Shown here one piece after another: positions 1 to 64,000 of a stretch of 64,000 nucleotides of DNA. The first letter of the stretch is position 1. Each line of letters starts with the position of its first letter. The notes below the pieces were generated by a model. The model had not been told where the DNA came from. It did not search any database and saw only the letters and a program-made list of their open reading frames with translations. The position numbers and the translations under genes are program-made. Origin of the DNA: Ignavibacteriales bacterium (GTDB lineage: Bacteria > Bacteroidota > Ignavibacteria > Ignavibacteriales > Melioribacteraceae); assembly GCA_026390795.1 (NCBI GenBank), contig JAPLFG010000003.1:2480001-2544000 (forward strand), written 5' to 3'.

Positions 1-1367
1 TCCTTGGTGCAATGCTGATTGATAACGAAGCTGTTCCCAAAGCGATTGAAATTTTAAAACCGGATTCGTTCTTCGATAAACGAAATCGGATTATTTTTGA
101 ATCGATGTCCGCACTCTATGAATCGAATGAACCGATTGATACTGTTTCGGTTTATGAAGAGTTGAAAAAAGCAGGCAAAGGAGATGAAGCCGGCGGTGCC
201 GCTTACCTTAGTAAACTTACTCAAGATATTTCTTCTGCAGCAAATATTGATTACCACGCTCGTGTGGTTCTTGAAAAATGGATTTTACGCCAGCTGATTC
301 ATTCATCATTTGAAATTGCAAGCGCTGCATATGAAGGAAGAGAAGATGTTTTTGATCTGTTAGATGCTGCCGAAGCAAAGATATTTCAAATTTCCGAAAA
401 GGGAATTAAAGAATCGTTTAAATCAATGGATAAAGCCGTTAAAGAAGCGCTCGAATTGATTGAGGCAATCCATTCTAAAAGTATAGGTACGTTTGCGGTT
501 CCTTCCGGATTTTTTGAATTGGATGATCTACTTGGCGGTTTCCAAAAATCTGATTTGATTATTGTTGCGGCACGTCCTTCTATGGGTAAGACTGCATTCG
601 CTATGTCCGCCGCACGCAATGCCGCAATCGATCACGGTGTTCCAATCGCAGTCTTCAGTTTGGAAATGGCTACGATCCAACTTGCGACACGATTAATTTC
701 TGCCGAAGCACGCATTAATGCACATAACGTTCGTACCGGAAAATTTAAACCGGAAGAAGGCGCAAAGATTAGCCGCACAGTTCACAAATTGAGCAAAGCG
801 CCTATTTATATTGATGACACGCCCGCAATTTCAATTCTTGAACTTCGCGCTAAAGCAAGACGGTTAAAGAATGAAAAAAATATCGGTTTGATAATTATAG
901 ATTACTTGCAGCTATTAAGCGCTTCTTACAATATGGAAAGCCGGGAGCGTGAAATTTCTACAATATCCCGTTCATTAAAAGCTCTTGCAAAAGAATTGAA
1001 CATTCCTGTAATCGCGCTCTCACAGTTAAACCGTCAAGTTGAATCACGAACAGATAAGAGACCAATGCTTTCGGATTTGCGCGAGTCCGGTTCAATCGAG
1101 CAGGATGCGGACGTTGTAATATTTTTATACCGTCCGGAAGTTTACGGCATTACACAATTCTCTAGCGGTGATATGAATGGTGAAACTACTGAAGGTGTTG
1201 CAGAAGTAATAATCGGCAAGCAAAGAAACGGTCCTATAGGCGATGTGAAATTACGCTTCATAAAAGATTATGCACGGTTCGAAAATCTAGACCGCTTCAG
1301 GCAGCAGTTACCAGCGGGAGCTGAACAGGCGGCAATCACATCGGGAGCCGAGGATTTTCCAATATGA
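1..1367 (+). CDS. dnaB: Replicative DNA helicase DnaB (5' truncated by window edge)
   Basis: Ring helicase that unwinds DNA ahead of the replisome. The reading frame is open to the window edge: the codons before the first in-frame ATG (position 12) read L-G-A, continuing into MLIDNE, which matches the usual DnaB N-terminal AVLGAMLID stretch. That ATG is therefore internal and only about 20 residues are missing. Counting from it, the N-terminal helical domain spans about 1-100, a linker 100-160, and the RecA-like C-terminal domain follows with Walker A ARPSMGKTA at 187-195 and a later IIIDYLQLL Walker B strand. No intein interrupts it. Its stop overlaps the next start by 4 bases (ATGA). Confidence 0.96.
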   Translation, partial: LGAMLIDNEAVPKAIEILKPDSFFDKRNRIIFESMSALYESNEPIDTVSVYEELKKAGKGDEAGGAAYLSKLTQDISSAANIDYHARVVLEKWILRQLIHSSFEIASAAYEGREDVFDLLDAAEAKIFQISEKGIKESFKSMDKAVKEALELIEAIHSKSIGTFAVPSGFFELDDLLGGFQKSDLIIVAARPSMGKTAFAMSAARNAAIDHGVPIAVFSLEMATIQLATRLISAEARINAHNVRTGKFKPEEGAKISRTVHKLSKAPIYIDDTPAISILELRAKARRLKNEKNIGLIIIDYLQLLSASYNMESREREISTISRSLKALAKELNIPVIALSQLNRQVESRTDKRPMLSDLRESGSIEQDADVVIFLYRPEVYGITQFSSGDMNGETTEGVAEVIIGKQRNGPIGDVKLRFIKDYARFENLDRFRQQLPAGAEQAAITSGAEDFPI

Positions 1368-2218
1368 AAAAAATATTTTTGCTTGTTTTTGTATTGTGGT
1401 TCTCGTCCGATAGTTTCACGCAAACAATTTACACTCAGCAAGATGTGGATATTTGTAATTCCAAGTTTCAGTTAGCAGTTGATATAAATCTCTCATCGCT
1501 TCCAATCAATCAAGTAATAATTGAAATCGGAAAAAGTTTTCTCGGAACAGATTATTCCGCTGGTTCACTCGAAAAAGGAGATGAAGAAAAACTTGTAGTT
1601 CATCTAACCGGATTAGATTGTTATACATTTCTTGAATCGTCTCTTGTCTTTGCCAGATGTATTAAGGAAGGCAAAAACAGTTTTGATGATTATCAGAATG
1701 AACTTACAAACATTCGTTACCGGAAAGGAAAACTGGATGAATATCCTTCGCGGCTTCATTACTTCTCCGATTGGATCTATGATATGAACAAACGGGGAAT
1801 AGGTAAAGACATTACTAAAGAAATCGGTGGCAAACCTTACGATAAGAAAATTTATTTTATGAGCACACATATAGATGCTTACCGTCAATTAAAAAATAAT
1901 CCGAAATTTGTGGATGAGATTGCGAAAATTGAAAAAGAAATTTCTTCACGGAAATATTATTACGTTCCTCAAGAAGAAATTTCGAAAGTTGAAGATAAAA
2001 TTCAAAGCGGGGACATAATAGGAATCACGACAAATGTAGAAGGACTTGATATAGCCCATACAGGAATTGCAATTCGTATGGACGATGGAAGAATTCATCT
2101 GATGCACGCACCGAATGTTGGTTACAAAGTTCAGATCACAGAAAAACCGCTTGCCGACTATATTAAAGGAAATAAGAAACAAACTGGGATAATGGTTCTC
2201 CGTCCCGCCGATTTATAA
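1364..2218 (+). CDS. DUF1460 family, N-acetylmuramoyl-L-alanine amidase-like protein
   Basis: Probable exported peptidoglycan hydrolase of the DUF1460 group, which belongs to the NlpC/P60-like cysteine peptidase superfamily. Residues 1-20 form a signal peptide ending near FTQ. The expected nucleophile is Cys86 in GLDCYTFLE, and the likely catalytic histidine is His232 in the IAHTGIAI strand. At 284 residues the length is normal for the family. It overlaps dnaB by 4 bases, so it is probably translationally coupled, although the functions look unrelated. Family assignment is from motif and overall pattern; the exact substrate bond is inferred. Confidence 0.82.
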   Translation: MKKIFLLVFVLWFSSDSFTQTIYTQQDVDICNSKFQLAVDINLSSLPINQVIIEIGKSFLGTDYSAGSLEKGDEEKLVVHLTGLDCYTFLESSLVFARCIKEGKNSFDDYQNELTNIRYRKGKLDEYPSRLHYFSDWIYDMNKRGIGKDITKEIGGKPYDKKIYFMSTHIDAYRQLKNNPKFVDEIAKIEKEISSRKYYYVPQEEISKVEDKIQSGDIIGITTNVEGLDIAHTGIAIRMDDGRIHLMHAPNVGYKVQITEKPLADYIKGNKKQTGIMVLRPADL

Positions 2219-2226
2219 GATAATTA

Positions 2227-4047
2227 TTATTTCGTATCCCATGGATTAGAAAATCTAATTGTTCTCTCGTAATCTTTTGTTTCGTCAATCTTTTGTTTTC
2301 GTGCCCTTAAAATATCACTCCTTGAAATTATTCCGGTTAAATTCATAGAATCTAAATCCTCCACTACCGGAATTGAATTAAGATCGTGCTCAGCCATTAG
2401 ATCAGCCGCTTCTCTGATAGTATCGTTCTCAAGAAGTACAACCAGCGGTTTTGCAATCATATTTTTGATTTGTTCCTCTTCATTCTGATCTATGGAAAGC
2501 AAACCTTTCTTCGTAACAATTCCCGTAAGTTTGGATTCGGCATCAACCACAGGAAATGTGTGGAATCTTATCTCTTCTTTTGTTAACCACTCTCTAACTT
2601 TCATCAGAATATCTTCTGAATAAATTGAAACAACATTTTTTGTTGCAAACCTGGCGACGTTCATTTGGTTTAAATGATCTGCTTCATATTCATGCGGCAC
2701 TCTGATTCCTCTCCTCGCAATTTTCTCTGTCATTATGGTTTGTTTCATCAACAGAATTGAAACCAGATACGATGCGCTGCAGCAGGCAAGTAAAGGTAAA
2801 ATTGCAGCGGGCTGCATCGTAGTTTCAAAAGCAAAAACAATTGAAGTGAGAATTGCCCGGGAAGCTCCGGTGAATAATGCCGCCATTCCAACAAGTGCAG
2901 CCATCCGCGGATCGATTCCAAGATTGGGGAAAAGGAATAAAGCAAAAGTTGTTAAAGCAGCACCAAGTCCTCCGCCTATTGTAAACAAAGGCGCTAAGGT
3001 TCCGCCGGATGTTCCGCTTCCCAATGAGATTGACCATGAGAAAAATTTTGCTATGAACAATGCGATTAATATCGGTCCGGAAATATTTCCGTTAATAATG
3101 TTTGTAATATTATCATAACCAACACCAAGAGTAGCCGGGACAAAAAAACCGATCACTCCTACTGCTATTGCACCTAATGCCGGCCACCACATCCAATGAA
3201 TCGGCAATTTTTCAAACATATCTTCAATCGCATAGACAGATTTTGTAACAAGAACAGACGCAAAGCCGATTACAATTCCTAAAATAAAATAAGCTATAAG
3301 AGAACCCTCTGTAGGTGAAAGTAAAAATGGTGCAGTAGCAAAGACGGGTTTAACTCCTTCTGTAATAAATCTTACGGCAGTTGCACTCCCGCTTGCAAGT
3401 GTAACGGGCAAAAGTGATTTGGGTTTGAATTCAAAGAGAAGGAGTTCAATTGCCAATAGAATTGCGGAGATAGGGCTGCCGAATGTAGCAGCCATTCCAC
3501 CGGCCGCTCCCGCCGCAAGAAGAATTTTTCTTTCATCAGCATTTACCGGAAAAAGTTGTCCTATGAATGAACCCAGTGCGCCTCCGGTTGCTATGATTGG
3601 TCCTTCAGCGCCGAATGGTCCGCCTGTTCCAATAGATATTGCTGCTGAGATTGGTTTTAAAACTGTCAACCTTGGTGAAATCTTACTTTTGTTTGTTAAG
3701 ACTTGTTCCATCGCTTCAGGAATTCCATGTCCGCGAATTCCTTTTGAGCCGTAGCGTGCCATTAGACCAACTATCAACGCACCAATGATTGGAACGATTA
3801 TTACAAAGAGACCAAGATGATTATCTTTTGGCGAGGTAAAACTGAGAGAGAATTTTCCATAGAAAGCCAGATTGGTAATTATTCCGATTAAGCTGATTAA
3901 TATTTTTGCGACAAAACCAGAAGCAACTCCAAGAAGAACAGATAAACCGGAAATATAAAACGCTCTCTTATTAAAATAAGTATGACTCGAATTTACCGTC
4001 TGCATTGAAGATGATTCGGCGGGCGTGGGCGTACTTTCGTTGTTCAC
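2227..4047 (-). CDS. ClC-family chloride channel/antiporter with C-terminal CBS pair
   Basis: Inner-membrane anion channel or Cl-/H+ exchanger. The membrane domain covers about residues 30-440 and carries the three selectivity motifs: GHGIPEA (106-112, counterpart of GSGIP), GGPFGAEGP (142-150, counterpart of GREGP, keeping gating glutamate 148), and SGGTLAPLF (counterpart of GxFxP). A cytoplasmic pair of CBS domains fills about 450-590 and ends in ISRSDILRARKQK. CBS pairs in this family often bind adenine nucleotides. The start is GTG. The gene stands alone, convergent with the DUF1460 gene. Channel versus antiporter cannot be decided here. Confidence 0.93.
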   Translation of the reverse strand: MNNESTPTPAESSSMQTVNSSHTYFNKRAFYISGLSVLLGVASGFVAKILISLIGIITNLAFYGKFSLSFTSPKDNHLGLFVIIVPIIGALIVGLMARYGSKGIRGHGIPEAMEQVLTNKSKISPRLTVLKPISAAISIGTGGPFGAEGPIIATGGALGSFIGQLFPVNADERKILLAAGAAGGMAATFGSPISAILLAIELLLFEFKPKSLLPVTLASGSATAVRFITEGVKPVFATAPFLLSPTEGSLIAYFILGIVIGFASVLVTKSVYAIEDMFEKLPIHWMWWPALGAIAVGVIGFFVPATLGVGYDNITNIINGNISGPILIALFIAKFFSWSISLGSGTSGGTLAPLFTIGGGLGAALTTFALFLFPNLGIDPRMAALVGMAALFTGASRAILTSIVFAFETTMQPAAILPLLACCSASYLVSILLMKQTIMTEKIARRGIRVPHEYEADHLNQMNVARFATKNVVSIYSEDILMKVREWLTKEEIRFHTFPVVDAESKLTGIVTKKGLLSIDQNEEEQIKNMIAKPLVVLLENDTIREAADLMAEHDLNSIPVVEDLDSMNLTGIISRSDILRARKQKIDETKDYERTIRFSNPWDTK

Positions 4048-4130
4048 ATACTCTTTCTATACTTGTGATGAATTGTGATCAGGAGATTAAAGAACCTCCT
4101 TTGTATGTAATAACATTGATTGGTTGAAAT

Positions 4131-4985
4131 TTAGTTCCGGATTAGACTCTGAAGAACAGCAATATTTTCCAAATCCTCTTGTTGATCTTTTCCTTTTGGA
4201 GTTTCTAAAATCTTTGGTACTTTCTCAAGTTTTTTGTCGTTCATAATATTTGTAAAACCTTCCAATCCTATGAATCCTTTGCCGATATGATCATGCCGAT
4301 CAACTCTGCTTCCTAAATCCTTCTTGCTGTCGTTCATGTGGATACACTTCAGCAAATCCAAGCCGATGATATCATCAAACTCTTTTATTACCTTCTTATA
4401 TTCTTTTGGATCTTTAATATTATATCCGGCGGCAAAGATATGGCATGTATCGATGCAGACCGTCATTCTTTCTTTCTCGTCAACAAGATCAATTATTTCT
4501 CTGAGTTGTTCAAATTTGTAACCGAGTGTTGTACCTTGACCCGCGGTAGCTTCAAGCATACTTTTGGTTTTGAATCCTTTTGTTTGTGCGTGGGCATAAT
4601 TAAGAGATTCGGCAATAATTTTTATTCCGTCTTCCTCGCCCTGTCCAGTATGCGCACCGGGATGAAAATTCAACTGGGGAATTCCAAGCTGCTCGCACCG
4701 TTCCAATTCCTTTATATAAGAAGTTCTAGATTTCATTAGACTTTCTGGATCTTTCGCGCAGAGGTTTATTAAATATGAATCATGAGAGACGACGACTTTT
4801 ATGTTAGACTGACTTAATTTTTCTTTGTAATCCGTAATTTCTTTTTCATATAGATCGCGTGCAAAATATTGATTATTATTTTTCGTGAAGATCTGAATTG
4901 CGGTAAAACCTAGTTTTTCCGCTGCTTCTATTGCAGATGCGGGACCGCCGGAAACAAAAGTATGAGCTCCCATTAAATGTTTCAT
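4131..4985 (-). CDS. nfo: Endonuclease IV (AP endonuclease)
   Basis: Zinc-dependent apurinic/apyrimidinic endonuclease of base excision repair. The TIM-barrel pattern is complete: MGAHTFVSGG at the N-terminus, NFHPGAHTGQGEEDG, MLEATAGQGTTLG, VCIDTCHIFAAGYNI, HMNDSKKDLGSRVDRHDHIGKG, and a C-terminal ILETPKGKD. The His, Glu and Asp zinc ligands of the family lie in these motifs. The frame could start five codons earlier at 5000, but AAAGGA lies between the two ATGs at good distance from the second, so I use 4985. The leader upstream carries an inverted repeat and a possible -7 promoter element. Confidence 0.95.
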   Translation of the reverse strand: MKHLMGAHTFVSGGPASAIEAAEKLGFTAIQIFTKNNNQYFARDLYEKEITDYKEKLSQSNIKVVVSHDSYLINLCAKDPESLMKSRTSYIKELERCEQLGIPQLNFHPGAHTGQGEEDGIKIIAESLNYAHAQTKGFKTKSMLEATAGQGTTLGYKFEQLREIIDLVDEKERMTVCIDTCHIFAAGYNIKDPKEYKKVIKEFDDIIGLDLLKCIHMNDSKKDLGSRVDRHDHIGKGFIGLEGFTNIMNDKKLEKVPKILETPKGKDQQEDLENIAVLQSLIRN

Positions 4986-5017
4986 TACTAATCCTTTCAT
5001 TTAATCATGTTCTTGAT

Positions 5018-5051
5018 CTTGATCATGATCTTTTTCTTTTTAATGATCAAG
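5018..5051 (-). promoter_or_regulatory. Inverted repeat in the nfo leader
   Basis: CTTGATCAT (5018-5026) and ATGATCAAG (5043-5051) are exact reverse complements separated by 16 bases, within a run of GATC-rich repeats. They lie between a TATCTTTG element and the nfo start, so they would form a hairpin in the nfo leader RNA or a DNA operator. The function is unknown. Confidence 0.4.
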
Positions 5052-5071
5052 AATAAATTTTGTTTTTGATT

Positions 5072-5079
5072 CAAAGATA
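5072..5079 (-). promoter_or_regulatory. Possible -7 promoter element for nfo
   Basis: TATCTTTG on the minus strand fits the TAnnTTTG -7 consensus of Bacteroidota primary sigma factors. It lies about 90 bases before the nfo start codon. There is no clear -33 TTG partner, so this is a motif match only. Confidence 0.35.
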
Positions 5080-5119
5080 ATATTATTGCTAGGAAGAATT
5101 TAAAGAATGGCAGATTGAA

Positions 5120-6004
5120 ATGAAAATATTTATTACCGGCGGAAGCGGTTTGCTGGGACAATACCTTAATATTGACCTTGGCAGGAATCACGATATACTT
5201 ACCCAGTATAACTCGAAGATCGGCAACTGCGGAAATAATAATAATGTAAAATTAGCAATCAATAATTACACGGCTTTGGAAAAGATATTCTCTTCTTTCA
5301 AACCGGAAATTGTAATTCACACAGCAGCAGTTTCCAATCCGGAAAAAGCAGATAAGCTTTCTGCCGATGAAGTTTATGACATAAATGTGAACGCGTCTGC
5401 CGATCTTGCCCGTCTCTGTTCGCAATATGGTGCGAAGTTGATTTATCTCTCGACCGATTTAGTCTATGCCGGTTATAGAGGTTCATATCTAAGAGAAGAT
5501 GCAAAATTAATTCCTATTTCCTTATATGCCGAGACAAAATTGATGGGTGAAGTGAAAATCAAAGAGACTTTTGATAATTATATAATCTTACGAGAGGCTC
5601 TTCTAATAGGATTTGGATTGAATCATTCGAAAAATAATTTTCATCTGATGTATGAAAATCTTGCCGACAATAAACCGGTCAGTCTATTTGTTGATCAATT
5701 TCGCACTCCGCTTGCATTACACGATTCTGCCAGGATAATTGAAGAGTTGATTAAAAAAAATATTCATGGAGAAATTATTAATCTTGGCGGAACCGAAAGA
5801 TTATCCAGATACGAATTGGGAGAAATTCTTTGCGAGGAAGCTGGCTTCGACAAAAATCTGCTTGTGAAAAAAACGATGGAAGAATCAGGACTTACTTACA
5901 AAGTTGCGGATGTTTCTTTGAATACCGATAAATTGAAATCGCTTGGAATCATTCCCCAAGGTATAAGAGAAGCAATACGGGAAATACTATCTCAGTGCGG
6001 TTAA
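5120..6004 (+). CDS. NAD(P)-dependent sugar-nucleotide reductase, RmlD-like
   Basis: Extended short-chain dehydrogenase of the RmlD (dTDP-4-dehydrorhamnose reductase) type. The Rossmann glycine motif TGGSGLLG lies at residues 6-13, followed by [22 protein letters not shown] and the catalytic YAETK pair (Tyr and Lys four apart). The 294-residue length is normal. No rhamnose genes flank it, so the substrate is open: it could act in dTDP-rhamnose synthesis or on another nucleotide sugar. Its 3' end overlaps the convergent gatB by 18 bases. Confidence 0.8.
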
Positions 6005-7429
6005 TTTTATATTTAACAACTCATTCACAATGGCTGGATTTGCTTTTCCCTTTGTTTCTTTCATAATCTGCCCGACAAAAAATCCAAGTACCTTATCTTT
6101 ACCGCTAAGAAATTCTTCCACTTGCTTTGGATTCGCAGAAAGAATTTTATCAATTGCTTTTTCAATTTCCGAAGTATCTGTAATCTGAATTAGATTTTTC
6201 TCTTTAACAATTTCAGTCGGATCTTGATTGGTTTTGAGCATCTCCGAAAAAATTTCTTTTGCGATCTTTCCGCTGATAATATTTTGATTGATCATCTTAA
6301 TCAACTTACCAAGATTTTCCGCAGAAACGGGGAATAGAATAGCCGAGAGTTTTTGTTCATTCAAAATTTTAAGGACTTCGGTCATCACCCAGTTGCTTGC
6401 AGATTTATAATCATCGGTGACAGTTAATATTCTTTCGTAGTAATCGGCAAGATCCCGCGAGGAAGTTAGAATATCCGCATCATATCTTGGAATTGAGTAT
6501 TGTTCAATAAAACGGTCTCTTCGTCTCTCCGGTAGTTCCGGCATCATTTTAGAAATATCAGCTTTCCATTTCTGATCAACAATAACGGGCATCAAATCGG
6601 GATCCGGGAAGTAGCGGTAGTCATGCGCTTCTTCTTTACTGCGCATCGGAATAATCTTATTTTGATCGGCGTTCCATAAAAGAGTCTGCTGAACGATTCT
6701 TCCACCGTCTTCTAAAATGTTTATCTGTCTTTCTATCTCAAACTCGATCGCTTTCTGGACATTCCGGAATGAGTTCATATTCTTCACTTCAGTTTTAGTT
6801 CCGAGTTTTGTTTCTCCATTCAAACGAACAGAAATATTCGCATCGCATCGAAGAGAACCTTCTTCCATGTTGCCATCGCAAATTTCTAAATAAGTTACAA
6901 TTTGCTTTAACTTTGTTAAGTAGAGGTACGCCTCCTCGGCAGAACGAAGATCTGGCTCGCTTACAATTTCCATCAGCGGTGTTCCGCACCGGTTAACATC
7001 AATCAATGTATCAAATCCTTGATCATGAATTGATTTACCGGCGTCCTCTTCCATATGGATGCGGGTTAAACCGATTTCCTTTTTAGAACCATCTTTTAAT
7101 TCGATTATGATTTTACCATGCTCGCAAATTGGCTCTTCAAATTGAGAAATTTGGTATCCCTTTGGAAGATCGGGATAGAAATAATTTTTACGTGCGAATA
7201 TTGAGCGCTCTTTTATAACGCAATCGCTCGCAAGTCCCATGAGCACAGTAAACTCAACAACCTTTTTGTTCATCACGGGCAGAACACCGGGATGAGCTAA
7301 ACAAACAGGGCAGACATTTGTATTCGGAGGCGCGTCAAATTTTGTTGAGCAGCCGCAGAAAATTTTTGTATCTGTCAGCAATTGAGCGTGAACTTCCAAA
7401 CCGATAACAGCTTCGTATTTTTGATTCAT
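5987..7429 (-). CDS. gatB: Asp/Glu-tRNA amidotransferase subunit B
   Basis: Subunit B of GatCAB, which amidates misacylated Glu-tRNA(Gln) or Asp-tRNA(Asn). It shows the family opening [13 protein letters not shown], a [19 protein letters not shown] zinc-type cysteine cluster, [12 protein letters not shown], and a helical GatB/YqeY tail. A TTG three codons earlier is in frame, but the ATG at 7429 gives the normal N-terminus. Length from there is 480 residues. GatC is encoded at 43.6 kb and no gatA lies in the window, so the three subunits are scattered. Confidence 0.96.
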
Positions 7430-7552
7430 CCTGTCCAAGATTGATTTTACTCTGGCGAATATAATTATTTTCGAGATATACGTTAGTATTTTACTTTTTA
7501 ATAATTATTCTTCATATTGAAACAGAATAAATCAAACACTTTTAGAGGGCAT

Positions 7553-8272
7553 ATGATTCTTGATGTATTGGTTTTTGCTGCTCACCCGGATGACGCGGAA
7601 CTTTCTATGGGTGGAACTATTGCAAAACTTGCAAGTACCGGATTAAAAGTTGGAATTATAGATCTAAGCCGAGGTGAACTTGGAACGCGCGGTTCGGCAG
7701 AAATAAGAATGAAGGAAGCGCAAAACGCCGCCGAAATTTTGAAGATATCTCATAGAGAAAATTTAGGATTTAAAGACGGCTCGCTTAAGTTTAACGAAGA
7801 ATACTTAAATAAAATAATTTCTAAGATCCGCAAGTTTCAACCGAAGATAATTTTTGCGCCTTATTTCAACGACCGTCATCCCGATCATATCGGTACTTCG
7901 CAGCTTATAAAAGAGGCAATGTTTTTTACCGGGTTACCAAAAATAAATACTGAGGAAAACAATAGGATTCAGCCAACTTTTCGTCCTCAGAAACTTTTTT
8001 ATTATATGCAGACTTACGAATTCAAGCCAACATTCATTGCTGATATCAGCGGTTTCTTCGATTCTAAAATGAAAGCCGTATTTGCTTATGAAACTCAGTT
8101 CCATAATCCGGAAAGTCTTGAACCGGAAACATTTATAAGTCAGCCAAACTTTTTAAAATTTATTGAAGCCCGCGCAAAATCTTTTGGATTTAAAATCGGC
8201 AAAGATTACGGAGAAGCATTTTTCTGTGAAGAAGAACTTGAATATGATTTAATTGCGGCACTCAAGTATTGA
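7553..8272 (+). CDS. bshB1: N-acetyl-alpha-D-glucosaminyl-L-malate deacetylase (bacillithiol synthesis)
   Basis: PIG-L/LmbE-type zinc deacetylase that removes acetyl from GlcNAc-malate in bacillithiol synthesis. The zinc motif AHPDDAE lies near residue 10, GELGTRGSAEIR and ENLGFKDGSL match BshB1 rather than general LmbE proteins, and the second metal motif is NDRHPDHIGT. I place the start at the ATG at 7553, preceded by AGAGGG, giving 239 residues and the usual MxLDxLxFxAHPDD opening; a TTG 12 codons earlier is the alternative. bshA and bshC are not in this window. Confidence 0.87.
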   Translation: MILDVLVFAAHPDDAELSMGGTIAKLASTGLKVGIIDLSRGELGTRGSAEIRMKEAQNAAEILKISHRENLGFKDGSLKFNEEYLNKIISKIRKFQPKIIFAPYFNDRHPDHIGTSQLIKEAMFFTGLPKINTEENNRIQPTFRPQKLFYYMQTYEFKPTFIADISGFFDSKMKAVFAYETQFHNPESLEPETFISQPNFLKFIEARAKSFGFKIGKDYGEAFFCEEELEYDLIAALKY

Positions 8273-8291
8273 ACGAAAAAAGGGAGGTTGG

Positions 8292-9767
8292 TTGAAATTA
8301 AATTCCTTTCATGTCAAGAGTCTCGGTTTTTTTCTTGGAATCGGCTTATTCATCTTCGTATGGTTCTTTGTTGATTTCGGTTCGGAATTTCATAACGCAA
8401 AATTGGTTGCTGCTGTTGCCTCGTTGATGGCAACATGGTGGATTTTTGAAGCGGTCCCGCTTGCGGTTACATCGTTAGTCCCTTTAATTTTATTCCCTAC
8501 TATTGGTGTTCTATCTTCCGCATCCACTGCGGAGCAGTACATGAATACTACAATTTTTCTTTTCATAGGCGGATTTGTAATAGCGGTGGCTATGGAGAAA
8601 TGGAATCTTCACAAACGCATTGCACTAAGTGTTATTCTTTTTTTCGGCAGCAGTCCCTCAAAAATTATTTTTGGTTTTATGGTTGCCGCCGGGTTTATTT
8701 CTATGTGGATCTCAAATACTGCAACATGTTTGATGGTCCTACCGATTGGTCTTTCAATAATTTATAAAGTTGAAAATGAATTCGGTAAAGAGAATAGTTC
8801 AAATTTTTCAAAAGCTCTGATGATCGCAATAGCTTATTCAAGTACAATCGGCGGTATTGCAACGTTAATAGGAACCCCTCCGAATTTAATTTTTCTTAGA
8901 ATGTACAAAATTAATTTTCCCAATAGTCCGTTGATGAAATTTGGCGAGTGGATGGTTTTCGGCGTTCCGCTTGCAGTTGTTATGATGATCATCGCCTGGA
9001 TCGTTCTTACAAAAATTGTTTTCAAGTCTGATAAGAAACTTGTACTGGATAGAAAAATTATACATGAAGAAAAGAAAAAATTGGGAAAGATGACTTATGA
9101 AGAAAAAGCCGTTATGGTTGTTTTCGCATTAACCTCCTTTTTATGGATTTTCAGAAGCGATTTAGAATTGGGATCGTTGAAGATTCCGGGTTGGTCTAAT
9201 TTGTTTGCTTCGTCTGCGTTTATTGAAGACAGCACGGTTGCTGTAACAATGGCATTACTCCTTTTTCTTATTCCATGCGGCTCATTTGGAAATAAACATA
9301 AATTCCTTTTAGATCAGGATGATATTCCAAAGATTCCATGGGATATTGTTCTCCTATTCGGCGGCGGATTTGCAATTGCCGAGGGCTTTGTTCAGAGCGG
9401 ATTATCAAAACTAATCGGTCAAGAATTTATGATGCTAAAAAACATTTCTCCGTTAGCATTAGTAGCTATAATTTGTACTATTGTAGTATTCTCAAGCGAA
9501 CTAACATCAAACTCTGCGCAGACTACTATAATGCTTCCGCTCCTTGCTTCATTGTCTAAAGAGATCGGTATTAATCCTCTTATGATTATGGTACCCGCCA
9601 CATTTTCTGTCTCATTAGCGTTTATGCTGCCTGTAGGAACTCCGCCTAACGCTATTGTTTTCAGCAGTCAGAGACTTAAAGTTTGGGACATGGTCCAGGC
9701 CGGGTTCCTGTTAAATGTTATTGGTATTATAGTCATAATTATCTTCACTAAAATTTTCTTTTTATAG
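8292..9767 (+). CDS. DASS/SLC13 family sodium-coupled carboxylate transporter
   Basis: Inner-membrane symporter for dicarboxylates, citrate or sulfate. About 11-12 hydrophobic segments are present, and the inverted-repeat sodium sites are clear: ISNTATCLMVLP and TSNSAQTTIMLP (SNT-type motifs), with GTPPNLIFL and the signature LPVGTPPNAIVFSS. The frame is open from 8253, but a TTG at 8292 follows a strong GGGAGG (8282-8287) and gives a 491-residue protein starting just before the first membrane segment. It follows bshB1 by 19 bases. The substrate cannot be read from the sequence. Confidence 0.9.
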   Translation: MKLNSFHVKSLGFFLGIGLFIFVWFFVDFGSEFHNAKLVAAVASLMATWWIFEAVPLAVTSLVPLILFPTIGVLSSASTAEQYMNTTIFLFIGGFVIAVAMEKWNLHKRIALSVILFFGSSPSKIIFGFMVAAGFISMWISNTATCLMVLPIGLSIIYKVENEFGKENSSNFSKALMIAIAYSSTIGGIATLIGTPPNLIFLRMYKINFPNSPLMKFGEWMVFGVPLAVVMMIIAWIVLTKIVFKSDKKLVLDRKIIHEEKKKLGKMTYEEKAVMVVFALTSFLWIFRSDLELGSLKIPGWSNLFASSAFIEDSTVAVTMALLLFLIPCGSFGNKHKFLLDQDDIPKIPWDIVLLFGGGFAIAEGFVQSGLSKLIGQEFMMLKNISPLALVAIICTIVVFSSELTSNSAQTTIMLPLLASLSKEIGINPLMIMVPATFSVSLAFMLPVGTPPNAIVFSSQRLKVWDMVQAGFLLNVIGIIVIIIFTKIFFL

Positions 9768-9815
9768 AATCGTTTACTTCTATTTTACATCTTATTGTAA
9801 AGGAATGGAAATAAT

Positions 9816-10202
9816 ATGTCTTATTACAATTTTAAAATAGTTGATACTCCATTTGAAGATGCAATTGCAAATGTAACAACTGAACTTCAAAAAGAAGGAT
9901 TCGGCATTCTTACGGAAATTGATGTGAAGGAAACTCTAAAGAAAAAACTAGATGTCGAATTCCGAAAATATAAAATTCTAGGCGCATGTAACCCGCCGAA
10001 TGCTTACAAAGCATTGCAAGCAGAAGAAAATATCGGTGTTCTTCTTCCATGCAATGTTGTTGTTCAGCAAAGAGAAGATGGTAAGATTCAAGTGAGTATT
10101 GTGAATCCGATGGAATCAATGCAAGCTGTTCAGAATGATAAATTAGCTGATGTTGCTAAAGAGATTTCTGAAAAATTGAAAAGAGTTTTGGAAAGTTTGT
10201 AA
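9816..10202 (+). CDS. DUF302 domain-containing protein
   Basis: Small cytoplasmic protein of 128 residues matching the DUF302 pattern: TPFEDAIANVTTELQKEGFG, a central LGACNPPNAYKAL, then GVLLPCNVVV and a C-terminal NPMESMQ. DUF302 proteins are widespread and their biochemical role is not established. No signal peptide or membrane segment is visible. It lies 48 bases after the DASS transporter on the same strand and is followed by a period-8 repeat array. Confidence 0.85.
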   Translation: MSYYNFKIVDTPFEDAIANVTTELQKEGFGILTEIDVKETLKKKLDVEFRKYKILGACNPPNAYKALQAEENIGVLLPCNVVVQQREDGKIQVSIVNPMESMQAVQNDKLADVAKEISEKLKRVLESL

Positions 10203-10212
10203 GTCTTAGAGA

Positions 10213-10300
10213 AACTGAGTGCCTGAGTTCCTAAGTAACTAAGTGTTTTAGTTAATTAGATACTCAGGCACTCAGCTACTCAATCACTCAGTTACTCTTC
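10213..10300. repeat. Degenerate period-8 array with inverted arms
   Basis: From 10213 six octamers of the form NNCTNAGT run in phase (AACTGAGT, GCCTGAGT, TCCTAAGT, AACTAAGT and two weaker ones). From 10261 the reverse complement runs as TACTCAGG, CACTCAGC, TACTCAAT, CACTCAGT, TACTC. The best arms, 10215-10228 and 10262-10275, pair over 14 bases without mismatch. The array sits between convergent 3' ends and its last unit runs into the cyclophilin stop codon. There is no U-tract, so it is not a standard terminator. Confidence 0.75.
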
Positions 10301-10774
10301 AATCACAGTTACCTTTTCCATCTTGTCACCTTGTTCAATCAGATCAACAACATCTTGACCGTTTGTGACTTTTCCGAATACAGTATGTTTTCCATTTAAG
10401 TGTGGTTGAGGCGAATGTGTAATGAAAAATTGGCTTCCATTGGTATTAGGTCCGGCATTAGCCATCGAAATTACGCAGCGTTCATGTTTCAAAGGATTAT
10501 TTTTAAATTCATCTTCAAATTTATAACCCGGTCCGCCGCGGCCTGTACCGGTTGGATCGCCGCCTTGAACCATGAAATCACTAATAACACGGTGAAATAA
10601 AATACCATCGTAAAAACCTTCTTTTGCTAAGAAGACAAAATTATTTACTGTCTTAGGTGCATGCTCGGGATAAAGTTCTATTTCAATGATACCTTTGCTG
10701 GTGTTCATCGAAACTGTGTATTTCTTTTTTGAATCAATCTGCATTGCCGGAGGAGTGTTCCATTGTTTTTCCAT
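10292..10774 (-). CDS. Peptidylprolyl isomerase, cyclophilin type
   Basis: Proline cis-trans isomerase that assists folding. It carries the cyclophilin core: [19 protein letters not shown] (catalytic Arg in FHRV), [17 protein letters not shown], and [11 protein letters not shown]. It has 160 residues and no signal peptide, so it is cytoplasmic. The stop codon lies inside the last unit of the adjacent period-8 repeat. It is probably co-transcribed with the DUF885 gene 18 bases upstream. Confidence 0.95.
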
Positions 10775-10792
10775 TTTCTTCCTTTTTAACTA

Positions 10793-12472
10793 TTAGTTTT
10801 CAAAAAATTGATTTATTTCGCTGCGCAAACCTAAATATTCCCATCGTAATAATGAAATTGGAACGTTTCCATTCATCATTACATAATCATGAAAATCTTT
10901 TAGATTGAATTTAGCACCGAGTTTTATTTTTGATTCGCTTAAAAATTCCGTCAGTTGAATTTTTCCAATCTGATAGCTTATTGCCTGCCCGGGATTGTAA
11001 GCATAGAAATAAGCACTTTCCAATGCGGATTCTTTATCAAGCGGAACATTCTGCATAAGATAATCAACAGCGTCTTCAATAGTAAAATTCCCGAGTGCGA
11101 GTTGAATATCTGCTTCAACTCTTAATGCACGAAGCCGCATAAAACTATATATAATTTCTTTTGCAAAAGGTCGATCATCAAAAAGTCCGTATTGTAAAAG
11201 CATCTCTTCTACATAAAAACCGATTCCTTCATTCGAACCTGAATCTACAAATCTTCTTCTTATCGGATCGGAGTTTTTCCAAGAGCGTGCTAACTGAAAA
11301 AAATGACCCGGAATTCCTTCATGAATTATAATTGGTCTCGGGTCTTTTGCAATTGATAGTGGGAAGAATGGCAAATTTGAATCCGGCTGAACTGTATAAC
11401 GTACCGCGTTTTGGTTAAGACGATTTTCCGAAGTGAAATCATCCGATTCGCCTATAAATGTAAGCGGCTTTAAATATTCCGGAGTCTTTTTGAATTCGTA
11501 ATGCCGAAGCCATTCCGGCACCGATACAATTTCATTCTTTACCAAAAAATCTCTAATTGCTATTTCATCTTTTTCGACCTGTGCAATTTCTTCTTCAATT
11601 GAGCTGAATATTTTTTGCCTTGGTCTATTTTTGTTTTTTAATTTTTCAATTAATTCAAATGAAGCAGCGCGGTTAAATTCCATTCGACCGTATTTTAATA
11701 TCTCTTCCGGTGTGTAAGGAATCAACGCAATATTTTTGAGGAAGTACACATAAGCTTCTTTACCAACACCGAAATTACTTTTCATAACTGGCAGTTTTTC
11801 ATTTAACCAATTCTGATAATCTTCAAGAGAAGTGATTGTCTGTTGAAATGCAAAATCCAATTCATTATGAAAATTTTTAGAAGTTTTTTCTTTTAATGCA
11901 TTGTTTACAAGAAGAAGTTTGGACTTGATTCCGTTAAGATTTTCAAGCGCTATATTTGCGAACGGAGCAGCGGGTTCTATTAAATTTTCTTTACCATCAG
12001 CTAATGTTTGAGGGATTGATTTCAGCACAGTGAGTAAATTGGCGGTATGCTGATTGTCAAATGGAAGATCCATTACAAGTAATTCATAAAAAGCGCCTAT
12101 AGTCTGCTGCACATAAAAATCGGGATTGCGGTAAGGTATCTTCAGAATATTTATTTCCCAGTTCACTCTTTCGATTGCCGAACGGAGGCAGAGAAAATCG
12201 ACGCTATCGGCACGGCTCCATCCCGATTTGTTAAGTTTATTCAAATGTGTACTAAAATCTTTATAATGATTTTTAATTGATTCAAGTGATTGATCCGAGA
12301 AATCCGGTTTCCAGTTATCCGGTCTTTCAACACGATTTATATCATCCATTGTTGCTGGTTGAGTGATAAAGCGCCATTGCCAGAATTCTTTTGCTAAGGA
12401 CTGGAGCTTATCATTTAATTGAGCGGAAATCAAAACGGGAATCATTAAGAAAAAGAGAAGAATTTTTTTCAT
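10793..12472 (-). CDS. DUF885 family zinc metallopeptidase-like protein, exported
   Basis: Probable periplasmic peptidase or carboxypeptidase of the DUF885 family. A signal peptide covers residues 1-17 (MKKILLFFLMIPVLISAQ). The metal-binding motif is HEGIPGHFFQLARS, followed about 30 residues later by NEGIGFYVEE, the expected third-ligand glutamate region. The C-terminal NPGQAISYQIGK stretch is also typical. Length 559 is normal. The substrate is unknown, and activity is inferred from the conserved zinc motif. Confidence 0.87.
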   Translation of the reverse strand: MKKILLFFLMIPVLISAQLNDKLQSLAKEFWQWRFITQPATMDDINRVERPDNWKPDFSDQSLESIKNHYKDFSTHLNKLNKSGWSRADSVDFLCLRSAIERVNWEINILKIPYRNPDFYVQQTIGAFYELLVMDLPFDNQHTANLLTVLKSIPQTLADGKENLIEPAAPFANIALENLNGIKSKLLLVNNALKEKTSKNFHNELDFAFQQTITSLEDYQNWLNEKLPVMKSNFGVGKEAYVYFLKNIALIPYTPEEILKYGRMEFNRAASFELIEKLKNKNRPRQKIFSSIEEEIAQVEKDEIAIRDFLVKNEIVSVPEWLRHYEFKKTPEYLKPLTFIGESDDFTSENRLNQNAVRYTVQPDSNLPFFPLSIAKDPRPIIIHEGIPGHFFQLARSWKNSDPIRRRFVDSGSNEGIGFYVEEMLLQYGLFDDRPFAKEIIYSFMRLRALRVEADIQLALGNFTIEDAVDYLMQNVPLDKESALESAYFYAYNPGQAISYQIGKIQLTEFLSESKIKLGAKFNLKDFHDYVMMNGNVPISLLRWEYLGLRSEINQFFEN

Positions 12473-12631
12473 AGTAAATCCGAAAATATTTTTAAAGTTA
12501 GAATGGCTTCAGCTCTCCAGTGATTGCTAAAAATTATTTGTTAAAAAGGTTTTCATATTTTTTAATAGACGAAACATTTAGATGAATTTTCGGATCGTAT
12601 ACCGGATCATAATTAGAAGCATTAAATGAAT

Positions 12632-13042
12632 TTATTCTTCGGTTAATTTATGGAACTTTGCCCAGTCAGCGTATTTTTTGTCTTCAACAAGAATGTGGCT
12701 TCGTATCCATGCATTAAGCAAAGTCTCAAGACTCTCTTTCAACTCCGTCATGCTAACGGAGCTGGTTAAGGAGTTATTAATTTCGGAAACAATTTTTTCA
12801 TGCTTAATTTTATGATCACTCAAACCCGGAAATTTTATCTCTTCCATAAATTTTTCTTCGTTTGAAAAATGTTTTTCAACGTAATCTCTCAAATGCCTTA
12901 GCAGATATTTTATTTCCAGTTCCTGGCTTTTGGGATTACCAATTTCAAGCAGCTCATTGGATATTGCAAATAGAAGTCTATGCTGTGAATCAATCTCTTC
13001 AAAACCCGTGCGGCAAGCGGGTGTCCAAATCATTCTTCTCAT
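12632..13042 (-). CDS. Bacteriohemerythrin
   Basis: Diiron, oxygen-binding four-helix protein of 136 residues. All expected ligands are visible: His21 (DSQH), His58 and Glu62 (HFSNE), His77 and His81 (HKIKH), His116 and Asp121 (HILVED). The start ATG follows GAAAGG at 7 bases. It probably stores, carries or senses O2; no signalling domain is fused. It lies 13 bases after ettA on the same strand and may share its transcript. Confidence 0.93.
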   Translation of the reverse strand: MRRMIWTPACRTGFEEIDSQHRLLFAISNELLEIGNPKSQELEIKYLLRHLRDYVEKHFSNEEKFMEEIKFPGLSDHKIKHEKIVSEINNSLTSSVSMTELKESLETLLNAWIRSHILVEDKKYADWAKFHKLTEE

Positions 13043-13055
13043 TTTGCGCCTTTCG

Positions 13056-14741
13056 TTACCGAGTTAATCTTTTGTATTTAATTCTATGCGGAATTTCCGA
13101 GTCTTTACCAAGACGTTCTTTTCTGCTCTCTTGATAATCGGAAAAATTTCCCTCAAACCAATAAACATTGCTCTCGCCTTCAAAGGATAGAATGTGAGTA
13201 CAGATTCTATCAAGGAACCATCTATCGTGACTTATAACCACAGCGCAACCTGCAAAGTTCAGCAAACCTTCCTCAAGAGCGCGCATTGTGTTAACATCAA
13301 GATCATTAGTCGGCTCATCAAGAAGAATTACATTCGCGCCGGATTTTAATGCTACGGCAAGATGAACTCTGTTTCTTTCTCCGCCTGATAGTACTCCAAC
13401 TTTCTTTTGTTGATCGCCTCCTGTAAAATTAAATTGTCCTACATAAGCGCGCGAGTTTTGCTCTTTATTACCGAGCTGAATTATATCGCTTCCGCCGGAG
13501 ATCATTTCCCAAACGGATTTTTCCGGATCAAGTATATCGCGGCTTTGATCAACATATGCTAGTTTTACAGTATCGCCGATTTTAAATGAACCGCTATCCG
13601 GTTTTTCTTGTCCGACAATCATTTTGAATAACGTAGTCTTACCGGCGCCGTTCGGTCCAATCACTCCGACAATTCCTCCGGGAGGCAATTTGAATTCCAT
13701 CTTCTCAAAAAGAAGACGATCACCGTAACCTTTAGCAACATTCTCTGCTTCAATTACAACGTTGCCTAAACGCGGTCCGGCGGGAATATAAATCTCCAGA
13801 TCTTTCTGACGTTTCTCATTTTCTTCATTCAGCATTTCTTCGTAAGAACTTATTCTCGCTTTGGATTTCGCATGTCTTCCGCGCGGAGACATTTTAATCC
13901 ATTCCAATTCCCGGTTCAAAGTTTTCTGCCGCTCTGTTTCTTTTTTCTCTTCCAATTTTAAACGCTGCTGTTTTTGTTCGAGCCACGAAGAATAATTTCC
14001 TTTCCAGGGAATTCCTTCGCCTTTGTCAAGTTCAAGAATCCATCCGGCAACATTATCAAGAAAATATCTATCGTGTGTTACTGCTATAACTGTTCCGGGA
14101 TATCTTCTTAGTTCTGCTTCAAGCCACGCAACTGTTTCTGCATCAAGATGATTAGTCGGTTCATCGAGAAGTAAAATGTCCGGCTTTTTTAAAAGCAATC
14201 TGCACAATGCAACTCTTCTTCTTTCGCCGCCCGATAATACTTTAATCGATGTATCGCCCGGAGGACAACCGAGAACATCCATCGCCATTTCAAGTTTTGA
14301 ATCAAGATCCCAAGCGCCGAGATGATCCAGCTTGTCCTGAACCTTTCCTTGTTTGTCGAGAAGTGCCGTCATCTCATCATCGCTCATCGGTTCGGAAAAC
14401 TTTGCGTTGATCTCATCATACTCGCGCAGAGTATCAACAACTTCCTGAACTCCTTCTTCAACAATTTGCCGGACAGTTTTTGTCTCATCGAGTTTTGGTT
14501 CTTGTTCAAGCAAACCGACTGTGAAGCCGGGTGATATTGCAATCTCTCCGTTAAAATCTTTATCCACTCCGCCGAGAATTTTTAGAAGAGAACTTTTACC
14601 TGATCCGTTTAAGCCGAGTACGCCGATCTTCGCGCCGTAGAAATATGAAAGGTATATATCTTTTAATACCGGTTTGTTGTTGTAAAATTTGCTTACACCG
14701 ATCATTGAATAGATGATTTTATTTGGTTCGTTTGCTGCCAC
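13056..14741 (-). CDS. ettA: Energy-dependent translational throttle protein EttA (ABC-F)
   Basis: Soluble ABC-F ATPase that binds the ribosomal E site and gates entry into elongation according to ATP/ADP ratio. Two ATPase cores are present: Walker [10 protein letters not shown] with signature [13 protein letters not shown], and Walker [10 protein letters not shown] with [15 protein letters not shown]. EttA-specific features are [20 protein letters not shown] and the charged linker after it. Length 561 is typical. No membrane segments are present. Confidence 0.95.
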
Positions 14742-14923
14742 TTTTACTCCGGCTTTTCTTTTTGTGTTAATTCGATAGGCAAAATAAAGAATTTTTACGC
14801 AGAATCCGTTTGATAAAATTTCTATTGCGACTAAAGTCTTAGTGAAAATTATACCGCTAATATATTATGAAATAGAAAGAGAAGAATTAGTTAGCGAATC
14901 GGAAATAGATCGAATGTATAAAG

Positions 14924-14951
14924 GTAGAGACGCCATATATGGCGTCTCTAC
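14924..14951. repeat. 28 bp perfect palindrome, REP-like
   Basis: GTAGAGACGCCATA (14924-14937) is followed directly by its exact reverse complement (14938-14951). It stands alone in the spacer between the ettA start and the cupin stop. The outer GTAGAGACG/CGTCTCTAC arms recur, with one mismatch, inside the RAYT transposase gene at 59208-59235, which suggests a REP element mobilised by that enzyme family. There is no U-tract that would make it a terminator. Confidence 0.8.
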
Positions 14952-14996
14952 AACATTAGAATTATTTCGACCCCTTTTCATGTGAATAATATTAAA

Positions 14997-15024
14997 GTAG
15001 AAATACTTTGTTTGGCGTCTTTAC
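14997..15024. repeat. Possible decayed copy of the GTAGAGACG palindrome
   Basis: GGCGTCTTTAC (15014-15024) matches the right arm of the palindrome 46 bases upstream, with the same T variant seen in the RAYT copy. A GTAG exactly 28 bases before its end marks a possible left edge, but the rest of the left arm no longer pairs. Confidence 0.35.
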
Positions 15025-15029
15025 AAAAC

Positions 15030-15395
15030 CTAAATCCACACATTATCTTTGGCTGTTAATTCGCCGCCGGCATTACCGGTATTAATTGTCCCAGCCGGTT
15101 CAATAAGTAAAACTTTGCATTCATTTTCAGCGGATGGTTTGTGCTCAACACCTTTTGGAACGACAAACATTTCACCTTTCTGCAGTTCAACTTTGCCGTC
15201 ACGGAATTCAATTGTCATCGCACCATCAAGAACAAGAAAGGTTTCATCAGTAGTTGTATGGTTATGCCACACAAACTCGCCCTTAAATTTGCTGAGTTTA
15301 AAATGATAGTTGTTCATCTTGGCAACAATCTTAGGCGACCAATACTCGGTGAATTTATTCAGTTTATCTTCCAGATTAATAGGTTGATGTTCCAT
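15030..15395 (-). CDS. Small cupin-domain protein
   Basis: Single-domain cupin of 121 residues. Cupin motif 1 is [22 protein letters not shown] (two His and one Glu) and motif 2 is [13 protein letters not shown] (His), so a mononuclear metal site is likely complete. There is no signal peptide. Proteins of this size act as isomerases, dioxygenases or sugar-binding proteins; the sequence does not decide. It is isolated between the REP-like spacer and the small membrane genes. Confidence 0.85.
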
Positions 15396-15463
15396 TGATT
15401 CACCAAAATTTTATTGAGAATGTATTACTATTCCTATAAAACCGACAATCATAAAAAAAATAC

Positions 15464-15631
15464 CTACCAGAATAAAACCTTGTCTCGCAGAAATCTAGGA
15501 CGAATAATATTTATTTTCCACAATACGCAAAATTTCTCCTGATATTCTAATATCCAATTGTGGAATATCAAAATTAACATACCGACAGTAATGAGAATTA
15601 GATTTTGAATAATCTTAACCCCATTATTCAT
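15464..15631 (-). CDS. Small membrane protein, probably frameshifted
   Basis: A 55-codon frame starts MNNGVKIIQNLILITVG directly after the stop codon of the 70-residue gene upstream (TAA then ATG, no gap) and stops at 15464. It has one hydrophobic segment near residues 8-24. A second hydrophobic stretch, ILVGIFFMIVGFIGIVI, follows in a different frame and runs to a stop at 15411. One indel near 15470 would join them into a protein of about 70 residues with two membrane helices. I recognise no family. It may be a pseudogene or hold a sequencing error. Confidence 0.4.
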   Translation of the reverse strand: MNNGVKIIQNLILITVGMLILIFHNWILEYQEKFCVLWKINIIRPRFLRDKVLFW

Positions 15632-15844
15632 TTATTTTTTCTCTTCCTCTTTTTCTTCCATCATTCTCATAACAATTATTGTGATAGTTGAGCCTGCAGT
15701 TCCGCCTAAAACAAAAATTACCGCAAGGGAGATAAATGAAACAGTTGAATTTAACTCTCTTACTAATGTATGCGAAATCCAATATGCCACGAAGAGGGCA
15801 ATCATGAAAAGTACCGCTTGAAAAGAAATTGAATAACGAAACAT
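15632..15844 (-). CDS. Small two-helix membrane protein, unknown
   Basis: A 70-residue protein with two predicted membrane helices (about 9-27 and 36-58) and a strongly charged tail of Glu and Lys. No family is recognised. It follows the lipoprotein gene at 16295-15870 by 25 bases on the same strand and abuts a second small membrane frame, so a small operon of envelope proteins is likely. Confidence 0.55.
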   Translation of the reverse strand: MFRYSISFQAVLFMIALFVAYWISHTLVRELNSTVSFISLAVIFVLGGTAGSTITIIVMRMMEEKEEEKK

Positions 15845-15869
15845 TTTCTCACTCCATTAATTTATTTTT

Positions 15870-16295
15870 TTATCTCATCCCGTTATCAAAGTATGCTTTC
15901 ACATTTATTGTTGATCCATTACTCGCATGATACGGACCGGTAACTGAAGAGAGAATGGATTCCTTTACCCTTAGAAAATAATTTCCGTCTTGAACCATTA
16001 TCCGGAATTTTCCTTTACTGTCCGTATTCGCTTCCTGTTTTATTCCTTGATCAACATCTTGTATAATTACAGTACAAACATTTTCATAAGGCGGTGCTAC
16101 CCAGTCAACGGGAATTGGTCCTGGATGGCTCAGATTGTAGACTTGTCCCTCAAGAACATTTGGATACTTTAATGGCAGAGTGGGAAGGGAATTGAGATCT
16201 GAACATGAAGTGAATACCGAGTAAATTATAATTATGCTGAGATAGAAAGCCGAAAAATTAATTGAAGTATCTGATCGATGTTTTTGTGAAATCAT
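15870..16295 (-). CDS. Putative lipoprotein with carboxypeptidase-regulatory-like fold
   Basis: A 141-residue exported protein. A hydrophobic segment at about residues 16-30 ends in VFTSC (Cys31), a weak lipobox. The mature part reads as a beta-sandwich: NVLEGQVYNL, CTVIIQDVDQG, TDSKGKFRIMVQDGNYFLRV, which resembles carboxypeptidase-regulatory-like domains. No catalytic residues are apparent. It is the first gene of a short minus-strand run with the two small membrane frames. Confidence 0.6.
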   Translation of the reverse strand: MISQKHRSDTSINFSAFYLSIIIIYSVFTSCSDLNSLPTLPLKYPNVLEGQVYNLSHPGPIPVDWVAPPYENVCTVIIQDVDQGIKQEANTDSKGKFRIMVQDGNYFLRVKESILSSVTGPYHASNGSTINVKAYFDNGMR

Positions 16296-16442
16296 TTTAT
16301 GATTGCCGTTTGAATCGAGTGTAACTTAAAAAGAAATACCGTCTCTGTAAATGGATTTTTAATTGCACAAATAATTTATTTTATTCTTGATTGAAATAAG
16401 GTGATTAAACGTACTACCTGTATAATAATTTAAGCCTGCAAA

Positions 16443-17492
16443 TTATTTTTGAGTATTTAAATACAATGTTTGAGTGGGATACGCGAATTTAATACCGAGT
16501 TTTTCAAATTGATCATAGATCTCCAGGTTAATTTTTTCCTGTATATCCATATAGAATGTATAATCCGAACTCAATACATAATAGACAATTTCAAAATTCA
16601 AACTAAAATCCCCGTAACTCTTAAAATGAGCTCTGTCAAAACGGATCTGTTCATGTTTCTCAATGATGCCTTTGACTATGCCGGGAATCATTTTCAATTG
16701 ATCTGATTTTGTTTGATAAGTTACTCCGAGTTTAAAAACTATTCTTCTGGTTTCCAATCTTTTATAATTATGAAGAATAGAACTTGTGAGTTTAGAATTC
16801 GCAACGATCAGTTGTTCACCTGATAATGCACGTACACGGGTTGTTTTGATTCCGATTTTTTCTATCGTCCCTTCTTTAGAATCGAATGTAATGAAGTCAC
16901 CGATTTCCACCGGGCGGTCGAAAAAAATTACAAAGTAACTGAATAGATCACCAAGAATAGCTTGCGCAGCAAGAGCGACTGCGATTCCGCTAATACCTAA
17001 GCCCGCAACAATTGTTGAAATCTGAAAGCCGAGGTTGTCTAAGAGAAACAATAACCCGATAATCCAGACAAAGAAATTCAAAAATGAAATCAATGGCTTT
17101 AAACGATGTCCGTCCTCTTCGCCTCTTTTTTCTTCGAAATATTTACTTAAGAAGTGGTTTAACGCTGCAATCAGAAATCTGATAATAAAAAAAGTCAAAA
17201 GTACAGAGTAAACTATTGTGATTATCTTATTGGATGATTTTCCAAAACTCAGAAATTCCAAGGCAGCGTAAACCGCTCCGAAATAAAGAGCCGGTATCAC
17301 AAACCTGTTTATGCTTTTTGAGATAAACTTAGTGCGGTTTTTATTCTCTTCGCTACCATTCTTTTGAATCCTTGTAAGAATGATTCTTTTTATGACCTGG
17401 CTAGCGATTATTGTGATTAAAATTATAGAAACGGCAATCACATAATCCTGAAGCGTATTGCCCCAATATTTATTATCTAAAATATTATTCAC
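16443..17492 (-). CDS. MscS-family mechanosensitive ion channel
   Basis: Small-conductance mechanosensitive channel, 349 residues. Four hydrophobic segments precede the pore helix, which reads GLGISGIAVALAAQAILGDL. The Lsm-like beta domain follows with IFFDRPVEIGDFI and the EGTIEKIGIKTTRVR strand, then a C-terminal alpha/beta domain. It should release osmolytes on hypo-osmotic shock. It stands alone, with a terminator of the upstream gene about 200 bases before its start. Confidence 0.94.
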   Translation of the reverse strand: MNNILDNKYWGNTLQDYVIAVSIILITIIASQVIKRIILTRIQKNGSEENKNRTKFISKSINRFVIPALYFGAVYAALEFLSFGKSSNKIITIVYSVLLTFFIIRFLIAALNHFLSKYFEEKRGEEDGHRLKPLISFLNFFVWIIGLLFLLDNLGFQISTIVAGLGISGIAVALAAQAILGDLFSYFVIFFDRPVEIGDFITFDSKEGTIEKIGIKTTRVRALSGEQLIVANSKLTSSILHNYKRLETRRIVFKLGVTYQTKSDQLKMIPGIVKGIIEKHEQIRFDRAHFKSYGDFSLNFEIVYYVLSSDYTFYMDIQEKINLEIYDQFEKLGIKFAYPTQTLYLNTQK

Positions 17493-17698
17493 CTTTTCTC
17501 TCGGTTTTGTCAGTAATTGATTTAATCATTTTGATTAGCTCGGCGGATATTATTTTGAAAACATACTAATACAAAGTTGTGTAAACTTACCACAAAATAA
17601 AAAATATGTAAATAGTATTTACTTAAAACGGCTGCAGATAATTATCTGGTATAGATGAAAACGTTATTGTCAAATTCAGCAGTGTTTCCTTTTTTGTT

Positions 17699-17750
17699 TA
17701 AAAAAAAGAAGCTGTCCCAAATAACCAATAGAGTTTTAAGAGACAGCTTT
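17699..17750 (-). terminator. Rho-independent terminator of the OB-fold lipoprotein gene
   Basis: AAGCTGTCCC (17709-17718) pairs with GAGACAGCTT (17740-17749) with one G-U type mismatch. Read on the minus strand, the stem is followed by CTTTTTTT. It begins about 22 bases past the stop at 17772. Confidence 0.75.
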
Positions 17751-17771
17751 CTTAATTAAAATAAGATCTAA

Positions 17772-18476
17772 TTATTTCGTTACTTTCGCATCTTCAAGCA
17801 GCACTTTGTAAGAATAACCGAATCCGAAATCTTTGTTCAATGCAATTTTGCCGGTGAACGTTACAACATCACCAACGTTTACCATATCATTTGATGTAAC
17901 AGTAAGATCAAAATCCTTACCGCTGCTAGTTCCGTCCTGAATATGAGCCCAGTTCTTACTCATAATCCCGTTATTAACCTTAACGATTTTGCCTTTTATT
18001 TTAACAACTTTATTGGCATACGAACTTGTGTTAGAAAACAATTGAGCGATTGTTATTCCGCCCGCCGCAGGTGCAACGGTAACATCTTGTTTTTCAATTG
18101 TTGGTTTTTGCGGTGTTGCTTTAGTGCCCGGAGCTGCTGTTGCAGGAGGAATTGGACTGAGACTTTCTACAAAGTAGATCGAATCGAATGTTTTTTTCAG
18201 CTCTTTACTTTCGAAATTTTTCATCTCCATTGCTGTTTCGTAATAAAGAGTTTCACCCTGTTTCGTATCCATTGTAGTTGCAGCCATCCAATATTCTTTA
18301 CCTCCCTCTTTAACTCTTACATAGGTATACCCGCTGACTTGAATTGCTTCTTGAACTACTACCTGATGTACGTTAGATTTTATTTGTGCCTGCTGCTGTG
18401 GCTGATCTTCCTTTTTAGTACACGCTGATAAAACGATTAAGAGTACAATCGGTAAAATTAAAAACTTGAGTCGCAT
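17772..18476 (-). CDS. Lipoprotein with OB-fold (tRNA_anti-like) domain
   Basis: Exported lipoprotein of 234 residues: signal peptide with lipobox VLSAC (Cys19), then a first domain (about 35-105) containing GYTYVRVKEGGKEYW, a Pro/Ala/Thr-rich linker (about 112-140), and a C-terminal OB-fold (about 145-232) with VVKIKGKIVKVNNGIM and NWAHIQDGTSSGKDFDL. The N-terminal half echoes the C-terminal one, so it may be a degenerate duplicate. Such proteins are common in anaerobic Gram-negatives and their ligand is not known. It has a -7-like promoter element upstream and its own terminator. Confidence 0.75.
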   Translation of the reverse strand: MRLKFLILPIVLLIVLSACTKKEDQPQQQAQIKSNVHQVVVQEAIQVSGYTYVRVKEGGKEYWMAATTMDTKQGETLYYETAMEMKNFESKELKKTFDSIYFVESLSPIPPATAAPGTKATPQKPTIEKQDVTVAPAAGGITIAQLFSNTSSYANKVVKIKGKIVKVNNGIMSKNWAHIQDGTSSGKDFDLTVTSNDMVNVGDVVTFTGKIALNKDFGFGYSYKVLLEDAKVTK

Positions 18477-18511
18477 TCTGTTTCCTTATAAATTATTAAA
18501 AATTTGCGAGG

Positions 18512-18519
18512 CAAATATA
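18512..18519 (-). promoter_or_regulatory. Possible -7 promoter element for the OB-fold lipoprotein gene
   Basis: TATATTTG on the minus strand, about 36 bases before the start codon, fits the Bacteroidota TAnnTTTG -7 consensus exactly. Confidence 0.5.
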
Positions 18520-18572
18520 AGCAAAACCTCTGCCTAAATTCCTCTCACGCGCTGAATGTCGTTTTTATATCT

Positions 18573-20012
18573 TTAATTACACGCATCGCAGTTACCGCAG
18601 GGCAATTCGCCCGGAAAACCAAAGTAATCCGATATAAACACTCTTCTGCATGTAATTGATTTGAAGTAGTTCACTACCGAAAGAAGTTTTTTATTATCGT
18701 TCATCAATTTCTCTTTAAGATATTTATCATCGCTGAGTTCGTGAGGAAGTTCATCAGTAATAACTAAGTTCTTATTCTCAATTGTTCCTTCCGTTACACC
18801 GTAACGGTCAAGCATGGCAAGAACTGTTTCAACACGGAAATCGCTTTTATCTTTGAAACTCATTTGTTCTCTTAAATAATCAACGCCTAACGAATTTGCA
18901 GATTCTAAGTTTGTTTTCAATAGATCGAATATGCGGTGATAATATTCTGCATTGGGATTAGCCCATTTAATAAATTCCATTTGTGTGTAAAGATCCTGTT
19001 GATTGTAAAGAAGCATGCATAATGAATCTTCTCCGTCTCTTCCGGCTCTTCCAATTTCTTGATAGTACGATTCAATTGAAGATGGAACTTCCGCGTGAAT
19101 AACAAATCGAATATCCGGTTTGTCAATTCCCATTCCAAATGCGTTGGTTGCCAAAATTAAATTTTGTTTTCCGGATAGAAATTCTCTTTGAGTTCTTTTT
19201 CTTTGCTGCGGCTCAAGCTTACCGTGATAGATTCCATGTTTATATCCTTTATCGCCGAGGATCTGCGAATAGAATTCCAGCTTTTTGATTAAAGCAAAGT
19301 AGATTATTCCAGGCCCTTTGTATTTATCCAAGACTTTGTAAATAGCATTCAGAGTTTCTTTTTCATCATAAACATCTGTTGTTTCCAGACGTAAGTTCGG
19401 TCGTTCAATTCCTTCATGAAAAATTTTGATCTCATTTTTTGTAAGACCAAGTTTGGAAATTATATCTTTCTGAACTTCAGGAGTTGCGGTAGCTGTCAAA
19501 GCGATTGTAAGCGGATTGTTAAGAAGTTCTCTGAATTCTGCGATACGTGAGTAATCAGGACGGAAATCATGACCCCATTCGGAAATGCAGTGCGCTTCAT
19601 CAACCGCAAGCATTGAAATCTGTGCAGATTTTAAAGCATCAATAAATTCCTGCTTACGGAATCTTTCGGGGGTTACGTACAAAAGTTTTGCTTTGCCTTC
19701 AACAAATTTTCTTAATCTTTCTTTTCTCTGTTCGGCGGTTACGGTTGAGTTGATAAACTCCGCCGGAATATTTTTCTTCTTCAATGCATCAACCTGATCC
19801 TGCATAAGCGCAATAAGAGGACTTATTACAATTGTACCTCCTTCGAACATTAGAGCCGGCAGCTGGTAGCAGATTGATTTGCCCGCGCCCGTCGGCATAA
19901 GGACAAGACAATGTTTCCGTTCGGTAAGCAGTCTGTTAATAATTTTTTCCTGCTCGCCTCTAAAGGAAGTATGACTAAAATATTTTGTTAATACCTCTAA
20001 TGGGTTGGTCAT
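18573..20012 (-). CDS. recQ: ATP-dependent DNA helicase RecQ
   Basis: 3'-5' superfamily 2 helicase of recombination and repair. Seen in order: LPTGAGKSICYQLPA (Walker A), DEAHCISEWGHDFRP (DEAH box and aromatic loop), ATNAFGMGIDKPDIRFVIH, QEIGRAGRDG, and the zinc-binding cysteines at the end (CRRVF then CGNCDAC). The RQC winged helix and HRDC domains are missing, so this is a short RecQ ending at the zinc module. I start at the ATG at 20012 (479 residues); a TTG nine codons earlier is the alternative. Confidence 0.94.
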   Translation of the reverse strand: MTNPLEVLTKYFSHTSFRGEQEKIINRLLTERKHCLVLMPTGAGKSICYQLPALMFEGGTIVISPLIALMQDQVDALKKKNIPAEFINSTVTAEQRKERLRKFVEGKAKLLYVTPERFRKQEFIDALKSAQISMLAVDEAHCISEWGHDFRPDYSRIAEFRELLNNPLTIALTATATPEVQKDIISKLGLTKNEIKIFHEGIERPNLRLETTDVYDEKETLNAIYKVLDKYKGPGIIYFALIKKLEFYSQILGDKGYKHGIYHGKLEPQQRKRTQREFLSGKQNLILATNAFGMGIDKPDIRFVIHAEVPSSIESYYQEIGRAGRDGEDSLCMLLYNQQDLYTQMEFIKWANPNAEYYHRIFDLLKTNLESANSLGVDYLREQMSFKDKSDFRVETVLAMLDRYGVTEGTIENKNLVITDELPHELSDDKYLKEKLMNDNKKLLSVVNYFKSITCRRVFISDYFGFPGELPCGNCDACN

Positions 20013-20288
20013 CCTTACTCTCAAAAATCGTGGAATCAATTTATTACTTAAACGATACTTTTAATAGTACATGAAGCATAAATCACAAAAAAAAATGAGT
20101 GCGTATTAGATCACTTTAAACATCGCTTGAGTACCTATTGCGATTTGATTCATAAAAAATTAACCTTTATTAACATTTTCATAGTTCTCTCTTTAATTGT
20201 AGGTGAAATTATTTTTACTGATATTAAAACAAATCTTTTAATAGACAGATCTAATTAATCCATTTTAAATAATGAATGAGGATAAAGT

Positions 20289-22733
20289 ATGATCACGGAA
20301 AAAGCGAAAAAACGATTTATACCATTTCTAGTTTATCTCTTGGTCTCAACTCTCTTTGTAAGCAGAGCATATGCGCAGGAAGATTTAACTTTTCAAGTCC
20401 CGCCAAAAGAAATTTTAGAACTAGTCGACATCAAACAACCGCCGATACCAATAATCGACCGGAATGTGAATTACATTTTTTTTATGGAACGTCCTACATT
20501 TAAGTCGTTGAAAGAATTATCGGAGAACGAACTTCGATTAGCGGGAATTCGAATTAACACACACACATTCGATGGTTCAAGAGGAACTTATTTCATAGGC
20601 ATGACAATGCAGAACGCGCAGACCGGGAAGAATATACCAATAACCGGATTGCCGAAAGATTACAAAATTGAATACCCATCCTTCTCGCCTAACTACAATT
20701 ATTTCTCTTTTGTTAATGTATCTGATAAAGGAATGGAATTGTGGATAGTTAATGTAAAGAACGGGAATGCGAAAAAAGTTTCTTCAACAAAACTATCTGC
20801 GGTAACCGGCAGTCCTTATACATGGTCACCCGATGAAAAATTTCTCTATTGTTTTGCACGGAATACTTCTAAGCCGACTTTTCAAGAGAAAGAATTACCT
20901 AAAGGTCCTGCGGTTCAGGAAGCAACTGGAACCAAAGCTCCGGTTAGAACATACCAGGATTTGTTAAAAAATAATAACGATGAACAGAAGTTTGAATATT
21001 ATGCCACGGCTTCAATAGTCAAAATATTTCTTGATGGAAAAGAAACTCCTTTCATGAAGTCAAACATTTATAAAAGTTTTGAACCATCGCCCGATGGTAA
21101 TTACATTTTAACTGAAGAAGTGAACAAACCGTTTTCATTTCAAGTGCCTTATTATTTGTTTCCTTATAACGTGAAAGCTTACGATAAAAATGGAGTCCTT
21201 GTAAAACAACTGGCAGCAAAACCATTGCAGGACAAAATCCCCACAAGTTTTGATGCTGTTGAATCCGGAATGAGAGATTTCTCATGGCGCGGCGATAAAC
21301 CGGCAACAGTAGTTTGGTGTGAAGCTCAAGACGGAGGTGATCCTGCAAAACCGGCTGTTAAGAGAGATAAAATTTATCAACTTGATGCACCCTTCAAAGG
21401 TGAAGGGAAATTTTTAACAGCAACATTAAACAGATTTAGAAATATCACATGGGGTGATAATTCTATTGCTGTTATGAATGATTCGTGGCGTAAGAACAGA
21501 AATACGAAATCATATCTATTCAATCCGGAATTTGCGGATGAAAACCCAAAAGTAATTTATGACGGATCGAGCGAAGATCTTTATAATAATCCCGGAAGAT
21601 TTGTTACCGAACCGAATAAATTTAACGAGTACACCCTTCTCTTCAGCGAAGATAAAAGAAATTTATATCTGATAGGAGAAGGATTCTCTCCGGAGGGAAG
21701 CAAACCGTTCGTTGATGAGTACAATATTAAATCCGGTGAGAAAAAAAGACTTTGGAGAGCTGAAGGAAAAGATACTTACGAATCAATAACGAGGATAATA
21801 GACATTCAAAAAAATCTTCTTCTGACAAGAATAGAAGGAGTTAAAATTTTCCCGAATTATTTTATCAGAAACATTGCTTCAAATGAAAATCCCAAACAGA
21901 TAACTTTTCTTTCAAGTCCGTATAAGTCATTCGAAAATGTTTCAAAACAAAAAATCTTTTACAAACGTGAAGACGGGGTTGATCTTTCTGCAACTTTATA
22001 TTTGCCGGCTGGATATGATAAATCGAAGGGAAGACTGCCAATGTTGATGGAAGCTTACCCAACGGAATTTAAAGATGCAAGCGCCGCGGGAATGGTTCGT
22101 GATTCACCATTTCGATTTGTTTCATTGAATTACGGCTCACCTGTATTCTGGGCTGCAAGCGGATATGCTATAATGGAAGGAGCAGCGTTTCCGATAATTG
22201 GAAAGGGGAATGAAGAACCGAACGATACTTACATTGAACAATTAGTTGCCAATGCCCGCGCTGCAATTAAAGCAGTTGATGATATGGGTGTTGTGGATCC
22301 CAAGCGCGTGGCAGTTATGGGACATTCTTACGGCGCATTCATGACGGCAAATTTATTAGCGCATTCAGATTTGTTTGCCGCGGGAATTGCACGCAGCGGT
22401 GCGTACAACAGAACATTAACTCCCTTCGGTTTTCAATCTGAAGAGAGAACTTATTGGCAGGCAAAAGATGTATACGATAAAATGTCTCCGTTCAATTATG
22501 CAGATAAGCTCAAAACGCCAATCTTATTAATACACGGGGAGCTTGATAACAACAGCGGTACATTTCCAATTAACAGTGAAAGAATGTTTGCCGCATTAAA
22601 AGGACTTGGCGGTACCGCACGATTAGTATTTCTGCCGTATGAATCTCACGGTTATGCCGCAAAAGAAAATATTTTGCACATGTTGTGGGAAATGGATTCT
22701 TGGTTAGATAAGTATGTAAAGAACCGCAAATAA
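20289..22733 (+). CDS. S9 family serine peptidase, S9D glutamyl-endopeptidase-like
   Basis: Exported prolyl-oligopeptidase-fold peptidase of 814 residues with a signal peptide ending near AYAQ (residue 30). A beta-propeller region occupies about 60-560 and the alpha/beta-hydrolase domain the rest. The triad is visible: Ser in GHSYGAF, Asp in IHGELDNNSG, His in PYESHGY. The stretch AAFPIIGKGNEEPNDTYIEQ matches the S9D group (plastid glutamyl endopeptidase type) better than dipeptidyl peptidases. It probably degrades peptides in the periplasm. It is followed by a clear terminator. Confidence 0.92.
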   Translation: MITEKAKKRFIPFLVYLLVSTLFVSRAYAQEDLTFQVPPKEILELVDIKQPPIPIIDRNVNYIFFMERPTFKSLKELSENELRLAGIRINTHTFDGSRGTYFIGMTMQNAQTGKNIPITGLPKDYKIEYPSFSPNYNYFSFVNVSDKGMELWIVNVKNGNAKKVSSTKLSAVTGSPYTWSPDEKFLYCFARNTSKPTFQEKELPKGPAVQEATGTKAPVRTYQDLLKNNNDEQKFEYYATASIVKIFLDGKETPFMKSNIYKSFEPSPDGNYILTEEVNKPFSFQVPYYLFPYNVKAYDKNGVLVKQLAAKPLQDKIPTSFDAVESGMRDFSWRGDKPATVVWCEAQDGGDPAKPAVKRDKIYQLDAPFKGEGKFLTATLNRFRNITWGDNSIAVMNDSWRKNRNTKSYLFNPEFADENPKVIYDGSSEDLYNNPGRFVTEPNKFNEYTLLFSEDKRNLYLIGEGFSPEGSKPFVDEYNIKSGEKKRLWRAEGKDTYESITRIIDIQKNLLLTRIEGVKIFPNYFIRNIASNENPKQITFLSSPYKSFENVSKQKIFYKREDGVDLSATLYLPAGYDKSKGRLPMLMEAYPTEFKDASAAGMVRDSPFRFVSLNYGSPVFWAASGYAIMEGAAFPIIGKGNEEPNDTYIEQLVANARAAIKAVDDMGVVDPKRVAVMGHSYGAFMTANLLAHSDLFAAGIARSGAYNRTLTPFGFQSEERTYWQAKDVYDKMSPFNYADKLKTPILLIHGELDNNSGTFPINSERMFAALKGLGGTARLVFLPYESHGYAAKENILHMLWEMDSWLDKYVKNRK

Positions 22734-22753
22734 TAGTCAATTGATTTTCTTTG

Positions 22754-22786
22754 AAAAGCCATCTTATTAGGATGGCTTTTCGTTTA
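22754..22786 (+). terminator. Rho-independent terminator after the S9 peptidase gene
   Basis: AAAAGCCATC (22754-22763) pairs perfectly with GATGGCTTTT (22771-22780) around a 7-base loop, followed by CGTTT. It starts 20 bases after the stop codon. Confidence 0.85.
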
Positions 22787-22869
22787 TTATGAGCTATATA
22801 ATATTCAAATAATTTTTCCGGTAGATGATGTGTGCATCAATCCAATAGTTCATCATCACAATTAACATA

Positions 22870-23742
22870 TTATTTTTTGATCGGAACAATTCCTGCCATA
22901 TCGCTGATAACATTGACAAGATCTTGATCCTGAGGAACTATGATCTTTGTATTCTGCGCAAGAGCGTTCTGAACAGTCTCAAGTTTTCTAAGAATCTGAG
23001 CGTTTCCAACAAAATACTTTTCGGCGGCTTCGTTAACTAATCTAATTGCTTCGGCTTCACCTTCAGCTTGAAGAATTCTTGCCTGGCGGATTCCTTCTGC
23101 TTTTTTAATTTCGGCACGCTTTAAACCATCCGCAGTTGTTTCTGCCGCAGTCGCAAAATCAACAGCTGCAATTTTTTCATTTTCCGCCTTAACAATTTTA
23201 TTCATAGTATCCTGAACATCTTTTGGCGGATCAATTTGTTTCAATTCCGCTCTTACAATTTCAATTCCCCAATTCTTCGTTTCTTTAATTAATACAGTGT
23301 GAAGTTCTTCATTAATTTTTCCTCTCTCGCTGTTTGCAGATTTCAGTGTGAGCGTACCGATAATATTTCTTAGAGTTGTTCTTGCGAGATTTACAATCTG
23401 GTAGTTAACATTATTAACGTTGTATTGTGAGTTCTTTACACTGTCTTCATCATCTTTGACCTTATAATAAATTTGTGCATCGACCATCGCATTAAGGTTG
23501 TCGTTTGTTATTATTTCCTGTGGTTCAGCATCTACCATTTGTTCAGTAATGTTTACTAAATATAGTTTGTCAATCATTGGGATTATCCAATTAAATCCTC
23601 GGTGGGCAAAACGATGATATTTTCCAAGCCGTTCGACCAATCCTCTTCTTGTTGGGCGGACAATTCTTATTCCCCAGAAAAAAATAAGAATTATTAGTAC
23701 AACAATAATAATAAGCCACGCAGCACTTGAACTCTCTTCCAT
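22870..23742 (-). CDS. SPFH/band 7 membrane protein (stomatin/paraslipin type)
   Basis: Membrane-anchored scaffold of 290 residues. One N-terminal helix (about 8-26) is followed by RGLVERLGKYHRFAHRGFNW, the SPFH domain (about 27-190) with ARTTLRNIIGTLTL, and an Ala/Glu-rich coiled coil (about 190-255) with EGIRQARILQAEGEAEAI. Such proteins form large oligomers that organise membrane domains and often partner with an NfeD protein. No nfeD gene is adjacent here. Confidence 0.92.
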   Translation of the reverse strand: MEESSSAAWLIIIVVLIILIFFWGIRIVRPTRRGLVERLGKYHRFAHRGFNWIIPMIDKLYLVNITEQMVDAEPQEIITNDNLNAMVDAQIYYKVKDDEDSVKNSQYNVNNVNYQIVNLARTTLRNIIGTLTLKSANSERGKINEELHTVLIKETKNWGIEIVRAELKQIDPPKDVQDTMNKIVKAENEKIAAVDFATAAETTADGLKRAEIKKAEGIRQARILQAEGEAEAIRLVNEAAEKYFVGNAQILRKLETVQNALAQNTKIIVPQDQDLVNVISDMAGIVPIKK

Positions 23743-24099
23743 CTTCTCCTCCTTTTATTTTAGATTTTCTATCTATTCAAAATGATAGATAATTTATTCT
23801 TGAGTTTGAGCCGATTGAAATTTATTGAAGTAAGATGCACCGAAGATAAATGCAAACAAGAAAGTGTCAAGAGACTTTCATATAAGGAAGAGATAAAAGA
23901 AGAATAAGAATTTTTGTATTGTAAAAGCACTTCGGAAATTCCCCAAAATCCGCATCAAACATATGTCTTAAGTAAAAGTTAATCAATAGCTAAGTTGGAA
24001 TATTATAAATCTACCGATTTGATACGAAAAGAGCCCAAATTCTTAGTTAGTCAAATGATCCATTTACAGGTATATTTGCAACAACAAACGAGAAAAAAT
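23743..24099. other. Intergenic region between divergent SPFH and methyltransferase genes
   Basis: About 357 bases. It holds a perfect 7 bp inverted repeat, TATCTAT (23770-23776) and ATAGATA (23785-23791), placed 28-49 bases before the SPFH start, where an operator could lie. A TATATTTG element sits near the right end. The frame upstream of 24100 is open back to a TTG at 23995 but shows no conserved protein pattern. No other gene is visible. Confidence 0.5.
24071..24078 (+). promoter_or_regulatory. Possible -7 promoter element of the RlmI-like gene
   Basis: TATATTTG, an exact TAnnTTTG match, lies 22 bases before the GTG at 24100. If it is the promoter, the longer open frame from 23995 cannot be translated in full, which supports the GTG start. 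Confidence 0.5.
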
Positions 24100-25275
24100 G
24101 TGGTAAAAGTATTTTTAAGAAAAAACGAAGAACGTAGAGTAAAACAAGGACACCTCTGGATTTTCAGTAACGAAATAGAAAAGATTGAAGGACAAGCTTC
24201 AAATGGTGACCTTGTTCAAGTATACGATTCCAAGAACAATTTTATCGGGTGCGGATTTTATAATGCTAATTCACTTATAGCTGTTAGAATCATCTCATAT
24301 AAAGAAGAGATTGATCTGCAAAAGTTATTCCACGACCGTTTACACTCGGCATATAATTTTAGAAAAGCAATTTATCCGGAAAGAGATTCATACCGGATGG
24401 TTTTTAGCGAAAGTGATTTTCTGCCCGGACTTATTATTGATAAATACAACGATACATTTGTTCTCCAGGTTTACTCTGCCGGAATAGAGAAGGGAATCGA
24501 ATACATTGTAAATATTTTGAAAGATGACTTCTCGGCAAAAAATATATTTTCGAAAGGTGAAGAATATTTCCGCAAACTGGAAGGTTTACCGGTCGAGAAC
24601 CAAATTTATCTTGGTGAGATGAACGAAGAAATTATTTCCGACGGTAAAATCAAATACAAAATTAATTTTTCAACCGGACACAAAACCGGCTTCTATTTTG
24701 ATCAATGCGATAATCGGGAATTCTTCGGTAGATTTTGTAATGATAAATCTGTACTTGATTGTTTCTGTAATTCCGGTGGTTTTGGTTTACATGCATCTAA
24801 AGGCGGCGCTGAATATGTGGAATTTGTAGATTCATCATCAGAAGAACTGAAAAACGCAAAAGAGAATTTTTCTCTTAATGGATTTAACGGCAAAGTTGAT
24901 TTCATTCAATCTGATGTATTCGATTATCTGGAAAAATGTAAATCTGAGAAAAAAACTTTTGATGTGATAAATCTGGATCCTCCTGCATTTGCAAAGAGTA
25001 AAAAAACTATAGCAACAGCTCTAAAAGGTTACGAAAAGTTAAACCGTCTTGCTATGGAATTATTAAAAGACGGTGGTTTATTATTCACTTCATCATGTTC
25101 GCATCATGTGAAAACGGATCTGTTTTTGGAAGCAATCAATAATGCTGCATTGAAAGCCGGAAAGAACATTCAGCTTTTCTATTTCAATAATGCCTCATTA
25201 GATCATCCATCACTGCCGGTAATGGATGAAACTGTTTATCTTAAATTTGCTGCTTTCAGAGTTTCATCCAAATAA
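24100..25275 (+). CDS. Class I SAM-dependent rRNA methyltransferase, RlmI-like
   Basis: Probable 23S rRNA cytosine-C5 methyltransferase of the RlmI/RlmCD-like COG1092 group. An N-terminal PUA domain (about 1-75) opens with KVFLRKNEERRVKQGHLW; an EEHUD-like middle part follows; the Rossmann methyltransferase domain contains FYFDQCDNREF, LDCFCNSGGFGLHA (SAM site) and NLDPPAFAKSKK (catalytic NxDPPxF motif). The GTG start gives 391 residues, normal for the family; the longer frame adds an unconserved N-terminus. A shared terminator follows. Confidence 0.9.
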   Translation: MVKVFLRKNEERRVKQGHLWIFSNEIEKIEGQASNGDLVQVYDSKNNFIGCGFYNANSLIAVRIISYKEEIDLQKLFHDRLHSAYNFRKAIYPERDSYRMVFSESDFLPGLIIDKYNDTFVLQVYSAGIEKGIEYIVNILKDDFSAKNIFSKGEEYFRKLEGLPVENQIYLGEMNEEIISDGKIKYKINFSTGHKTGFYFDQCDNREFFGRFCNDKSVLDCFCNSGGFGLHASKGGAEYVEFVDSSSEELKNAKENFSLNGFNGKVDFIQSDVFDYLEKCKSEKKTFDVINLDPPAFAKSKKTIATALKGYEKLNRLAMELLKDGGLLFTSSCSHHVKTDLFLEAINNAALKAGKNIQLFYFNNASLDHPSLPVMDETVYLKFAAFRVSSK

Positions 25276-25311
25276 AAAAAAACTGAAGCAATAGTCTGCT
25301 TCAGCTTTTTT
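25275..25311. terminator. Bidirectional terminator between convergent genes
   Basis: CTGAAGCA (25283-25290) pairs perfectly with TGCTTCAG (25297-25304) around 6 bases, with eight or more A on the left and six T on the right. It can serve both the methyltransferase gene and the convergent Rieske gene. Confidence 0.85.
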
Positions 25312-25336
25312 CTAATAATCTAATTCTGCTTAATAA

Positions 25337-25753
25337 CTAACTAAAAATCCTCAAGCTGTTTCCGGAGAATGATGTGTTGTATTTAACAAGTGATCGTGGT
25401 GCTGGTCCGTTTGTAACAGTTCCGTCCAACGCATAGGTTGAACCATGAAGAGGGCAAAAAAACCTATTGTTATTTAACTGAAACTCTATTGTTGTTCCCT
25501 GGTGAGTACAAGCTTTAGAAACGGCAACGAATGAAGTTGGATTGACACGGCCAATAATAATGCCGTCAGAAACAAGCGATCCGCCAACGGTAGTCAATGC
25601 TGCATTGGCAGATAGAGTTAAGTCAAGTGTCATATCTACATTTGTTGGTGCTGTTGGTACATCATTACCATTTGCACTACATCCGACACAATATACTAAG
25701 CCGGCAATTGCAGCTCCTTTCCCAAGAGTTGTTAAAAATTCTTTTCTATCCAT
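25337..25753 (-). CDS. Rieske [2Fe-2S] lipoprotein
   Basis: Exported electron carrier of 138 residues. The N-terminus has a hydrophobic segment and candidate lipidation cysteine in YCVGCSAN (Cys25). The cluster ligands are Cys82 and His84 (CTHQG) and Cys100 and His103 (CPLHGS). The two extra cysteines that form the disulfide in bc1-type Rieske proteins are absent (Thr87 and Leu102 instead), so the potential is probably lower (inference). The start has no twin-arginine motif. It follows YceI and a His-rich membrane protein on the same strand. Confidence 0.9.
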   Translation of the reverse strand: MDRKEFLTTLGKGAAIAGLVYCVGCSANGNDVPTAPTNVDMTLDLTLSANAALTTVGGSLVSDGIIIGRVNPTSFVAVSKACTHQGTTIEFQLNNNRFFCPLHGSTYALDGTVTNGPAPRSLVKYNTSFSGNSLRIFS

Positions 25754-25808
25754 TTAGTTTGCCTCTAAGATTAGTTATCAATACCGGAATCGATAATTAG
25801 TTAATGAT

Positions 25809-26360
25809 TTATTGAATATTAAAAACTTGAGTCAGACTGAATTTAAGAGTGTCCTTAACGGGTATCAGCAGCAACGACGGTCTCTCCACTTTAAATGCCG
25901 TTAGACTAATATTAAAATTTCCATTAACAATTAATTTATTGTTTGTCCATTTAGTGGCGGCCGAGATTACAATATCTTTTGTAATCCCATGAAATGTGAG
26001 TTTACCGTAAACTTTTAGACTGTCACCCTTTTGAGAAATGCTTGTACTTGCAAATCTTGTATCGGGATATGTGAGAGCGTCAACTGCTTCCATAGCGTGC
26101 GAATCCCGGTTAGAATTTCCGCTGTCAAAAGTAGTAACATCCACCTGTACGGTAACTTTTTTAATTTCTTTCGTGGTAGGATCAACATCAATAGTACAGT
26201 AGGCTTCCTTGCTAGTTGATTCTACTTCATGAAGCAGATGTGTAAGTTGATATGTAATTGTAGATTCCTTTTTTACAGCTTCTATTTGTTTTATCTCCGC
26301 AAATAAAATTGAATTCAAAACAAAGAGCCCGATTAATATTACATTTATTTTTCTCTTCAC
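25809..26360 (-). CDS. YceI family periplasmic lipid/isoprenoid-binding protein
   Basis: Secreted lipocalin-like beta-barrel of 183 residues. A signal peptide covers about 1-21 (ending SILFAE). The YceI pattern is clear: STITYQLTHLLHEVESTS, TFDSGNSNRDSHAMEAVDALTYP and KVYGKLTFHGITKDI. Characterised family members bind polyisoprenoids such as quinone side chains. It lies between a Rieske lipoprotein and a His-rich membrane protein, 12 bases after the latter, which suggests a common redox or quinone task (inference). Confidence 0.92.
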   Translation of the reverse strand: MKRKINVILIGLFVLNSILFAEIKQIEAVKKESTITYQLTHLLHEVESTSKEAYCTIDVDPTTKEIKKVTVQVDVTTFDSGNSNRDSHAMEAVDALTYPDTRFASTSISQKGDSLKVYGKLTFHGITKDIVISAATKWTNNKLIVNGNFNISLTAFKVERPSLLLIPVKDTLKFSLTQVFNIQ

Positions 26361-26372
26361 ATTTATCTCCTT

Positions 26373-27146
26373 CTAAAATGTTATTACTATCATTGCGCTG
26401 GCAAAAATCGCTGTTGTTATATATCCCGCAATCTGATGATAATGTGCTTTGTCCATATGAAATGCACGTCTCGTATCAATTAATTTTCCTAGTATAGGAG
26501 TAATTATCATTCCCGCCACATGGAACCAAGCAAGAGTTTTATGAAGAGAGGTCGTACTGAATTCATCACGGCGAATTAGTGGCGGGGGTGAAAGAATTGA
26601 TAACAACGCAGTGAGAGAATATGTGGCGATTGTTGCCGTAACTAAAGCTCGCTTAGTTTGTATAACACTAAAGTCTCCATCAACAATCCGTTGACCGTAA
26701 TAACAAGTTGCCAGCATTAAACCGAGCGATGCGAAACCTCCGATTTGATGAATAGAAAGCATAGTCCTGCGTATTTTGAGTTCGTTCATTCTTGATTCAC
26801 GTGTCAATTCCGGTGCTATACCGATTCCTCGTAGGATGCTGTGCTCGCCCCATAATCCCTTTTCCATCAAACTCATATTGTCCGGCAACAATTTTGGTTT
26901 AAAAACTTGGATGGTAGTATCCGGTTGAGCTGAAATTGAAATTGAAGATGTTTCTGTTGAATTAAGAGAATCTGGGAATTGTAATATTCGGCTTCTTAGT
27001 TCTAAGATTGAAGAGAGTTCTTGTGCAAATAAAAATGGTGCGCTTAAAAAAATGATAAGAAATATTTTAGAAAAATATTTGTTGTTATAAATAAATTTTA
27101 ATAAAACTTGAAACGGGGTGATTTGCAACGAAAGGTTTGAGTCCAT
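26373..27146 (-). CDS. His-rich four-helix membrane protein, possible b-type cytochrome
   Basis: A 257-residue protein I do not assign to a named family. A hydrophobic export segment (about 26-41, ending FLFAQ) is followed by a soluble region and four predicted helices at about 132-151, 168-187, 202-222 and 236-256. Histidines sit at helix ends as in b561-type cytochromes: H133, H202, H209, H230, H235, H237. Heme binding is inference from this pattern. The start ATG follows GAGGT at 5 bases. It heads a run with yceI and the Rieske gene. Confidence 0.6.
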   Translation of the reverse strand: MDSNLSLQITPFQVLLKFIYNNKYFSKIFLIIFLSAPFLFAQELSSILELRSRILQFPDSLNSTETSSISISAQPDTTIQVFKPKLLPDNMSLMEKGLWGEHSILRGIGIAPELTRESRMNELKIRRTMLSIHQIGGFASLGLMLATCYYGQRIVDGDFSVIQTKRALVTATIATYSLTALLSILSPPPLIRRDEFSTTSLHKTLAWFHVAGMIITPILGKLIDTRRAFHMDKAHYHQIAGYITTAIFASAMIVITF

Positions 27147-27317
27147 TTTTACCTCATTTATTTAATAGTATCACATATTATTCCTTGATCCTCTCTATAA
27201 TTTAAAAGTCCAACACAGTTCTTGAATTATAAGTTCCAAAACTATAATTGCGGTATCAATTTTTACCTTAATGAGCAAAAGTTATTAATGGAGAAATATT
27301 TCGAAATAAACAGACTC

Positions 27318-27337
27318 TCTCCCGCATTAGCGGGAGA
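27318..27337. other. Hairpin between the efflux operon and the redox run
   Basis: TCTCCCGC and GCGGGAGA pair perfectly over 8 bases around ATTA. It lies 71-90 bases past the tolC-like stop. On the minus strand it is followed by GAGTCTGTTT rather than a U-run, so it is at best a weak terminator or a processing site. Confidence 0.45.
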
Positions 27338-27407
27338 AAAGTAGCTAAACATATTTTCAGGAAGTTGTAAGCGTACAATTTAATATAAAGTATTTTTTTA
27401 AATGTAT

Positions 27408-28739
27408 CTACTCTGTTTTTAAAATTCCTAATGCGCTCATAAGTCCAAACTGTCTGAACACGTAGTTAGATTCGGCTGCTATAGTATTGTTGCTTGCCTG
27501 TAGATAATCTCTGTAAGCCTGCTGTTGATCAATAAAAGTAGCACTGCCTAGAACATACGAATCCTTTTTAATTGACCATGTTTCTTTTGCAGATTTTAAG
27601 GCGGCTTTAGTAACTTCTAATTCTAATTTGGCAGATTGCAAATCTATAACTGCATTCTTGACATCACTTTTAATCTGTCTTTCTAATGCAGTTAGATCTT
27701 CATTACTGTTTTTAATTTGGACTTGAGCCGACTGTGTTGCAAAATCTGTGCTCCATCTGGAGAAAATCGGCAAGCTGAATGAAAGTCCTACGCTATAAAC
27801 TTTTCGATTAAATAAATTTGAAGGTTGAGTTGCGCTTGACGAAAAATTATAGTTGCCTGATAAACTTGGTAAAAAACCGCTTTTTGCAATTGACAATTGA
27901 TACTCGGCACTAAGCAATTTAGCTTTTTGACTTTGGTAATCGTTCCTATTATTGAGAGCGGTTTGGTAAACACTATCAATGTTGTCTAAATATGTTGAAG
28001 TCTCCGGCATATATGCGGAATCCATCACAAAAATATAATCTTTCAATACATCCTTAGAGAGATAATTCAACAAATTGATTTTTGCTTTTTCATAATTGTT
28101 CTTCACTTGCAGATAAGAAAGTTGTGAATTGGAAGTCTGATATTCTTGTGAATATAAATCAGCATTCGCAACCATTCTCAAATCGAACATCTCCTTCACT
28201 TTTTGAAGCAGATCCGTGTTGTACTTTTGATCCTCCTTTTGGAAGCTAAGTATCTTCTCATTGTTAACGACTGTTACAAATAGACTTACTGTTTGCAAGA
28301 CAACATCCTGCCGCAATTTATTCAAATCATATTTTGCCGATTGGAGATCATTTTTCTTTTGATTCAATGTGTTTATGTTCGAAAGTCCATCAAACAAAGT
28401 AACATTTCCGCCAAGAGAGACGCTATAATTTCTCGAATCGGATTCGGATGCGGGAAGGTTTTGAGGCTGACCATAAAAATCAAGTACCGTACTGCCCGAA
28501 CTGCTAGTCCGCTGCCAGTTCCATCCGCTGTTGAGATTTAACGTCGGCAAAAAACTACCGTAGGCACTTTTCACTGCCGCGTTGGAGATTTCTAAATTGT
28601 TGCCGCTTTTTACAATTGAAGTATTTTGATTTAACGCCGTTGTAATAGCGCTGCTCAAAGTTATTTTTTCTTGCGCATTAACTTGAATAAAACTTGTCAA
28701 TGTGAAAATAGAGATGAAAATTATTTTTACATACTTCAT
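27408..28739 (-). CDS. TolC-family outer-membrane efflux protein
   Basis: Outer-membrane channel of a tripartite pump. After a signal peptide (to VNAQ), two OEP repeats of long helices are visible, with TTALNQNTSIVKSGNNLEIS at the start and a second half opening with NRNDYQSQKAKLLSAEYQL. I start at the ATG at 28739, which has AGGA upstream and gives a clean signal peptide (443 residues); an ATG 16 codons earlier overlaps the permease stop by 8 bases and is possible. It is the last gene of the five-gene efflux operon. Confidence 0.92.
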   Translation of the reverse strand: MKYVKIIFISIFTLTSFIQVNAQEKITLSSAITTALNQNTSIVKSGNNLEISNAAVKSAYGSFLPTLNLNSGWNWQRTSSSGSTVLDFYGQPQNLPASESDSRNYSVSLGGNVTLFDGLSNINTLNQKKNDLQSAKYDLNKLRQDVVLQTVSLFVTVVNNEKILSFQKEDQKYNTDLLQKVKEMFDLRMVANADLYSQEYQTSNSQLSYLQVKNNYEKAKINLLNYLSKDVLKDYIFVMDSAYMPETSTYLDNIDSVYQTALNNRNDYQSQKAKLLSAEYQLSIAKSGFLPSLSGNYNFSSSATQPSNLFNRKVYSVGLSFSLPIFSRWSTDFATQSAQVQIKNSNEDLTALERQIKSDVKNAVIDLQSAKLELEVTKAALKSAKETWSIKKDSYVLGSATFIDQQQAYRDYLQASNNTIAAESNYVFRQFGLMSALGILKTE

Positions 28740-28779
28740 CAGATCATCCTGAAATTTATTAATGAACAAATTATTTTTT

Positions 28780-30000
28780 TTACTCATACCTTAATGCATC
28801 AATAGGATTGAGTGCCGATGCTTTACGGGCTGGATAAAAACCAAAAAAGATTCCTATCGCTCCGGCAAACCCGAATGCTATCATTATTATCTGTGGTCTA
28901 ATATATGCCGATTGATCTGTATAATTATTCAATATATAAGCGATCAAGAAAGAGAGGCCGACGCCTATAACACCTCCGGATAAACTAAGAACAATTGCTT
29001 CGGTTAAAAACTGAACTAGAATATCTGAAGCCCTTGCACCTACTGAAAGTCTAATTCCAATTTCTCTTGTTCTTTCCGTTACAGAGACAAGCATAATATT
29101 CATAATTCCGATTCCGCCGACTACCAGAGAGACACCCGCAACCGATGCAAGTAGAATTGTTAAGATACGGGAGGTAGCTGTTGCAGTTTCAGATAAATCA
29201 GATTGATCTTGAATTGTAAAATCATCTTCTTCTCCGGGGCTAAGCTTATGTGATTCCCTCATTAAACTTTTTAATTCTGCTATTACAGCAGGAATTCTAT
29301 CGTTAGAGATTGCGCTTACTTGTATTGAGCCGATACGCATATGATCTCCGGAGAGCCGGTCTCCTACTGTTCTTGATGGAGCTAATATAATATCATCGTT
29401 ACTTGTACCTTGTGCGCTTTGTCCCTTTGGTTTTAGTGTTCCAATTACCCTAAACGGAACACTTCGAATTCTAATTTGTTGTCCTACTGCATCATCATTA
29501 GGAAATAAGTTTTTAACTACATCGGCACCGAGAACGCAAACTTTTGATCTTGCCATCACATCTCTTTCCGTAAAAAATTCGCCACTTGCTAAAGGCCATG
29601 CTCGAATTTCTAGATAATCCGGGGAAACACCCTGGATTCTTGTAAACCAATTTCCTACTCCGCCGATTACTTGTCCTCCCGAAAATACAATTGGAGTAGC
29701 GCCTTTAATTAGGGTTGCTTCATTCTTAATTTTATCAACATCTTCCCATGTAAATCTGTTAAAAGTACCGGAACCTCTATTAACACCGCCCGTTGTTGAA
29801 GCGCCCGGCGTAATAATGATTAAGTTAGAACCGAGTGAAGCAATCTGCTGTTCAACTTTTAATTGAGCTCCGTCCCCGATAGCAACCATTACTACTACTG
29901 CCGCAACTCCGATAATTATACCAAGCGCAGTAAGCAAACTTCTCATTCGAGATTTCAAAATGCTTCTCGTAGCAACTTTTAATATAATTTTAGCTTTCAT
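28780..30000 (-). CDS. MacB-type ABC transporter permease
   Basis: Inner-membrane permease of a type VII (MacB/LolC-like) ABC system, 406 residues. It has one N-terminal helix (about 20-42), a periplasmic MacB_PCD domain, and three C-terminal helices. LTALGIIIGVAAVVVMVAIG, the SVTERTREIGIRLSVGA coupling stretch and a final YPARKASALNPIDALRYE are diagnostic. Unlike E. coli MacB, the ATPase is a separate gene 13 bases upstream. Such pumps export macrolides, peptides or lipids from the periplasm. Confidence 0.94.
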   Translation of the reverse strand: MKAKIILKVATRSILKSRMRSLLTALGIIIGVAAVVVMVAIGDGAQLKVEQQIASLGSNLIIITPGASTTGGVNRGSGTFNRFTWEDVDKIKNEATLIKGATPIVFSGGQVIGGVGNWFTRIQGVSPDYLEIRAWPLASGEFFTERDVMARSKVCVLGADVVKNLFPNDDAVGQQIRIRSVPFRVIGTLKPKGQSAQGTSNDDIILAPSRTVGDRLSGDHMRIGSIQVSAISNDRIPAVIAELKSLMRESHKLSPGEEDDFTIQDQSDLSETATATSRILTILLASVAGVSLVVGGIGIMNIMLVSVTERTREIGIRLSVGARASDILVQFLTEAIVLSLSGGVIGVGLSFLIAYILNNYTDQSAYIRPQIIMIAFGFAGAIGIFFGFYPARKASALNPIDALRYE

Positions 30001-30013
30001 AAAATGTTTCCTT

Positions 30014-30766
30014 CTATTCTACTATTTCAGCTGCAGCTTTAACTCTAATTAATTCTTCTTCAGCACTAAGCCGGTCTTTAATTATGTTATCTTTTATTAT
30101 TCTGCCATCCCGCATTTCAATTATTCTTTTAGCGAATGCGGCAAAGTCTCTTTCGTGTGTAACCATTACAATTGTAATCCCTTCTTCATTTAATTTTTGG
30201 AAGAGATTAAATACCTCTACAGAAGTAACGCTATCCAAATTACCGGTTGGCTCATCTGCAAGAATCAAAGAGGGTTCATTAACTAAAGCTCTTGCCAGAG
30301 CAACCCGTTGCTGTTGACCTCCGGAAAGCTGACTTGGTATATGATGGATTCTATCTGCAAGACCCACTCTCTTTAATGCTTCAGTAGCTTGTTTCTGATG
30401 ATCTTTAATTTTTTCCAAGCGATCGTACATTAAAGGAAGTTCGACATTTTCCAAAGCAGATGTACGCGGCAGTAAATTAAACCCTTGAAAAACAAAACCA
30501 ATTTTCTGATTACGGATATGAGCATACTCATTCTGAGGAAGTTTGCTTGTGTTTATTCCGTCAAGAAGATAATCGCCTGAAGTAGGCATGTCCAAACATC
30601 CCAGCAAATTCATTAGTGTTGACTTACCTGAACCCGAGGCACCCATTATGGCAACAAATTCACCTTTTTGAATTGTGATATTAACTGATTTCAATGCATG
30701 AACATCAACTTCGCCGACAGTATAGGTTTTGGTAAGGTCAACAGTTTTAATTAAAATATTTTCCAA
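30014..30766 (-). CDS. MacB/LolD-type ABC transporter ATPase
   Basis: ATPase partner of the adjacent permease, 250 residues. Walker A is GASGSGKSTL, the Q-loop QGFNLLPR, the signature LSGGQQQRVALARAL, Walker B ILADEPTGNLD, and the H-loop VTHERDF. Spacing of 13-14 bases on both sides fits one transcript with the membrane fusion protein and permease. Confidence 0.95.
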   Translation of the reverse strand: MENILIKTVDLTKTYTVGEVDVHALKSVNITIQKGEFVAIMGASGSGKSTLMNLLGCLDMPTSGDYLLDGINTSKLPQNEYAHIRNQKIGFVFQGFNLLPRTSALENVELPLMYDRLEKIKDHQKQATEALKRVGLADRIHHIPSQLSGGQQQRVALARALVNEPSLILADEPTGNLDSVTSVEVFNLFQKLNEEGITIVMVTHERDFAAFAKRIIEMRDGRIIKDNIIKDRLSAEEELIRVKAAAEIVE

Positions 30767-30780
30767 AGTTTGTCTCCTAA

Positions 30781-32100
30781 TTAAAATCCTCTACCAGGAC
30801 CGCGATTACCACCCTGAGTTGGGTTAAATGGATTTGTACTTGTTGAAGCTGGAGCGTCATTCTCAATAATTCCGCTAATTACTTTCATTCCTTCTTTTAG
30901 GTTTCTGCTCCTAAGAATTTCAGTATTTTTTCCATCCGTTAATCCTGCAGCAAACATGCTCATCTGTAATTTATTGTTTTCATCAAAGTACCAGACTCTG
31001 GTAGCAGTACGTCTTCTTTGACCTCCGTTACCACCGCCCATTGCATTCTGCCCGCCGAAGTTTCCGCCTCCGCCTGTTGATCCTTGACCGAATTGTCCGC
31101 CGCCTCTTTCTTGCATTTTTTTCTTAACGCTATCCGGAAGGCTTGCCAATTCCTTTTCTCTATTTTTCTGATACTCGGCAGCCATTTCATCAGTCGGTTG
31201 AAATCTAAGAGCAACATTCGGAACAAGAAGTACGTTTTCTCTATAGTCAACATAAAAATCAACCGTCGCGGTCATTCCCGGTAATAATAGTCTATCTTGA
31301 TTATTAGCTTTAACAACTACAACGTAGCTAACCACGTTTGATACAACATTTGGATTCAATCTGATTTGATCCACTTCACCGTCAAATCTTTTATTCGACT
31401 GAGATTGAACTGTGAATTGAACCTTTTGCCCCATCTTAATCTGTCCTATATCGCTTTCATCAACATTAGTTAAAATCCTCATTGATGAAAGATCTTCTGC
31501 GATAGTAAATATAGTAGGTGATGACAGACTAGCTGCTACTGTTTGACCTTCTTCCACTGCTCGATTAATTATTGTTCCCGAGATTGGAGCATAGATAAAG
31601 GCGTAATTCAAATTTAATCTTGCTCTCTCAAGAGCTGTCATAGCAGATTTCTTAGATGCAAGTAATACTTGTACATTTGTTTTAGAAGCAATAAAGTCAA
31701 CTTCATTCATAAAATTCTTTTCATAGAGTTTTTTATTTCTTTCATGAACCGCTAAAGCCTGATCGTATTGCGCGTTGGCTCTATCAAGGCTGGATTGGGC
31801 GTCTCTTACAGATGCGGCTAAAACTACAGTATCAAGAACTGCAATCAATTGTCCTTTCCTAACCTGACTGTTGAAGTCCACAAGAAGTCTGTCAATTTTA
31901 CCAGAGACTTGGGTTCCGACATCAACCGTTTTAATTGCCTGTATTGTACCGGAACTACTGATAATCACATTCAAATTACCTTTTGTTAATTCTACGTAAC
32001 TGAATTTTGTAGATTTACCATCTCCGCTGAAAAACAAAAAGTACGCAATTATTAATAACCCTATAATTACTGCTGAAACAATGATTGATTTCTTTTTCAT
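30781..32100 (-). CDS. MacA-type membrane fusion protein (efflux RND/ABC adaptor)
   Basis: Periplasmic adaptor linking the ABC pump to the TolC-like channel. It has an N-terminal anchor helix (about 4-22), a barrel-sandwich/lipoyl domain with TVDVGTQVSGKIDRLLVDFN, a helical hairpin, IYAPISGTIINRAVEEGQTV, and a beta-barrel domain. A long Gly/Gln/Asn-rich insert (about residues 340-370) and a Gly/Pro-rich C-terminus are unusual. The ATG at 32100 with GAGAA upstream is preferred to the TTG at 32112. Confidence 0.93.
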   Translation of the reverse strand: MKKKSIIVSAVIIGLLIIAYFLFFSGDGKSTKFSYVELTKGNLNVIISSSGTIQAIKTVDVGTQVSGKIDRLLVDFNSQVRKGQLIAVLDTVVLAASVRDAQSSLDRANAQYDQALAVHERNKKLYEKNFMNEVDFIASKTNVQVLLASKKSAMTALERARLNLNYAFIYAPISGTIINRAVEEGQTVAASLSSPTIFTIAEDLSSMRILTNVDESDIGQIKMGQKVQFTVQSQSNKRFDGEVDQIRLNPNVVSNVVSYVVVVKANNQDRLLLPGMTATVDFYVDYRENVLLVPNVALRFQPTDEMAAEYQKNREKELASLPDSVKKKMQERGGGQFGQGSTGGGGNFGGQNAMGGGNGGQRRRTATRVWYFDENNKLQMSMFAAGLTDGKNTEILRSRNLKEGMKVISGIIENDAPASTSTNPFNPTQGGNRGPGRGF

Positions 32101-32145
32101 AAGTGTTCTCAAGTTCTATGTGTGATATTTAATTAAAAAAAATTA

Positions 32146-32499
32146 TTACTGTCTATTCCTGCCCTGACCCTGCATTTTGTTCTTTCGTTCTTCTATCATT
32201 TTCTTAAGCTCTTCTTTTTGAGCAGGTTTTAAGAATTTCATTATTTCATCATTTGTTCCTTGGTTGATTTTCATCATTTCTTCTCTAAAATTATCTCTGT
32301 TTCCGCTGTCTCTCATCTCCTGCATTTTCTTTTCTGCCTTTACTAAAATGGCATCAACTTTTTTAGTCTGATCAGCATTCAATTTGAGTCTTTCTTGGTA
32401 TTGCTTAACTCTTTCTTCGTGAGTCATCCGACCTTGGGCAACAATTGCCATCGAAGAAACAAAAAGAATTAATGTCAAAAATAAAGTTACTCGTCTCAT
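32146..32499 (-). CDS. Spy/CpxP-like periplasmic protein (LTxxQ motifs)
   Basis: Small exported helical protein, 117 residues, with a signal peptide (1-22, ending IVAQ). Two degenerate LTxxQ-type motifs are visible, LKLNADQTKKVD and FLKPAQKEELKK, in a highly charged helical chain with a Gly/Gln/Arg tail. In E. coli, Spy is an envelope-stress chaperone and CpxP a stress sensor partner. As first gene of the efflux operon it may chaperone or sense cargo in the periplasm (inference). Confidence 0.75.
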   Translation of the reverse strand: MRRVTLFLTLILFVSSMAIVAQGRMTHEERVKQYQERLKLNADQTKKVDAILVKAEKKMQEMRDSGNRDNFREEMMKINQGTNDEIMKFLKPAQKEELKKMIEERKNKMQGQGRNRQ

Positions 32500-32898
32500 T
32501 TTTTACTCCATAGATGTTTGTTTAATAAATAAACTTGTTAAGTGGATTCTATCCTGTGTACACTTATACACATCATAAATAATACTGGTTTAATCAATTT
32601 TATTTGCAAAATCCGTCACAATAACCTTACAAATTTCCATTTCTGCATATTTGTTAAAATTTGCGAACTATTATTAGCTATGTTACCGTTAAGAGTCCAG
32701 CCTACGGAAAATTTTTAAGATTTTTTAACATTTGGATCGGGCAATAATTGGAGACCTCGCAATTCTATTTTTCATTTTCTTATATTTGTCACCGCAAAAA
32801 AAATGAAGAATTAACAATTTTTAACCGGAATTCAGAAACAATAGTTTCCGGATGTTTGTAGAAAACCATTCGATATACAAAAACAGTGAGGGTTAAAA
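32500..32898. other. Divergent promoter region between efflux and bat operons
   Basis: A 399-base spacer without a gene. It contains TGTGTA (32555-32560) and TACACA (32567-32572), an inverted repeat placed 56-73 bases before the Spy-like start, where a repressor or activator could bind. Near the right side is the TATATTTG element of the bat operon. A GTGAGGG Shine-Dalgarno lies just before the TTG start at 32899. Confidence 0.5.
32781..32788 (+). promoter_or_regulatory. Possible -7 promoter element of the bat operon
   Basis: TATATTTG, an exact TAnnTTTG match, lies 111 bases before the moxR start. This would leave a long leader RNA. Confidence 0.45.
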
Positions 32899-33882
32899 TT
32901 GGATATTACAGCACTCAACGAAAAAATCAGAAGAGAAAGCGATTTCATTGATGTTCTTTTCAACGAAATTGGTAAAACAATTGTTGGACAGAAAGCGATG
33001 CTTGAGCGACTTGTTGTTGGTTTACTTGGCAACGGTCACGTTTTACTCGAAGGCGTACCGGGTTTAGCAAAAACTCTTGCAATCAAATCTCTCGCCTCGT
33101 CAATGAAAGCAAAATTTCAACGCATACAATTTACTCCGGATCTTCTTCCGGCAGATCTAATCGGAACATTGATTTATAATCAGAAAGACGGAAACTTTGC
33201 AATTAAGAAGGGACCAATCTTTGCTAATTTTATTCTTGCCGATGAAATTAACCGTGCGCCCGCCAAAGTTCAAAGTGCGTTACTTGAAGCAATGCAGGAA
33301 CGGCAAGTAACAATTGGCGAATCAACTTTCAAGTTGGATGATCCGTTTCTTGTTCTTGCTACTCAAAATCCGATTGAGCAGGAAGGAACATATCCATTAC
33401 CGGAAGCGCAAGTAGACCGATTTATGCTGAAGGTGAAGATCACTTATCCAAGCCGGGAAGAAGAACAAAAAATTATGAAGATGAATACAACTTCCGATAA
33501 TCCAACAATTAATGCTGTGATTAATCCGGAAGATATTTTAAGAGCCCGCAAACTTGTTCAAGAAATTTATGTTGATGAAAAAATTGAGAAATATATTCTT
33601 GATATTGTCTTCGCTACAAGAAATCCGAAAGATTTTGGATTGGATGAATTGACAGATTTAATTAGTTACGGAGGATCGCCCCGTGCATCTATTAATCTTG
33701 CATTGGGTGCCCGTGCTATGGCTTTCATCCGCCGCAGAGGCTATGTAATTCCGGAAGATGTTCGTTCGATTTGTTCCGATGTTTTGCGTCATCGTATTGC
33801 GGTCACTTATGAAGCCGAAGCAGAAGATATTTCTTCCGAAACAATTATTTCAAAAATACTTAACAAAATTGAAGTACCTTAA
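32899..33882 (+). CDS. MoxR-type AAA+ ATPase
   Basis: Chaperone-like AAA+ ATPase of the MoxR/RavA group, 327 residues. Seen are GNGHVLLEGVPGLAKTLA (Walker A), FILADEINRAPAKVQSALLE (Walker B), ATQNPIEQEGTYPLPEAQVD (sensor 1), and the C-terminal lid with GGSPRASINLALGARA. The start is TTG after GTGAGGG at a 7-base distance. MoxR ATPases usually act with VWA-domain proteins, here BatA and BatB downstream. It is the first gene of the operon. Confidence 0.95.
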   Translation: MDITALNEKIRRESDFIDVLFNEIGKTIVGQKAMLERLVVGLLGNGHVLLEGVPGLAKTLAIKSLASSMKAKFQRIQFTPDLLPADLIGTLIYNQKDGNFAIKKGPIFANFILADEINRAPAKVQSALLEAMQERQVTIGESTFKLDDPFLVLATQNPIEQEGTYPLPEAQVDRFMLKVKITYPSREEEQKIMKMNTTSDNPTINAVINPEDILRARKLVQEIYVDEKIEKYILDIVFATRNPKDFGLDELTDLISYGGSPRASINLALGARAMAFIRRRGYVIPEDVRSICSDVLRHRIAVTYEAEAEDISSETIISKILNKIEVP

Positions 33883-33883
33883 T

Positions 33884-33952
33884 AGCATTCAGCTATCAGC
33901 TGTCAGCAGTCCTTTTTAATTGCTGAAAGCTGTATGCCGAAAGCTGAGAGCT
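33884..33952. repeat. Degenerate period-7 array with inverted arms
   Basis: Four left heptamers run from 33884 (AGCATTC, AGCTATC, AGCTGTC, AGCAGTC). After a 10-base T-rich loop, four right heptamers run from 33922 (GCTGAAA, GCTGTAT, GCCGAAA, GCTGAGA, then GCT). The right side is the reverse complement of the left unit in phase. It fills the gap between moxR and the DUF58 start at 33959. Confidence 0.75.
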
Positions 33953-33958
33953 CTTAAA

Positions 33959-34834
33959 ATGCTGACTAAAGAATTATTAAAACAAGTTAAACAAATCGAG
34001 ATTCGAACACGCGGAGTTGTGAACGATGTCTTTTCCGGTGAATACCATTCGGTTTTCAAAGGAAGAGGAATGGAATTCTCGGAAGTCCGTGAATATTATT
34101 TCGGCGATGATATTCGTAACATTGATTGGAATGTAACCGCAAGGTTTGGCCATCCTTACATCAAAATATTTGAAGAAGAACGTGAATTAACCGTAATGCT
34201 GCTTGTTGATATGAGCGGTTCGCTTGTCTTTGGTTCTGTTGAAAAAACAAAACAACAAATTGCCGCTGAGTTGAGCGCAATACTTGCATTCTCTGCATTG
34301 AAGAACAATGATAAAGTCGGATTAATTTTATTTACAGATAGAATTGAAAAATTTGTTCCGCCTAGAAAAGGGAAAAGTCATTCGCTAAGAATTATACGGG
34401 AAGTTCTTTCATTCGAACCGGAAGGAAAAGCAACAAGTATTCGTCAAGCTTTAGAATATTTTAATCATACTATTAAAAAGAAAGCAATCGTATTTCTAAT
34501 CTCCGATTATATTGACAGCGGTTACGAAAAAATTTTACGGATTGTCGGAAAGAAGCATGACCTGATCGGTGTGGTTCTCAGAGACGTTCGTGAAAAATCT
34601 TTAATTGATGCCGGATTAATTAAATTCCGTGATGCGGAATCCGGCGAGATTCGTTTTTTAGATACCGGTGATAAATCTGTTCGTAAATCAATAGCAGATG
34701 AACACAAGCGCTGGATGGAATACCGCCGTCAACTTTTCCTTTCGAGCAGATTGGATTCAATCGATATCGAAACTTCCGGTTCATATATAAAACCGCTTGT
34801 TGATTTCTTCAAACTGAGGGAAAAAAGATGGTAA
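33959..34834 (+). CDS. DUF58 domain protein of the bat operon
   Basis: A 291-residue DUF58 protein with a VWA-like core. The family motif GRGMEFSEVREYYFGDDIR followed by IDWNVTAR is present, then VMLLVDMSGSLVFG (VWA-type MIDAS start). The frame is open back to a TTG at 33920, but that extension is translated repeat sequence, so I start at the ATG at 33959 (MLTKELLKQVKQIEIRTR), the normal N-terminus. DUF58 proteins pair with MoxR ATPases. Its end overlaps the next start by 7 bases. Confidence 0.93.
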   Translation: MLTKELLKQVKQIEIRTRGVVNDVFSGEYHSVFKGRGMEFSEVREYYFGDDIRNIDWNVTARFGHPYIKIFEEERELTVMLLVDMSGSLVFGSVEKTKQQIAAELSAILAFSALKNNDKVGLILFTDRIEKFVPPRKGKSHSLRIIREVLSFEPEGKATSIRQALEYFNHTIKKKAIVFLISDYIDSGYEKILRIVGKKHDLIGVVLRDVREKSLIDAGLIKFRDAESGEIRFLDTGDKSVRKSIADEHKRWMEYRRQLFLSSRLDSIDIETSGSYIKPLVDFFKLREKRW

Positions 34835-35775
34835 AATTCTTACGGTTCTCTTTTGTATGGATTCTCTTTTCTCTTTCTTTTATTAATGCGCAGAATATTT
34901 CTGTTAGTGCAACCACAGATACAACAATTTATAAAGTCGGCGATTTTATAAAATACCAGATTGAAATAACTCATGAAAAAGGAATTGTAGTTTATCTTCC
35001 GTCGATTAAGGACAGTATTAAGACTCTCGAGTTCATACAAGCTTTCCCGGCAGAGAAAAATGAAGCCAATAATAAAGTAATTGAACGATACCGTTTTATC
35101 TTTTCAAAGTATGATTCTGCTCAAGTAACAATTCCGGCCGTTACCGTTGCTTATACTGAATGGAGTTCGGTTAAAAAAAATATCAAGACAAATCCTATTA
35201 CAATAACGGTTCGCACTCTACCGGTTAATACACAGGAAGATATTCGCGATATTAAAGAGCCGCTTAAGTTGCCGTTGAACTGGCTCTTAATTGGGCTGAT
35301 AGTATTTTTGATTTTTGCTCTGCTGGTTGCGGCGTATTTCGTTTACAGATATTATAAAAAGAGAAATGCATTGAAACAAAGTATAATACCGGAAATTAAA
35401 ATTCCGCCTCACGAAGCTGCTCTTGCGAAGCTTGCAGAACTGGAACAAAAGAAATTATGGCAAAACGGTTTTGTAAAACAATTTCATAGTGAAGTAACCG
35501 AAATAGTCCGCCAGTATTTTGAAGACAGATTCAACTTCCGTGCTTTGGAAATGACATCCGCAGAGATTCTTGCCGTGTTAAGTTATATGGAAGACGGAAA
35601 AAAGATAGTCGGAACATCTGAAAATTTCTTTAGCAATGCAGATCTTGTAAAGTTTGCGAAATTTGAACCGATGCCTAAAGTAAATGAAGAAATGATGAAA
35701 CAAGCTTATGAAATTGTCAATCAAACTTTTCCGGCAGCTGTACCGCAAATTGTAAGCGAGGAGAAAAATGTTTAG
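34828..35775 (+). CDS. DUF4381-like membrane protein of the bat operon
   Basis: A 315-residue envelope protein with a signal peptide (1-21, ending FINAQ), a beta-rich periplasmic domain (about 22-145) resembling the BatD repeat fold, one membrane helix (about 150-172) and a cytoplasmic helical tail with VTEIVRQYFEDRFNFRALEM. That tail resembles DUF4381 proteins, which occupy this position between DUF58 and BatA genes in many MoxR operons. The exact role is unknown. Overlaps of 7 and 8 bases with its neighbours suggest translational coupling. Confidence 0.75.
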   Translation: MVKFLRFSFVWILFSLSFINAQNISVSATTDTTIYKVGDFIKYQIEITHEKGIVVYLPSIKDSIKTLEFIQAFPAEKNEANNKVIERYRFIFSKYDSAQVTIPAVTVAYTEWSSVKKNIKTNPITITVRTLPVNTQEDIRDIKEPLKLPLNWLLIGLIVFLIFALLVAAYFVYRYYKKRNALKQSIIPEIKIPPHEAALAKLAELEQKKLWQNGFVKQFHSEVTEIVRQYFEDRFNFRALEMTSAEILAVLSYMEDGKKIVGTSENFFSNADLVKFAKFEPMPKVNEEMMKQAYEIVNQTFPAAVPQIVSEEKNV

Positions 35776-36763
35776 GGATGTAACATTCGCTTATCCTTTT
35801 GTATTGTGGTTCCTGCTTCTTATGCCGGCACTCGCATACTGGTACTGGAAAAAGAAAGATAAAATTTCTCCCGATTTTACTTACTCATCAATTCAAATAT
35901 TCGGTAATATTCCAAAAAAGTTAAAAGAAAAGCTCGCTGATCTTCCCTCATGGTTAAAAATAGCTTCACTCGCTTTTTTTATAGTAGCCGCGGCTCGACC
36001 GCAAAGTTTTTCAAGCGGAGAAAATCTTCATACAGAAGGAATTGACATTGCAATGGTGCTCGATATTTCCGGAAGTATGATGGCGGAAGATTTCAAACCT
36101 AACCGCGTTGAAGCGGCAAAGAAAGTTATTGATGATTTCATTGCAGGCAGAACAAATGATAGAATCGGTCTTGTAATTTTTTCCGGGGAAAGTTTTACAC
36201 AATGCCCGCTCACGGTTGACTATTCGGTTCTTCGCGGATTGCTCAAAGAAATTCATACCGGAATGATTGAAGACGGAACCGCAATTGGAAATGCTATTGC
36301 CAACGGTGTAAATAGATTGAAAGACAGCAAATCAAAAAGTAAAGTAATGATTTTGCTGACCGACGGTGTGAATAACCGCGGCGAAGTTGATCCTCTTACC
36401 GCCGCACAAATTGCGCAAAAATTTGGAATAAGAATTTATACAGTTGGTGTTGGAACTGTTGGCGAAGCGCCGTATCCGTTTCAAACTCCGTTCGGAGTTC
36501 GCTATCAGATGGTTCCGGTCGATATTGATGAAAATAGTTTACAGCAAATAGCTAAAATCACCGGCGGAAAATATTTCCGGGCAACCGACAACAGAAAATT
36601 GGTTCAGATTTACGACGAGATTGACCGGTTGGAAAAAACACGCGTTGAAGTTACATCATATAGACAAGCGAAAGAACTTTTTTACGGCTGGGCATTCATC
36701 GGTTTGTTTCTCCTTGTTACCGATATCGGTTTATCAAGAACTTATTTGAGAAAACTTCCGTGA
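35768..36763 (+). CDS. batA: BatA, VWA-domain membrane protein
   Basis: Aerotolerance-operon protein A, 331 residues. Two N-terminal helices (about 10-28 and 56-74) precede a VWA domain with intact MIDAS residues DISGSMMAED, and TDGVNNRGEVDP; a C-terminal helix (about 300-320) anchors the protein. BatA/BatB form membrane complexes thought to help envelope stress or oxidative tolerance in Bacteroides. It overlaps batB by 4 bases (GTGA). Confidence 0.92.
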   Translation: MFRDVTFAYPFVLWFLLLMPALAYWYWKKKDKISPDFTYSSIQIFGNIPKKLKEKLADLPSWLKIASLAFFIVAAARPQSFSSGENLHTEGIDIAMVLDISGSMMAEDFKPNRVEAAKKVIDDFIAGRTNDRIGLVIFSGESFTQCPLTVDYSVLRGLLKEIHTGMIEDGTAIGNAIANGVNRLKDSKSKSKVMILLTDGVNNRGEVDPLTAAQIAQKFGIRIYTVGVGTVGEAPYPFQTPFGVRYQMVPVDIDENSLQQIAKITGGKYFRATDNRKLVQIYDEIDRLEKTRVEVTSYRQAKELFYGWAFIGLFLLVTDIGLSRTYLRKLP

Positions 36764-37803
36764 TACGATTTGCAAATAGCGAGTATCTTTATCTGCTCTG
36801 GATTATTCCGGCATTAATCGCATTGTATTGGTTTACAATGCAGAAGCAGAATAAGATTCTTGAAAAATTTGCCGGCACAAAAATGCACGACGTACTATTT
36901 CCGTTGAGAAGTAAACTAAAATCATCGCTCAAATTTGGAATAACTCTTTTTGCGATTCTCTTAATAATTGTAGCTCTGGCTAATCCGCAAGTAGGAACAA
37001 AAATTGAAGACGTTAAGCAGATTGGTATTGAAGTATACATTTTACTTGATGTTTCTAAAAGCATGGCTGCGGAAGATATCAAACCGAGCCGTTTAGAAAA
37101 AGCAAAATTCGAAATCTCAAAGCTGATTCAAAAATTACAAGGTGATAAAATAGGGCTGGTTGTATTTGCGGGTGATGCATTTATTCAATTCCCATTAACA
37201 TCCGATTACTCCGCTGCTAATTTATTTTTGAACGCCGTTGATTTTAATTCTGTACCACAGCAGGGAACAGCAATAGGGCCGGCAATAGATTTAGCATTGA
37301 AATCGTTTAAGTATGATGACGATACTAAGAAGGCGGTTGTTGTAATTACAGACGGAGAAGATCACGAAGGAAATATTGATCCTTCTCTTGATGAAGCGAA
37401 GTCCAAAGAAGTTCCTATTTATTCAATCGGGTTTGGTTCGCCTGCCGGAGTGCCGATTCCCGAGTATAATGATTCAGGCGTTCAAACGGGATACAAGAAA
37501 GATAATGAAGGTAATATTGTTCTGACAAAACTTGATGAAACTATATTAAAGACAATTTCCGAAAAGACTGCTGGGAAATATTACCGCGGCAGCAATACCG
37601 AAGATGAACTTGATGCAATTTACAATGATCTGGCAAAAATTCAGCAGTCTGAATACGGATCGAAACGAATAACAGATTATGAAGACAGATTTTATTATTT
37701 CTTAATTCCGGCTCTATTAATTTTAATTGGTGAATTTTTCATCTCTTCGAATAAATCAAAATGGCTCGCAAAGTTCGAAAAATTACGCGAGGTAAAACAA
37801 TGA
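36760..37803 (+). CDS. batB: BatB, VWA-domain membrane protein
   Basis: Second VWA protein, 347 residues, GTG start, homologous in layout to BatA: two N-terminal helices (about 8-24 and 54-73), MIDAS DVSKSMAAED, TDGEDHEGN, and a C-terminal helix (about 309-327). BatA and BatB are about equally long and likely paired. It overlaps batC by 4 bases (ATGA), after a GAGG site. Confidence 0.92.
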   Translation: MIRFANSEYLYLLWIIPALIALYWFTMQKQNKILEKFAGTKMHDVLFPLRSKLKSSLKFGITLFAILLIIVALANPQVGTKIEDVKQIGIEVYILLDVSKSMAAEDIKPSRLEKAKFEISKLIQKLQGDKIGLVVFAGDAFIQFPLTSDYSAANLFLNAVDFNSVPQQGTAIGPAIDLALKSFKYDDDTKKAVVVITDGEDHEGNIDPSLDEAKSKEVPIYSIGFGSPAGVPIPEYNDSGVQTGYKKDNEGNIVLTKLDETILKTISEKTAGKYYRGSNTEDELDAIYNDLAKIQQSEYGSKRITDYEDRFYYFLIPALLILIGEFFISSNKSKWLAKFEKLREVKQ

Positions 37804-38495
37804 TGAAGAAAAATATATTATTTATCGGTCTACTATTTCTTACGTCGGTCTTATCTGCTCAAAGTAAAAGAAGTTTGAACAACAATGGTGTGGATCTTTA
37901 CAAAGACAAAAAATTTACCGATGCGGAAGTGAAATTCAAAAAAGGTTTGGAAAAAGATCCGGAAATGTTTCAAGGTCATTTCAATCTTGGCGATGCTTAT
38001 TATAAACAAGGCCGTTACGATGAAGCAATCCAATCATACAAAAATTCTTTGCAGTTTACAGATAACAAAGAAAGACAGGCACAAGTTTATCATAACATCG
38101 GAAATTCTTTGCTGAAACAGAAGAAATATCAAGACGGTATCGGTGCTTATAAAAATTCGCTGAAACAAAACCCGGATGATCTTGAAACAAAATATAATCT
38201 TTCTTACGCGCTAGATATGCTGAAGCAAAATCAACAGCAGAAGCAAAATAAGGATGATAAAAATAAAGACAAGAATAAGGATCAGAATAAAGATCAACAG
38301 CAGCAGAATCAAGATCAAAATGACAAGAATAAAGATAAACAACAGAATCAGCAGCAGCAACAACAGCAGAAAAATCAAATATCTAAAGAAGAAGCGCAGC
38401 GGATATTGGAAGCATTAAAGAATAACGAAACGAATACTCAGAAAAAATTGAGAAAAGTAAAAGGTAAACCGGTTGCAACGGATAAGGATTGGTAA
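37800..38495 (+). CDS. batC: BatC, TPR protein with Gln/Lys/Asp-rich tail
   Basis: Exported TPR protein, 231 residues from the ATG at 37800 (GAGG 7 bases upstream; the frame is open 13 codons further). A signal peptide (to VLSAQ) is followed by about three TPR units: NNNGVDLYKDKKFTDAEVKF, GHFNLGDAYYKQGRYDEAI and VYHNIGNSLLKQKKYQDGI. Then comes about 55 residues made almost only of Gln, Asn, Lys and Asp, and a short charged end. Low-complexity tails are usual in BatC, but this one is long. Confidence 0.9.
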   Translation: MMKKNILFIGLLFLTSVLSAQSKRSLNNNGVDLYKDKKFTDAEVKFKKGLEKDPEMFQGHFNLGDAYYKQGRYDEAIQSYKNSLQFTDNKERQAQVYHNIGNSLLKQKKYQDGIGAYKNSLKQNPDDLETKYNLSYALDMLKQNQQQKQNKDDKNKDKNKDQNKDQQQQNQDQNDKNKDKQQNQQQQQQQKNQISKEEAQRILEALKNNETNTQKKLRKVKGKPVATDKDW

Positions 38496-38507
38496 GAAAC
38501 CTGTAAC

Positions 38508-38570
38508 TTGTGACAAGTATTTAGTATCTAGTATTTAGTAGTTAGTATCGAGTATCAAGCATCGAGAATA
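38508..38570 (+). repeat. Tandem period-7 array before batD
   Basis: Nine in-phase heptamers with consensus TAGTATC: TTGTGAC, AAGTATT, TAGTATC, TAGTATT, TAGTAGT, TAGTATC, GAGTATC, AAGCATC, GAGAATA. The array fills almost the whole 78-base spacer and ends 3 bases before the batD ATG, leaving no normal ribosome binding site. Confidence 0.8.
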
Positions 38571-38573
38571 TAA

Positions 38574-40415
38574 ATGTTGATAAGTGAATCTAAAAAATAT
38601 TTGTTAGCTGTGACAATTCTTCTGTGCGGCATTTTTGTCCATTCAATAAATGCGCAGCAGTTTAACGCAACGGTTGATAAAACTACAGTTGGACAGTACG
38701 ACCGCTTTCAAGCTTACTTTACTTTTGACGGCGGAGATGTGAATGGACTGAGTAATTTTCGAGCTCCTGCATTTAGCGGATTCAAAATATTGAGCGGTCC
38801 AAATCAATCCAGCAGTATGCAGATCATAAACGGAAAAGTTTCCGGTTCGGTTACGTTCTCTTATATTTTGCAGCCCGGCGCTCTGGGCGAATTCACAATT
38901 GCATCCGCATCCGTTGACTACAGTGGAAAAACTTTTCATACGGAGCCGATAAAAGTCAAAGTTGGGAAAGGAACACCGCAGCAACAAAAGGAAAGCACCG
39001 GCGGATATACACAAGAGGAACTTGCAAAAAATGTTTTCATAGTTGCAGAAGCAAACAAAACACGCGCACTGCTTGGTGAGCAAATAACCGTTACATACAA
39101 ACTTTATACAAAATTAAATATTTCTTCACCGCAAGTATCAAAACTTCCGTCATACGAAGGATTCTGGGCCGAAGAAGTTGGTCCTCTTCAAAATATAAAT
39201 TTTGAAATCGGAATGTACAAAGGTGAAAGATACCGCGTTGCTAAAATCAAGCAAGTCGCACTCTTTGCATCAAAGACAGGCTCACTTTCCGTAACGCCTT
39301 TCGAATTAAATATACCTGTGATTGTTAAAAAGAAAAAAACCGGCAATGATGTTTTCGATGAATTTTTTAATGATTCTTTTTTCGGAAGAACAGAGACTGT
39401 TGAATTCCCAGCAAAGTCAAACACAATTAAAGTTGAAGTTGATCCTCTACCATCAAACGCACCGGCTTCATTCAACGGTGCTGTAGGCGATCTGAATTTC
39501 AAAGCGGAAGTTGATAAGAAAGATGTAGTTACAAATGAAAGTATAACGCTAAGATTAACATTAAGCGGTAACGGAAATATAAAGTTATTGAAAGTACCCG
39601 AACCCCAGCTACCGAGCGGCTTTGAAAAATATGAACCGAAGACGGTTGAAAATATTAACCGCGGTGCGTTGATTTCCGGTCAAAAAATAATTGATTACTT
39701 AATCGTGCCGCGTACTGCCGGTGAAAAGGAAATTCCTCCGATCGAGTTTACTTACTTCAATCCGTCATCCCGCAGATATATTACTTTAAAATCACCGCCG
39801 TTCAAAATAAATGTGCGTCAAGGTGTAGCCGGAAATGAAACTGCTTCACAAGGATTTGTGAGAGAAGATGTAAAACTTCTTAGCGAAGATATTCGCTTCA
39901 TTAAGACTTCGGATTTTAATCTTGAACCGCGTCAGGATATCTCACTTATCAAGCCGTGGTTCTGGTTTTCAATTATACTTCCGCTTTTTGGAATGATCGG
40001 TACAATTGTTTTCAAAAGACGTCATGATAAACTTACCGGAAATGTTAAATTGATGCGGTATCAGAAAGCAGAGAAGGCGGCGCGTAAGAGATTAAAACTT
40101 GCCAAAGATGCGCTTGATAAAAATAATACTACAAATTTTTATTCTGAATTATCATTGGCTTTGTTCGGCTATCTTGAAGATAAATTGGGAATTCAAAAAT
40201 CGGAATTCACCGTTGAAGGAGCTGTTGAAAAACTTTTGCATAGAAATGTTGACGATGCTTTAATTGACCGTGTTAAGAGAATTGCAGAGAAATGCGAATA
40301 CGCGCGTTTTGCACCCGAAGGCGAAACATCTGCCGTGGCGCCTGAATTTTATGATGAGACTGTTAAGGTAATTATAGAGGTTGATTCGTCACTTGATGCG
40401 AGGAAGAAAAGATGA
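38574..40415 (+). CDS. batD: BatD, large membrane-anchored beta-domain protein
   Basis: Aerotolerance protein D, 613 residues: signal peptide (about 1-28, ending SINAQ), several beta-sandwich domains (NATVDKTTVGQYDRFQAYF, SITLRLTLSGNGNIKLLKVP, PPIEFTYFNPSSRRY), a membrane helix at about 462-484, and a cytoplasmic helical tail. The start ATG lies 3 bases after a heptamer array, with no clear Shine-Dalgarno. It overlaps batE by 4 bases (ATGA). Confidence 0.91.
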   Translation: MLISESKKYLLAVTILLCGIFVHSINAQQFNATVDKTTVGQYDRFQAYFTFDGGDVNGLSNFRAPAFSGFKILSGPNQSSSMQIINGKVSGSVTFSYILQPGALGEFTIASASVDYSGKTFHTEPIKVKVGKGTPQQQKESTGGYTQEELAKNVFIVAEANKTRALLGEQITVTYKLYTKLNISSPQVSKLPSYEGFWAEEVGPLQNINFEIGMYKGERYRVAKIKQVALFASKTGSLSVTPFELNIPVIVKKKKTGNDVFDEFFNDSFFGRTETVEFPAKSNTIKVEVDPLPSNAPASFNGAVGDLNFKAEVDKKDVVTNESITLRLTLSGNGNIKLLKVPEPQLPSGFEKYEPKTVENINRGALISGQKIIDYLIVPRTAGEKEIPPIEFTYFNPSSRRYITLKSPPFKINVRQGVAGNETASQGFVREDVKLLSEDIRFIKTSDFNLEPRQDISLIKPWFWFSIILPLFGMIGTIVFKRRHDKLTGNVKLMRYQKAEKAARKRLKLAKDALDKNNTTNFYSELSLALFGYLEDKLGIQKSEFTVEGAVEKLLHRNVDDALIDRVKRIAEKCEYARFAPEGETSAVAPEFYDETVKVIIEVDSSLDARKKR

Positions 40416-41188
40416 TTTCAAAAACGGCAAAAGTTTTTATTAGTTTCTTAATTACTTTACTGTGTTTAACCGGTAATAATTCATTCGCACAATCTCATGA
40501 TGATCTTATGAAGAGTGCAAATAAATATTATCAGGAAGGGAATTACCAGCTTGCAGCCGAATCATATCAAAAAATATTGGGACAAGGATTTGAGAGCGGC
40601 GCACTTTATTATAATCTTGGCAATGCATATTTCAAAGCCGGCAAACTTGGTTCTGCGATTTACAGTTATGAAAAAGGGTTAAAGATTGAACCTAATGATG
40701 AAGATTTGGCTTACAACCTAAAAATTGCCAATTCAAGAACTGTAGATAAAATTACCGAGTTGCCAAAGTTATTTCTTGTTTCTTGGTGGGAAGGATTGGT
40801 TACGTCCTTAAATGTTTCTGGCTGGTCTTTCATTGTAATTCTTATATTCTGGATTTTACTTGCAAGTATTGCGGTTTATATTTTCTCACGCAGGTCAATC
40901 CTTCAGAAAATTTCTTTTCTAAGCAGCTCAACTTCTCTTGCGCTGTTGATCATTGCGGCCGTTTTACTTTTTGCACGCGTTAACCGTGAAGCCGCAACAG
41001 ACTACGGAATTTTGTTGGATCAAATGTATTCGGTAAAAGTCTCGCCGGATTCCAAAAGCAACGACGCGTTTGTTATTCACGAAGGAATAAAATTTGCAAT
41101 TGAAGATCATGTGAACGATTGGACAAAAATTCGTTTGATTGACGGTAAAGTCGGATGGATCCAAAAAGGTTCATTTGGACAGATATAG
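40412..41188 (+). CDS. batE: BatE, TPR and SH3-like membrane protein
   Basis: Last Bat protein, 258 residues. A signal or anchor segment (about 8-26) precedes two TPR units (ANKYYQEGNYQLAAESYQKI and ALYYNLGNAYFKAGKLGSAI), two membrane helices (about 137-158 and 169-189), and a C-terminal SH3-like domain ending DGKVGWIQKGSFGQI. This order of TPR, helices and SH3 is the BatE pattern. It completes a moxR-DUF58-DUF4381-batABCDE run of over 8 kb. Confidence 0.9.
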   Translation: MISKTAKVFISFLITLLCLTGNNSFAQSHDDLMKSANKYYQEGNYQLAAESYQKILGQGFESGALYYNLGNAYFKAGKLGSAIYSYEKGLKIEPNDEDLAYNLKIANSRTVDKITELPKLFLVSWWEGLVTSLNVSGWSFIVILIFWILLASIAVYIFSRRSILQKISFLSSSTSLALLIIAAVLLFARVNREAATDYGILLDQMYSVKVSPDSKSNDAFVIHEGIKFAIEDHVNDWTKIRLIDGKVGWIQKGSFGQI

Positions 41189-42302
41189 TTTGGACAACAC
41201 GCAGGCAAAGAAATACAGTAATACAAAACTTATTCTTGGAATAGCTGAAGCTGTTATTTCATTTGTTCTCCTCTTTCTTTTTATTCTGCTTGGTCTCAGC
41301 ATAAAGCTTGAAAACTATTTACGGTTAGCAATCACTAACGATTACTTACTACTCTTAGCTTATGTTTTAGTCCTCGGAATCTTCTCTTCAATTCTTTTTT
41401 CGCCGATTAATTATTACACCGGTTTTTACCTGGAACACAAATACAATCTTTCTAACCAAACGTTTTGGAAATGGATCTGGGAAGGTTTAAAAGGAACTTT
41501 GGTTGGAACCGTAATCGGAATCCCCGTATTGCTCCTTTTTTATTTTATTATGAAAAGTTTCGGATTAATGTGGTGGCTCCCGTTCGCTGTGCTGATGTTT
41601 ATTCTTTCAGTTGTACTTGCTCAGATTGTACCAATAATCATCCTACCAATCTTCTACAAAATTACTCCGATAGAAAATGATGACTTTAAAGAAAGAATTG
41701 TTGCGCTTAGTAAGGATGCCGGATTAAAAGTGCAGAATGTTTTTAAATTCAATATGAGTAAGAATACAAAGAAAGCTAATGCCGCATTTACCGGGCTTGG
41801 CAAAACTAAAAGAATTCTTCTAGGCGATACACTTCTTGATAATTACACTAATGATGAAATTGAAACTGTTATAGCACATGAATTAGGGCATTACAAAAAA
41901 AAGCATATTGTTAAAAATATTTTTATTGGAACCGTCTTCAGCTTCTTAACTTTTTTCCTTATTGCACAACTTCACAGATTATCGCTGAGTCTATTTGGTT
42001 TTAAAGAGATTGTCCAAATATCCTCACTTCCGCTTCTTCTATTATGGGGAGGAATCATAGGATTGATTCAAACGCCAATTTCAAATTTCATATCACGCAA
42101 ATTTGAATATGAAGCAGATGAATATGCTATAGTCTCAACAAATAAAACCGAATCCTTCATCAATACTTTAGAAAAATTAACCGATCAAAACCTTGGCGAC
42201 CGTGAACCGCTCCCTATAGTTGAGTGGTTTTTCTACAGTCATCCTTCAATCACGAACAGAATCTCTGTCATCAAGTCAATTACTTCTCACTTACAAAAAT
42301 GA
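41175..42302 (+). CDS. M48 family (Ste24-type) zinc metalloprotease
   Basis: Integral-membrane protease of the CAAX prenyl protease 1 type, about 375 residues. The zinc motif is HELGHYKKKH with the third ligand in FEYEADEYA. Hydrophobic segments lie on both sides and the N-terminal membrane part is as in Ste24. Bacterial members degrade misfolded membrane proteins. The start is unsure: TTG at 41175 has AAAAAGG upstream and overlaps batE; TTG at 41190 and 41139 are alternatives. Confidence 0.9.
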   Translation: MDRYSLDNTQAKKYSNTKLILGIAEAVISFVLLFLFILLGLSIKLENYLRLAITNDYLLLLAYVLVLGIFSSILFSPINYYTGFYLEHKYNLSNQTFWKWIWEGLKGTLVGTVIGIPVLLLFYFIMKSFGLMWWLPFAVLMFILSVVLAQIVPIIILPIFYKITPIENDDFKERIVALSKDAGLKVQNVFKFNMSKNTKKANAAFTGLGKTKRILLGDTLLDNYTNDEIETVIAHELGHYKKKHIVKNIFIGTVFSFLTFFLIAQLHRLSLSLFGFKEIVQISSLPLLLLWGGIIGLIQTPISNFISRKFEYEADEYAIVSTNKTESFINTLEKLTDQNLGDREPLPIVEWFFYSHPSITNRISVIKSITSHLQK

Positions 42303-42312
42303 TTTTATTACT

Positions 42313-42320
42313 TATATTTG
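42313..42320 (+). promoter_or_regulatory. Possible -7 promoter element before the VWA lipoprotein gene
   Basis: TATATTTG, exact TAnnTTTG match, 30 bases before the ATG at 42350. It suggests that the VWA lipoprotein, gatC and kdsB form a new transcript after the bat/M48 run. Confidence 0.5.
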
Positions 42321-42349
42321 CAGTGAATCAACAAGAGAAATTATTGTAA

Positions 42350-43636
42350 ATGGTAAGAAGAATTATTGGTCTAATCTGTATTGATTTACTACTGGCAATT
42401 CTCCTTGTCAGTTGTAAATTTTCCGGCGGGCCGACTGATACTTCACAAACTGACACCACAATACCTTCGGCAGCTCAGCCTTTGAACAATTCTACGGATC
42501 AAAATATTATTCAAACATTAAAGTGGGAATCTGATAACGCTGTTTCTTATGATGTTTACCTTGATAAGGGAAACCCGCCTCTTCAAATTGTTGCATCTAA
42601 AATCAATCAGAAGTTCTTTGCTCTAACAAGTTCTTTGGATTACTATTCTACTTATTACTGGAGGGTAGTGGCAAATTTTTCTGGCGGTTCTCAGGCAAGT
42701 TCACCGGTGTTCAAGTTTACAACGATTGCAAATTTAAATCCAAGTCAAGCCGGATATGCGTTGAAATTGAAAAGGCAGGAAACTCAATTGCCGAATAATG
42801 TCAATCTGTCATTTCAAGTTGTAGATTTATTCAATGTTGGTGTAACAACGTTGAGCAGGGATGATTTTGAAATTTATGAAGACGGACTTCCGCTTCAATC
42901 TGAATCTTTAGCTGAGATAAAAAAACTAAATGAATTGCCAAACAAAATTAGAACTGTATTGATGCTGGATAACAGTACTAGTTTAACTAATGTTGAGATT
43001 GAAAAGATTAGAACTGCCGCTTCCTCATTTGTGAATAAAATGACTCCGAACCAGGAAGTTGCAATCTATCAGTTTTCGGAAAATATAGAAATACTTTCCG
43101 ATTTTACAAGCAATCAAAATAATCTTAATGTTGCGATTAATAATTACAGATCCGGTGCGGGATCGACAAGTCTTTATTATGCCGTAACTGTTGGTGCGTC
43201 ACTTTGGGAAGACAATTATTCAGTTGATGGAATTTTGCAAGGCACGATGATTGTGTTCACAGACGGAAATGAAACCGCCCAGCCGACAACAGAAGCTCTG
43301 AAGGAAGCGATAAATGCTGTCAGTAATAAATCGGTATTCACAATTGGATTACGCGGCAAAGACCCGCTTGATGAAGAAACTTTGCAGAGATTAGGTACTT
43401 CCGGTTATTTTCCAATAAACGATATTTCACAATTGGATGCACAATTTACGCTTATCCAACAAAGTATAAATGTGAGAGCAAACAGCATTTACCAACTGAA
43501 CTATAAAAGTCCGAGACGCGGCGGAGATTACGCACTTACAGTCCGTGTGAAAGGAAATCCTTATACCGGTACCTTCTCTTTTATTTTTGCAAAGTACAGC
43601 AGCGCCGGATTTTTTTCTAAAATAGGCTTGAGATAG
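42350..43636 (+). CDS. VWA-domain lipoprotein
   Basis: Exported protein of 428 residues with a lipobox LLVSC (Cys22). A fibronectin-type stretch (about 40-125) contains LKWESDNAVSYDVYLD and YYWRVVANF. A VWA domain (about 195-390) follows, with MLDNSTSLTN as MIDAS (DxSxS kept) and VFTDGNET. The end is basic with aromatic residues. It probably binds ligands at the cell surface or periplasm through a metal site. No partner gene adjoins it; gatC follows 3 bases later. Confidence 0.8.
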   Translation: MVRRIIGLICIDLLLAILLVSCKFSGGPTDTSQTDTTIPSAAQPLNNSTDQNIIQTLKWESDNAVSYDVYLDKGNPPLQIVASKINQKFFALTSSLDYYSTYYWRVVANFSGGSQASSPVFKFTTIANLNPSQAGYALKLKRQETQLPNNVNLSFQVVDLFNVGVTTLSRDDFEIYEDGLPLQSESLAEIKKLNELPNKIRTVLMLDNSTSLTNVEIEKIRTAASSFVNKMTPNQEVAIYQFSENIEILSDFTSNQNNLNVAINNYRSGAGSTSLYYAVTVGASLWEDNYSVDGILQGTMIVFTDGNETAQPTTEALKEAINAVSNKSVFTIGLRGKDPLDEETLQRLGTSGYFPINDISQLDAQFTLIQQSINVRANSIYQLNYKSPRRGGDYALTVRVKGNPYTGTFSFIFAKYSSAGFFSKIGLR

Positions 43637-43639
43637 TTT

Positions 43640-43933
43640 ATGTCTGTTACCCGTAAAGAAGTCGAATATATTGCTCAGCTGGCACGGCTCAGATTCAAAG
43701 ATGAAGAATTGGAAAATTTCACTTCTCAGTTAAACGAAATATTGAATTACGTTGATAAATTAAACGAGCTCAATACGGAAAATATTGAACCGTTATCTCA
43801 TCCAATAGAAGAGATTAATAAATTTCGTAATGATGAACTCAAGCCTTCAATAGAAAGGGAAGAAGCATTAAAAAACGCTCCGGATAGAACGGATGAATTT
43901 TTCAAAGTACCCAAAGTAATTAATAAAGACTAA
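43640..43933 (+). CDS. gatC: Asp/Glu-tRNA amidotransferase subunit C
   Basis: Small helical subunit of GatCAB, 97 residues, which stabilises the A and B subunits. It has the standard VTRKEVEYIAQLARLRF opening, LNEILNYVDKLNELNTENIEP in the centre and PDRTDEFFKVPKVI at the end. It lies 3 bases after the VWA gene and 6 before kdsB, far from gatB at 6-7.4 kb. Confidence 0.95.
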   Translation: MSVTRKEVEYIAQLARLRFKDEELENFTSQLNEILNYVDKLNELNTENIEPLSHPIEEINKFRNDELKPSIEREEALKNAPDRTDEFFKVPKVINKD

Positions 43934-43939
43934 TACCAG

Positions 43940-44716
43940 ATGATTATTGGAATAATACCCGCTCGATTTGCGTCAACACGTTTAATTGGAAAACCGCTTG
44001 CAGACATCGGCGGTAAACCTATGATTCAACACACTTACATTGGCGCAAAAAAATCTAAACTGCTGGATAAAGTTGTAATAGCAGTTGATGATGAAAAAGT
44101 TTTTCAAGTAGTTAAAAGTTTTGGCGCCGAAGCATATATGACGCCGCAGAGTTGCGCAAGCGGTTCCGACCGGATAGCATATGTAACCGAACAAATTCCG
44201 GATGCAACAATCATTGTTAATATTCAAGGTGATGAACCGTTTATAAAAGGAAAGATGATAGACGAGGCAATCGAGCCGCTTCTCTTCGATAAAAAAGTTA
44301 ATCTCTCAACGCTTGCACGGAGAATTACAAATGTGGAAGAAATGAAATCTCCATCCGTAGTAAAGGTTGTTTTCGATTACAAAAACTTTGCTTTATACTT
44401 TTCACGTTCGCCAATTCCATTTGTTAGGGAAGCAAAAACGAATCTGGCGCGTATTCAAACTGCAGAAATTTATAAACATATCGGTTTGTACGTCTACCGC
44501 CGAGATACTCTTTTAAAATTTAACGGACTTAGACCAACCGATTTGGAACAGATTGAAAAATTAGAACAACTCCGCTTTCTTGAACACGGTTTCAAAATGA
44601 AAATTGTGTTAACTGAGTATGATAGTTTGTCGGTTGATACTCCTAAAGATTTGGAACTTGCACGCCGTTTCTACGAAAAGCATTTTAAATTGCAGGATAG
44701 AGGTCCGAGAAAATAG
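43940..44716 (+). CDS. kdsB: 3-deoxy-manno-octulosonate cytidylyltransferase
   Basis: Activates Kdo as CMP-Kdo for lipid A core synthesis. The nucleotidyltransferase motif IPARFASTRLIGKPL opens the protein; VNIQGDEPF, ALYFSRSPIPFVR, KHIGLYVYRRDTL and DTPKDLE follow as in KdsB. Length 258 is normal. It shares Kdo work with kdsA, kdsC-like and kdsD at 47.5-50.5 kb but lies outside that run. Confidence 0.95.
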   Translation: MIIGIIPARFASTRLIGKPLADIGGKPMIQHTYIGAKKSKLLDKVVIAVDDEKVFQVVKSFGAEAYMTPQSCASGSDRIAYVTEQIPDATIIVNIQGDEPFIKGKMIDEAIEPLLFDKKVNLSTLARRITNVEEMKSPSVVKVVFDYKNFALYFSRSPIPFVREAKTNLARIQTAEIYKHIGLYVYRRDTLLKFNGLRPTDLEQIEKLEQLRFLEHGFKMKIVLTEYDSLSVDTPKDLELARRFYEKHFKLQDRGPRK

Positions 44717-44800
44717 ATTTGTTAGATTGTCTTTTCACAGCAGCAATGTTATTTTTGGATAGAGATTTATTAATCTCTGAAAATTCTAAGGAGATAATTG

Positions 44801-45208
44801 ATGGAACGAAAGATAAGGGTGTTGGTAGCAAAAGCAGGATTAGACGGACACGATAGAGGCGCAAAAGTAGTTGCCGCGGCTCTGCGAGATGCCGGTATGG
44901 AAGTAATTTACACCGGACTTCGTCAAACACCCGAAATGATTGTTGAAGCGGCAATTCAAGAAGATGTTGATGCTATTGGAATTAGTATTCTTTCCGGCGC
45001 GCACATGACTTTATTTCCGAGAATATTGAATCTAATGAAAGATAAAGATGTTAATGATATTCTTCTTTTTGGCGGAGGCATTATTCCAAAAGAAGATCTA
45101 GCAAAATTAAAAGAACTTGGGGTTGGTGAGTTATTCACTCCGGGTACTTCGACACAGGATATAATAAAATTTTTAAAAGAGTGGACTGAAAATCACCCTC
45201 GGAATTAA
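44801..45208 (+). CDS. Cobalamin-binding small subunit of methylmalonyl-CoA mutase
   Basis: Stand-alone B12-binding domain of 135 residues. The ligand motif DGHDRG (DxHxxG) supplies the cobalt-coordinating histidine; [14 protein letters not shown] and [11 protein letters not shown] complete the fold. It fits the separate small subunit used with a two-gene mutase. The ATG at 44801 follows AAGGAG. The large catalytic subunit is not here, and a related acyl-CoA mutase partner is possible. A strong terminator follows. Confidence 0.9.
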
Positions 45209-45231
45209 TTGAAAAATCATTTTTGAAATGG

Positions 45232-45260
45232 ATGCCTCCAATTGTTAGGAGGCATTTTTT
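45232..45260 (+). terminator. Rho-independent terminator after the B12-binding gene
   Basis: ATGCCTCC (45232-45239) pairs perfectly with GGAGGCAT (45248-45255) around an 8-base loop, followed by a T run to 45260. Confidence 0.88.
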
Positions 45261-45343
45261 GTTTTAGTCAAATTCATTTCTACCGTTTTTTAAGTGGTAT
45301 TCTTTATTTATTTTTATAACCAGATTAATTGGAAAATTTTTTG

Positions 45344-46447
45344 ATGTCTTCAAATCCTAGAAAACGCATAATTTTTTTAGATCTTATGCGAGCATTAGCT
45401 GTACTAATGATGGTTCAAGGGCACACTATTGATGCTTTTCTTGGCGATCAATTCAGATCGTTTGATTCACCTCTTTACAATATTTGGTTTACTATACGCG
45501 GGTTCACAGCGCCAATCTTTATGTTTACTTCAGGTGTTGCATTCACGTATCTGCTGAAGTCGAACAAAGAACCGTTTTTTCAAAATCCGCGTGTGCTGAA
45601 AGGAGTTCACCGATTTATTATCTTGGTTTTAATCGGCTACCTTCTTCGGTTTCCAACTCCCCGCATGTTCGATTTTAGTGAGGTTACAAAAGCGCAATGG
45701 CTTGTATTTTTTACTGTTGATGCTTTACAATTAATCGGATTCGGTTTGTTATTTATTTTGTTTCTTTCTTTTATTGCCGAAAAGTATAAAGCAAGCGACT
45801 ATTTAGTTTTTTCATTAGGTGCTTTATTCTTCTTTTTTATGTTCCTTGTGACTGAAAAGATAAGCTGGGCAAATTTTTTGCCGATCCCTTTTGCCGCTTA
45901 TTTTTATCACGGCACCGGTTCATTCTTTCCTCTATTTCCTTGGAGTGGTTATGTTATTAGCGGGGGGATACTCGGCACCTATCTTGCGAAAAATCCATTA
46001 TCATATAACACCAAAAAATTCAGCTACAATTTATTCGGCTTTGGTTTGATCTCTCTGGTTATCTGCTTTTTTATCCATCAAATTGAAAACTACTTATACG
46101 GGCAAAAAACTTTTTGGACAGATAACTCAGCTCTAATTTTTTACCGCCTGGGTTTTATTCTAATACTCAACAGTATTATGTCTTACATTGCGCTTAGTCT
46201 TAAGACTATACCGGAGATTATTCAGCAAGTAGGAAAGAATACACTTCTCATCTATGTTGTTCATATTGTTGTTCTTTATGGCAGTGCCTGGATTCCAGGT
46301 TTTGCTATGTTTTATCCCAAAACTTTGAATATTCCTCTCTCTATTCTTGCTGCAATTCTTCTAATAGTTACTATGTTTGGAATGATCTCTTTACTTGAAC
46401 TATTGAAAAGCTATCGGCGCAAAAAAATTGTATCGGTTAAGATTTAA
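45344..46447 (+). CDS. Acyltransferase-like membrane protein (DUF1624/HGSNAT type)
   Basis: Polytopic protein, about 367 residues and roughly ten membrane helices. It opens with RIIFLDLMRALAVLMMVQGH, the first-helix motif of DUF1624/HGSNAT acetyltransferases and related acyltransferases, with the conserved His at the end. SGVAFTYLL and FLPIPFAAYF also fit. It probably transfers acyl groups to sugars across the membrane; the substrate is unknown. The ATG at 45344 is chosen over a TTG five codons earlier. It precedes ruvB by 17 bases. Confidence 0.75.
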   Translation: MSSNPRKRIIFLDLMRALAVLMMVQGHTIDAFLGDQFRSFDSPLYNIWFTIRGFTAPIFMFTSGVAFTYLLKSNKEPFFQNPRVLKGVHRFIILVLIGYLLRFPTPRMFDFSEVTKAQWLVFFTVDALQLIGFGLLFILFLSFIAEKYKASDYLVFSLGALFFFFMFLVTEKISWANFLPIPFAAYFYHGTGSFFPLFPWSGYVISGGILGTYLAKNPLSYNTKKFSYNLFGFGLISLVICFFIHQIENYLYGQKTFWTDNSALIFYRLGFILILNSIMSYIALSLKTIPEIIQQVGKNTLLIYVVHIVVLYGSAWIPGFAMFYPKTLNIPLSILAAILLIVTMFGMISLLELLKSYRRKKIVSVKI

Positions 46448-46464
46448 TTTTATCGGAGAAATGA

Positions 46465-47496
46465 GTGAAAAGAAAATCGGAGAATCTTAATCCCGTAATT
46501 AACGAGGAAGAAATAAAAATTGAGCACTCTCTTCGTCCGCAAAAATTTAATGAGTTCACCGGTCAATCCAAAATAACAGATAATCTAAAAGTTTTTATCG
46601 GTGCTGCAAAAATTAGAAACGAAGGTCTCGATCACGTTCTTCTTACAGGACCTCCGGGACTCGGCAAAACCACTCTCGCTCATATTATTGCAAATGAGCT
46701 TGGTGTTAAAATTAAAGTTTCATCCGGACCTGTTTTAGAAAAACCTGGTGATCTTGCCGGTCTTTTAACAAATCTCGAAGAAAAATCGGTTTTATTTATT
46801 GATGAAATTCACCGTTTGAGTCCCGTTGTAGAAGAATATCTTTATTCGGCAATGGAAGATTATAAACTTGATATTATGATTGACAGCGGACCCAACGCCC
46901 GCTCTGTTCAGATTAAACTTCCTCATTATACATTAATCGGTGCCACAACACGTGCCGGTTTATTAACAGCTCCTTTACGCGACCGGTTTGGAATTAAATC
47001 CCGTCTCGACTATTATGAAAGCGATCTAATAAAAAAAATAATCCATCGTTCTGCAGATCTACTCAACATAAAACTTGATGAAGACGCGGCTATTGAATTA
47101 GCAAAACGTTCTCGCGGCACACCGAGAATAGCAAACCGTCTGTTGCGCCGGACCCGTGATTTTGCTGATTATGAACAAAAAAAAATAATTGATATTTCGA
47201 TTGCAAAAAAAGCACTTAATTCTTTAGAAGTTGATGAGTTCGGTCTTGATGAAATGGATAAAGAAATAATTCTTACCATCATTGAAAAATTTAACGGCGG
47301 ACCGGTTGGATTGAATACCGTTTCCGTTGCCGTGAATGAAGACCCTGGAACAATTGAAGAAGTTTATGAGCCGTTTCTAATTCAACAAGGATTTATACAA
47401 AGAACACCTCGCGGAAGAGAAGCCACAGATCTGGCTTATATCCGGTTCAATAAAAAACGTGGAATTCAAAAATCTCAAGAAAGTCTTTTTGAATAA
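46465..47496 (+). CDS. ruvB: Holliday junction branch migration helicase RuvB
   Basis: AAA+ motor of Holliday junction migration, 343 residues. It shows [28 protein letters not shown] (Walker A), [11 protein letters not shown] (Walker B), [19 protein letters not shown] (sensor 1) and a C-terminal winged helix with [16 protein letters not shown]. The start is GTG, 8 bases after GGAG. ruvA and ruvC are not in the window. It is followed by kdsA after 16 bases and probably shares the transcript. Confidence 0.97.
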
Positions 47497-47512
47497 ATAA
47501 GGTGACACTGTT

Positions 47513-48328
47513 ATGATCCATGTAAACAAAATTAAAATCGGAAGTAATTCTCCATTTGTACTAATTGCCGGTCCATGCGTAATCGAGAACGAAAAGATCA
47601 CAATGAATACTGCCGAGGAAATTAAAAAAATTACCGGCGACTTAAATATTCCATTTATTTTCAAATCGAGTTATAAAAAAGCAAACCGTACAAATATTAA
47701 TTCTTTCAGCGGTATTCATTTTGAAAAAGCACTTAAAATTTTACAAAAGGTTAAGAAAGAATTCTCAGTTCCGATATTAACAGATATTCATAATGAAAAA
47801 GAAATTGAAGCAGTTTCTGAAATTGCCGATGTATTACAGATTCCGGCATTCCTTTGCAGACAAACCGATTTGTTATTAGCAGCCGCAAGAACCGGAAAAA
47901 TTATCAACATCAAGAAAGGTCAGTTTCTTGCACCGGAGGATATGAAGCACGTTATCCAAAAAATTGAATCGGTAAAAAACAAAAAAATTCTATTAACGGA
48001 ACGCGGCACAACATTCGGCTATCATAATCTTGTTGTTGATATGCGTTCTCTCGATATTATGAAAGGTTTAGGTTACCCTGTAATTATGGATGCAACTCAT
48101 GCCGTACAATTGCCAAGCGATTCTAATGTTTCCGGCGGTGAAGCACGGTTCATTCCAACTTTAGCAAGAGCCGCCGCCGCCGTTGGAATAGACGGATTGT
48201 TTCTTGAAGTTCATCCCGATCCTACAAAAGCATTGAGCGATGCTGCAAGTCAGCTACCTCTTCATTCACTTAAAAAACTTTTAGTCTTGATTAAACAGAT
48301 AGATGAATTAGTGAAAAATGAAAAGTGA
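47513..48328 (+). CDS. kdsA: 3-deoxy-8-phosphooctulonate synthase
   Basis: Condenses phosphoenolpyruvate with arabinose 5-phosphate to Kdo-8-phosphate. The TIM-barrel motifs are present: LIAGPCVIEN, FKSSYKKANRTN, PILTDIHNEKE, IPAFLCRQTDLL, ERGTTFGYHNLVVDMRSL, and LEVHPDPTKALSDAASQLP. The N-terminal Cys in AGPC is the metal ligand position seen in metal-dependent members. AAGGTGA precedes the ATG. It overlaps the kdsC-like gene by 11 bases. Confidence 0.96.
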   Translation: MIHVNKIKIGSNSPFVLIAGPCVIENEKITMNTAEEIKKITGDLNIPFIFKSSYKKANRTNINSFSGIHFEKALKILQKVKKEFSVPILTDIHNEKEIEAVSEIADVLQIPAFLCRQTDLLLAAARTGKIINIKKGQFLAPEDMKHVIQKIESVKNKKILLTERGTTFGYHNLVVDMRSLDIMKGLGYPVIMDATHAVQLPSDSNVSGGEARFIPTLARAAAAVGIDGLFLEVHPDPTKALSDAASQLPLHSLKKLLVLIKQIDELVKNEK

Positions 48329-48815
48329 ACTCCTGAATAAATTCCGGGAGATCAAGATATTTCTATTCGATCTTGATGGTGTTCTCATGAACGATGGTGA
48401 ATCGGCTGAAAAATGTACAGAATCTGTCGCCGGGATCTGCAATGAATTTAAACTGCTTGATGCAATGTTTGGAATCGTTACTGCTCGATCGGATGATAAG
48501 TTGATCGACAAATTAAAAACTATAGAAAATTGTTTTGTCTTGAACGGAACTTTGGATAAAGTCTCAATGGTAAATGTTTTTTTAAACTCCAGATCGATCA
48601 TTTATCAAAACGTTTTTTATATGGGGGATAGCATATTAGATATTCCTCTTTTACAAAAATGCGGTTTATCGTGCGCTCCGAAAAGCGCAAGAAGGGAAGT
48701 AAAGAGAGCTGTTTCATTCAGCACAAACGCAGATAATTGCGAAGAGCTGCTGAAAGAAATATTAAATTACTATAAAAAATCAAAGGAGCCAGCAAGCCGT
48801 GCAACAAAATATTAA
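48318..48815 (+). CDS. KdsC-like HAD phosphatase
   Basis: Probable Kdo-8-phosphate phosphatase, 165 residues. Motif 1 is FLFDLDGVLMNDG (nucleophile Asp and following DxD Asp), motif 2 is IVTARSD and motif 4 is GDSILDIPLLQKCGLS. The closing APKSARREVKR stretch matches the KdsC group. Motif 1 has Leu where most KdsC proteins have Val, and the motif is preceded by a longer N-terminus. Position between kdsA and kdsD makes the role likely. Both ends overlap neighbours (11 and 17 bases). Confidence 0.82.
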   Translation: MKSELLNKFREIKIFLFDLDGVLMNDGESAEKCTESVAGICNEFKLLDAMFGIVTARSDDKLIDKLKTIENCFVLNGTLDKVSMVNVFLNSRSIIYQNVFYMGDSILDIPLLQKCGLSCAPKSARREVKRAVSFSTNADNCEELLKEILNYYKKSKEPASRATKY

Positions 48816-49503
48816 CGAAATATTTCCGAGAGAACTTAGCCCTAGAGAAAAAAGTTGGCTTTTTGCTGCCTTGCCTGAAAATAAATTGGGCTACAAACAA
48901 TACCGCGATATAATTGAAAATCTTCTGGTTATTGGTTACGGCAGATTTGGTGAAGGAAACTTTATACTTGGCGAAAAAGATGATCAGATTGATCTCGATA
49001 TTTCATCCTCTCCGATTCTTGCGGTCGCAAATATAACTTTTGATATCGGTAAAGTATATGTTACAATCCACGAAGAACAGGAAGGGCAAATAGAAGTTGA
49101 TATCAAAGTAACTGCGGGTGAAAATATTCCGGATGATTTGACACAAGCAAAAGTATGGACTTACTCGAACTGGTTGCCGGGTGATAAAGCGCCGTTTGAT
49201 AAATCATACGTTCGAGAAGTCAAATTGATCAAGAATGAAATTATTCTGGCAATTGCGCCTGTTCATAAAAAAGTTTGGGTTTATAATGCTAAGAGTGGTA
49301 TTAATCACTTTGTGCCAGTAACTAATTATTTTAATGAAATGATGATACTTCTTAATATTAAGGATCCGGAGAAAGCGCTGAACCCGGGCAGATTATTTAC
49401 TAACCTTGATGAATTTACAGACGAGCAGTTAGTTCAAGGATTCTTGGCTTACAACAAGTATTGGCAGAGAATTGAACTGGATTACAGTTATTTTCAAAAA
49501 TAA
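48799..49503 (+). CDS. Unrecognised protein inside the Kdo/Lpt operon
   Basis: A 234-residue protein I do not recognise. It has no signal peptide or membrane helix. The first part (1-60) looks helical with FPRELSPREKSWLFAALPE; the middle (about 70-150) alternates hydrophobic residues as in a beta-sandwich (ILAVANITFDIGKVYVTIH); the end is helical again with DEQLVQGFLAYNKYWQRIEL. The start is GTG and it overlaps the kdsC-like gene by 17 bases, so it belongs to this operon. A role in LPS or sugar handling is inference from position only. Confidence 0.75.
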   Translation: MQQNINEIFPRELSPREKSWLFAALPENKLGYKQYRDIIENLLVIGYGRFGEGNFILGEKDDQIDLDISSSPILAVANITFDIGKVYVTIHEEQEGQIEVDIKVTAGENIPDDLTQAKVWTYSNWLPGDKAPFDKSYVREVKLIKNEIILAIAPVHKKVWVYNAKSGINHFVPVTNYFNEMMILLNIKDPEKALNPGRLFTNLDEFTDEQLVQGFLAYNKYWQRIELDYSYFQK

Positions 49504-49574
49504 GTAAGATCGTAATAAACATTTTTTAGTTTCTTCTTTCCTGTAGGAAGAATCACAAATAAATAGAGGAATGT

Positions 49575-50552
49575 GTGACAGAAGAACAGATTATTAATAA
49601 AGGAATTGAGGTTGTTAGGATTGAATCTAAAGCTGTCCAGGATTTAGTCAACAGTATTGATAATAATTTTGTTAGAGCTGTTCAAAAAATTTATGATGCA
49701 AAGGGAAGAATTGTTTTTACGGGTATCGGCAAATCCGGAATAATTGCCCGTAAGATCGTAGCCACAATGAATTCTACAGGTACTGCCGCGATTTATATGC
49801 ATCCAACTGATGCGCTTCATGGCGATCTTGGAATGGTTCGCAACGATGATATAGTAATTTTTATTTCGAAGAGCGGGCATACGGAAGAATTACACAAACT
49901 AATGCCAATGTTAAAGCGAATCAATGTTACAATTATAGGAATGCTTGGAGAAGTGAATTCCAAACTCTCGAAGGATTGCGATATTGTCCTTAATGTAAGC
50001 GTTAAAGAAGAAGCATGCCCGTACGATCTTGCACCTACGGCATCCACAACATCGGCGCTTGTTATGGGAGATGCGCTTGCCATTACTCTTTTAGAAATGC
50101 GCGGATTTACTGCAGAAGATTTTGCACTCCTTCACCCAGGCGGCAGTTTGGGCAAACGGCTCTCACTCAAAATTTCGGAAATCATGATAAAGGGAAAGGA
50201 TGTTCCGGTTGTAATTGAAAATGCATCCATTAAGGATACAATATTAGAAATTACCTCAAAGCGACTTGGAACGACTTGCGTCGTAAATGAAAATGGAATT
50301 TTGACCGGTGTTATAACTGATGGAGATTTACGCAGACTTTTGGAAAAGACTCTCGATATCAAAAATTTGACCGCAGTTGATCTGATGACTAAGAATCCCA
50401 AGACAATCAGTAAAGAATTTTTAGCTTCGTTCGCAATTCAGCAAATGGAAAAATTTAATATAACATCATTGATTGTAGCGGATAAACTCAATAAACCGGA
50501 AGGTATCCTACATTTGCATGATCTAGTGAAACTTGGTTTACAATCAAGATGA
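49575..50552 (+). CDS. kdsD: Arabinose-5-phosphate isomerase (KdsD/KpsF)
   Basis: Converts ribulose 5-phosphate to arabinose 5-phosphate, the first Kdo step. An N-terminal SIS domain (about 30-190) carries VFTGIGKSGIIARKIVATM, HPTDALHGDLGM and DLAPTASTTSALVMGDALA. Two CBS domains follow (about 205-320) with GVITDGDLRRLLEK. The 325-residue length and layout match KdsD/KpsF/GutQ. GTG start after GAGG. It overlaps lptC by 4 bases (ATGA). Confidence 0.96.
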   Translation: MTEEQIINKGIEVVRIESKAVQDLVNSIDNNFVRAVQKIYDAKGRIVFTGIGKSGIIARKIVATMNSTGTAAIYMHPTDALHGDLGMVRNDDIVIFISKSGHTEELHKLMPMLKRINVTIIGMLGEVNSKLSKDCDIVLNVSVKEEACPYDLAPTASTTSALVMGDALAITLLEMRGFTAEDFALLHPGGSLGKRLSLKISEIMIKGKDVPVVIENASIKDTILEITSKRLGTTCVVNENGILTGVITDGDLRRLLEKTLDIKNLTAVDLMTKNPKTISKEFLASFAIQQMEKFNITSLIVADKLNKPEGILHLHDLVKLGLQSR

Positions 50553-51091
50553 AAAAATATTTTTTTTCTTTGATCGTTTTAACTTTCCTTCTTTCTTGTT
50601 CCAAAGAAAAAATTGAGCCGCAGGTAGAAAAGTCTATTGTTCAAGGAGAAATACCTTCAAACGAAAGCTGGAATTCCAAAATGATTTTTTCTGATGATGG
50701 GAAGATAAAAGCAATTCTTTATTCAAATCATTTAAAAATGTTTGATCAGCAAAAACTCACTCTGCTCGATGGGGTTAAGATTAATTTTTATAATAAAGAA
50801 CAAAAAAATACTTCATGGTTAAGTTCGCTCAGGGGTAAAGTTAACGATTTGACAAAAGATATGTACGCAATTGACAGTGTTGTGGCTTTGAACGACAGCG
50901 GCACCGTGGTCAAAACAAGCGAATTGATGTGGCGCAATAAAGATCAGAAAATTATTACCGATAAATTTGTTACCATTACATCACCAAAAGAAATTATCCA
51001 AGGATTTGGTTTGGAATCGGATCAATTTCTGGAGAACTACAAAATCTTCAACGTTACCTATTCCAAAACTAGGCCTGGTATTGTAAAATGA
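50549..51091 (+). CDS. lptC: LptC, LPS export protein, lipoprotein form
   Basis: Component of the Lpt bridge that passes LPS from the ABC complex to LptA. It is 180 residues, with a lipobox FLLSC (Cys17), so it is likely lipid-anchored rather than anchored by a helix as in E. coli. The beta-jellyroll strands, e.g. DDGKIKAILYSNHLKMF and DGVKINFYN, fit the LptC family. It sits between kdsD and the lptA-like gene with 4-base overlaps on both sides. Confidence 0.88.
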   Translation: MKKYFFSLIVLTFLLSCSKEKIEPQVEKSIVQGEIPSNESWNSKMIFSDDGKIKAILYSNHLKMFDQQKLTLLDGVKINFYNKEQKNTSWLSSLRGKVNDLTKDMYAIDSVVALNDSGTVVKTSELMWRNKDQKIITDKFVTITSPKEIIQGFGLESDQFLENYKIFNVTYSKTRPGIVK

Positions 51092-52503
51092 CTCTGCGCT
51101 TTATCATATTATTTTTCTTGATCTTGGTCGGAAGCATTTGTGCACAATCTTCTGAACCGCTTCAAATTAAAGGCGCCTCTTTTTCCGGCCGTGTTGTAAA
51201 TGGAGAGACCATTCAAGAGTTTGAAGGAAATGTTATAATAATTCAAGGTGCAGTTAGAATCACCTGCAATAAGGCAATCCAGTTTGTTGCGCGCAACGAA
51301 GCGGAATTAATTGGAAATGTAATTGTAACTCAAGACAGTATTATTATTAAAACTGAACACGGTTTTTATGACGGCAATAAAAAAGTTGCATTCTCGAAAG
51401 TCGGTATTGCTTTAACAGACGGACATGTTCAACTGGAATCTAAAAATGGGTATTATTATTTCGATGAAAAGCACTCCTACTTTTATGAAGATGTAAAACT
51501 TCACGATTCGGCATCCAATATGAGTTCAGATCATCTCAATTACTTTGATGATAACGATAAAGCAGTTGCAGTCGGCAATGTTCAGGTAACCGACACCTCA
51601 TCAACCGTTTTTGCCGATAGTTTAATTCATTTCCGGAATACTGATGAGACGTATGCATTTAAAAATATAAGAATCTATAATCCTTCCAATCGTTTGGCAA
51701 TTTTTGGAAATAAACTTGAAGACTTTGGCAAAAAGAATTATTCCAAAATTACAGATAAACCATTTTTAGTCAGGATTGACACAACCGAAACCGGTCAACT
51801 CGATACGCTTGTAATTTCTTCCAAGACAATGGAATCATTTGACGACAGCACAAATAAGCTTGTTATAACCGATTCGGTGAAAATAGTCCGTAAAAATTTT
51901 GCATCGCTCAATGGTAAAACATTTTATTATAAAAAAGGTGATCGCATCGAAACTTTCCGGAGAGAAAACGATGCACTACCTCCCGTTATATGGAATGAAG
52001 AAACACAAATGTCAGGCGATTCAATTTCGTTATTTATGAAAGATAAACGGTTGCAAATGATAAATATTGAAGCAAATGCTTCGATCATTACAGCCAACAA
52101 GGATTCTGTAAACCGATTTGACCAAATCTCCGGTAAAAATATTAAATTGTTTTTCAATAAAGACGGGTTGGAAAGAACCGAAGTAGAAGGGAACGCATTA
52201 AGTATTTATTATATGTACGAAGAGAATGAACCGAACGGATTAATTAAATCGAGCTCAGCAAAGGCAAAAATCTTATTCAAGAATAAAAATGTTTCCAATG
52301 TCAGATTTTATGGTAAGCCGGTAACAGAATTTCATCCCGAAAATTTAATTGTTGGTAAAGAAAAAGATTTTACTATTCCAACATTTAGGTTATTTTCAAA
52401 TAGACCAACAAAAGAGAATCTGCTTTTCAATCGGCAGGATATTCTTACATACTTAATTAAGGATTTACAATATTATGCCGGAAAACTTAACACTAAGAAG
52501 TGA
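51088..52503 (+). CDS. LptA/OstA-like protein, extended
   Basis: Periplasmic OstA-domain protein, 471 residues, with a signal peptide (about 1-19, ending SICAQ). Strands such as [39 protein letters not shown] and [18 protein letters not shown] repeat along the whole length, so it holds several OstA units rather than the single one of E. coli LptA (185 residues). The size lies between LptA and LptD, but the protein lacks a barrel. It probably forms a longer part of the LPS bridge. It overlaps lptB by 29 bases. Confidence 0.85.
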
Positions 52504-53218
52504 TAATCTTAAAAAGGTTTATAAGAAAAGAGCCGTGGTGAATAATGTCTCTGTTCAAGTCCAGCAGGGAGAAGTGGTCGGTTTACTTGGACCTAACGGT
52601 GCAGGAAAAACAACCACATTCTATATGATCGTGGGAATGATAAAACCGAATGCCGGGAAAGTCTATTTGGAAAGTAAAGAAATTACTGATGAACCGATGT
52701 ACAAACGCGCCAAGATGGGAATAGGATATCTGCCGCAAGAAGCATCTGTGTTTCGCAGGTTGAGTGTGGAAGACAATATTATGGCGGTATTGCAAATGAT
52801 GAAGCTTACCAATGACGAAAGAAAAGAGAAACAGGAATCATTATTGAAGGAACTTGGAATCGTGAAAGTCAGAAAGAATCTTGGTTTTCAATTAAGCGGC
52901 GGGGAAAGAAGACGCTGCGAAATCGCCCGAGCGTTAGCGACTAATCCAAAATTTATTTTACTGGATGAACCATTTGCGGGCGTGGATCCTATTGCCGTTG
53001 AAGATATTATGAATATTGTTGCAAATCTAAAAAATAAAGGGATCGGCATATTAATTACGGATCATAATGTTCACGAAACATTAAGTATTGTTGACCGTGC
53101 ATATATCTTGCTTAACGGACAAATATTTAAAGATGGGACTGCAAATGTCCTGGCAGAGGATGCAGATGTTAGAAAATTATATCTTGGGGAAAAATTTAAG
53201 TTGGATCGTTATACTTAA
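52475..53218 (+). CDS. lptB: LptB, LPS export ABC ATPase
   Basis: ATPase of the LptB2FG transporter, 247 residues. Walker [15 protein letters not shown], signature [15 protein letters not shown], Walker [16 protein letters not shown] and H-loop DHNVHETL match LptB. The [13 protein letters not shown] signature and [20 protein letters not shown] are typical of the family. lptF and lptG are not in the window. It ends the Kdo/Lpt run. Confidence 0.95.
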
Positions 53219-53251
53219 CGTGTTGCGTGAATTAAAAAACATTGTTTAATA

Positions 53252-53354
53252 AACTGTTGAAACAGTTAAAGAAAACTCTTTTTCATTGATTAACCCCGCG
53301 ATTAATCGCGGGGTTAGAAACACAAGACGCAATGTTAGAACCGTTTTAACGGTT
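53252..53354. repeat. Cluster of three palindromes
   Basis: Within about 100 bases after lptB lie AACTGTT/AACAGTT (53252-53267, 2-base centre), a perfect 26 bp palindrome with arms TAACCCCGCGATT and AATCGCGGGGTTA (53291-53316), and AACCGTT/AACGGTT (53339-53354, 2-base centre). The first and third differ by one base pair per arm. This looks like one composite mobile or repetitive element rather than a terminator, since no U-tract follows. Confidence 0.65.
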
Positions 53355-53383
53355 TATATTCTACTTCACACAACCGGTTATAC

Positions 53384-53593
53384 TTAATATTTGGCGAATA
53401 TTAAATAGGAAATCACAATCACAAAAGAAAAATAGAGAAAAATCCAGCCTGTAGTTTTCATCCTTTTTTTCCAGATCAACTTTCTCATATAAGTTATAGT
53501 TGATTCCTCATCCCGTTTATAATCACCTTTGTCAACAGACCATTTATAAAAATTGTTTCGATTCAGTTTGTTCATTGTTTCCGTTATCCCCAT
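53384..53593 (-). CDS. Small membrane protein, unknown
   Basis: A 69-residue frame with a basic, soluble N-terminal part and one C-terminal helix (about 49-66). No family is recognised. Start options are the first ATG or the one six codons later, which has GGAA upstream. It lies between the palindrome cluster and the aldehyde dehydrogenase gene on the same strand as the latter, 70 bases after its stop. It may be real, but the only support is the open frame and the membrane segment. Confidence 0.45.
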   Translation of the reverse strand: MGITETMNKLNRNNFYKWSVDKGDYKRDEESTITYMRKLIWKKRMKTTGWIFLYFSFVIVISYLIFAKY

Positions 53594-53663
53594 TTTCTAA
53601 GAGATTATTTTTTTTATATGTGTTGGATCTAATCTAATTATATAATAAAATTTCAATTAGAAA

Positions 53664-55256
53664 TTATTTATTAAATTCGCGAATAATTTTTTGTATCTCT
53701 TCTTCTGATATTCCGGTTCCCAAAACTGCTTTCTCTGAAGTTTTGTTAAATTTTTGACCGGTGTTACTCATCAAACTTACATTTGGATTGCCTGCGCGTG
53801 CCCGTAATCTTTCTTCAATTTGTTTTGTAAAATTCCCCTCCTGGTATCCGCTTTTCATGTTTATTGTCGAAGGAAGATCAAAAGAGTTTACACAATTGCC
53901 GGGGTTTACCGGATGTATTTCGAAAGCAAGTGTTTTAATATTCATCAGATGTTTGGCTGTTACATTTTCTGAAATTATTGAGCCACCCCATGTACCAGGT
54001 CCTAAAGTCATTGAAGGCATTAATCCGGTTGTATAACCCACAGCGCCAACCGAGGACGGTGTGTTTACAACAATTCTAAATGCTGGTTTCTCAAGAGCAA
54101 ACTTCATAATTATTTCTTTATCGTTAGAATGAATTGCCATTGTATGACCAATTCCGCCAAATTGTAAAAGCTCAATAGAGCGATGACATCCTTCCATCCA
54201 GCCGTCAACAGTATAAAACGCAAGCATCGGAGATAATTTTTCAATTGATAGCGGTTCCTCTTTTCCAACACTACTGCATTCTGCAATAAGAACTGTTGTT
54301 TTATCCGGAACAGTGAAACCCGCATAATTTGCAATCCATGCTGCGGATTTTCCAACAATATCTGCGTTTAATTTTGCACCGCGGGCAACTTTGTCCTCTA
54401 ATTTTTTCTTCTCTTCATCATTAACAAAATAGCAACCGATCCGTTTAGCTTCTTCAATAACTTTATCTTTAATAGAACGGTCAACAATCATTGCCTGCTC
54501 GGAAGAACATAACGTTCCATTGTCAAAAGTAGTTCCATAAACTATGTCTGCAACCGCTTTCTGATAATTCGCACTTTTTTCTATGAATGCCGGAACGTTT
54601 CCTGAACCAACTCCATATGCAGGTGTGCCGGAGCTATAAGCAGCATAAACCATCGGCATTCCTCCCGTGGCAAGAATTACAGCAATGTTTTTATCTTTCA
54701 TTAACGCATTTGTACCTTCAAGAGTTGGAATTGATAAACATTGTATCAATCCTTTAGGTGCGCCCGCTTTTTCAGCGGCATCCGCTACGACCTTCAATGC
54801 TTCGGTTGTACATCTAAGAGCTTTTGGATGGGGCGATACAATAATTGCGTTTCTGCATTTCAAAGAAATTATTGCTTTGAACATCGCAGTGGAAGTTGGG
54901 TTTGTTGAAGGTACAAGCGCTGCAACAACTCCCATTGGTTCGGCTATCTTAATAATTTTGCCGTCTTTTTGAACGTCAATCACACCGACGGATTTCAAAT
55001 CCTTTATTGATTCCCAGACATCTCTTGTGCCGAATTGATTTTTGATAACTTTATCAGCCACTTTTCCAAAACCGGTTTCTTCATAAGCCAATTTAGCAAG
55101 GCGTTCGGCTTCTTTGAATCCGGCATCTGCCATAGCTTTTACAATTTTATCAACTTGTTCTTGATTGTAATACTTAAATTCTAGTTGGGCTTCTTTTGCT
55201 CTTGCGGCAAGTGTTCTGGCTTCCTGTATAGATTGAAGGTCTTTGTCAAAATTCAT
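53664..55256 (-). CDS. Acylating (CoA-dependent) aldehyde dehydrogenase
   Basis: Converts an aldehyde plus CoA to acyl-CoA with NAD, acetaldehyde being the usual substrate. It has GVVAALVPSTNPTSTAMFK, IIVSPHPKAL, LATGGMPMVYAAYSSG, the catalytic Cys in FDNGTLCSSEQA, and a C-terminal GNCVNSFDLPSTINMKSG. Length is 530 residues from the ATG at 55256, which lies 22 bases after a TATATTTA element; the frame is open 16 codons further. The alcohol dehydrogenase half of AdhE is absent. No microcompartment shell genes are near. Confidence 0.92.
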   Translation of the reverse strand: MNFDKDLQSIQEARTLAARAKEAQLEFKYYNQEQVDKIVKAMADAGFKEAERLAKLAYEETGFGKVADKVIKNQFGTRDVWESIKDLKSVGVIDVQKDGKIIKIAEPMGVVAALVPSTNPTSTAMFKAIISLKCRNAIIVSPHPKALRCTTEALKVVADAAEKAGAPKGLIQCLSIPTLEGTNALMKDKNIAVILATGGMPMVYAAYSSGTPAYGVGSGNVPAFIEKSANYQKAVADIVYGTTFDNGTLCSSEQAMIVDRSIKDKVIEEAKRIGCYFVNDEEKKKLEDKVARGAKLNADIVGKSAAWIANYAGFTVPDKTTVLIAECSSVGKEEPLSIEKLSPMLAFYTVDGWMEGCHRSIELLQFGGIGHTMAIHSNDKEIIMKFALEKPAFRIVVNTPSSVGAVGYTTGLMPSMTLGPGTWGGSIISENVTAKHLMNIKTLAFEIHPVNPGNCVNSFDLPSTINMKSGYQEGNFTKQIEERLRARAGNPNVSLMSNTGQKFNKTSEKAVLGTGISEEEIQKIIREFNK

Positions 55257-55397
55257 AAATGCGCCTGTTATTTTCTGGGCTAAATATAAAGCAAGAGGGG
55301 ACAAAGTTCAATCTTGGGTTTGATGAACAATCTGATCTTTTACTCTAAGAGGATTAAGAAGTACTAAAATGAAAATATCCGGAGATCTACAAATAAA

Positions 55398-56156
55398 TTA
55401 TTTGATGATTTCTTTTAAATTCTGATAGCCGCTTTTACTAACCGGTAACTTCACTCCATCATGAAGCAGAACCCGGTACGAATCCTTTTCAAATAATTCT
55501 ATCTGTTTGATTGCTGTAAGCTTAACAAAATATGAGCGGTGAATTCGGATAAACTCCGCACCATTCAAATTTTCCTCAAAATATTTCATCGTTTTCTGTT
55601 TAAGAAAATTTCCTTTTTCGGTGTAAAGCATTGTGTAGTCATCCTGAGCTTCAATATATCTTATATCATCTGTCGGGATGATAATTATTTTCTGTCCGTT
55701 CTTTATTACCACGCGGTCCAAAAATTCATCACGTTTTTCAACGGCTTTTACCAGCCCGTCCAATTTCTGTTTAGCCGGAGATATATTGGTGATAAGTTTA
55801 AGGGCTTTATTAAATGCTTCGGCAAATCTTTCTTCAGAGAATGGTTTTAAAAGGTAATCCGTTGCATTGGCATCAAAAGCTTTGAGAGCATATTGATCGA
55901 ACGCGGTTGTAAAAATGATTACCGGCGGTTCTTCTAAAATTTCCAGCATCTCAAATCCGGTTAGCTTAGGCATTTGAATATCGAGAAAGATTAAATCCGG
56001 TTTAAGTTCGTTGATCTGTTTGATTCCTTCGAAACCATTTGAACATTCGGCGAGCAATTCAACATTTTCGAACTTTTTCAAGTAGCTTTTAATTATTTCA
56101 CGACCGAGCGTTTCGTCATCAATTATTACAACTCTTATCTTCTTTTTTGGTCCCAT
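55398..56156 (-). CDS. LytTR-family response regulator
   Basis: Transcription regulator of 252 residues: receiver domain (about 5-120) with acidic DDE, phospho-acceptor Asp in PDLIFLDIQMP, Thr in VIIFTTAFDQYALKAF and Lys in LLKPFSEE; a LytTR DNA-binding domain (about 150-250) with IRYIEAQDDYTMLYTEKG and FIRIHRSYFV. It is probably phosphorylated by the histidine kinase directly upstream. I use the ATG at 56156; the TTG at 56165 overlaps the kinase stop. Confidence 0.94.
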   Translation of the reverse strand: MGPKKKIRVVIIDDETLGREIIKSYLKKFENVELLAECSNGFEGIKQINELKPDLIFLDIQMPKLTGFEMLEILEEPPVIIFTTAFDQYALKAFDANATDYLLKPFSEERFAEAFNKALKLITNISPAKQKLDGLVKAVEKRDEFLDRVVIKNGQKIIIIPTDDIRYIEAQDDYTMLYTEKGNFLKQKTMKYFEENLNGAEFIRIHRSYFVKLTAIKQIELFEKDSYRVLLHDGVKLPVSKSGYQNLKEIIK

Positions 56157-56157
56157 G

Positions 56158-57207
56158 TCATCCAACCGGTATAAAAATGTTTACACTAAATCGATTAGTC
56201 TCTTTTTGAACAGTTAAAAGATTTTCTTGATTATAAATTAATTTTAATCTATTACGGATATTTTTAAGTCCAATTCCTTCACCCTTCCGCGGAATTGATT
56301 CCGGATCAAAGTTGTTTTCAATTGTAATTTTAAAATATTCATTTTCCATTCCGCAAGAAAGTTTAATTGTGACTTTGTCCAAACTTTCATAAACACCGTG
56401 TTTTATAGCATTCTCTAAAATCGGTTGAAGTATCATGCTTGGAACTTCCATCTCCTTGCATTCAATTTTAATATCTTCAATGAATTCAAATTTTTCGGCA
56501 AAACGCACCTTTTCAATGTCGAGATAGAGTTTTGCGTTATTAATTTCTTCGATAAGTTTATTTTTTTGTTTCTCATTTTTAGATAAGATGCTTCTAAGAA
56601 ATGAAGAAAGTTTTATCGTCATCTCCTGTGCTTGTATTGGATTGGAAATAGTCAATGAGCTGATCGAATTCAAACTGTTGAAGATAAAGTGTGGATTGAT
56701 CTGATATTTTAAAGTTTTCAATTCGGCTTCTTTAACAAGAGCATTCAACTCAACTTCTTTCAAAAGTTTCTCTTGAAAATTATTGTAGTAAATGATCACA
56801 TAATCTACTGCAATAATTACCGTATAGAAGAGAATGCCAATTAAAAATCTCCAGACGAGAGATTTAAGAAGAAAATCCGAGTAAACTTTATCGCCCGTTA
56901 TGAGATTAATAATTGTATAGTATCCAATAAGAATCCACAAACCTGAAGTAATTACTGCCGCGGCAATATGATTTAGAAAAACTTTTGACGTGGAATAATT
57001 TTCCAAGGAATTGAAACTAACCGTGAACCAAAAACTTAGACCAAGCGCCATATACAAGAAATTAAAAACCAAGCTGTCGCAATAGGCATTAAGCAGTTTT
57101 ACATTTAAGAAATATGTAAGTAATAGAACCTGCGCTTGAGAGATAAAAAACCAGATGCTGAAGTAAAGTGCACGGATTTTTTTATTACTAATAAATGGGT
57201 TGCTCAT
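56158..57207 (-). CDS. LytS-like sensor histidine kinase
   Basis: Membrane histidine kinase of 349 residues with about four N-terminal helices (to about 140) and no periplasmic sensor domain. The HK domain of the LytS/YehU type has INPHFIFNSLNSISSLTI (phospho-acceptor His) and the ATPase part with MILQPILENAIKHGVYE and GEGIGLKNIRNRLKLIYN. It is preceded by two LiaF-like genes and followed by the LytTR regulator. The sensor input may come from the LiaF-like proteins (inference). Confidence 0.92.
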   Translation of the reverse strand: MSNPFISNKKIRALYFSIWFFISQAQVLLLTYFLNVKLLNAYCDSLVFNFLYMALGLSFWFTVSFNSLENYSTSKVFLNHIAAAVITSGLWILIGYYTIINLITGDKVYSDFLLKSLVWRFLIGILFYTVIIAVDYVIIYYNNFQEKLLKEVELNALVKEAELKTLKYQINPHFIFNSLNSISSLTISNPIQAQEMTIKLSSFLRSILSKNEKQKNKLIEEINNAKLYLDIEKVRFAEKFEFIEDIKIECKEMEVPSMILQPILENAIKHGVYESLDKVTIKLSCGMENEYFKITIENNFDPESIPRKGEGIGLKNIRNRLKLIYNQENLLTVQKETNRFSVNIFIPVG

Positions 57208-57224
57208 TTTTTACTCTTGAATTA

Positions 57225-57992
57225 TTAATAAAGCAGTTCGCCGCCGCCGAATAACGCAACACCTTTGATAATTAACATGCCTTCGCTTTTTTCCTCGCTA
57301 TGAATATGTGCGAACCGTTTATCTTCGAAGCCGCCAAAGATAGAAGTGACATTTAATATTACTTTCCAATTTTGCGGAACACGAATATTCGTTCCACCGA
57401 ATAATGTGGTTATCTCTAAAATGTTTTCACTTGGTGAAAGTTTTGAATTTGTTAAATCCAATTTTGTTCCCCCAAATATTGTCGTAATATTACCGCCGCG
57501 GAAATTATCCGAACGGATAACTTTATTAGTTGAGTTAAAGATGTTTACTTCATCCAAAAAATCATAAAAATTAGAAGCTGTTTGCGATTGACGTTCTTCC
57601 TGCGGCGGCATCTCTCTAGTTGATTCTTTTCCGCTATTTGAGAAATGAGAATGATGGATTGATGATTTCCCGTTTCTTCTGAGTATAAGCCAGAGTCCCA
57701 TGAATAAAAGTGCGATTGGCCATAGATCGCTGAAATCAAATTGAGAAAAAAACGGGATGTGACGAAGCATTCCAAATGCGCCGATTCCAACAAAGATGTA
57801 TCCCAAAAAATTATCGCGATGATTTATGATCAAGACAATTCCGATGATTAGGAATATTGAATGCCATGAAAAAATCATATGGCTAATATCAAATCCGTAA
57901 AACCATGGAAACCCAAAATTTTCAAGAAGAAATAAAGCGCCGATGGCTATGAAAATTATCCCGGCCCAGGTTCTTCCATTTGTGTTTTGCAT
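57225..57992 (-). CDS. LiaF-like membrane protein (toastrack C-terminal domain)
   Basis: A 255-residue protein with about four N-terminal helices (10-115) of the LiaI/LiaF-like TM region, an Arg/Glu/Ser-rich linker, and a C-terminal beta-helix-like domain (about 160-255) with NIFNSTNKVIRSDNFRGGN, FGGTKLDLTNSKLS, LFGGTNIRVPQNWKV and IFGGFEDKR. Such domains occur in LiaF, which controls a two-component system in Bacillus. The ATG at 57992 has GGAGG at 5 bases. It lies 17 bases before the kinase gene. Confidence 0.85.
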   Translation of the reverse strand: MQNTNGRTWAGIIFIAIGALFLLENFGFPWFYGFDISHMIFSWHSIFLIIGIVLIINHRDNFLGYIFVGIGAFGMLRHIPFFSQFDFSDLWPIALLFMGLWLILRRNGKSSIHHSHFSNSGKESTREMPPQEERQSQTASNFYDFLDEVNIFNSTNKVIRSDNFRGGNITTIFGGTKLDLTNSKLSPSENILEITTLFGGTNIRVPQNWKVILNVTSIFGGFEDKRFAHIHSEEKSEGMLIIKGVALFGGGELLY

Positions 57993-58050
57993 TTTAACCT
58001 CCAACAAAAAATTTTATCAAGTATAAACACTATACTTATGCTAAAAAGAA

Positions 58051-58746
58051 TCAGAATATAGTTTTAACTTCTCCGCCGCCGAAAACAACCAACCCTTTAA
58101 TAACGAGAGTTCTTCCTTCCTGAAATGCTTTGTTTGGATCTTTGCTTCTTTTATCTCCAAAACCTCCGAAGATTGGAAGAACATCTAGAACTACTTTCCA
58201 ATCATGAGGGACAATAATTGTTGTTCCTCCAAAGACTGCAGTTACTTCAATAAAATTTTCACCTTCTGCAAGTTTGCAGTTAGCAAGGTTTATTTCCGAA
58301 CCGCCAAAAATTGATGTGATATTACCGCCTCTAAAATTATCGGAATGGATTACTTTATTTCCGCCTCCAAAAATATTTACACTGTCTACGTAATCATTTC
58401 CGCTTGCCGGTTGACCGGATTGTCCTTCGAAAGTGGATTTGATTGAAAACCTGTTATGTCGGAGGCGTTCCCTTCCGAAAATTATGTATAAGCCAATCAT
58501 TACAAAGATCAGCGGCCATAGTTCCGGCAAAAGGTTGAATAATCCTATCGCGATGAAAACAATTCCTGCCGTTCTGTTTCGTGAAAGGAAAAAGAAAAGA
58601 ATACCGAGCAGAATGAAAAAATATTCCCATGTTAAATATTCGTATGGGAAGTCAAATAAATCGTAATTGCGCAGAAAGAATAATCCGCCGATTAGAATGA
58701 GTAATATCCCAATAATTACTCTTCCATGAAATTTAGGCGTTTCCAT
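58051..58746 (-). CDS. LiaF-like membrane protein, first copy
   Basis: A 231-residue paralogue of the next gene with the same layout: four N-terminal helices (about 10-90), linker, and toastrack-type C-terminal domain with NIFGGGNKVIHSDNFRGGN, FGGSEINLANCKLAEGEN and VFGGTTIIVPHDWKV. A tail ends FGGGEVKTIF. The gene begins with AAAGGAG and a TATCTTTG promoter-like site. It heads an operon of two LiaF-like genes and a LytS/LytTR pair. Confidence 0.86.
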   Translation of the reverse strand: METPKFHGRVIIGILLILIGGLFFLRNYDLFDFPYEYLTWEYFFILLGILFFFLSRNRTAGIVFIAIGLFNLLPELWPLIFVMIGLYIIFGRERLRHNRFSIKSTFEGQSGQPASGNDYVDSVNIFGGGNKVIHSDNFRGGNITSIFGGSEINLANCKLAEGENFIEVTAVFGGTTIIVPHDWKVVLDVLPIFGGFGDKRSKDPNKAFQEGRTLVIKGLVVFGGGEVKTIF

Positions 58747-58785
58747 TTTTAGTCTCCTTTTTTGATCTTCACTTCTTTTGACGGC

Positions 58786-58793
58786 AAAGATAG
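58786..58793 (-). promoter_or_regulatory. Possible -7 promoter element of the LiaF-like/LytS operon
   Basis: TATCTTTG on the minus strand, about 40 bases before the first start codon, fits TAnnTTTG. A good Shine-Dalgarno AAAGGAG follows near the start. Confidence 0.5.
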
Positions 58794-58957
58794 GTTGTTG
58801 TTATATGTTTTTTGATAGAAAATCGGCGAACTGCAGTGATTTATCGGTAAATGACGGAATGATGTTCTGTCTATGGTGATATATAGTCAGGTTACACTAG
58901 TTTCAAATTATAAAATGGTTTCAATCAGTTTCTGCAATACAAAATGATTAATTGCAT

Positions 58958-59509
58958 CTAAGACAATTCACAAATGTTGTCATGTTTTTTTTCTTCTAAG
59001 TTCCACTTTAATGGATTTTGTTCAATGTATCTTCTGATGTTATTTAATTCTTTTTCGTCACGGATGATTCTCTCATAAAAACGTGGCTGCCATGAAAATT
59101 TGAGATACCCAATTTCATGGATTCTTTTTGAAGTTGCGGATTTATATGAACGTATAATTGTTGAGAGTGAACCGAATTTTGGAGTTATTTCAGAAAATTT
59201 GTTATTTGTAGAGACGTTGCGCGCAACGTCTTTACTGTTATTTGTTATAATAATTATTCCATGAAGATGGTTCGGCATAATAACAAAATAATCAAGTTCT
59301 ACATTCGATCGGATCAATTTTGTCTTTAACCATTCTTCTTCTGCAATTTGCCCCATTCTATTTTGGACCATCTTTTCACTTTCAATATTCCCGAAATATT
59401 CAGTATGGTCTTTGGAATTTATCGTTACATAATACCACCACGGGTTTGAATAATCCCACCCATTTAGCCTCGTCGATTCAATTCGATATTGATTTTGGAA
59501 TAGCGTCAT
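58958..59509 (-). CDS. REP-associated tyrosine transposase (RAYT)
   Basis: Y1 HUH-type transposase-like protein, 183 residues. The HUH pair is MPNHLHG (His81, His83) and the catalytic tyrosine is Tyr161 in RRYIEQNPLKW. The N-terminal RLNGWDYSNPWWYYVTI fits the RAYT group. These enzymes act on REP palindromes and are domesticated rather than flanked by insertion-sequence ends; none is seen here. Residues about 92-101, after the HxH strand, are encoded by an in-frame REP-like palindrome. It lies 39 bases after rmuC. Confidence 0.9.
   Translation of the reverse strand: MTLFQNQYRIESTRLNGWDYSNPWWYYVTINSKDHTEYFGNIESEKMVQNRMGQIAEEEWLKTKLIRSNVELDYFVIMPNHLHGIIIITNNSKDVARNVSTNNKFSEITPKFGSLSTIIRSYKSATSKRIHEIGYLKFSWQPRFYERIIRDEKELNNIRRYIEQNPLKWNLEEKKHDNICELS
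59208..59235. repeat. REP-like palindrome inside the RAYT gene
   Basis: GTAGAGACGTTGCG (59208-59221) is followed by CGCAACGTCTTTAC (59222-59235), its reverse complement with one mismatch. The outer arms match the palindrome at 14924-14951. The surrounding frame stays open through it. Confidence 0.8.
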
Positions 59510-59548
59510 AATAATTCGAACTATTAAATAAAAACGGTTCTCGAAAAC

Positions 59549-60835
59549 TTAATCAATCAAATTAGGTTCAGCACTTGTCGGCAATTCATGCACATCTTTC
59601 AGTTGTCTTTCTATTTTTCTGGACGACTTAGCTGCTTCATCAATTGTATTGCTGGCTTCCTGAAGTTTCTTCTGCGTTTTATCCAGAACATCTCCAAATT
59701 TTCCAAATTCATTTTTTACGATGCTTAAAATTTTCCAAACTTCACTTGAACGTTTTTCAATTGCTAATGTTTTAAAACCCATCTGCAAACTGTTTAACAA
59801 TGCTGCAAGAATCGTAGGTCCTGAGACAACAACGCGGTATTCCCGCTGTAAAAATTCTGCAAGACCGGGACGGCGTAATACTTCGGCATATAATCCTTCG
59901 ATTGGTAAAAACATAATTGCAAAATCTGTTGTATTAGGAGGATCAAGATATTTTTCGGCAATCTTTTTTGCTTCTCCTTTAATACGTGCTTCAATTGCTT
60001 TGTTAGCTTCGTTAATTGCTGCAATGTTTGCCAAATCCTGAGCGTCGAGCAGCCGCTGATAATCTTCCACCGGAAACTTTGCGTCAACTGGGAGCCAGAC
60101 AATTTCGCTTTTGGTTAAATCCCTTCCCGGTAATTTTATTGCAATTTCAACACGGTCGTTGCTTCCTTTTTTTGTGGCAACGTTTTTTTCATATTGTTCG
60201 CGTGTAAGGATCTGATCAATCAAATTTTCAAGTTGTATTTCACCCCATCCACCGCGAGTTTTTATATTTGAGAGAACATTTTTCAAATCGCCTACTCCGC
60301 GGGCAAGTTCCTGCATATCTCCTAATCCTTTATAGACTTGTTCAAGCCGATCGCTAACTAATTTAAATGATTCACCGAGACGCTTTTCCAAAGTATCGTG
60401 TAATTTTTCATCAACCGTATGACGCATCTCTTCCAATTTCTTTTCATTCTTATCCTGAATTTCTTTTAGCTGGGATTCAACTTTCTCCTGCAGCTTATCA
60501 AATTTTTGTTCATTCATCTGTGTAAGTGAATTCATCTGTTTCGCAAATATATCAAGCTGATTTTTTTGTCCTTTTGATATTTCTCCGATGGTTGAAGAAA
60601 TCTGCTCACCGAGTTTTAATATTGACTCATTAACTTCCTCTCGTTGTGATTTTGCATTCTTTGATGATTCCTCTCTGTTGCGAGCAATTTCATCCCGGAA
60701 CGACCGGTCCATTTTTTCAAACCCATCCTTAATCTCACTTTGACCGCCGGTTGATAGTTTTTTGTTAATTATAAAAAAGAAAATAATAACTGAGATTAAA
60801 GTCACAATTGCGAGGATGATCGAGATTTCATTCAT
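59549..60835 (-). CDS. rmuC: RmuC family DNA recombination protein
   Basis: Predicted nuclease-like protein that limits inversions between short inverted repeats in E. coli. Of 428 residues, an N-terminal helix (about 5-25) anchors it, a coiled coil fills about 40-170, and the RmuC domain follows with GGWGEIQLENLIDQIL, LPVDAKFPVEDYQRL and FAIMFLPIEGLYAEVLRRPG. The neighbour is a RAYT, whose palindromes are inverted repeats; a link is only speculative. Confidence 0.93.
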   Translation of the reverse strand: MNEISIILAIVTLISVIIFFFIINKKLSTGGQSEIKDGFEKMDRSFRDEIARNREESSKNAKSQREEVNESILKLGEQISSTIGEISKGQKNQLDIFAKQMNSLTQMNEQKFDKLQEKVESQLKEIQDKNEKKLEEMRHTVDEKLHDTLEKRLGESFKLVSDRLEQVYKGLGDMQELARGVGDLKNVLSNIKTRGGWGEIQLENLIDQILTREQYEKNVATKKGSNDRVEIAIKLPGRDLTKSEIVWLPVDAKFPVEDYQRLLDAQDLANIAAINEANKAIEARIKGEAKKIAEKYLDPPNTTDFAIMFLPIEGLYAEVLRRPGLAEFLQREYRVVVSGPTILAALLNSLQMGFKTLAIEKRSSEVWKILSIVKNEFGKFGDVLDKTQKKLQEASNTIDEAAKSSRKIERQLKDVHELPTSAEPNLID

Positions 60836-60952
60836 AATTTTACCATATAATTAGGAGTTGAGTAGAATTGCCACGGCTTATTTATCAAATATTTTGTTAT
60901 TCAGCAAATCAATTATTCATTAAATTTAGAAAGCAATTCTTGGAAAACAATA

Positions 60953-63418
60953 ATGAAGAGATGGAAAAAAATATTAATTGGCATTTTAGCATCGTTGGCA
61001 ATAGTAATTCTCGTGGTTTTTTCTCTTTCTTATTACATGCTCAAAAAATCTTTACCTCAATATGAAGGTGAGAAAAAAGTTAAAGGATTGCGTGCTGATG
61101 TAGAAATTTACCGTGATGGATACGCTGTCCCGATGATTAAAGCCGAAGACGATGAAGACGCCGCATTTGCTCTAGGTTACGTTCATGCTCAGGAGCGTTT
61201 GTTCCAGATGGATATCGCACGCAGAGCGGGAGAGGGACGCCTAAGCGAAGTCTTAGGAGCCAAAACAATCCCGATCGATCAAATGTTTAGGACAGCCGGC
61301 ATTTATAAAATCGTTAAAGAAAATTATGATAAACTGAATCCGGTCTCAAAAAAAATATTGGAAGCTTATTCGAAAGGAGTAAATGCTTTTATTAATGAAG
61401 CAAAGGGAAATTATCCCGTTGAATTCGATGTGCTCGGTTACGATCCTTATCCATGGAAGCCCGAACACAGTTTGATGATTGCAAAACTAATGGGATGGGA
61501 ATTAAATATAAGCTGGTGGACAGATATTACTTTTTCGCAATTGGTTCAAAAATTTGGCGATGAAAAAGCGAAAGAATTAATACCGGATTTTCCAGAGAAC
61601 TCTCCAACTATAATTCCATCTGATATTAAAAGTTTTGCTGCAATAACAAATGACTTAATGAAAGTGGACCAGCAATTTAGAAATTTAACCGGCTTCGTCG
61701 GTACACACATCGGTTCAAACAACTGGATTGTTAACGGCAAAATGTCGGCATCCGGTAAACCGATAATTGCTAACGATCCTCATCTAGCGTTCACTGCACC
61801 TGGAAGGTGGTTCCTGGCAATGATTCGAAGCAACGATTGGAACGCGGAAGGATTTACTATTCCGGGTTTGCCTGCAATTGTAATTGGGAAAAACCAGAAT
61901 ATAGCCTGGGCAATGACAAATGTTATGGCGGACGACGCCGATTTTTATGTAGAGAAAATTGATTCAACCGGAAAGAATTATTTTTTGAACGGAATTTGGA
62001 AACCGTTGGTTATTCAGAAAGATACAATTCACGTTAAAGATTCATCAAGTGTGATTTATGAAATAAAACGGACTCATCGGGGGCCGATAATCACGGATAT
62101 CCATCCGTTCAGAGTAATGTATCCAAACACGGGCGTGAAAACGGCACAGATGAGTATGCGATGGACTGGGCAAGAATTTAGCGATGAAATGTTTGCGGCA
62201 GTGTCTATCAATAAATCAAAAAATTGGAATGAATTCCAAAATGCGGTTCGTTACTTTACTGTACCGGGGCAAAATTTTGTCTATGGTGATAAAGATGGAA
62301 ATATTGGATACATCTGTGCTGCAAAATTGCCAATTAGGTCTTCCAACAGTTCAACATTGATTAATGACGGTACAACAGATGCAAATGATTGGAAAGGATT
62401 TGTTCCATATGAAGAGATGCCGAAGTTATTTAATCCATCGCAAAATTTTATTGCATCAGCCAACAATAAGACAATACAAAATTTCATGTATCATATTTCA
62501 AATATTTGGGAACCGTCATCCCGCATAGAAAGAATTACCGAACTGCTTAACTCAAAACCAATTCAATCAAAAGAAGATTTCAAAAAATATCAGAATGATT
62601 TTGTCTCGCCCTACGCAAAGAAACTTACTTCTTATATAATGTCTGCATTTGATAGTGTGAAAGTTACAGACAAGAATTTATTGCTTACACTTGAGCTATT
62701 TAAAAATTGGGGATTCAAAATGGATGCGGGAAGTCAAGTGCCCACTATTTGTACTCGCTTCTTCCAATATCTAATTAAAAATATATTTGAAGATGAAATG
62801 GGAGACGATCTTCTTAAAGAATATGTTTTTATTGCGAATGTTCCGTACCGGATTATTCCAAAAATGTTGGAAGAAAATAATTCCTCTTTTTTTGACGACA
62901 TACGAACCAGCCAAGTTGAAACCCGCAACATTATTATAAGAAAAAGTTTAGTTGATGCGCTTTCTGATCTTGAAAAAAATTACGGAATGGATATAAAAAA
63001 CTGGCAATGGGGAGATGTTCATAAAGTTACTTTCAAACATATGTTTCATGATGTTTCTCCTTTGCTCGATAATATTGTAAATATCGGTCCGTTCAGTATC
63101 GGTGGTGACGGAACCACAATTTTTAATACAGAATATTCATTCCCGGAATTGTTTGAACAGACACGTGAATTAACAAAACCACATCGTTCCGAACCTTACT
63201 CAAATATTCTCGGTCCTTCGATGCGTTACATTTTTGATTTTGCCGACCCAGATCATCTTGAATATATAATGCCTACAGGCGAGTCGGGACATTTTATGAG
63301 CAGTCATTACAAAGATATGACCAATATGTGGCTTAATGGAAAGTATATTAAACTTCCATTGAAAGAGGAAGAGTTCATTAAATCGTCAAAGCAAGTATTG
63401 CGGCTGCTGCCTGAATAA
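60953..63418 (+). CDS. Penicillin acylase family (S45) hydrolase
   Basis: Ntn-hydrolase precursor, 821 residues, exported or membrane-anchored by an N-terminal helix (about 8-30). The A-chain part has DGYAVPMIKAEDDEDAAFAL and GYVHAQERLFQMD. The self-cleavage site is expected before the Ser in THIGSNNWIV (about residue 248), the new N-terminal nucleophile of the B chain. KPIIANDPHL follows. Relatives cleave amide bonds of beta-lactams or acyl-homoserine lactones; the substrate here is unknown. Confidence 0.93.
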   Translation: MKRWKKILIGILASLAIVILVVFSLSYYMLKKSLPQYEGEKKVKGLRADVEIYRDGYAVPMIKAEDDEDAAFALGYVHAQERLFQMDIARRAGEGRLSEVLGAKTIPIDQMFRTAGIYKIVKENYDKLNPVSKKILEAYSKGVNAFINEAKGNYPVEFDVLGYDPYPWKPEHSLMIAKLMGWELNISWWTDITFSQLVQKFGDEKAKELIPDFPENSPTIIPSDIKSFAAITNDLMKVDQQFRNLTGFVGTHIGSNNWIVNGKMSASGKPIIANDPHLAFTAPGRWFLAMIRSNDWNAEGFTIPGLPAIVIGKNQNIAWAMTNVMADDADFYVEKIDSTGKNYFLNGIWKPLVIQKDTIHVKDSSSVIYEIKRTHRGPIITDIHPFRVMYPNTGVKTAQMSMRWTGQEFSDEMFAAVSINKSKNWNEFQNAVRYFTVPGQNFVYGDKDGNIGYICAAKLPIRSSNSSTLINDGTTDANDWKGFVPYEEMPKLFNPSQNFIASANNKTIQNFMYHISNIWEPSSRIERITELLNSKPIQSKEDFKKYQNDFVSPYAKKLTSYIMSAFDSVKVTDKNLLLTLELFKNWGFKMDAGSQVPTICTRFFQYLIKNIFEDEMGDDLLKEYVFIANVPYRIIPKMLEENNSSFFDDIRTSQVETRNIIIRKSLVDALSDLEKNYGMDIKNWQWGDVHKVTFKHMFHDVSPLLDNIVNIGPFSIGGDGTTIFNTEYSFPELFEQTRELTKPHRSEPYSNILGPSMRYIFDFADPDHLEYIMPTGESGHFMSSHYKDMTNMWLNGKYIKLPLKEEEFIKSSKQVLRLLPE

Positions 63419-63483
63419 ATTATTAATCGAAGAAGAAGTTAATTGAAAAAATATTAAATTCGTCTCAAACAAAATGAGCCCCA

Positions 63484-64000
63484 ATGAAAGTAATTGAACA
63501 TCTTGAAAAAGCTAAAGATACTTTGATAAGTTTTGAAATTATTCCTCCCAAACGAGGCGGTAATATTAAACAGCTTTTACAAGTTCTTGAAGACATCGTA
63601 AAATACAATCCGCCGTTCATTGATATTACAAGTCATGCAGCAGAAGTTGTTTACGAAGAGACTGCTGTGGGCGGAATGCAAATGAAGATAAAACGTAAAC
63701 GTCCGGGAACGCTCGGAATCTGCGCACTGATTCAAAATAAATATAATATTGATGCAGTCCCACATGTGTTGTGTACCGGCTTTACTCGGGAAGAGACGGA
63801 AGATTTTCTTATCGAACTTCATTATTTAGGAATTGATAACGTCCTTGCAATACGTGGCGATGACAGCGATTATAAAAAACCGGTTAAGTTTGGCAGAAGT
63901 ATAAATGAATATGCAGTTGATTTAATTAAACAGCTTTCCTCAATCAACAAAGGAAAATATCTTGAAGAAGGATTGTTGGATGCTCAGCCGATGAATTTTT
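63484..64000 (+). CDS. metF: Methylenetetrahydrofolate reductase (3' truncated by window edge)
   Basis: Reduces 5,10-methylene-THF to 5-methyl-THF for methionine synthesis, FAD-bound. About 172 codons are present from the ATG at 63484 without a stop. Seen are LISFEIIPPKRGGNI (catalytic Glu region), PPFIDITSHA, VPHVLCTGFTREETEDFL and LGIDNVLAIRGDD, the standard MetF order. It follows the S45 gene by 65 bases on the same strand. Confidence 0.94.
   Translation, partial: MKVIEHLEKAKDTLISFEIIPPKRGGNIKQLLQVLEDIVKYNPPFIDITSHAAEVVYEETAVGGMQMKIKRKRPGTLGICALIQNKYNIDAVPHVLCTGFTREETEDFLIELHYLGIDNVLAIRGDDSDYKKPVKFGRSINEYAVDLIKQLSSINKGKYLEEGLLDAQPMNF

Follow-up and report, generated by a model that had tools for sequence, protein, structure and literature searches.

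An in-frame REP-like palindrome in a loop of a RAYT-like gene, with counterparts in related genes and in T9SS sorting-domain tails

The window analyzed here, a stretch of 64,000 nucleotides from the genome of an Ignavibacteriales bacterium, carries at 58958..59509 on the minus strand a gene for a protein of 183 amino acids that resembles the RAYT (TnpA-REP) enzymes by Pfam, NCBIfam and PDB matches. The HUH motif (H81, H83) and the tyrosine Y161, which a preliminary description of this DNA had read as intact, are invariant in an alignment of 18 rows. The protein scores 27.4 bits with Pfam Y1_Tnp (cut-off 23) and 64.2 bits with NCBIfam REP_Tyr_transpos, below the cut-off of 80 for that model, which is matched by 40 of 40 aligned relatives at E <= 0.001. 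The AlphaFold model of the protein (mean pLDDT 85.6, pTM 0.81) has as its top structural match PDB 4er8 (Foldseek E 3.8e-07), a REP-associated tyrosine transposase in complex with a REP hairpin. The predicted product is an HUH/tyrosine nuclease that acts on single strands and belongs to the RAYT (TnpA-REP) kind, having the Y1 HUH/tyrosine nuclease fold of that group with HUH and Tyr in place. The original definition of RAYT, as given in the available part of its source (PMC2817692), is a gene flanked by REPs. At this locus (L010, 1.5 kb on either side of the gene) no other palindrome with an arm score >= 10 was found, so that no flanking copy is left; we therefore call the gene RAYT-like, meaning that it is related in sequence and fold and is not a REPtron.

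Within the gene, at 59208..59235, lies an in-frame REP-like palindrome of 28 bp with one mismatched pair, which the preliminary description had noticed and an inverted-repeat search recovered as the sole inverted repeat between 58700 and 59800. Its arms (59208-59221 and 59222-59235) are 93% complementary with zero spacer. The GTAG foot is intact on the plus strand and the coding strand has GTAA, i.e. in the pattern GTAG...TTAC one foot is changed by one base. By codon arithmetic the palindrome encodes residues 92-101, in agreement with the earlier reading, and its placement just after the HUH strand likewise holds in the AlphaFold model: the loop of residues 91-110 (codons at 59180..59239, minus strand) connects the HUH strand (81-88) with helix 115-132. 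This loop is predicted to be disordered, with a mean pLDDT of about 55 and values below 50 for residues 96-101. The earlier readings of a RAYT-like enzyme and of a REP-like palindrome are also upheld, with the NCBIfam model match and 4er8 as best structural match.

An in-frame palindrome in a RAYT gene is a real feature, already published as a kind. In the available text of Quentin et al. 2018 (PMC6006769), in-frame REPs within the gene, between HuH and Tyr, are given as a unique feature of TnpA-REP subclass 2.4, which the authors equate with RAYT group 4 of Bertels et al., and it is suggested that the internal REPs affect activity little. The window gene shares this arrangement, and its branch has in common with the subclass, as far as that text describes it, double-foot REPs, a variable insert after strand b3 and the WQ motif. 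The motifs given there are NH[IFV]H, WQ and YIxNNP, compared with NHLH, WQ and YIEQNP in the window, and the REP feet are GT[AG]G...C[TC]AC, compared with GTAG...TTAC. The window gene differs in lacking a flanking REP and in its one altered foot. The E. coli TnpA-REP (PDB 4er8) is similar in fold and in having a GTAG-footed hairpin, according to the parts of the literature available on it, but is only 22% identical over the structural alignment and its REP stem is bulged; the same parts of the 4er8 literature contain no mention of a REP inside the E. coli gene.

The preliminary description had called for a scan of the genome for further copies of the palindrome, and the result is mixed. No second copy of the window's stem was found at up to 3 mismatches, which makes the internal palindrome unique in the genome as regards its stem, while the outer stem recurs in two other RAYT genes. 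The pattern GTAGAGAC-N12-GTCTCTAC (<= 1 mismatch) occurs at 12 places in the 4.08-Mb genome vs. 0 for a reversed control, and with 3 mismatches at 29 places vs. 11. Enrichment of the 9-mer GTAGAGACG was considered and rejected (40 matches vs. 36 for the control): the signal above chance is the whole palindrome rather than the 9-mer. A literature search with GTAGAGACG returned no title on REPs among the matches listed. Three of the 12 places lie within RAYT genes (the window's, one on contig C4 and one on C5), 8 lie in no ORF of >= 70 aa, and one is covered by a 120-aa frame overlapping the gap between two opposite-strand ORFs. The other 11 places have only feet and outer stem in common with the window palindrome, and at least 2 of them (C2:156788 and C3:1629586) have imperfect cores. 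A scan of this genome for GTAGGG-type elements, with 1 mismatch allowed, found none.

Several further palindromes of this genome may be described here. The window itself holds a second one, the perfect palindrome GTAGAGACGCCATATATGGCGTCTCTAC at 14924..14951 between ORFs, with the same feet and outer stem as the internal one; the same 28 bases also adjoin the RAYT gene on C4. A further RAYT copy, on C3, is split over two frames, and the centre of its palindrome is interrupted by 21 bases (L042:1473-1521) that hold a second hairpin, as seen by comparison with L071. Another perfect palindrome on C4 (L040:2030-2057) is followed by about nine 22-bp tandem units (L040:2071-2269) whose consensus starts with the 3' foot GTCTCTAC. 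Within 5 kb, C4:201688-206799 has eight mostly single-footed palindromes of the form TTTGAGAC...GTCTCTAC (2-3 mismatches), a pattern class for which the control also gave 11 matches genome-wide at 3 mismatches; locus L041, which covers most of this region, has no RAYT match.

In order to see how the palindrome is distributed among related genes, we collected relatives of the window protein, which occur in 29 of the 39 genomes covered from its genus, family and order (own genome included). The loci comprised part of the matches in those genomes plus 80 named loci, the best 80 of at least 564 matches to an alignment containing carriers, and the set thus leans toward the window's branch, consisting of its kin and of matches to a carrier-containing alignment. 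The best titles among the named loci were Ignavibacteriales, Stygiobacter and Melioribacter; carriers came further from records titled Bacteroidetes, Moranbacteria, Ardenticatena, Nitrospira and Zixibacteria, and also Planctomycetes, Spirochaetes, Desulfobacterales and Aquaspirillum. Of 161 loci entered, 158 matched and 130 had both motifs in one frame, giving 127 distinct genes after removal of 3 duplicates. The 28 loci dropped because the HUH and W motifs were not in one frame were broken, cut or divergent, and some of them had internal palindromes. One such locus, L082 (G038:C1:557700-560400), has four tandem half-copies ahead of its internal REP, resulting in a repeated VETGHA peptide, and its gene is flanked on one side by an identical palindrome, whereas the palindrome on the opposite side has an altered foot.

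A strict element (27-29 nt long, with GTAG as one foot or both and with 10 pairs formed among the outer 11) is present in the same loop of 70 of the 127 distinct intact genes, with both feet in 56 of these and a single foot in 14, and 57 genes have no such loop element. In the preliminary description a copy within the ORF had been considered unusual; it is instead common in this branch, as well as published (PMC6006769). Elsewhere in the stop-to-stop frame a strict element was found in only 3 of the 127 genes, in two of them within 15 bases of the 5' end of the frame, and codon-shuffled loops yielded 0.0 strict elements per 127 genes (20 rounds). Under a looser rule palindromes occur inside the loop of 95 genes and outside it in 27, at a density of 102 palindromes in 15,741 bp of loop vs. 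31 in 58,737 bp of the remaining sequence. The stretch from HUH to W is shorter in genes lacking a palindrome (median 55 vs. 62 codons; Mann-Whitney p 0.004). In the 32 palindrome-free loops the residues of the window's insert are mostly absent, with traces in L042, L124 and L135, and this comparison with homologues, proposed in the preliminary description as a possible refutation, does not refute its reading. Three RAYT genes (L018, L067 and L074) have two different palindromes in one loop and one open frame.

What is kept in the loop is a DNA palindrome, not one peptide. The strict element is read in two reading frames, in 38 and 32 genes respectively. Selection by feet and spacing alone (GTAG-N20-CTAC) found the element in the loop of 42 of the 127 genes and elsewhere in 1, and in the 36 distinct sequences picked by their feet pairs 9-14 are formed in 210 of 216 cells, vs. 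a mean of 80 and a maximum of 104 in a control in which the 3' letters were dealt anew and the relatedness among sequences remains. This count replaces an earlier one of 227 out of 235, withdrawn because the elements had been chosen for pairing. The absence of the third frame was also withdrawn as evidence, since that frame gives an in-frame TAG and the filter demanded open frames. Extreme DNA conservation of the palindrome was rejected as well, having come from pairs picked for similar palindromes; in the unpicked inner stems of 36 AGAC-type carriers, 2.05-3.08 of 6 bases match at 40-69% protein identity.

A function of the encoded peptide in the protein, to which the palindrome would be incidental, might be suggested by the residues that recur within each frame (VETxxxxSL and RRDVARNVST) and by the exclusive use of the first frame in the eight sorting-domain tails described below. 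Nevertheless, RAYT genes have unrelated peptides at this one place, depending on which of the two frames is used, and the region is the least confident part of the AlphaFold model, so we give this explanation hardly any credence. It is also conceivable, though very improbable, that the palindrome acts as an mRNA hairpin slowing translation or decay of the message: the predicted fold of -12.9 kcal/mol forms the palindrome as a hairpin (z -2.95, with 4 of 200 shuffles as stable), but any palindrome folds in this way, and its place, its feet and the cognate stems would all be left unexplained.

The stems were compared with a tree of the enzymes, built without the loop and with 65 of its 124 inner branches open. 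The outer stem requires 16 changes on this tree vs. 27-34 when shuffled, and the inner stem 53 vs. 59-65 (0 of 200 shuffles as low in both cases), whereas the frame requires 20 changes vs. 18-29 (13 of 200 as low) and presence 33 vs. 32-50 (1 of 200 as low); the sister genes L118 and L120 are unlike in stem and frame. The agreement between stem and tree is compatible with plain inheritance too. Internal stems resemble flanking stems beyond chance. In 54 genes with palindromes both inside and within 400 bp, 8.1 of 12 arm bases match vs. 5.9 when shuffled (maximum 6.5), and when the comparison is kept to a single outer type, agreement over the six inner bases is 3.67 vs. 2.54 (maximum 3.30, 0 of 1000; 33 genes). 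An outer type is common to the internal and a flanking palindrome in 33 of 42 typed genes and none is in 9; the three palindromes of L060, one internal and two flanking, are identical over their 28 bases. An internal palindrome has no neighbour within 400 bp in 40 of the 127 genes, the reverse applies to 24 and neither is present in 9. No two near-identical genes were found of which one has the element and the other lacks it, and the insertion event itself is therefore unseen. Taken together, the cognate stems and the changes of frame and presence suggest that the enzyme's own action may bring the palindrome to its gene.

One possible explanation, close to the binding of its own gene or mRNA raised in the preliminary description, is that the internal REP is a putative site for binding or nicking of the gene by its own product, either as feedback or to keep a reserve for reseeding REPs. 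Near-perfect pairing despite changing stems, the cognate stems and the lack of a second copy of the stem in the window's genome would be in keeping with such a self-target. The element is often absent, however, its presence changes repeatedly, and the same palindromes occur in the tails of secreted proteins, where such a role is improbable; after the finding of these tail copies we lowered our estimate for a self-target, and now regard it as unlikely.

These tail copies came to light in 296 genomes drawn from the phylum, of which 3, the window's own included, contain the window palindrome at <= 1 mismatch. Three further copies from this draw are in frame in long non-RAYT ORFs, each with a T9SS type A sorting domain at its end that clears the cut-offs of both NCBIfam and Pfam; one, in the tail of a protein from another genus (L186:1501-1528), is the window's exact 28-mer. 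In the genus, perfect-foot palindromes occupy 49 places in 10 of 12 genomes. RAYT loops account for 15 of these places and T9SS tails for 8; 26 fall outside any ORF of >= 150 aa, and none (0 of 49) falls in another ORF of that length. Counting the one from another genus, tail copies are located in L186:1501-1528, L187:1501-1528, L185/L231, L209, L215, L216 and L220. All of them, the 8 of the genus included, are in one frame, VETxxxxSL, and occur at two sites, ahead of VTLKVYD-like and PSGVYFY-like stretches, both of which are filled in one protein (L215) by different palindromes; the tails belong to unrelated proteins. Six of the 7 tail frames reach the NCBIfam cut-off, the exception being L209 (68 aa), whose tail assignment comes solely from an in-house four-sequence profile. 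The window's own genome has 61 sorting-domain tail matches, 58 of them over the cut-off, amounting to roughly 14 kb or 0.3% of the genome, and 8 of 34 non-RAYT places in tails would therefore greatly exceed what an even spread gives, provided that other genomes resemble this one, although the 8 copies are not 8 independent events (three are on one contig of G005 and two in one protein). The own genome also holds a decayed REP (L102:1501-1528, C2:135839-135866; 11 of 14 pairs), in frame in an ORF of >= 570 aa that likewise ends in a sorting domain scoring over both cut-offs. An earlier view, by which only decayed copies would stand in frame outside RAYT genes, was withdrawn when the intact tail copies were found. 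No report of REPs in T9SS tails was found in the available portions of the literature (PMC3534657 among it), and we claim no priority; the addition beyond published work is where such palindromes sit in coding DNA.

The tails bear on the possibility that the palindrome is a pure passenger, i.e. that REPs survive in any loop tolerating about nine extra residues, unlinked to the action of the enzyme. It fits well with the 8 of 49 genus palindromes in tails of unrelated proteins, with the exact 28-mer in a foreign tail and with the decayed copy in the own genome, as well as with the little effect favoured in the accessible text of Quentin et al. (PMC6006769). Di Nocera et al. 2013 (PMC3733652), in the part available, report in-frame intragenic REPs in many genes, and their GTAG/CGTC REPs and the Rickettsia palindromic elements are similarly short palindromes kept in frame; those REPs are spread over genes of various kinds, many of which serve replication and repair, whereas among long ORFs of the window's genus only RAYT loops and T9SS tails are occupied. 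The word "sorting" is absent from the main text of that paper. On the other hand, a single gene family has 15 of the 49 places in its loop; tails aside, none is in another long ORF, and the internal stems are no random draw from the flanking stems of other genes. The tail copies raised our estimate for a pure passenger, which we now put at slightly less than an even chance, and also led us to trim a little the weight given to an mRNA hairpin and to the reading preferred below.

We consider it probable that the palindrome represents a REP accommodated in frame by a disordered surface loop of a putative RAYT-type nuclease, where it is tolerated and recurrently lodged. This reading is favoured by the distribution in the genus (RAYT loops, T9SS tails and no other long ORF) together with the exact 28-mer in a foreign tail, and it draws as well on the common position in many relatives, on the upkeep of the DNA palindrome rather than of one peptide, and on stems that follow enzyme kinship and flanking palindromes. 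Tolerance by the loop is supported by the AlphaFold model and by the sorting-domain tails, and the earlier suggestion of a tolerated loop insertion gains weight from the copies in unrelated secreted proteins. The palindrome may be taken, by analogy, as a GTAG-footed hairpin of the kind that studied RAYTs bind and cut in single strands, according to the available part of PMC8266576. REPs would land in, or be swapped into, such loops repeatedly, frame-breaking copies would be lost, and the preference for RAYT loops would come in part from an enzyme that works close to the gene encoding it.

It is possible, if rather doubtful, that the REP is a coding-compatible cassette, stop-free in two frames, that persists in RAYT loops and two T9SS sorting-domain loops, the coding copies being reserves that reseed REP families after intergenic loss; this idea was reworded, and rated somewhat lower, once the tail copies were found. 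If true, the RAYT copy would be a self-encoded target travelling with its enzyme. If the internal copies are cognate, each gene would record the hairpin that its enzyme handles, and pairs of enzyme and substrate could be read from genomes and would be open to testing. That coding copies cluster in RAYT loops and in secretion-signal tails offers a concrete handle on the distinction between passenger REPs and REPs kept by the enzyme.
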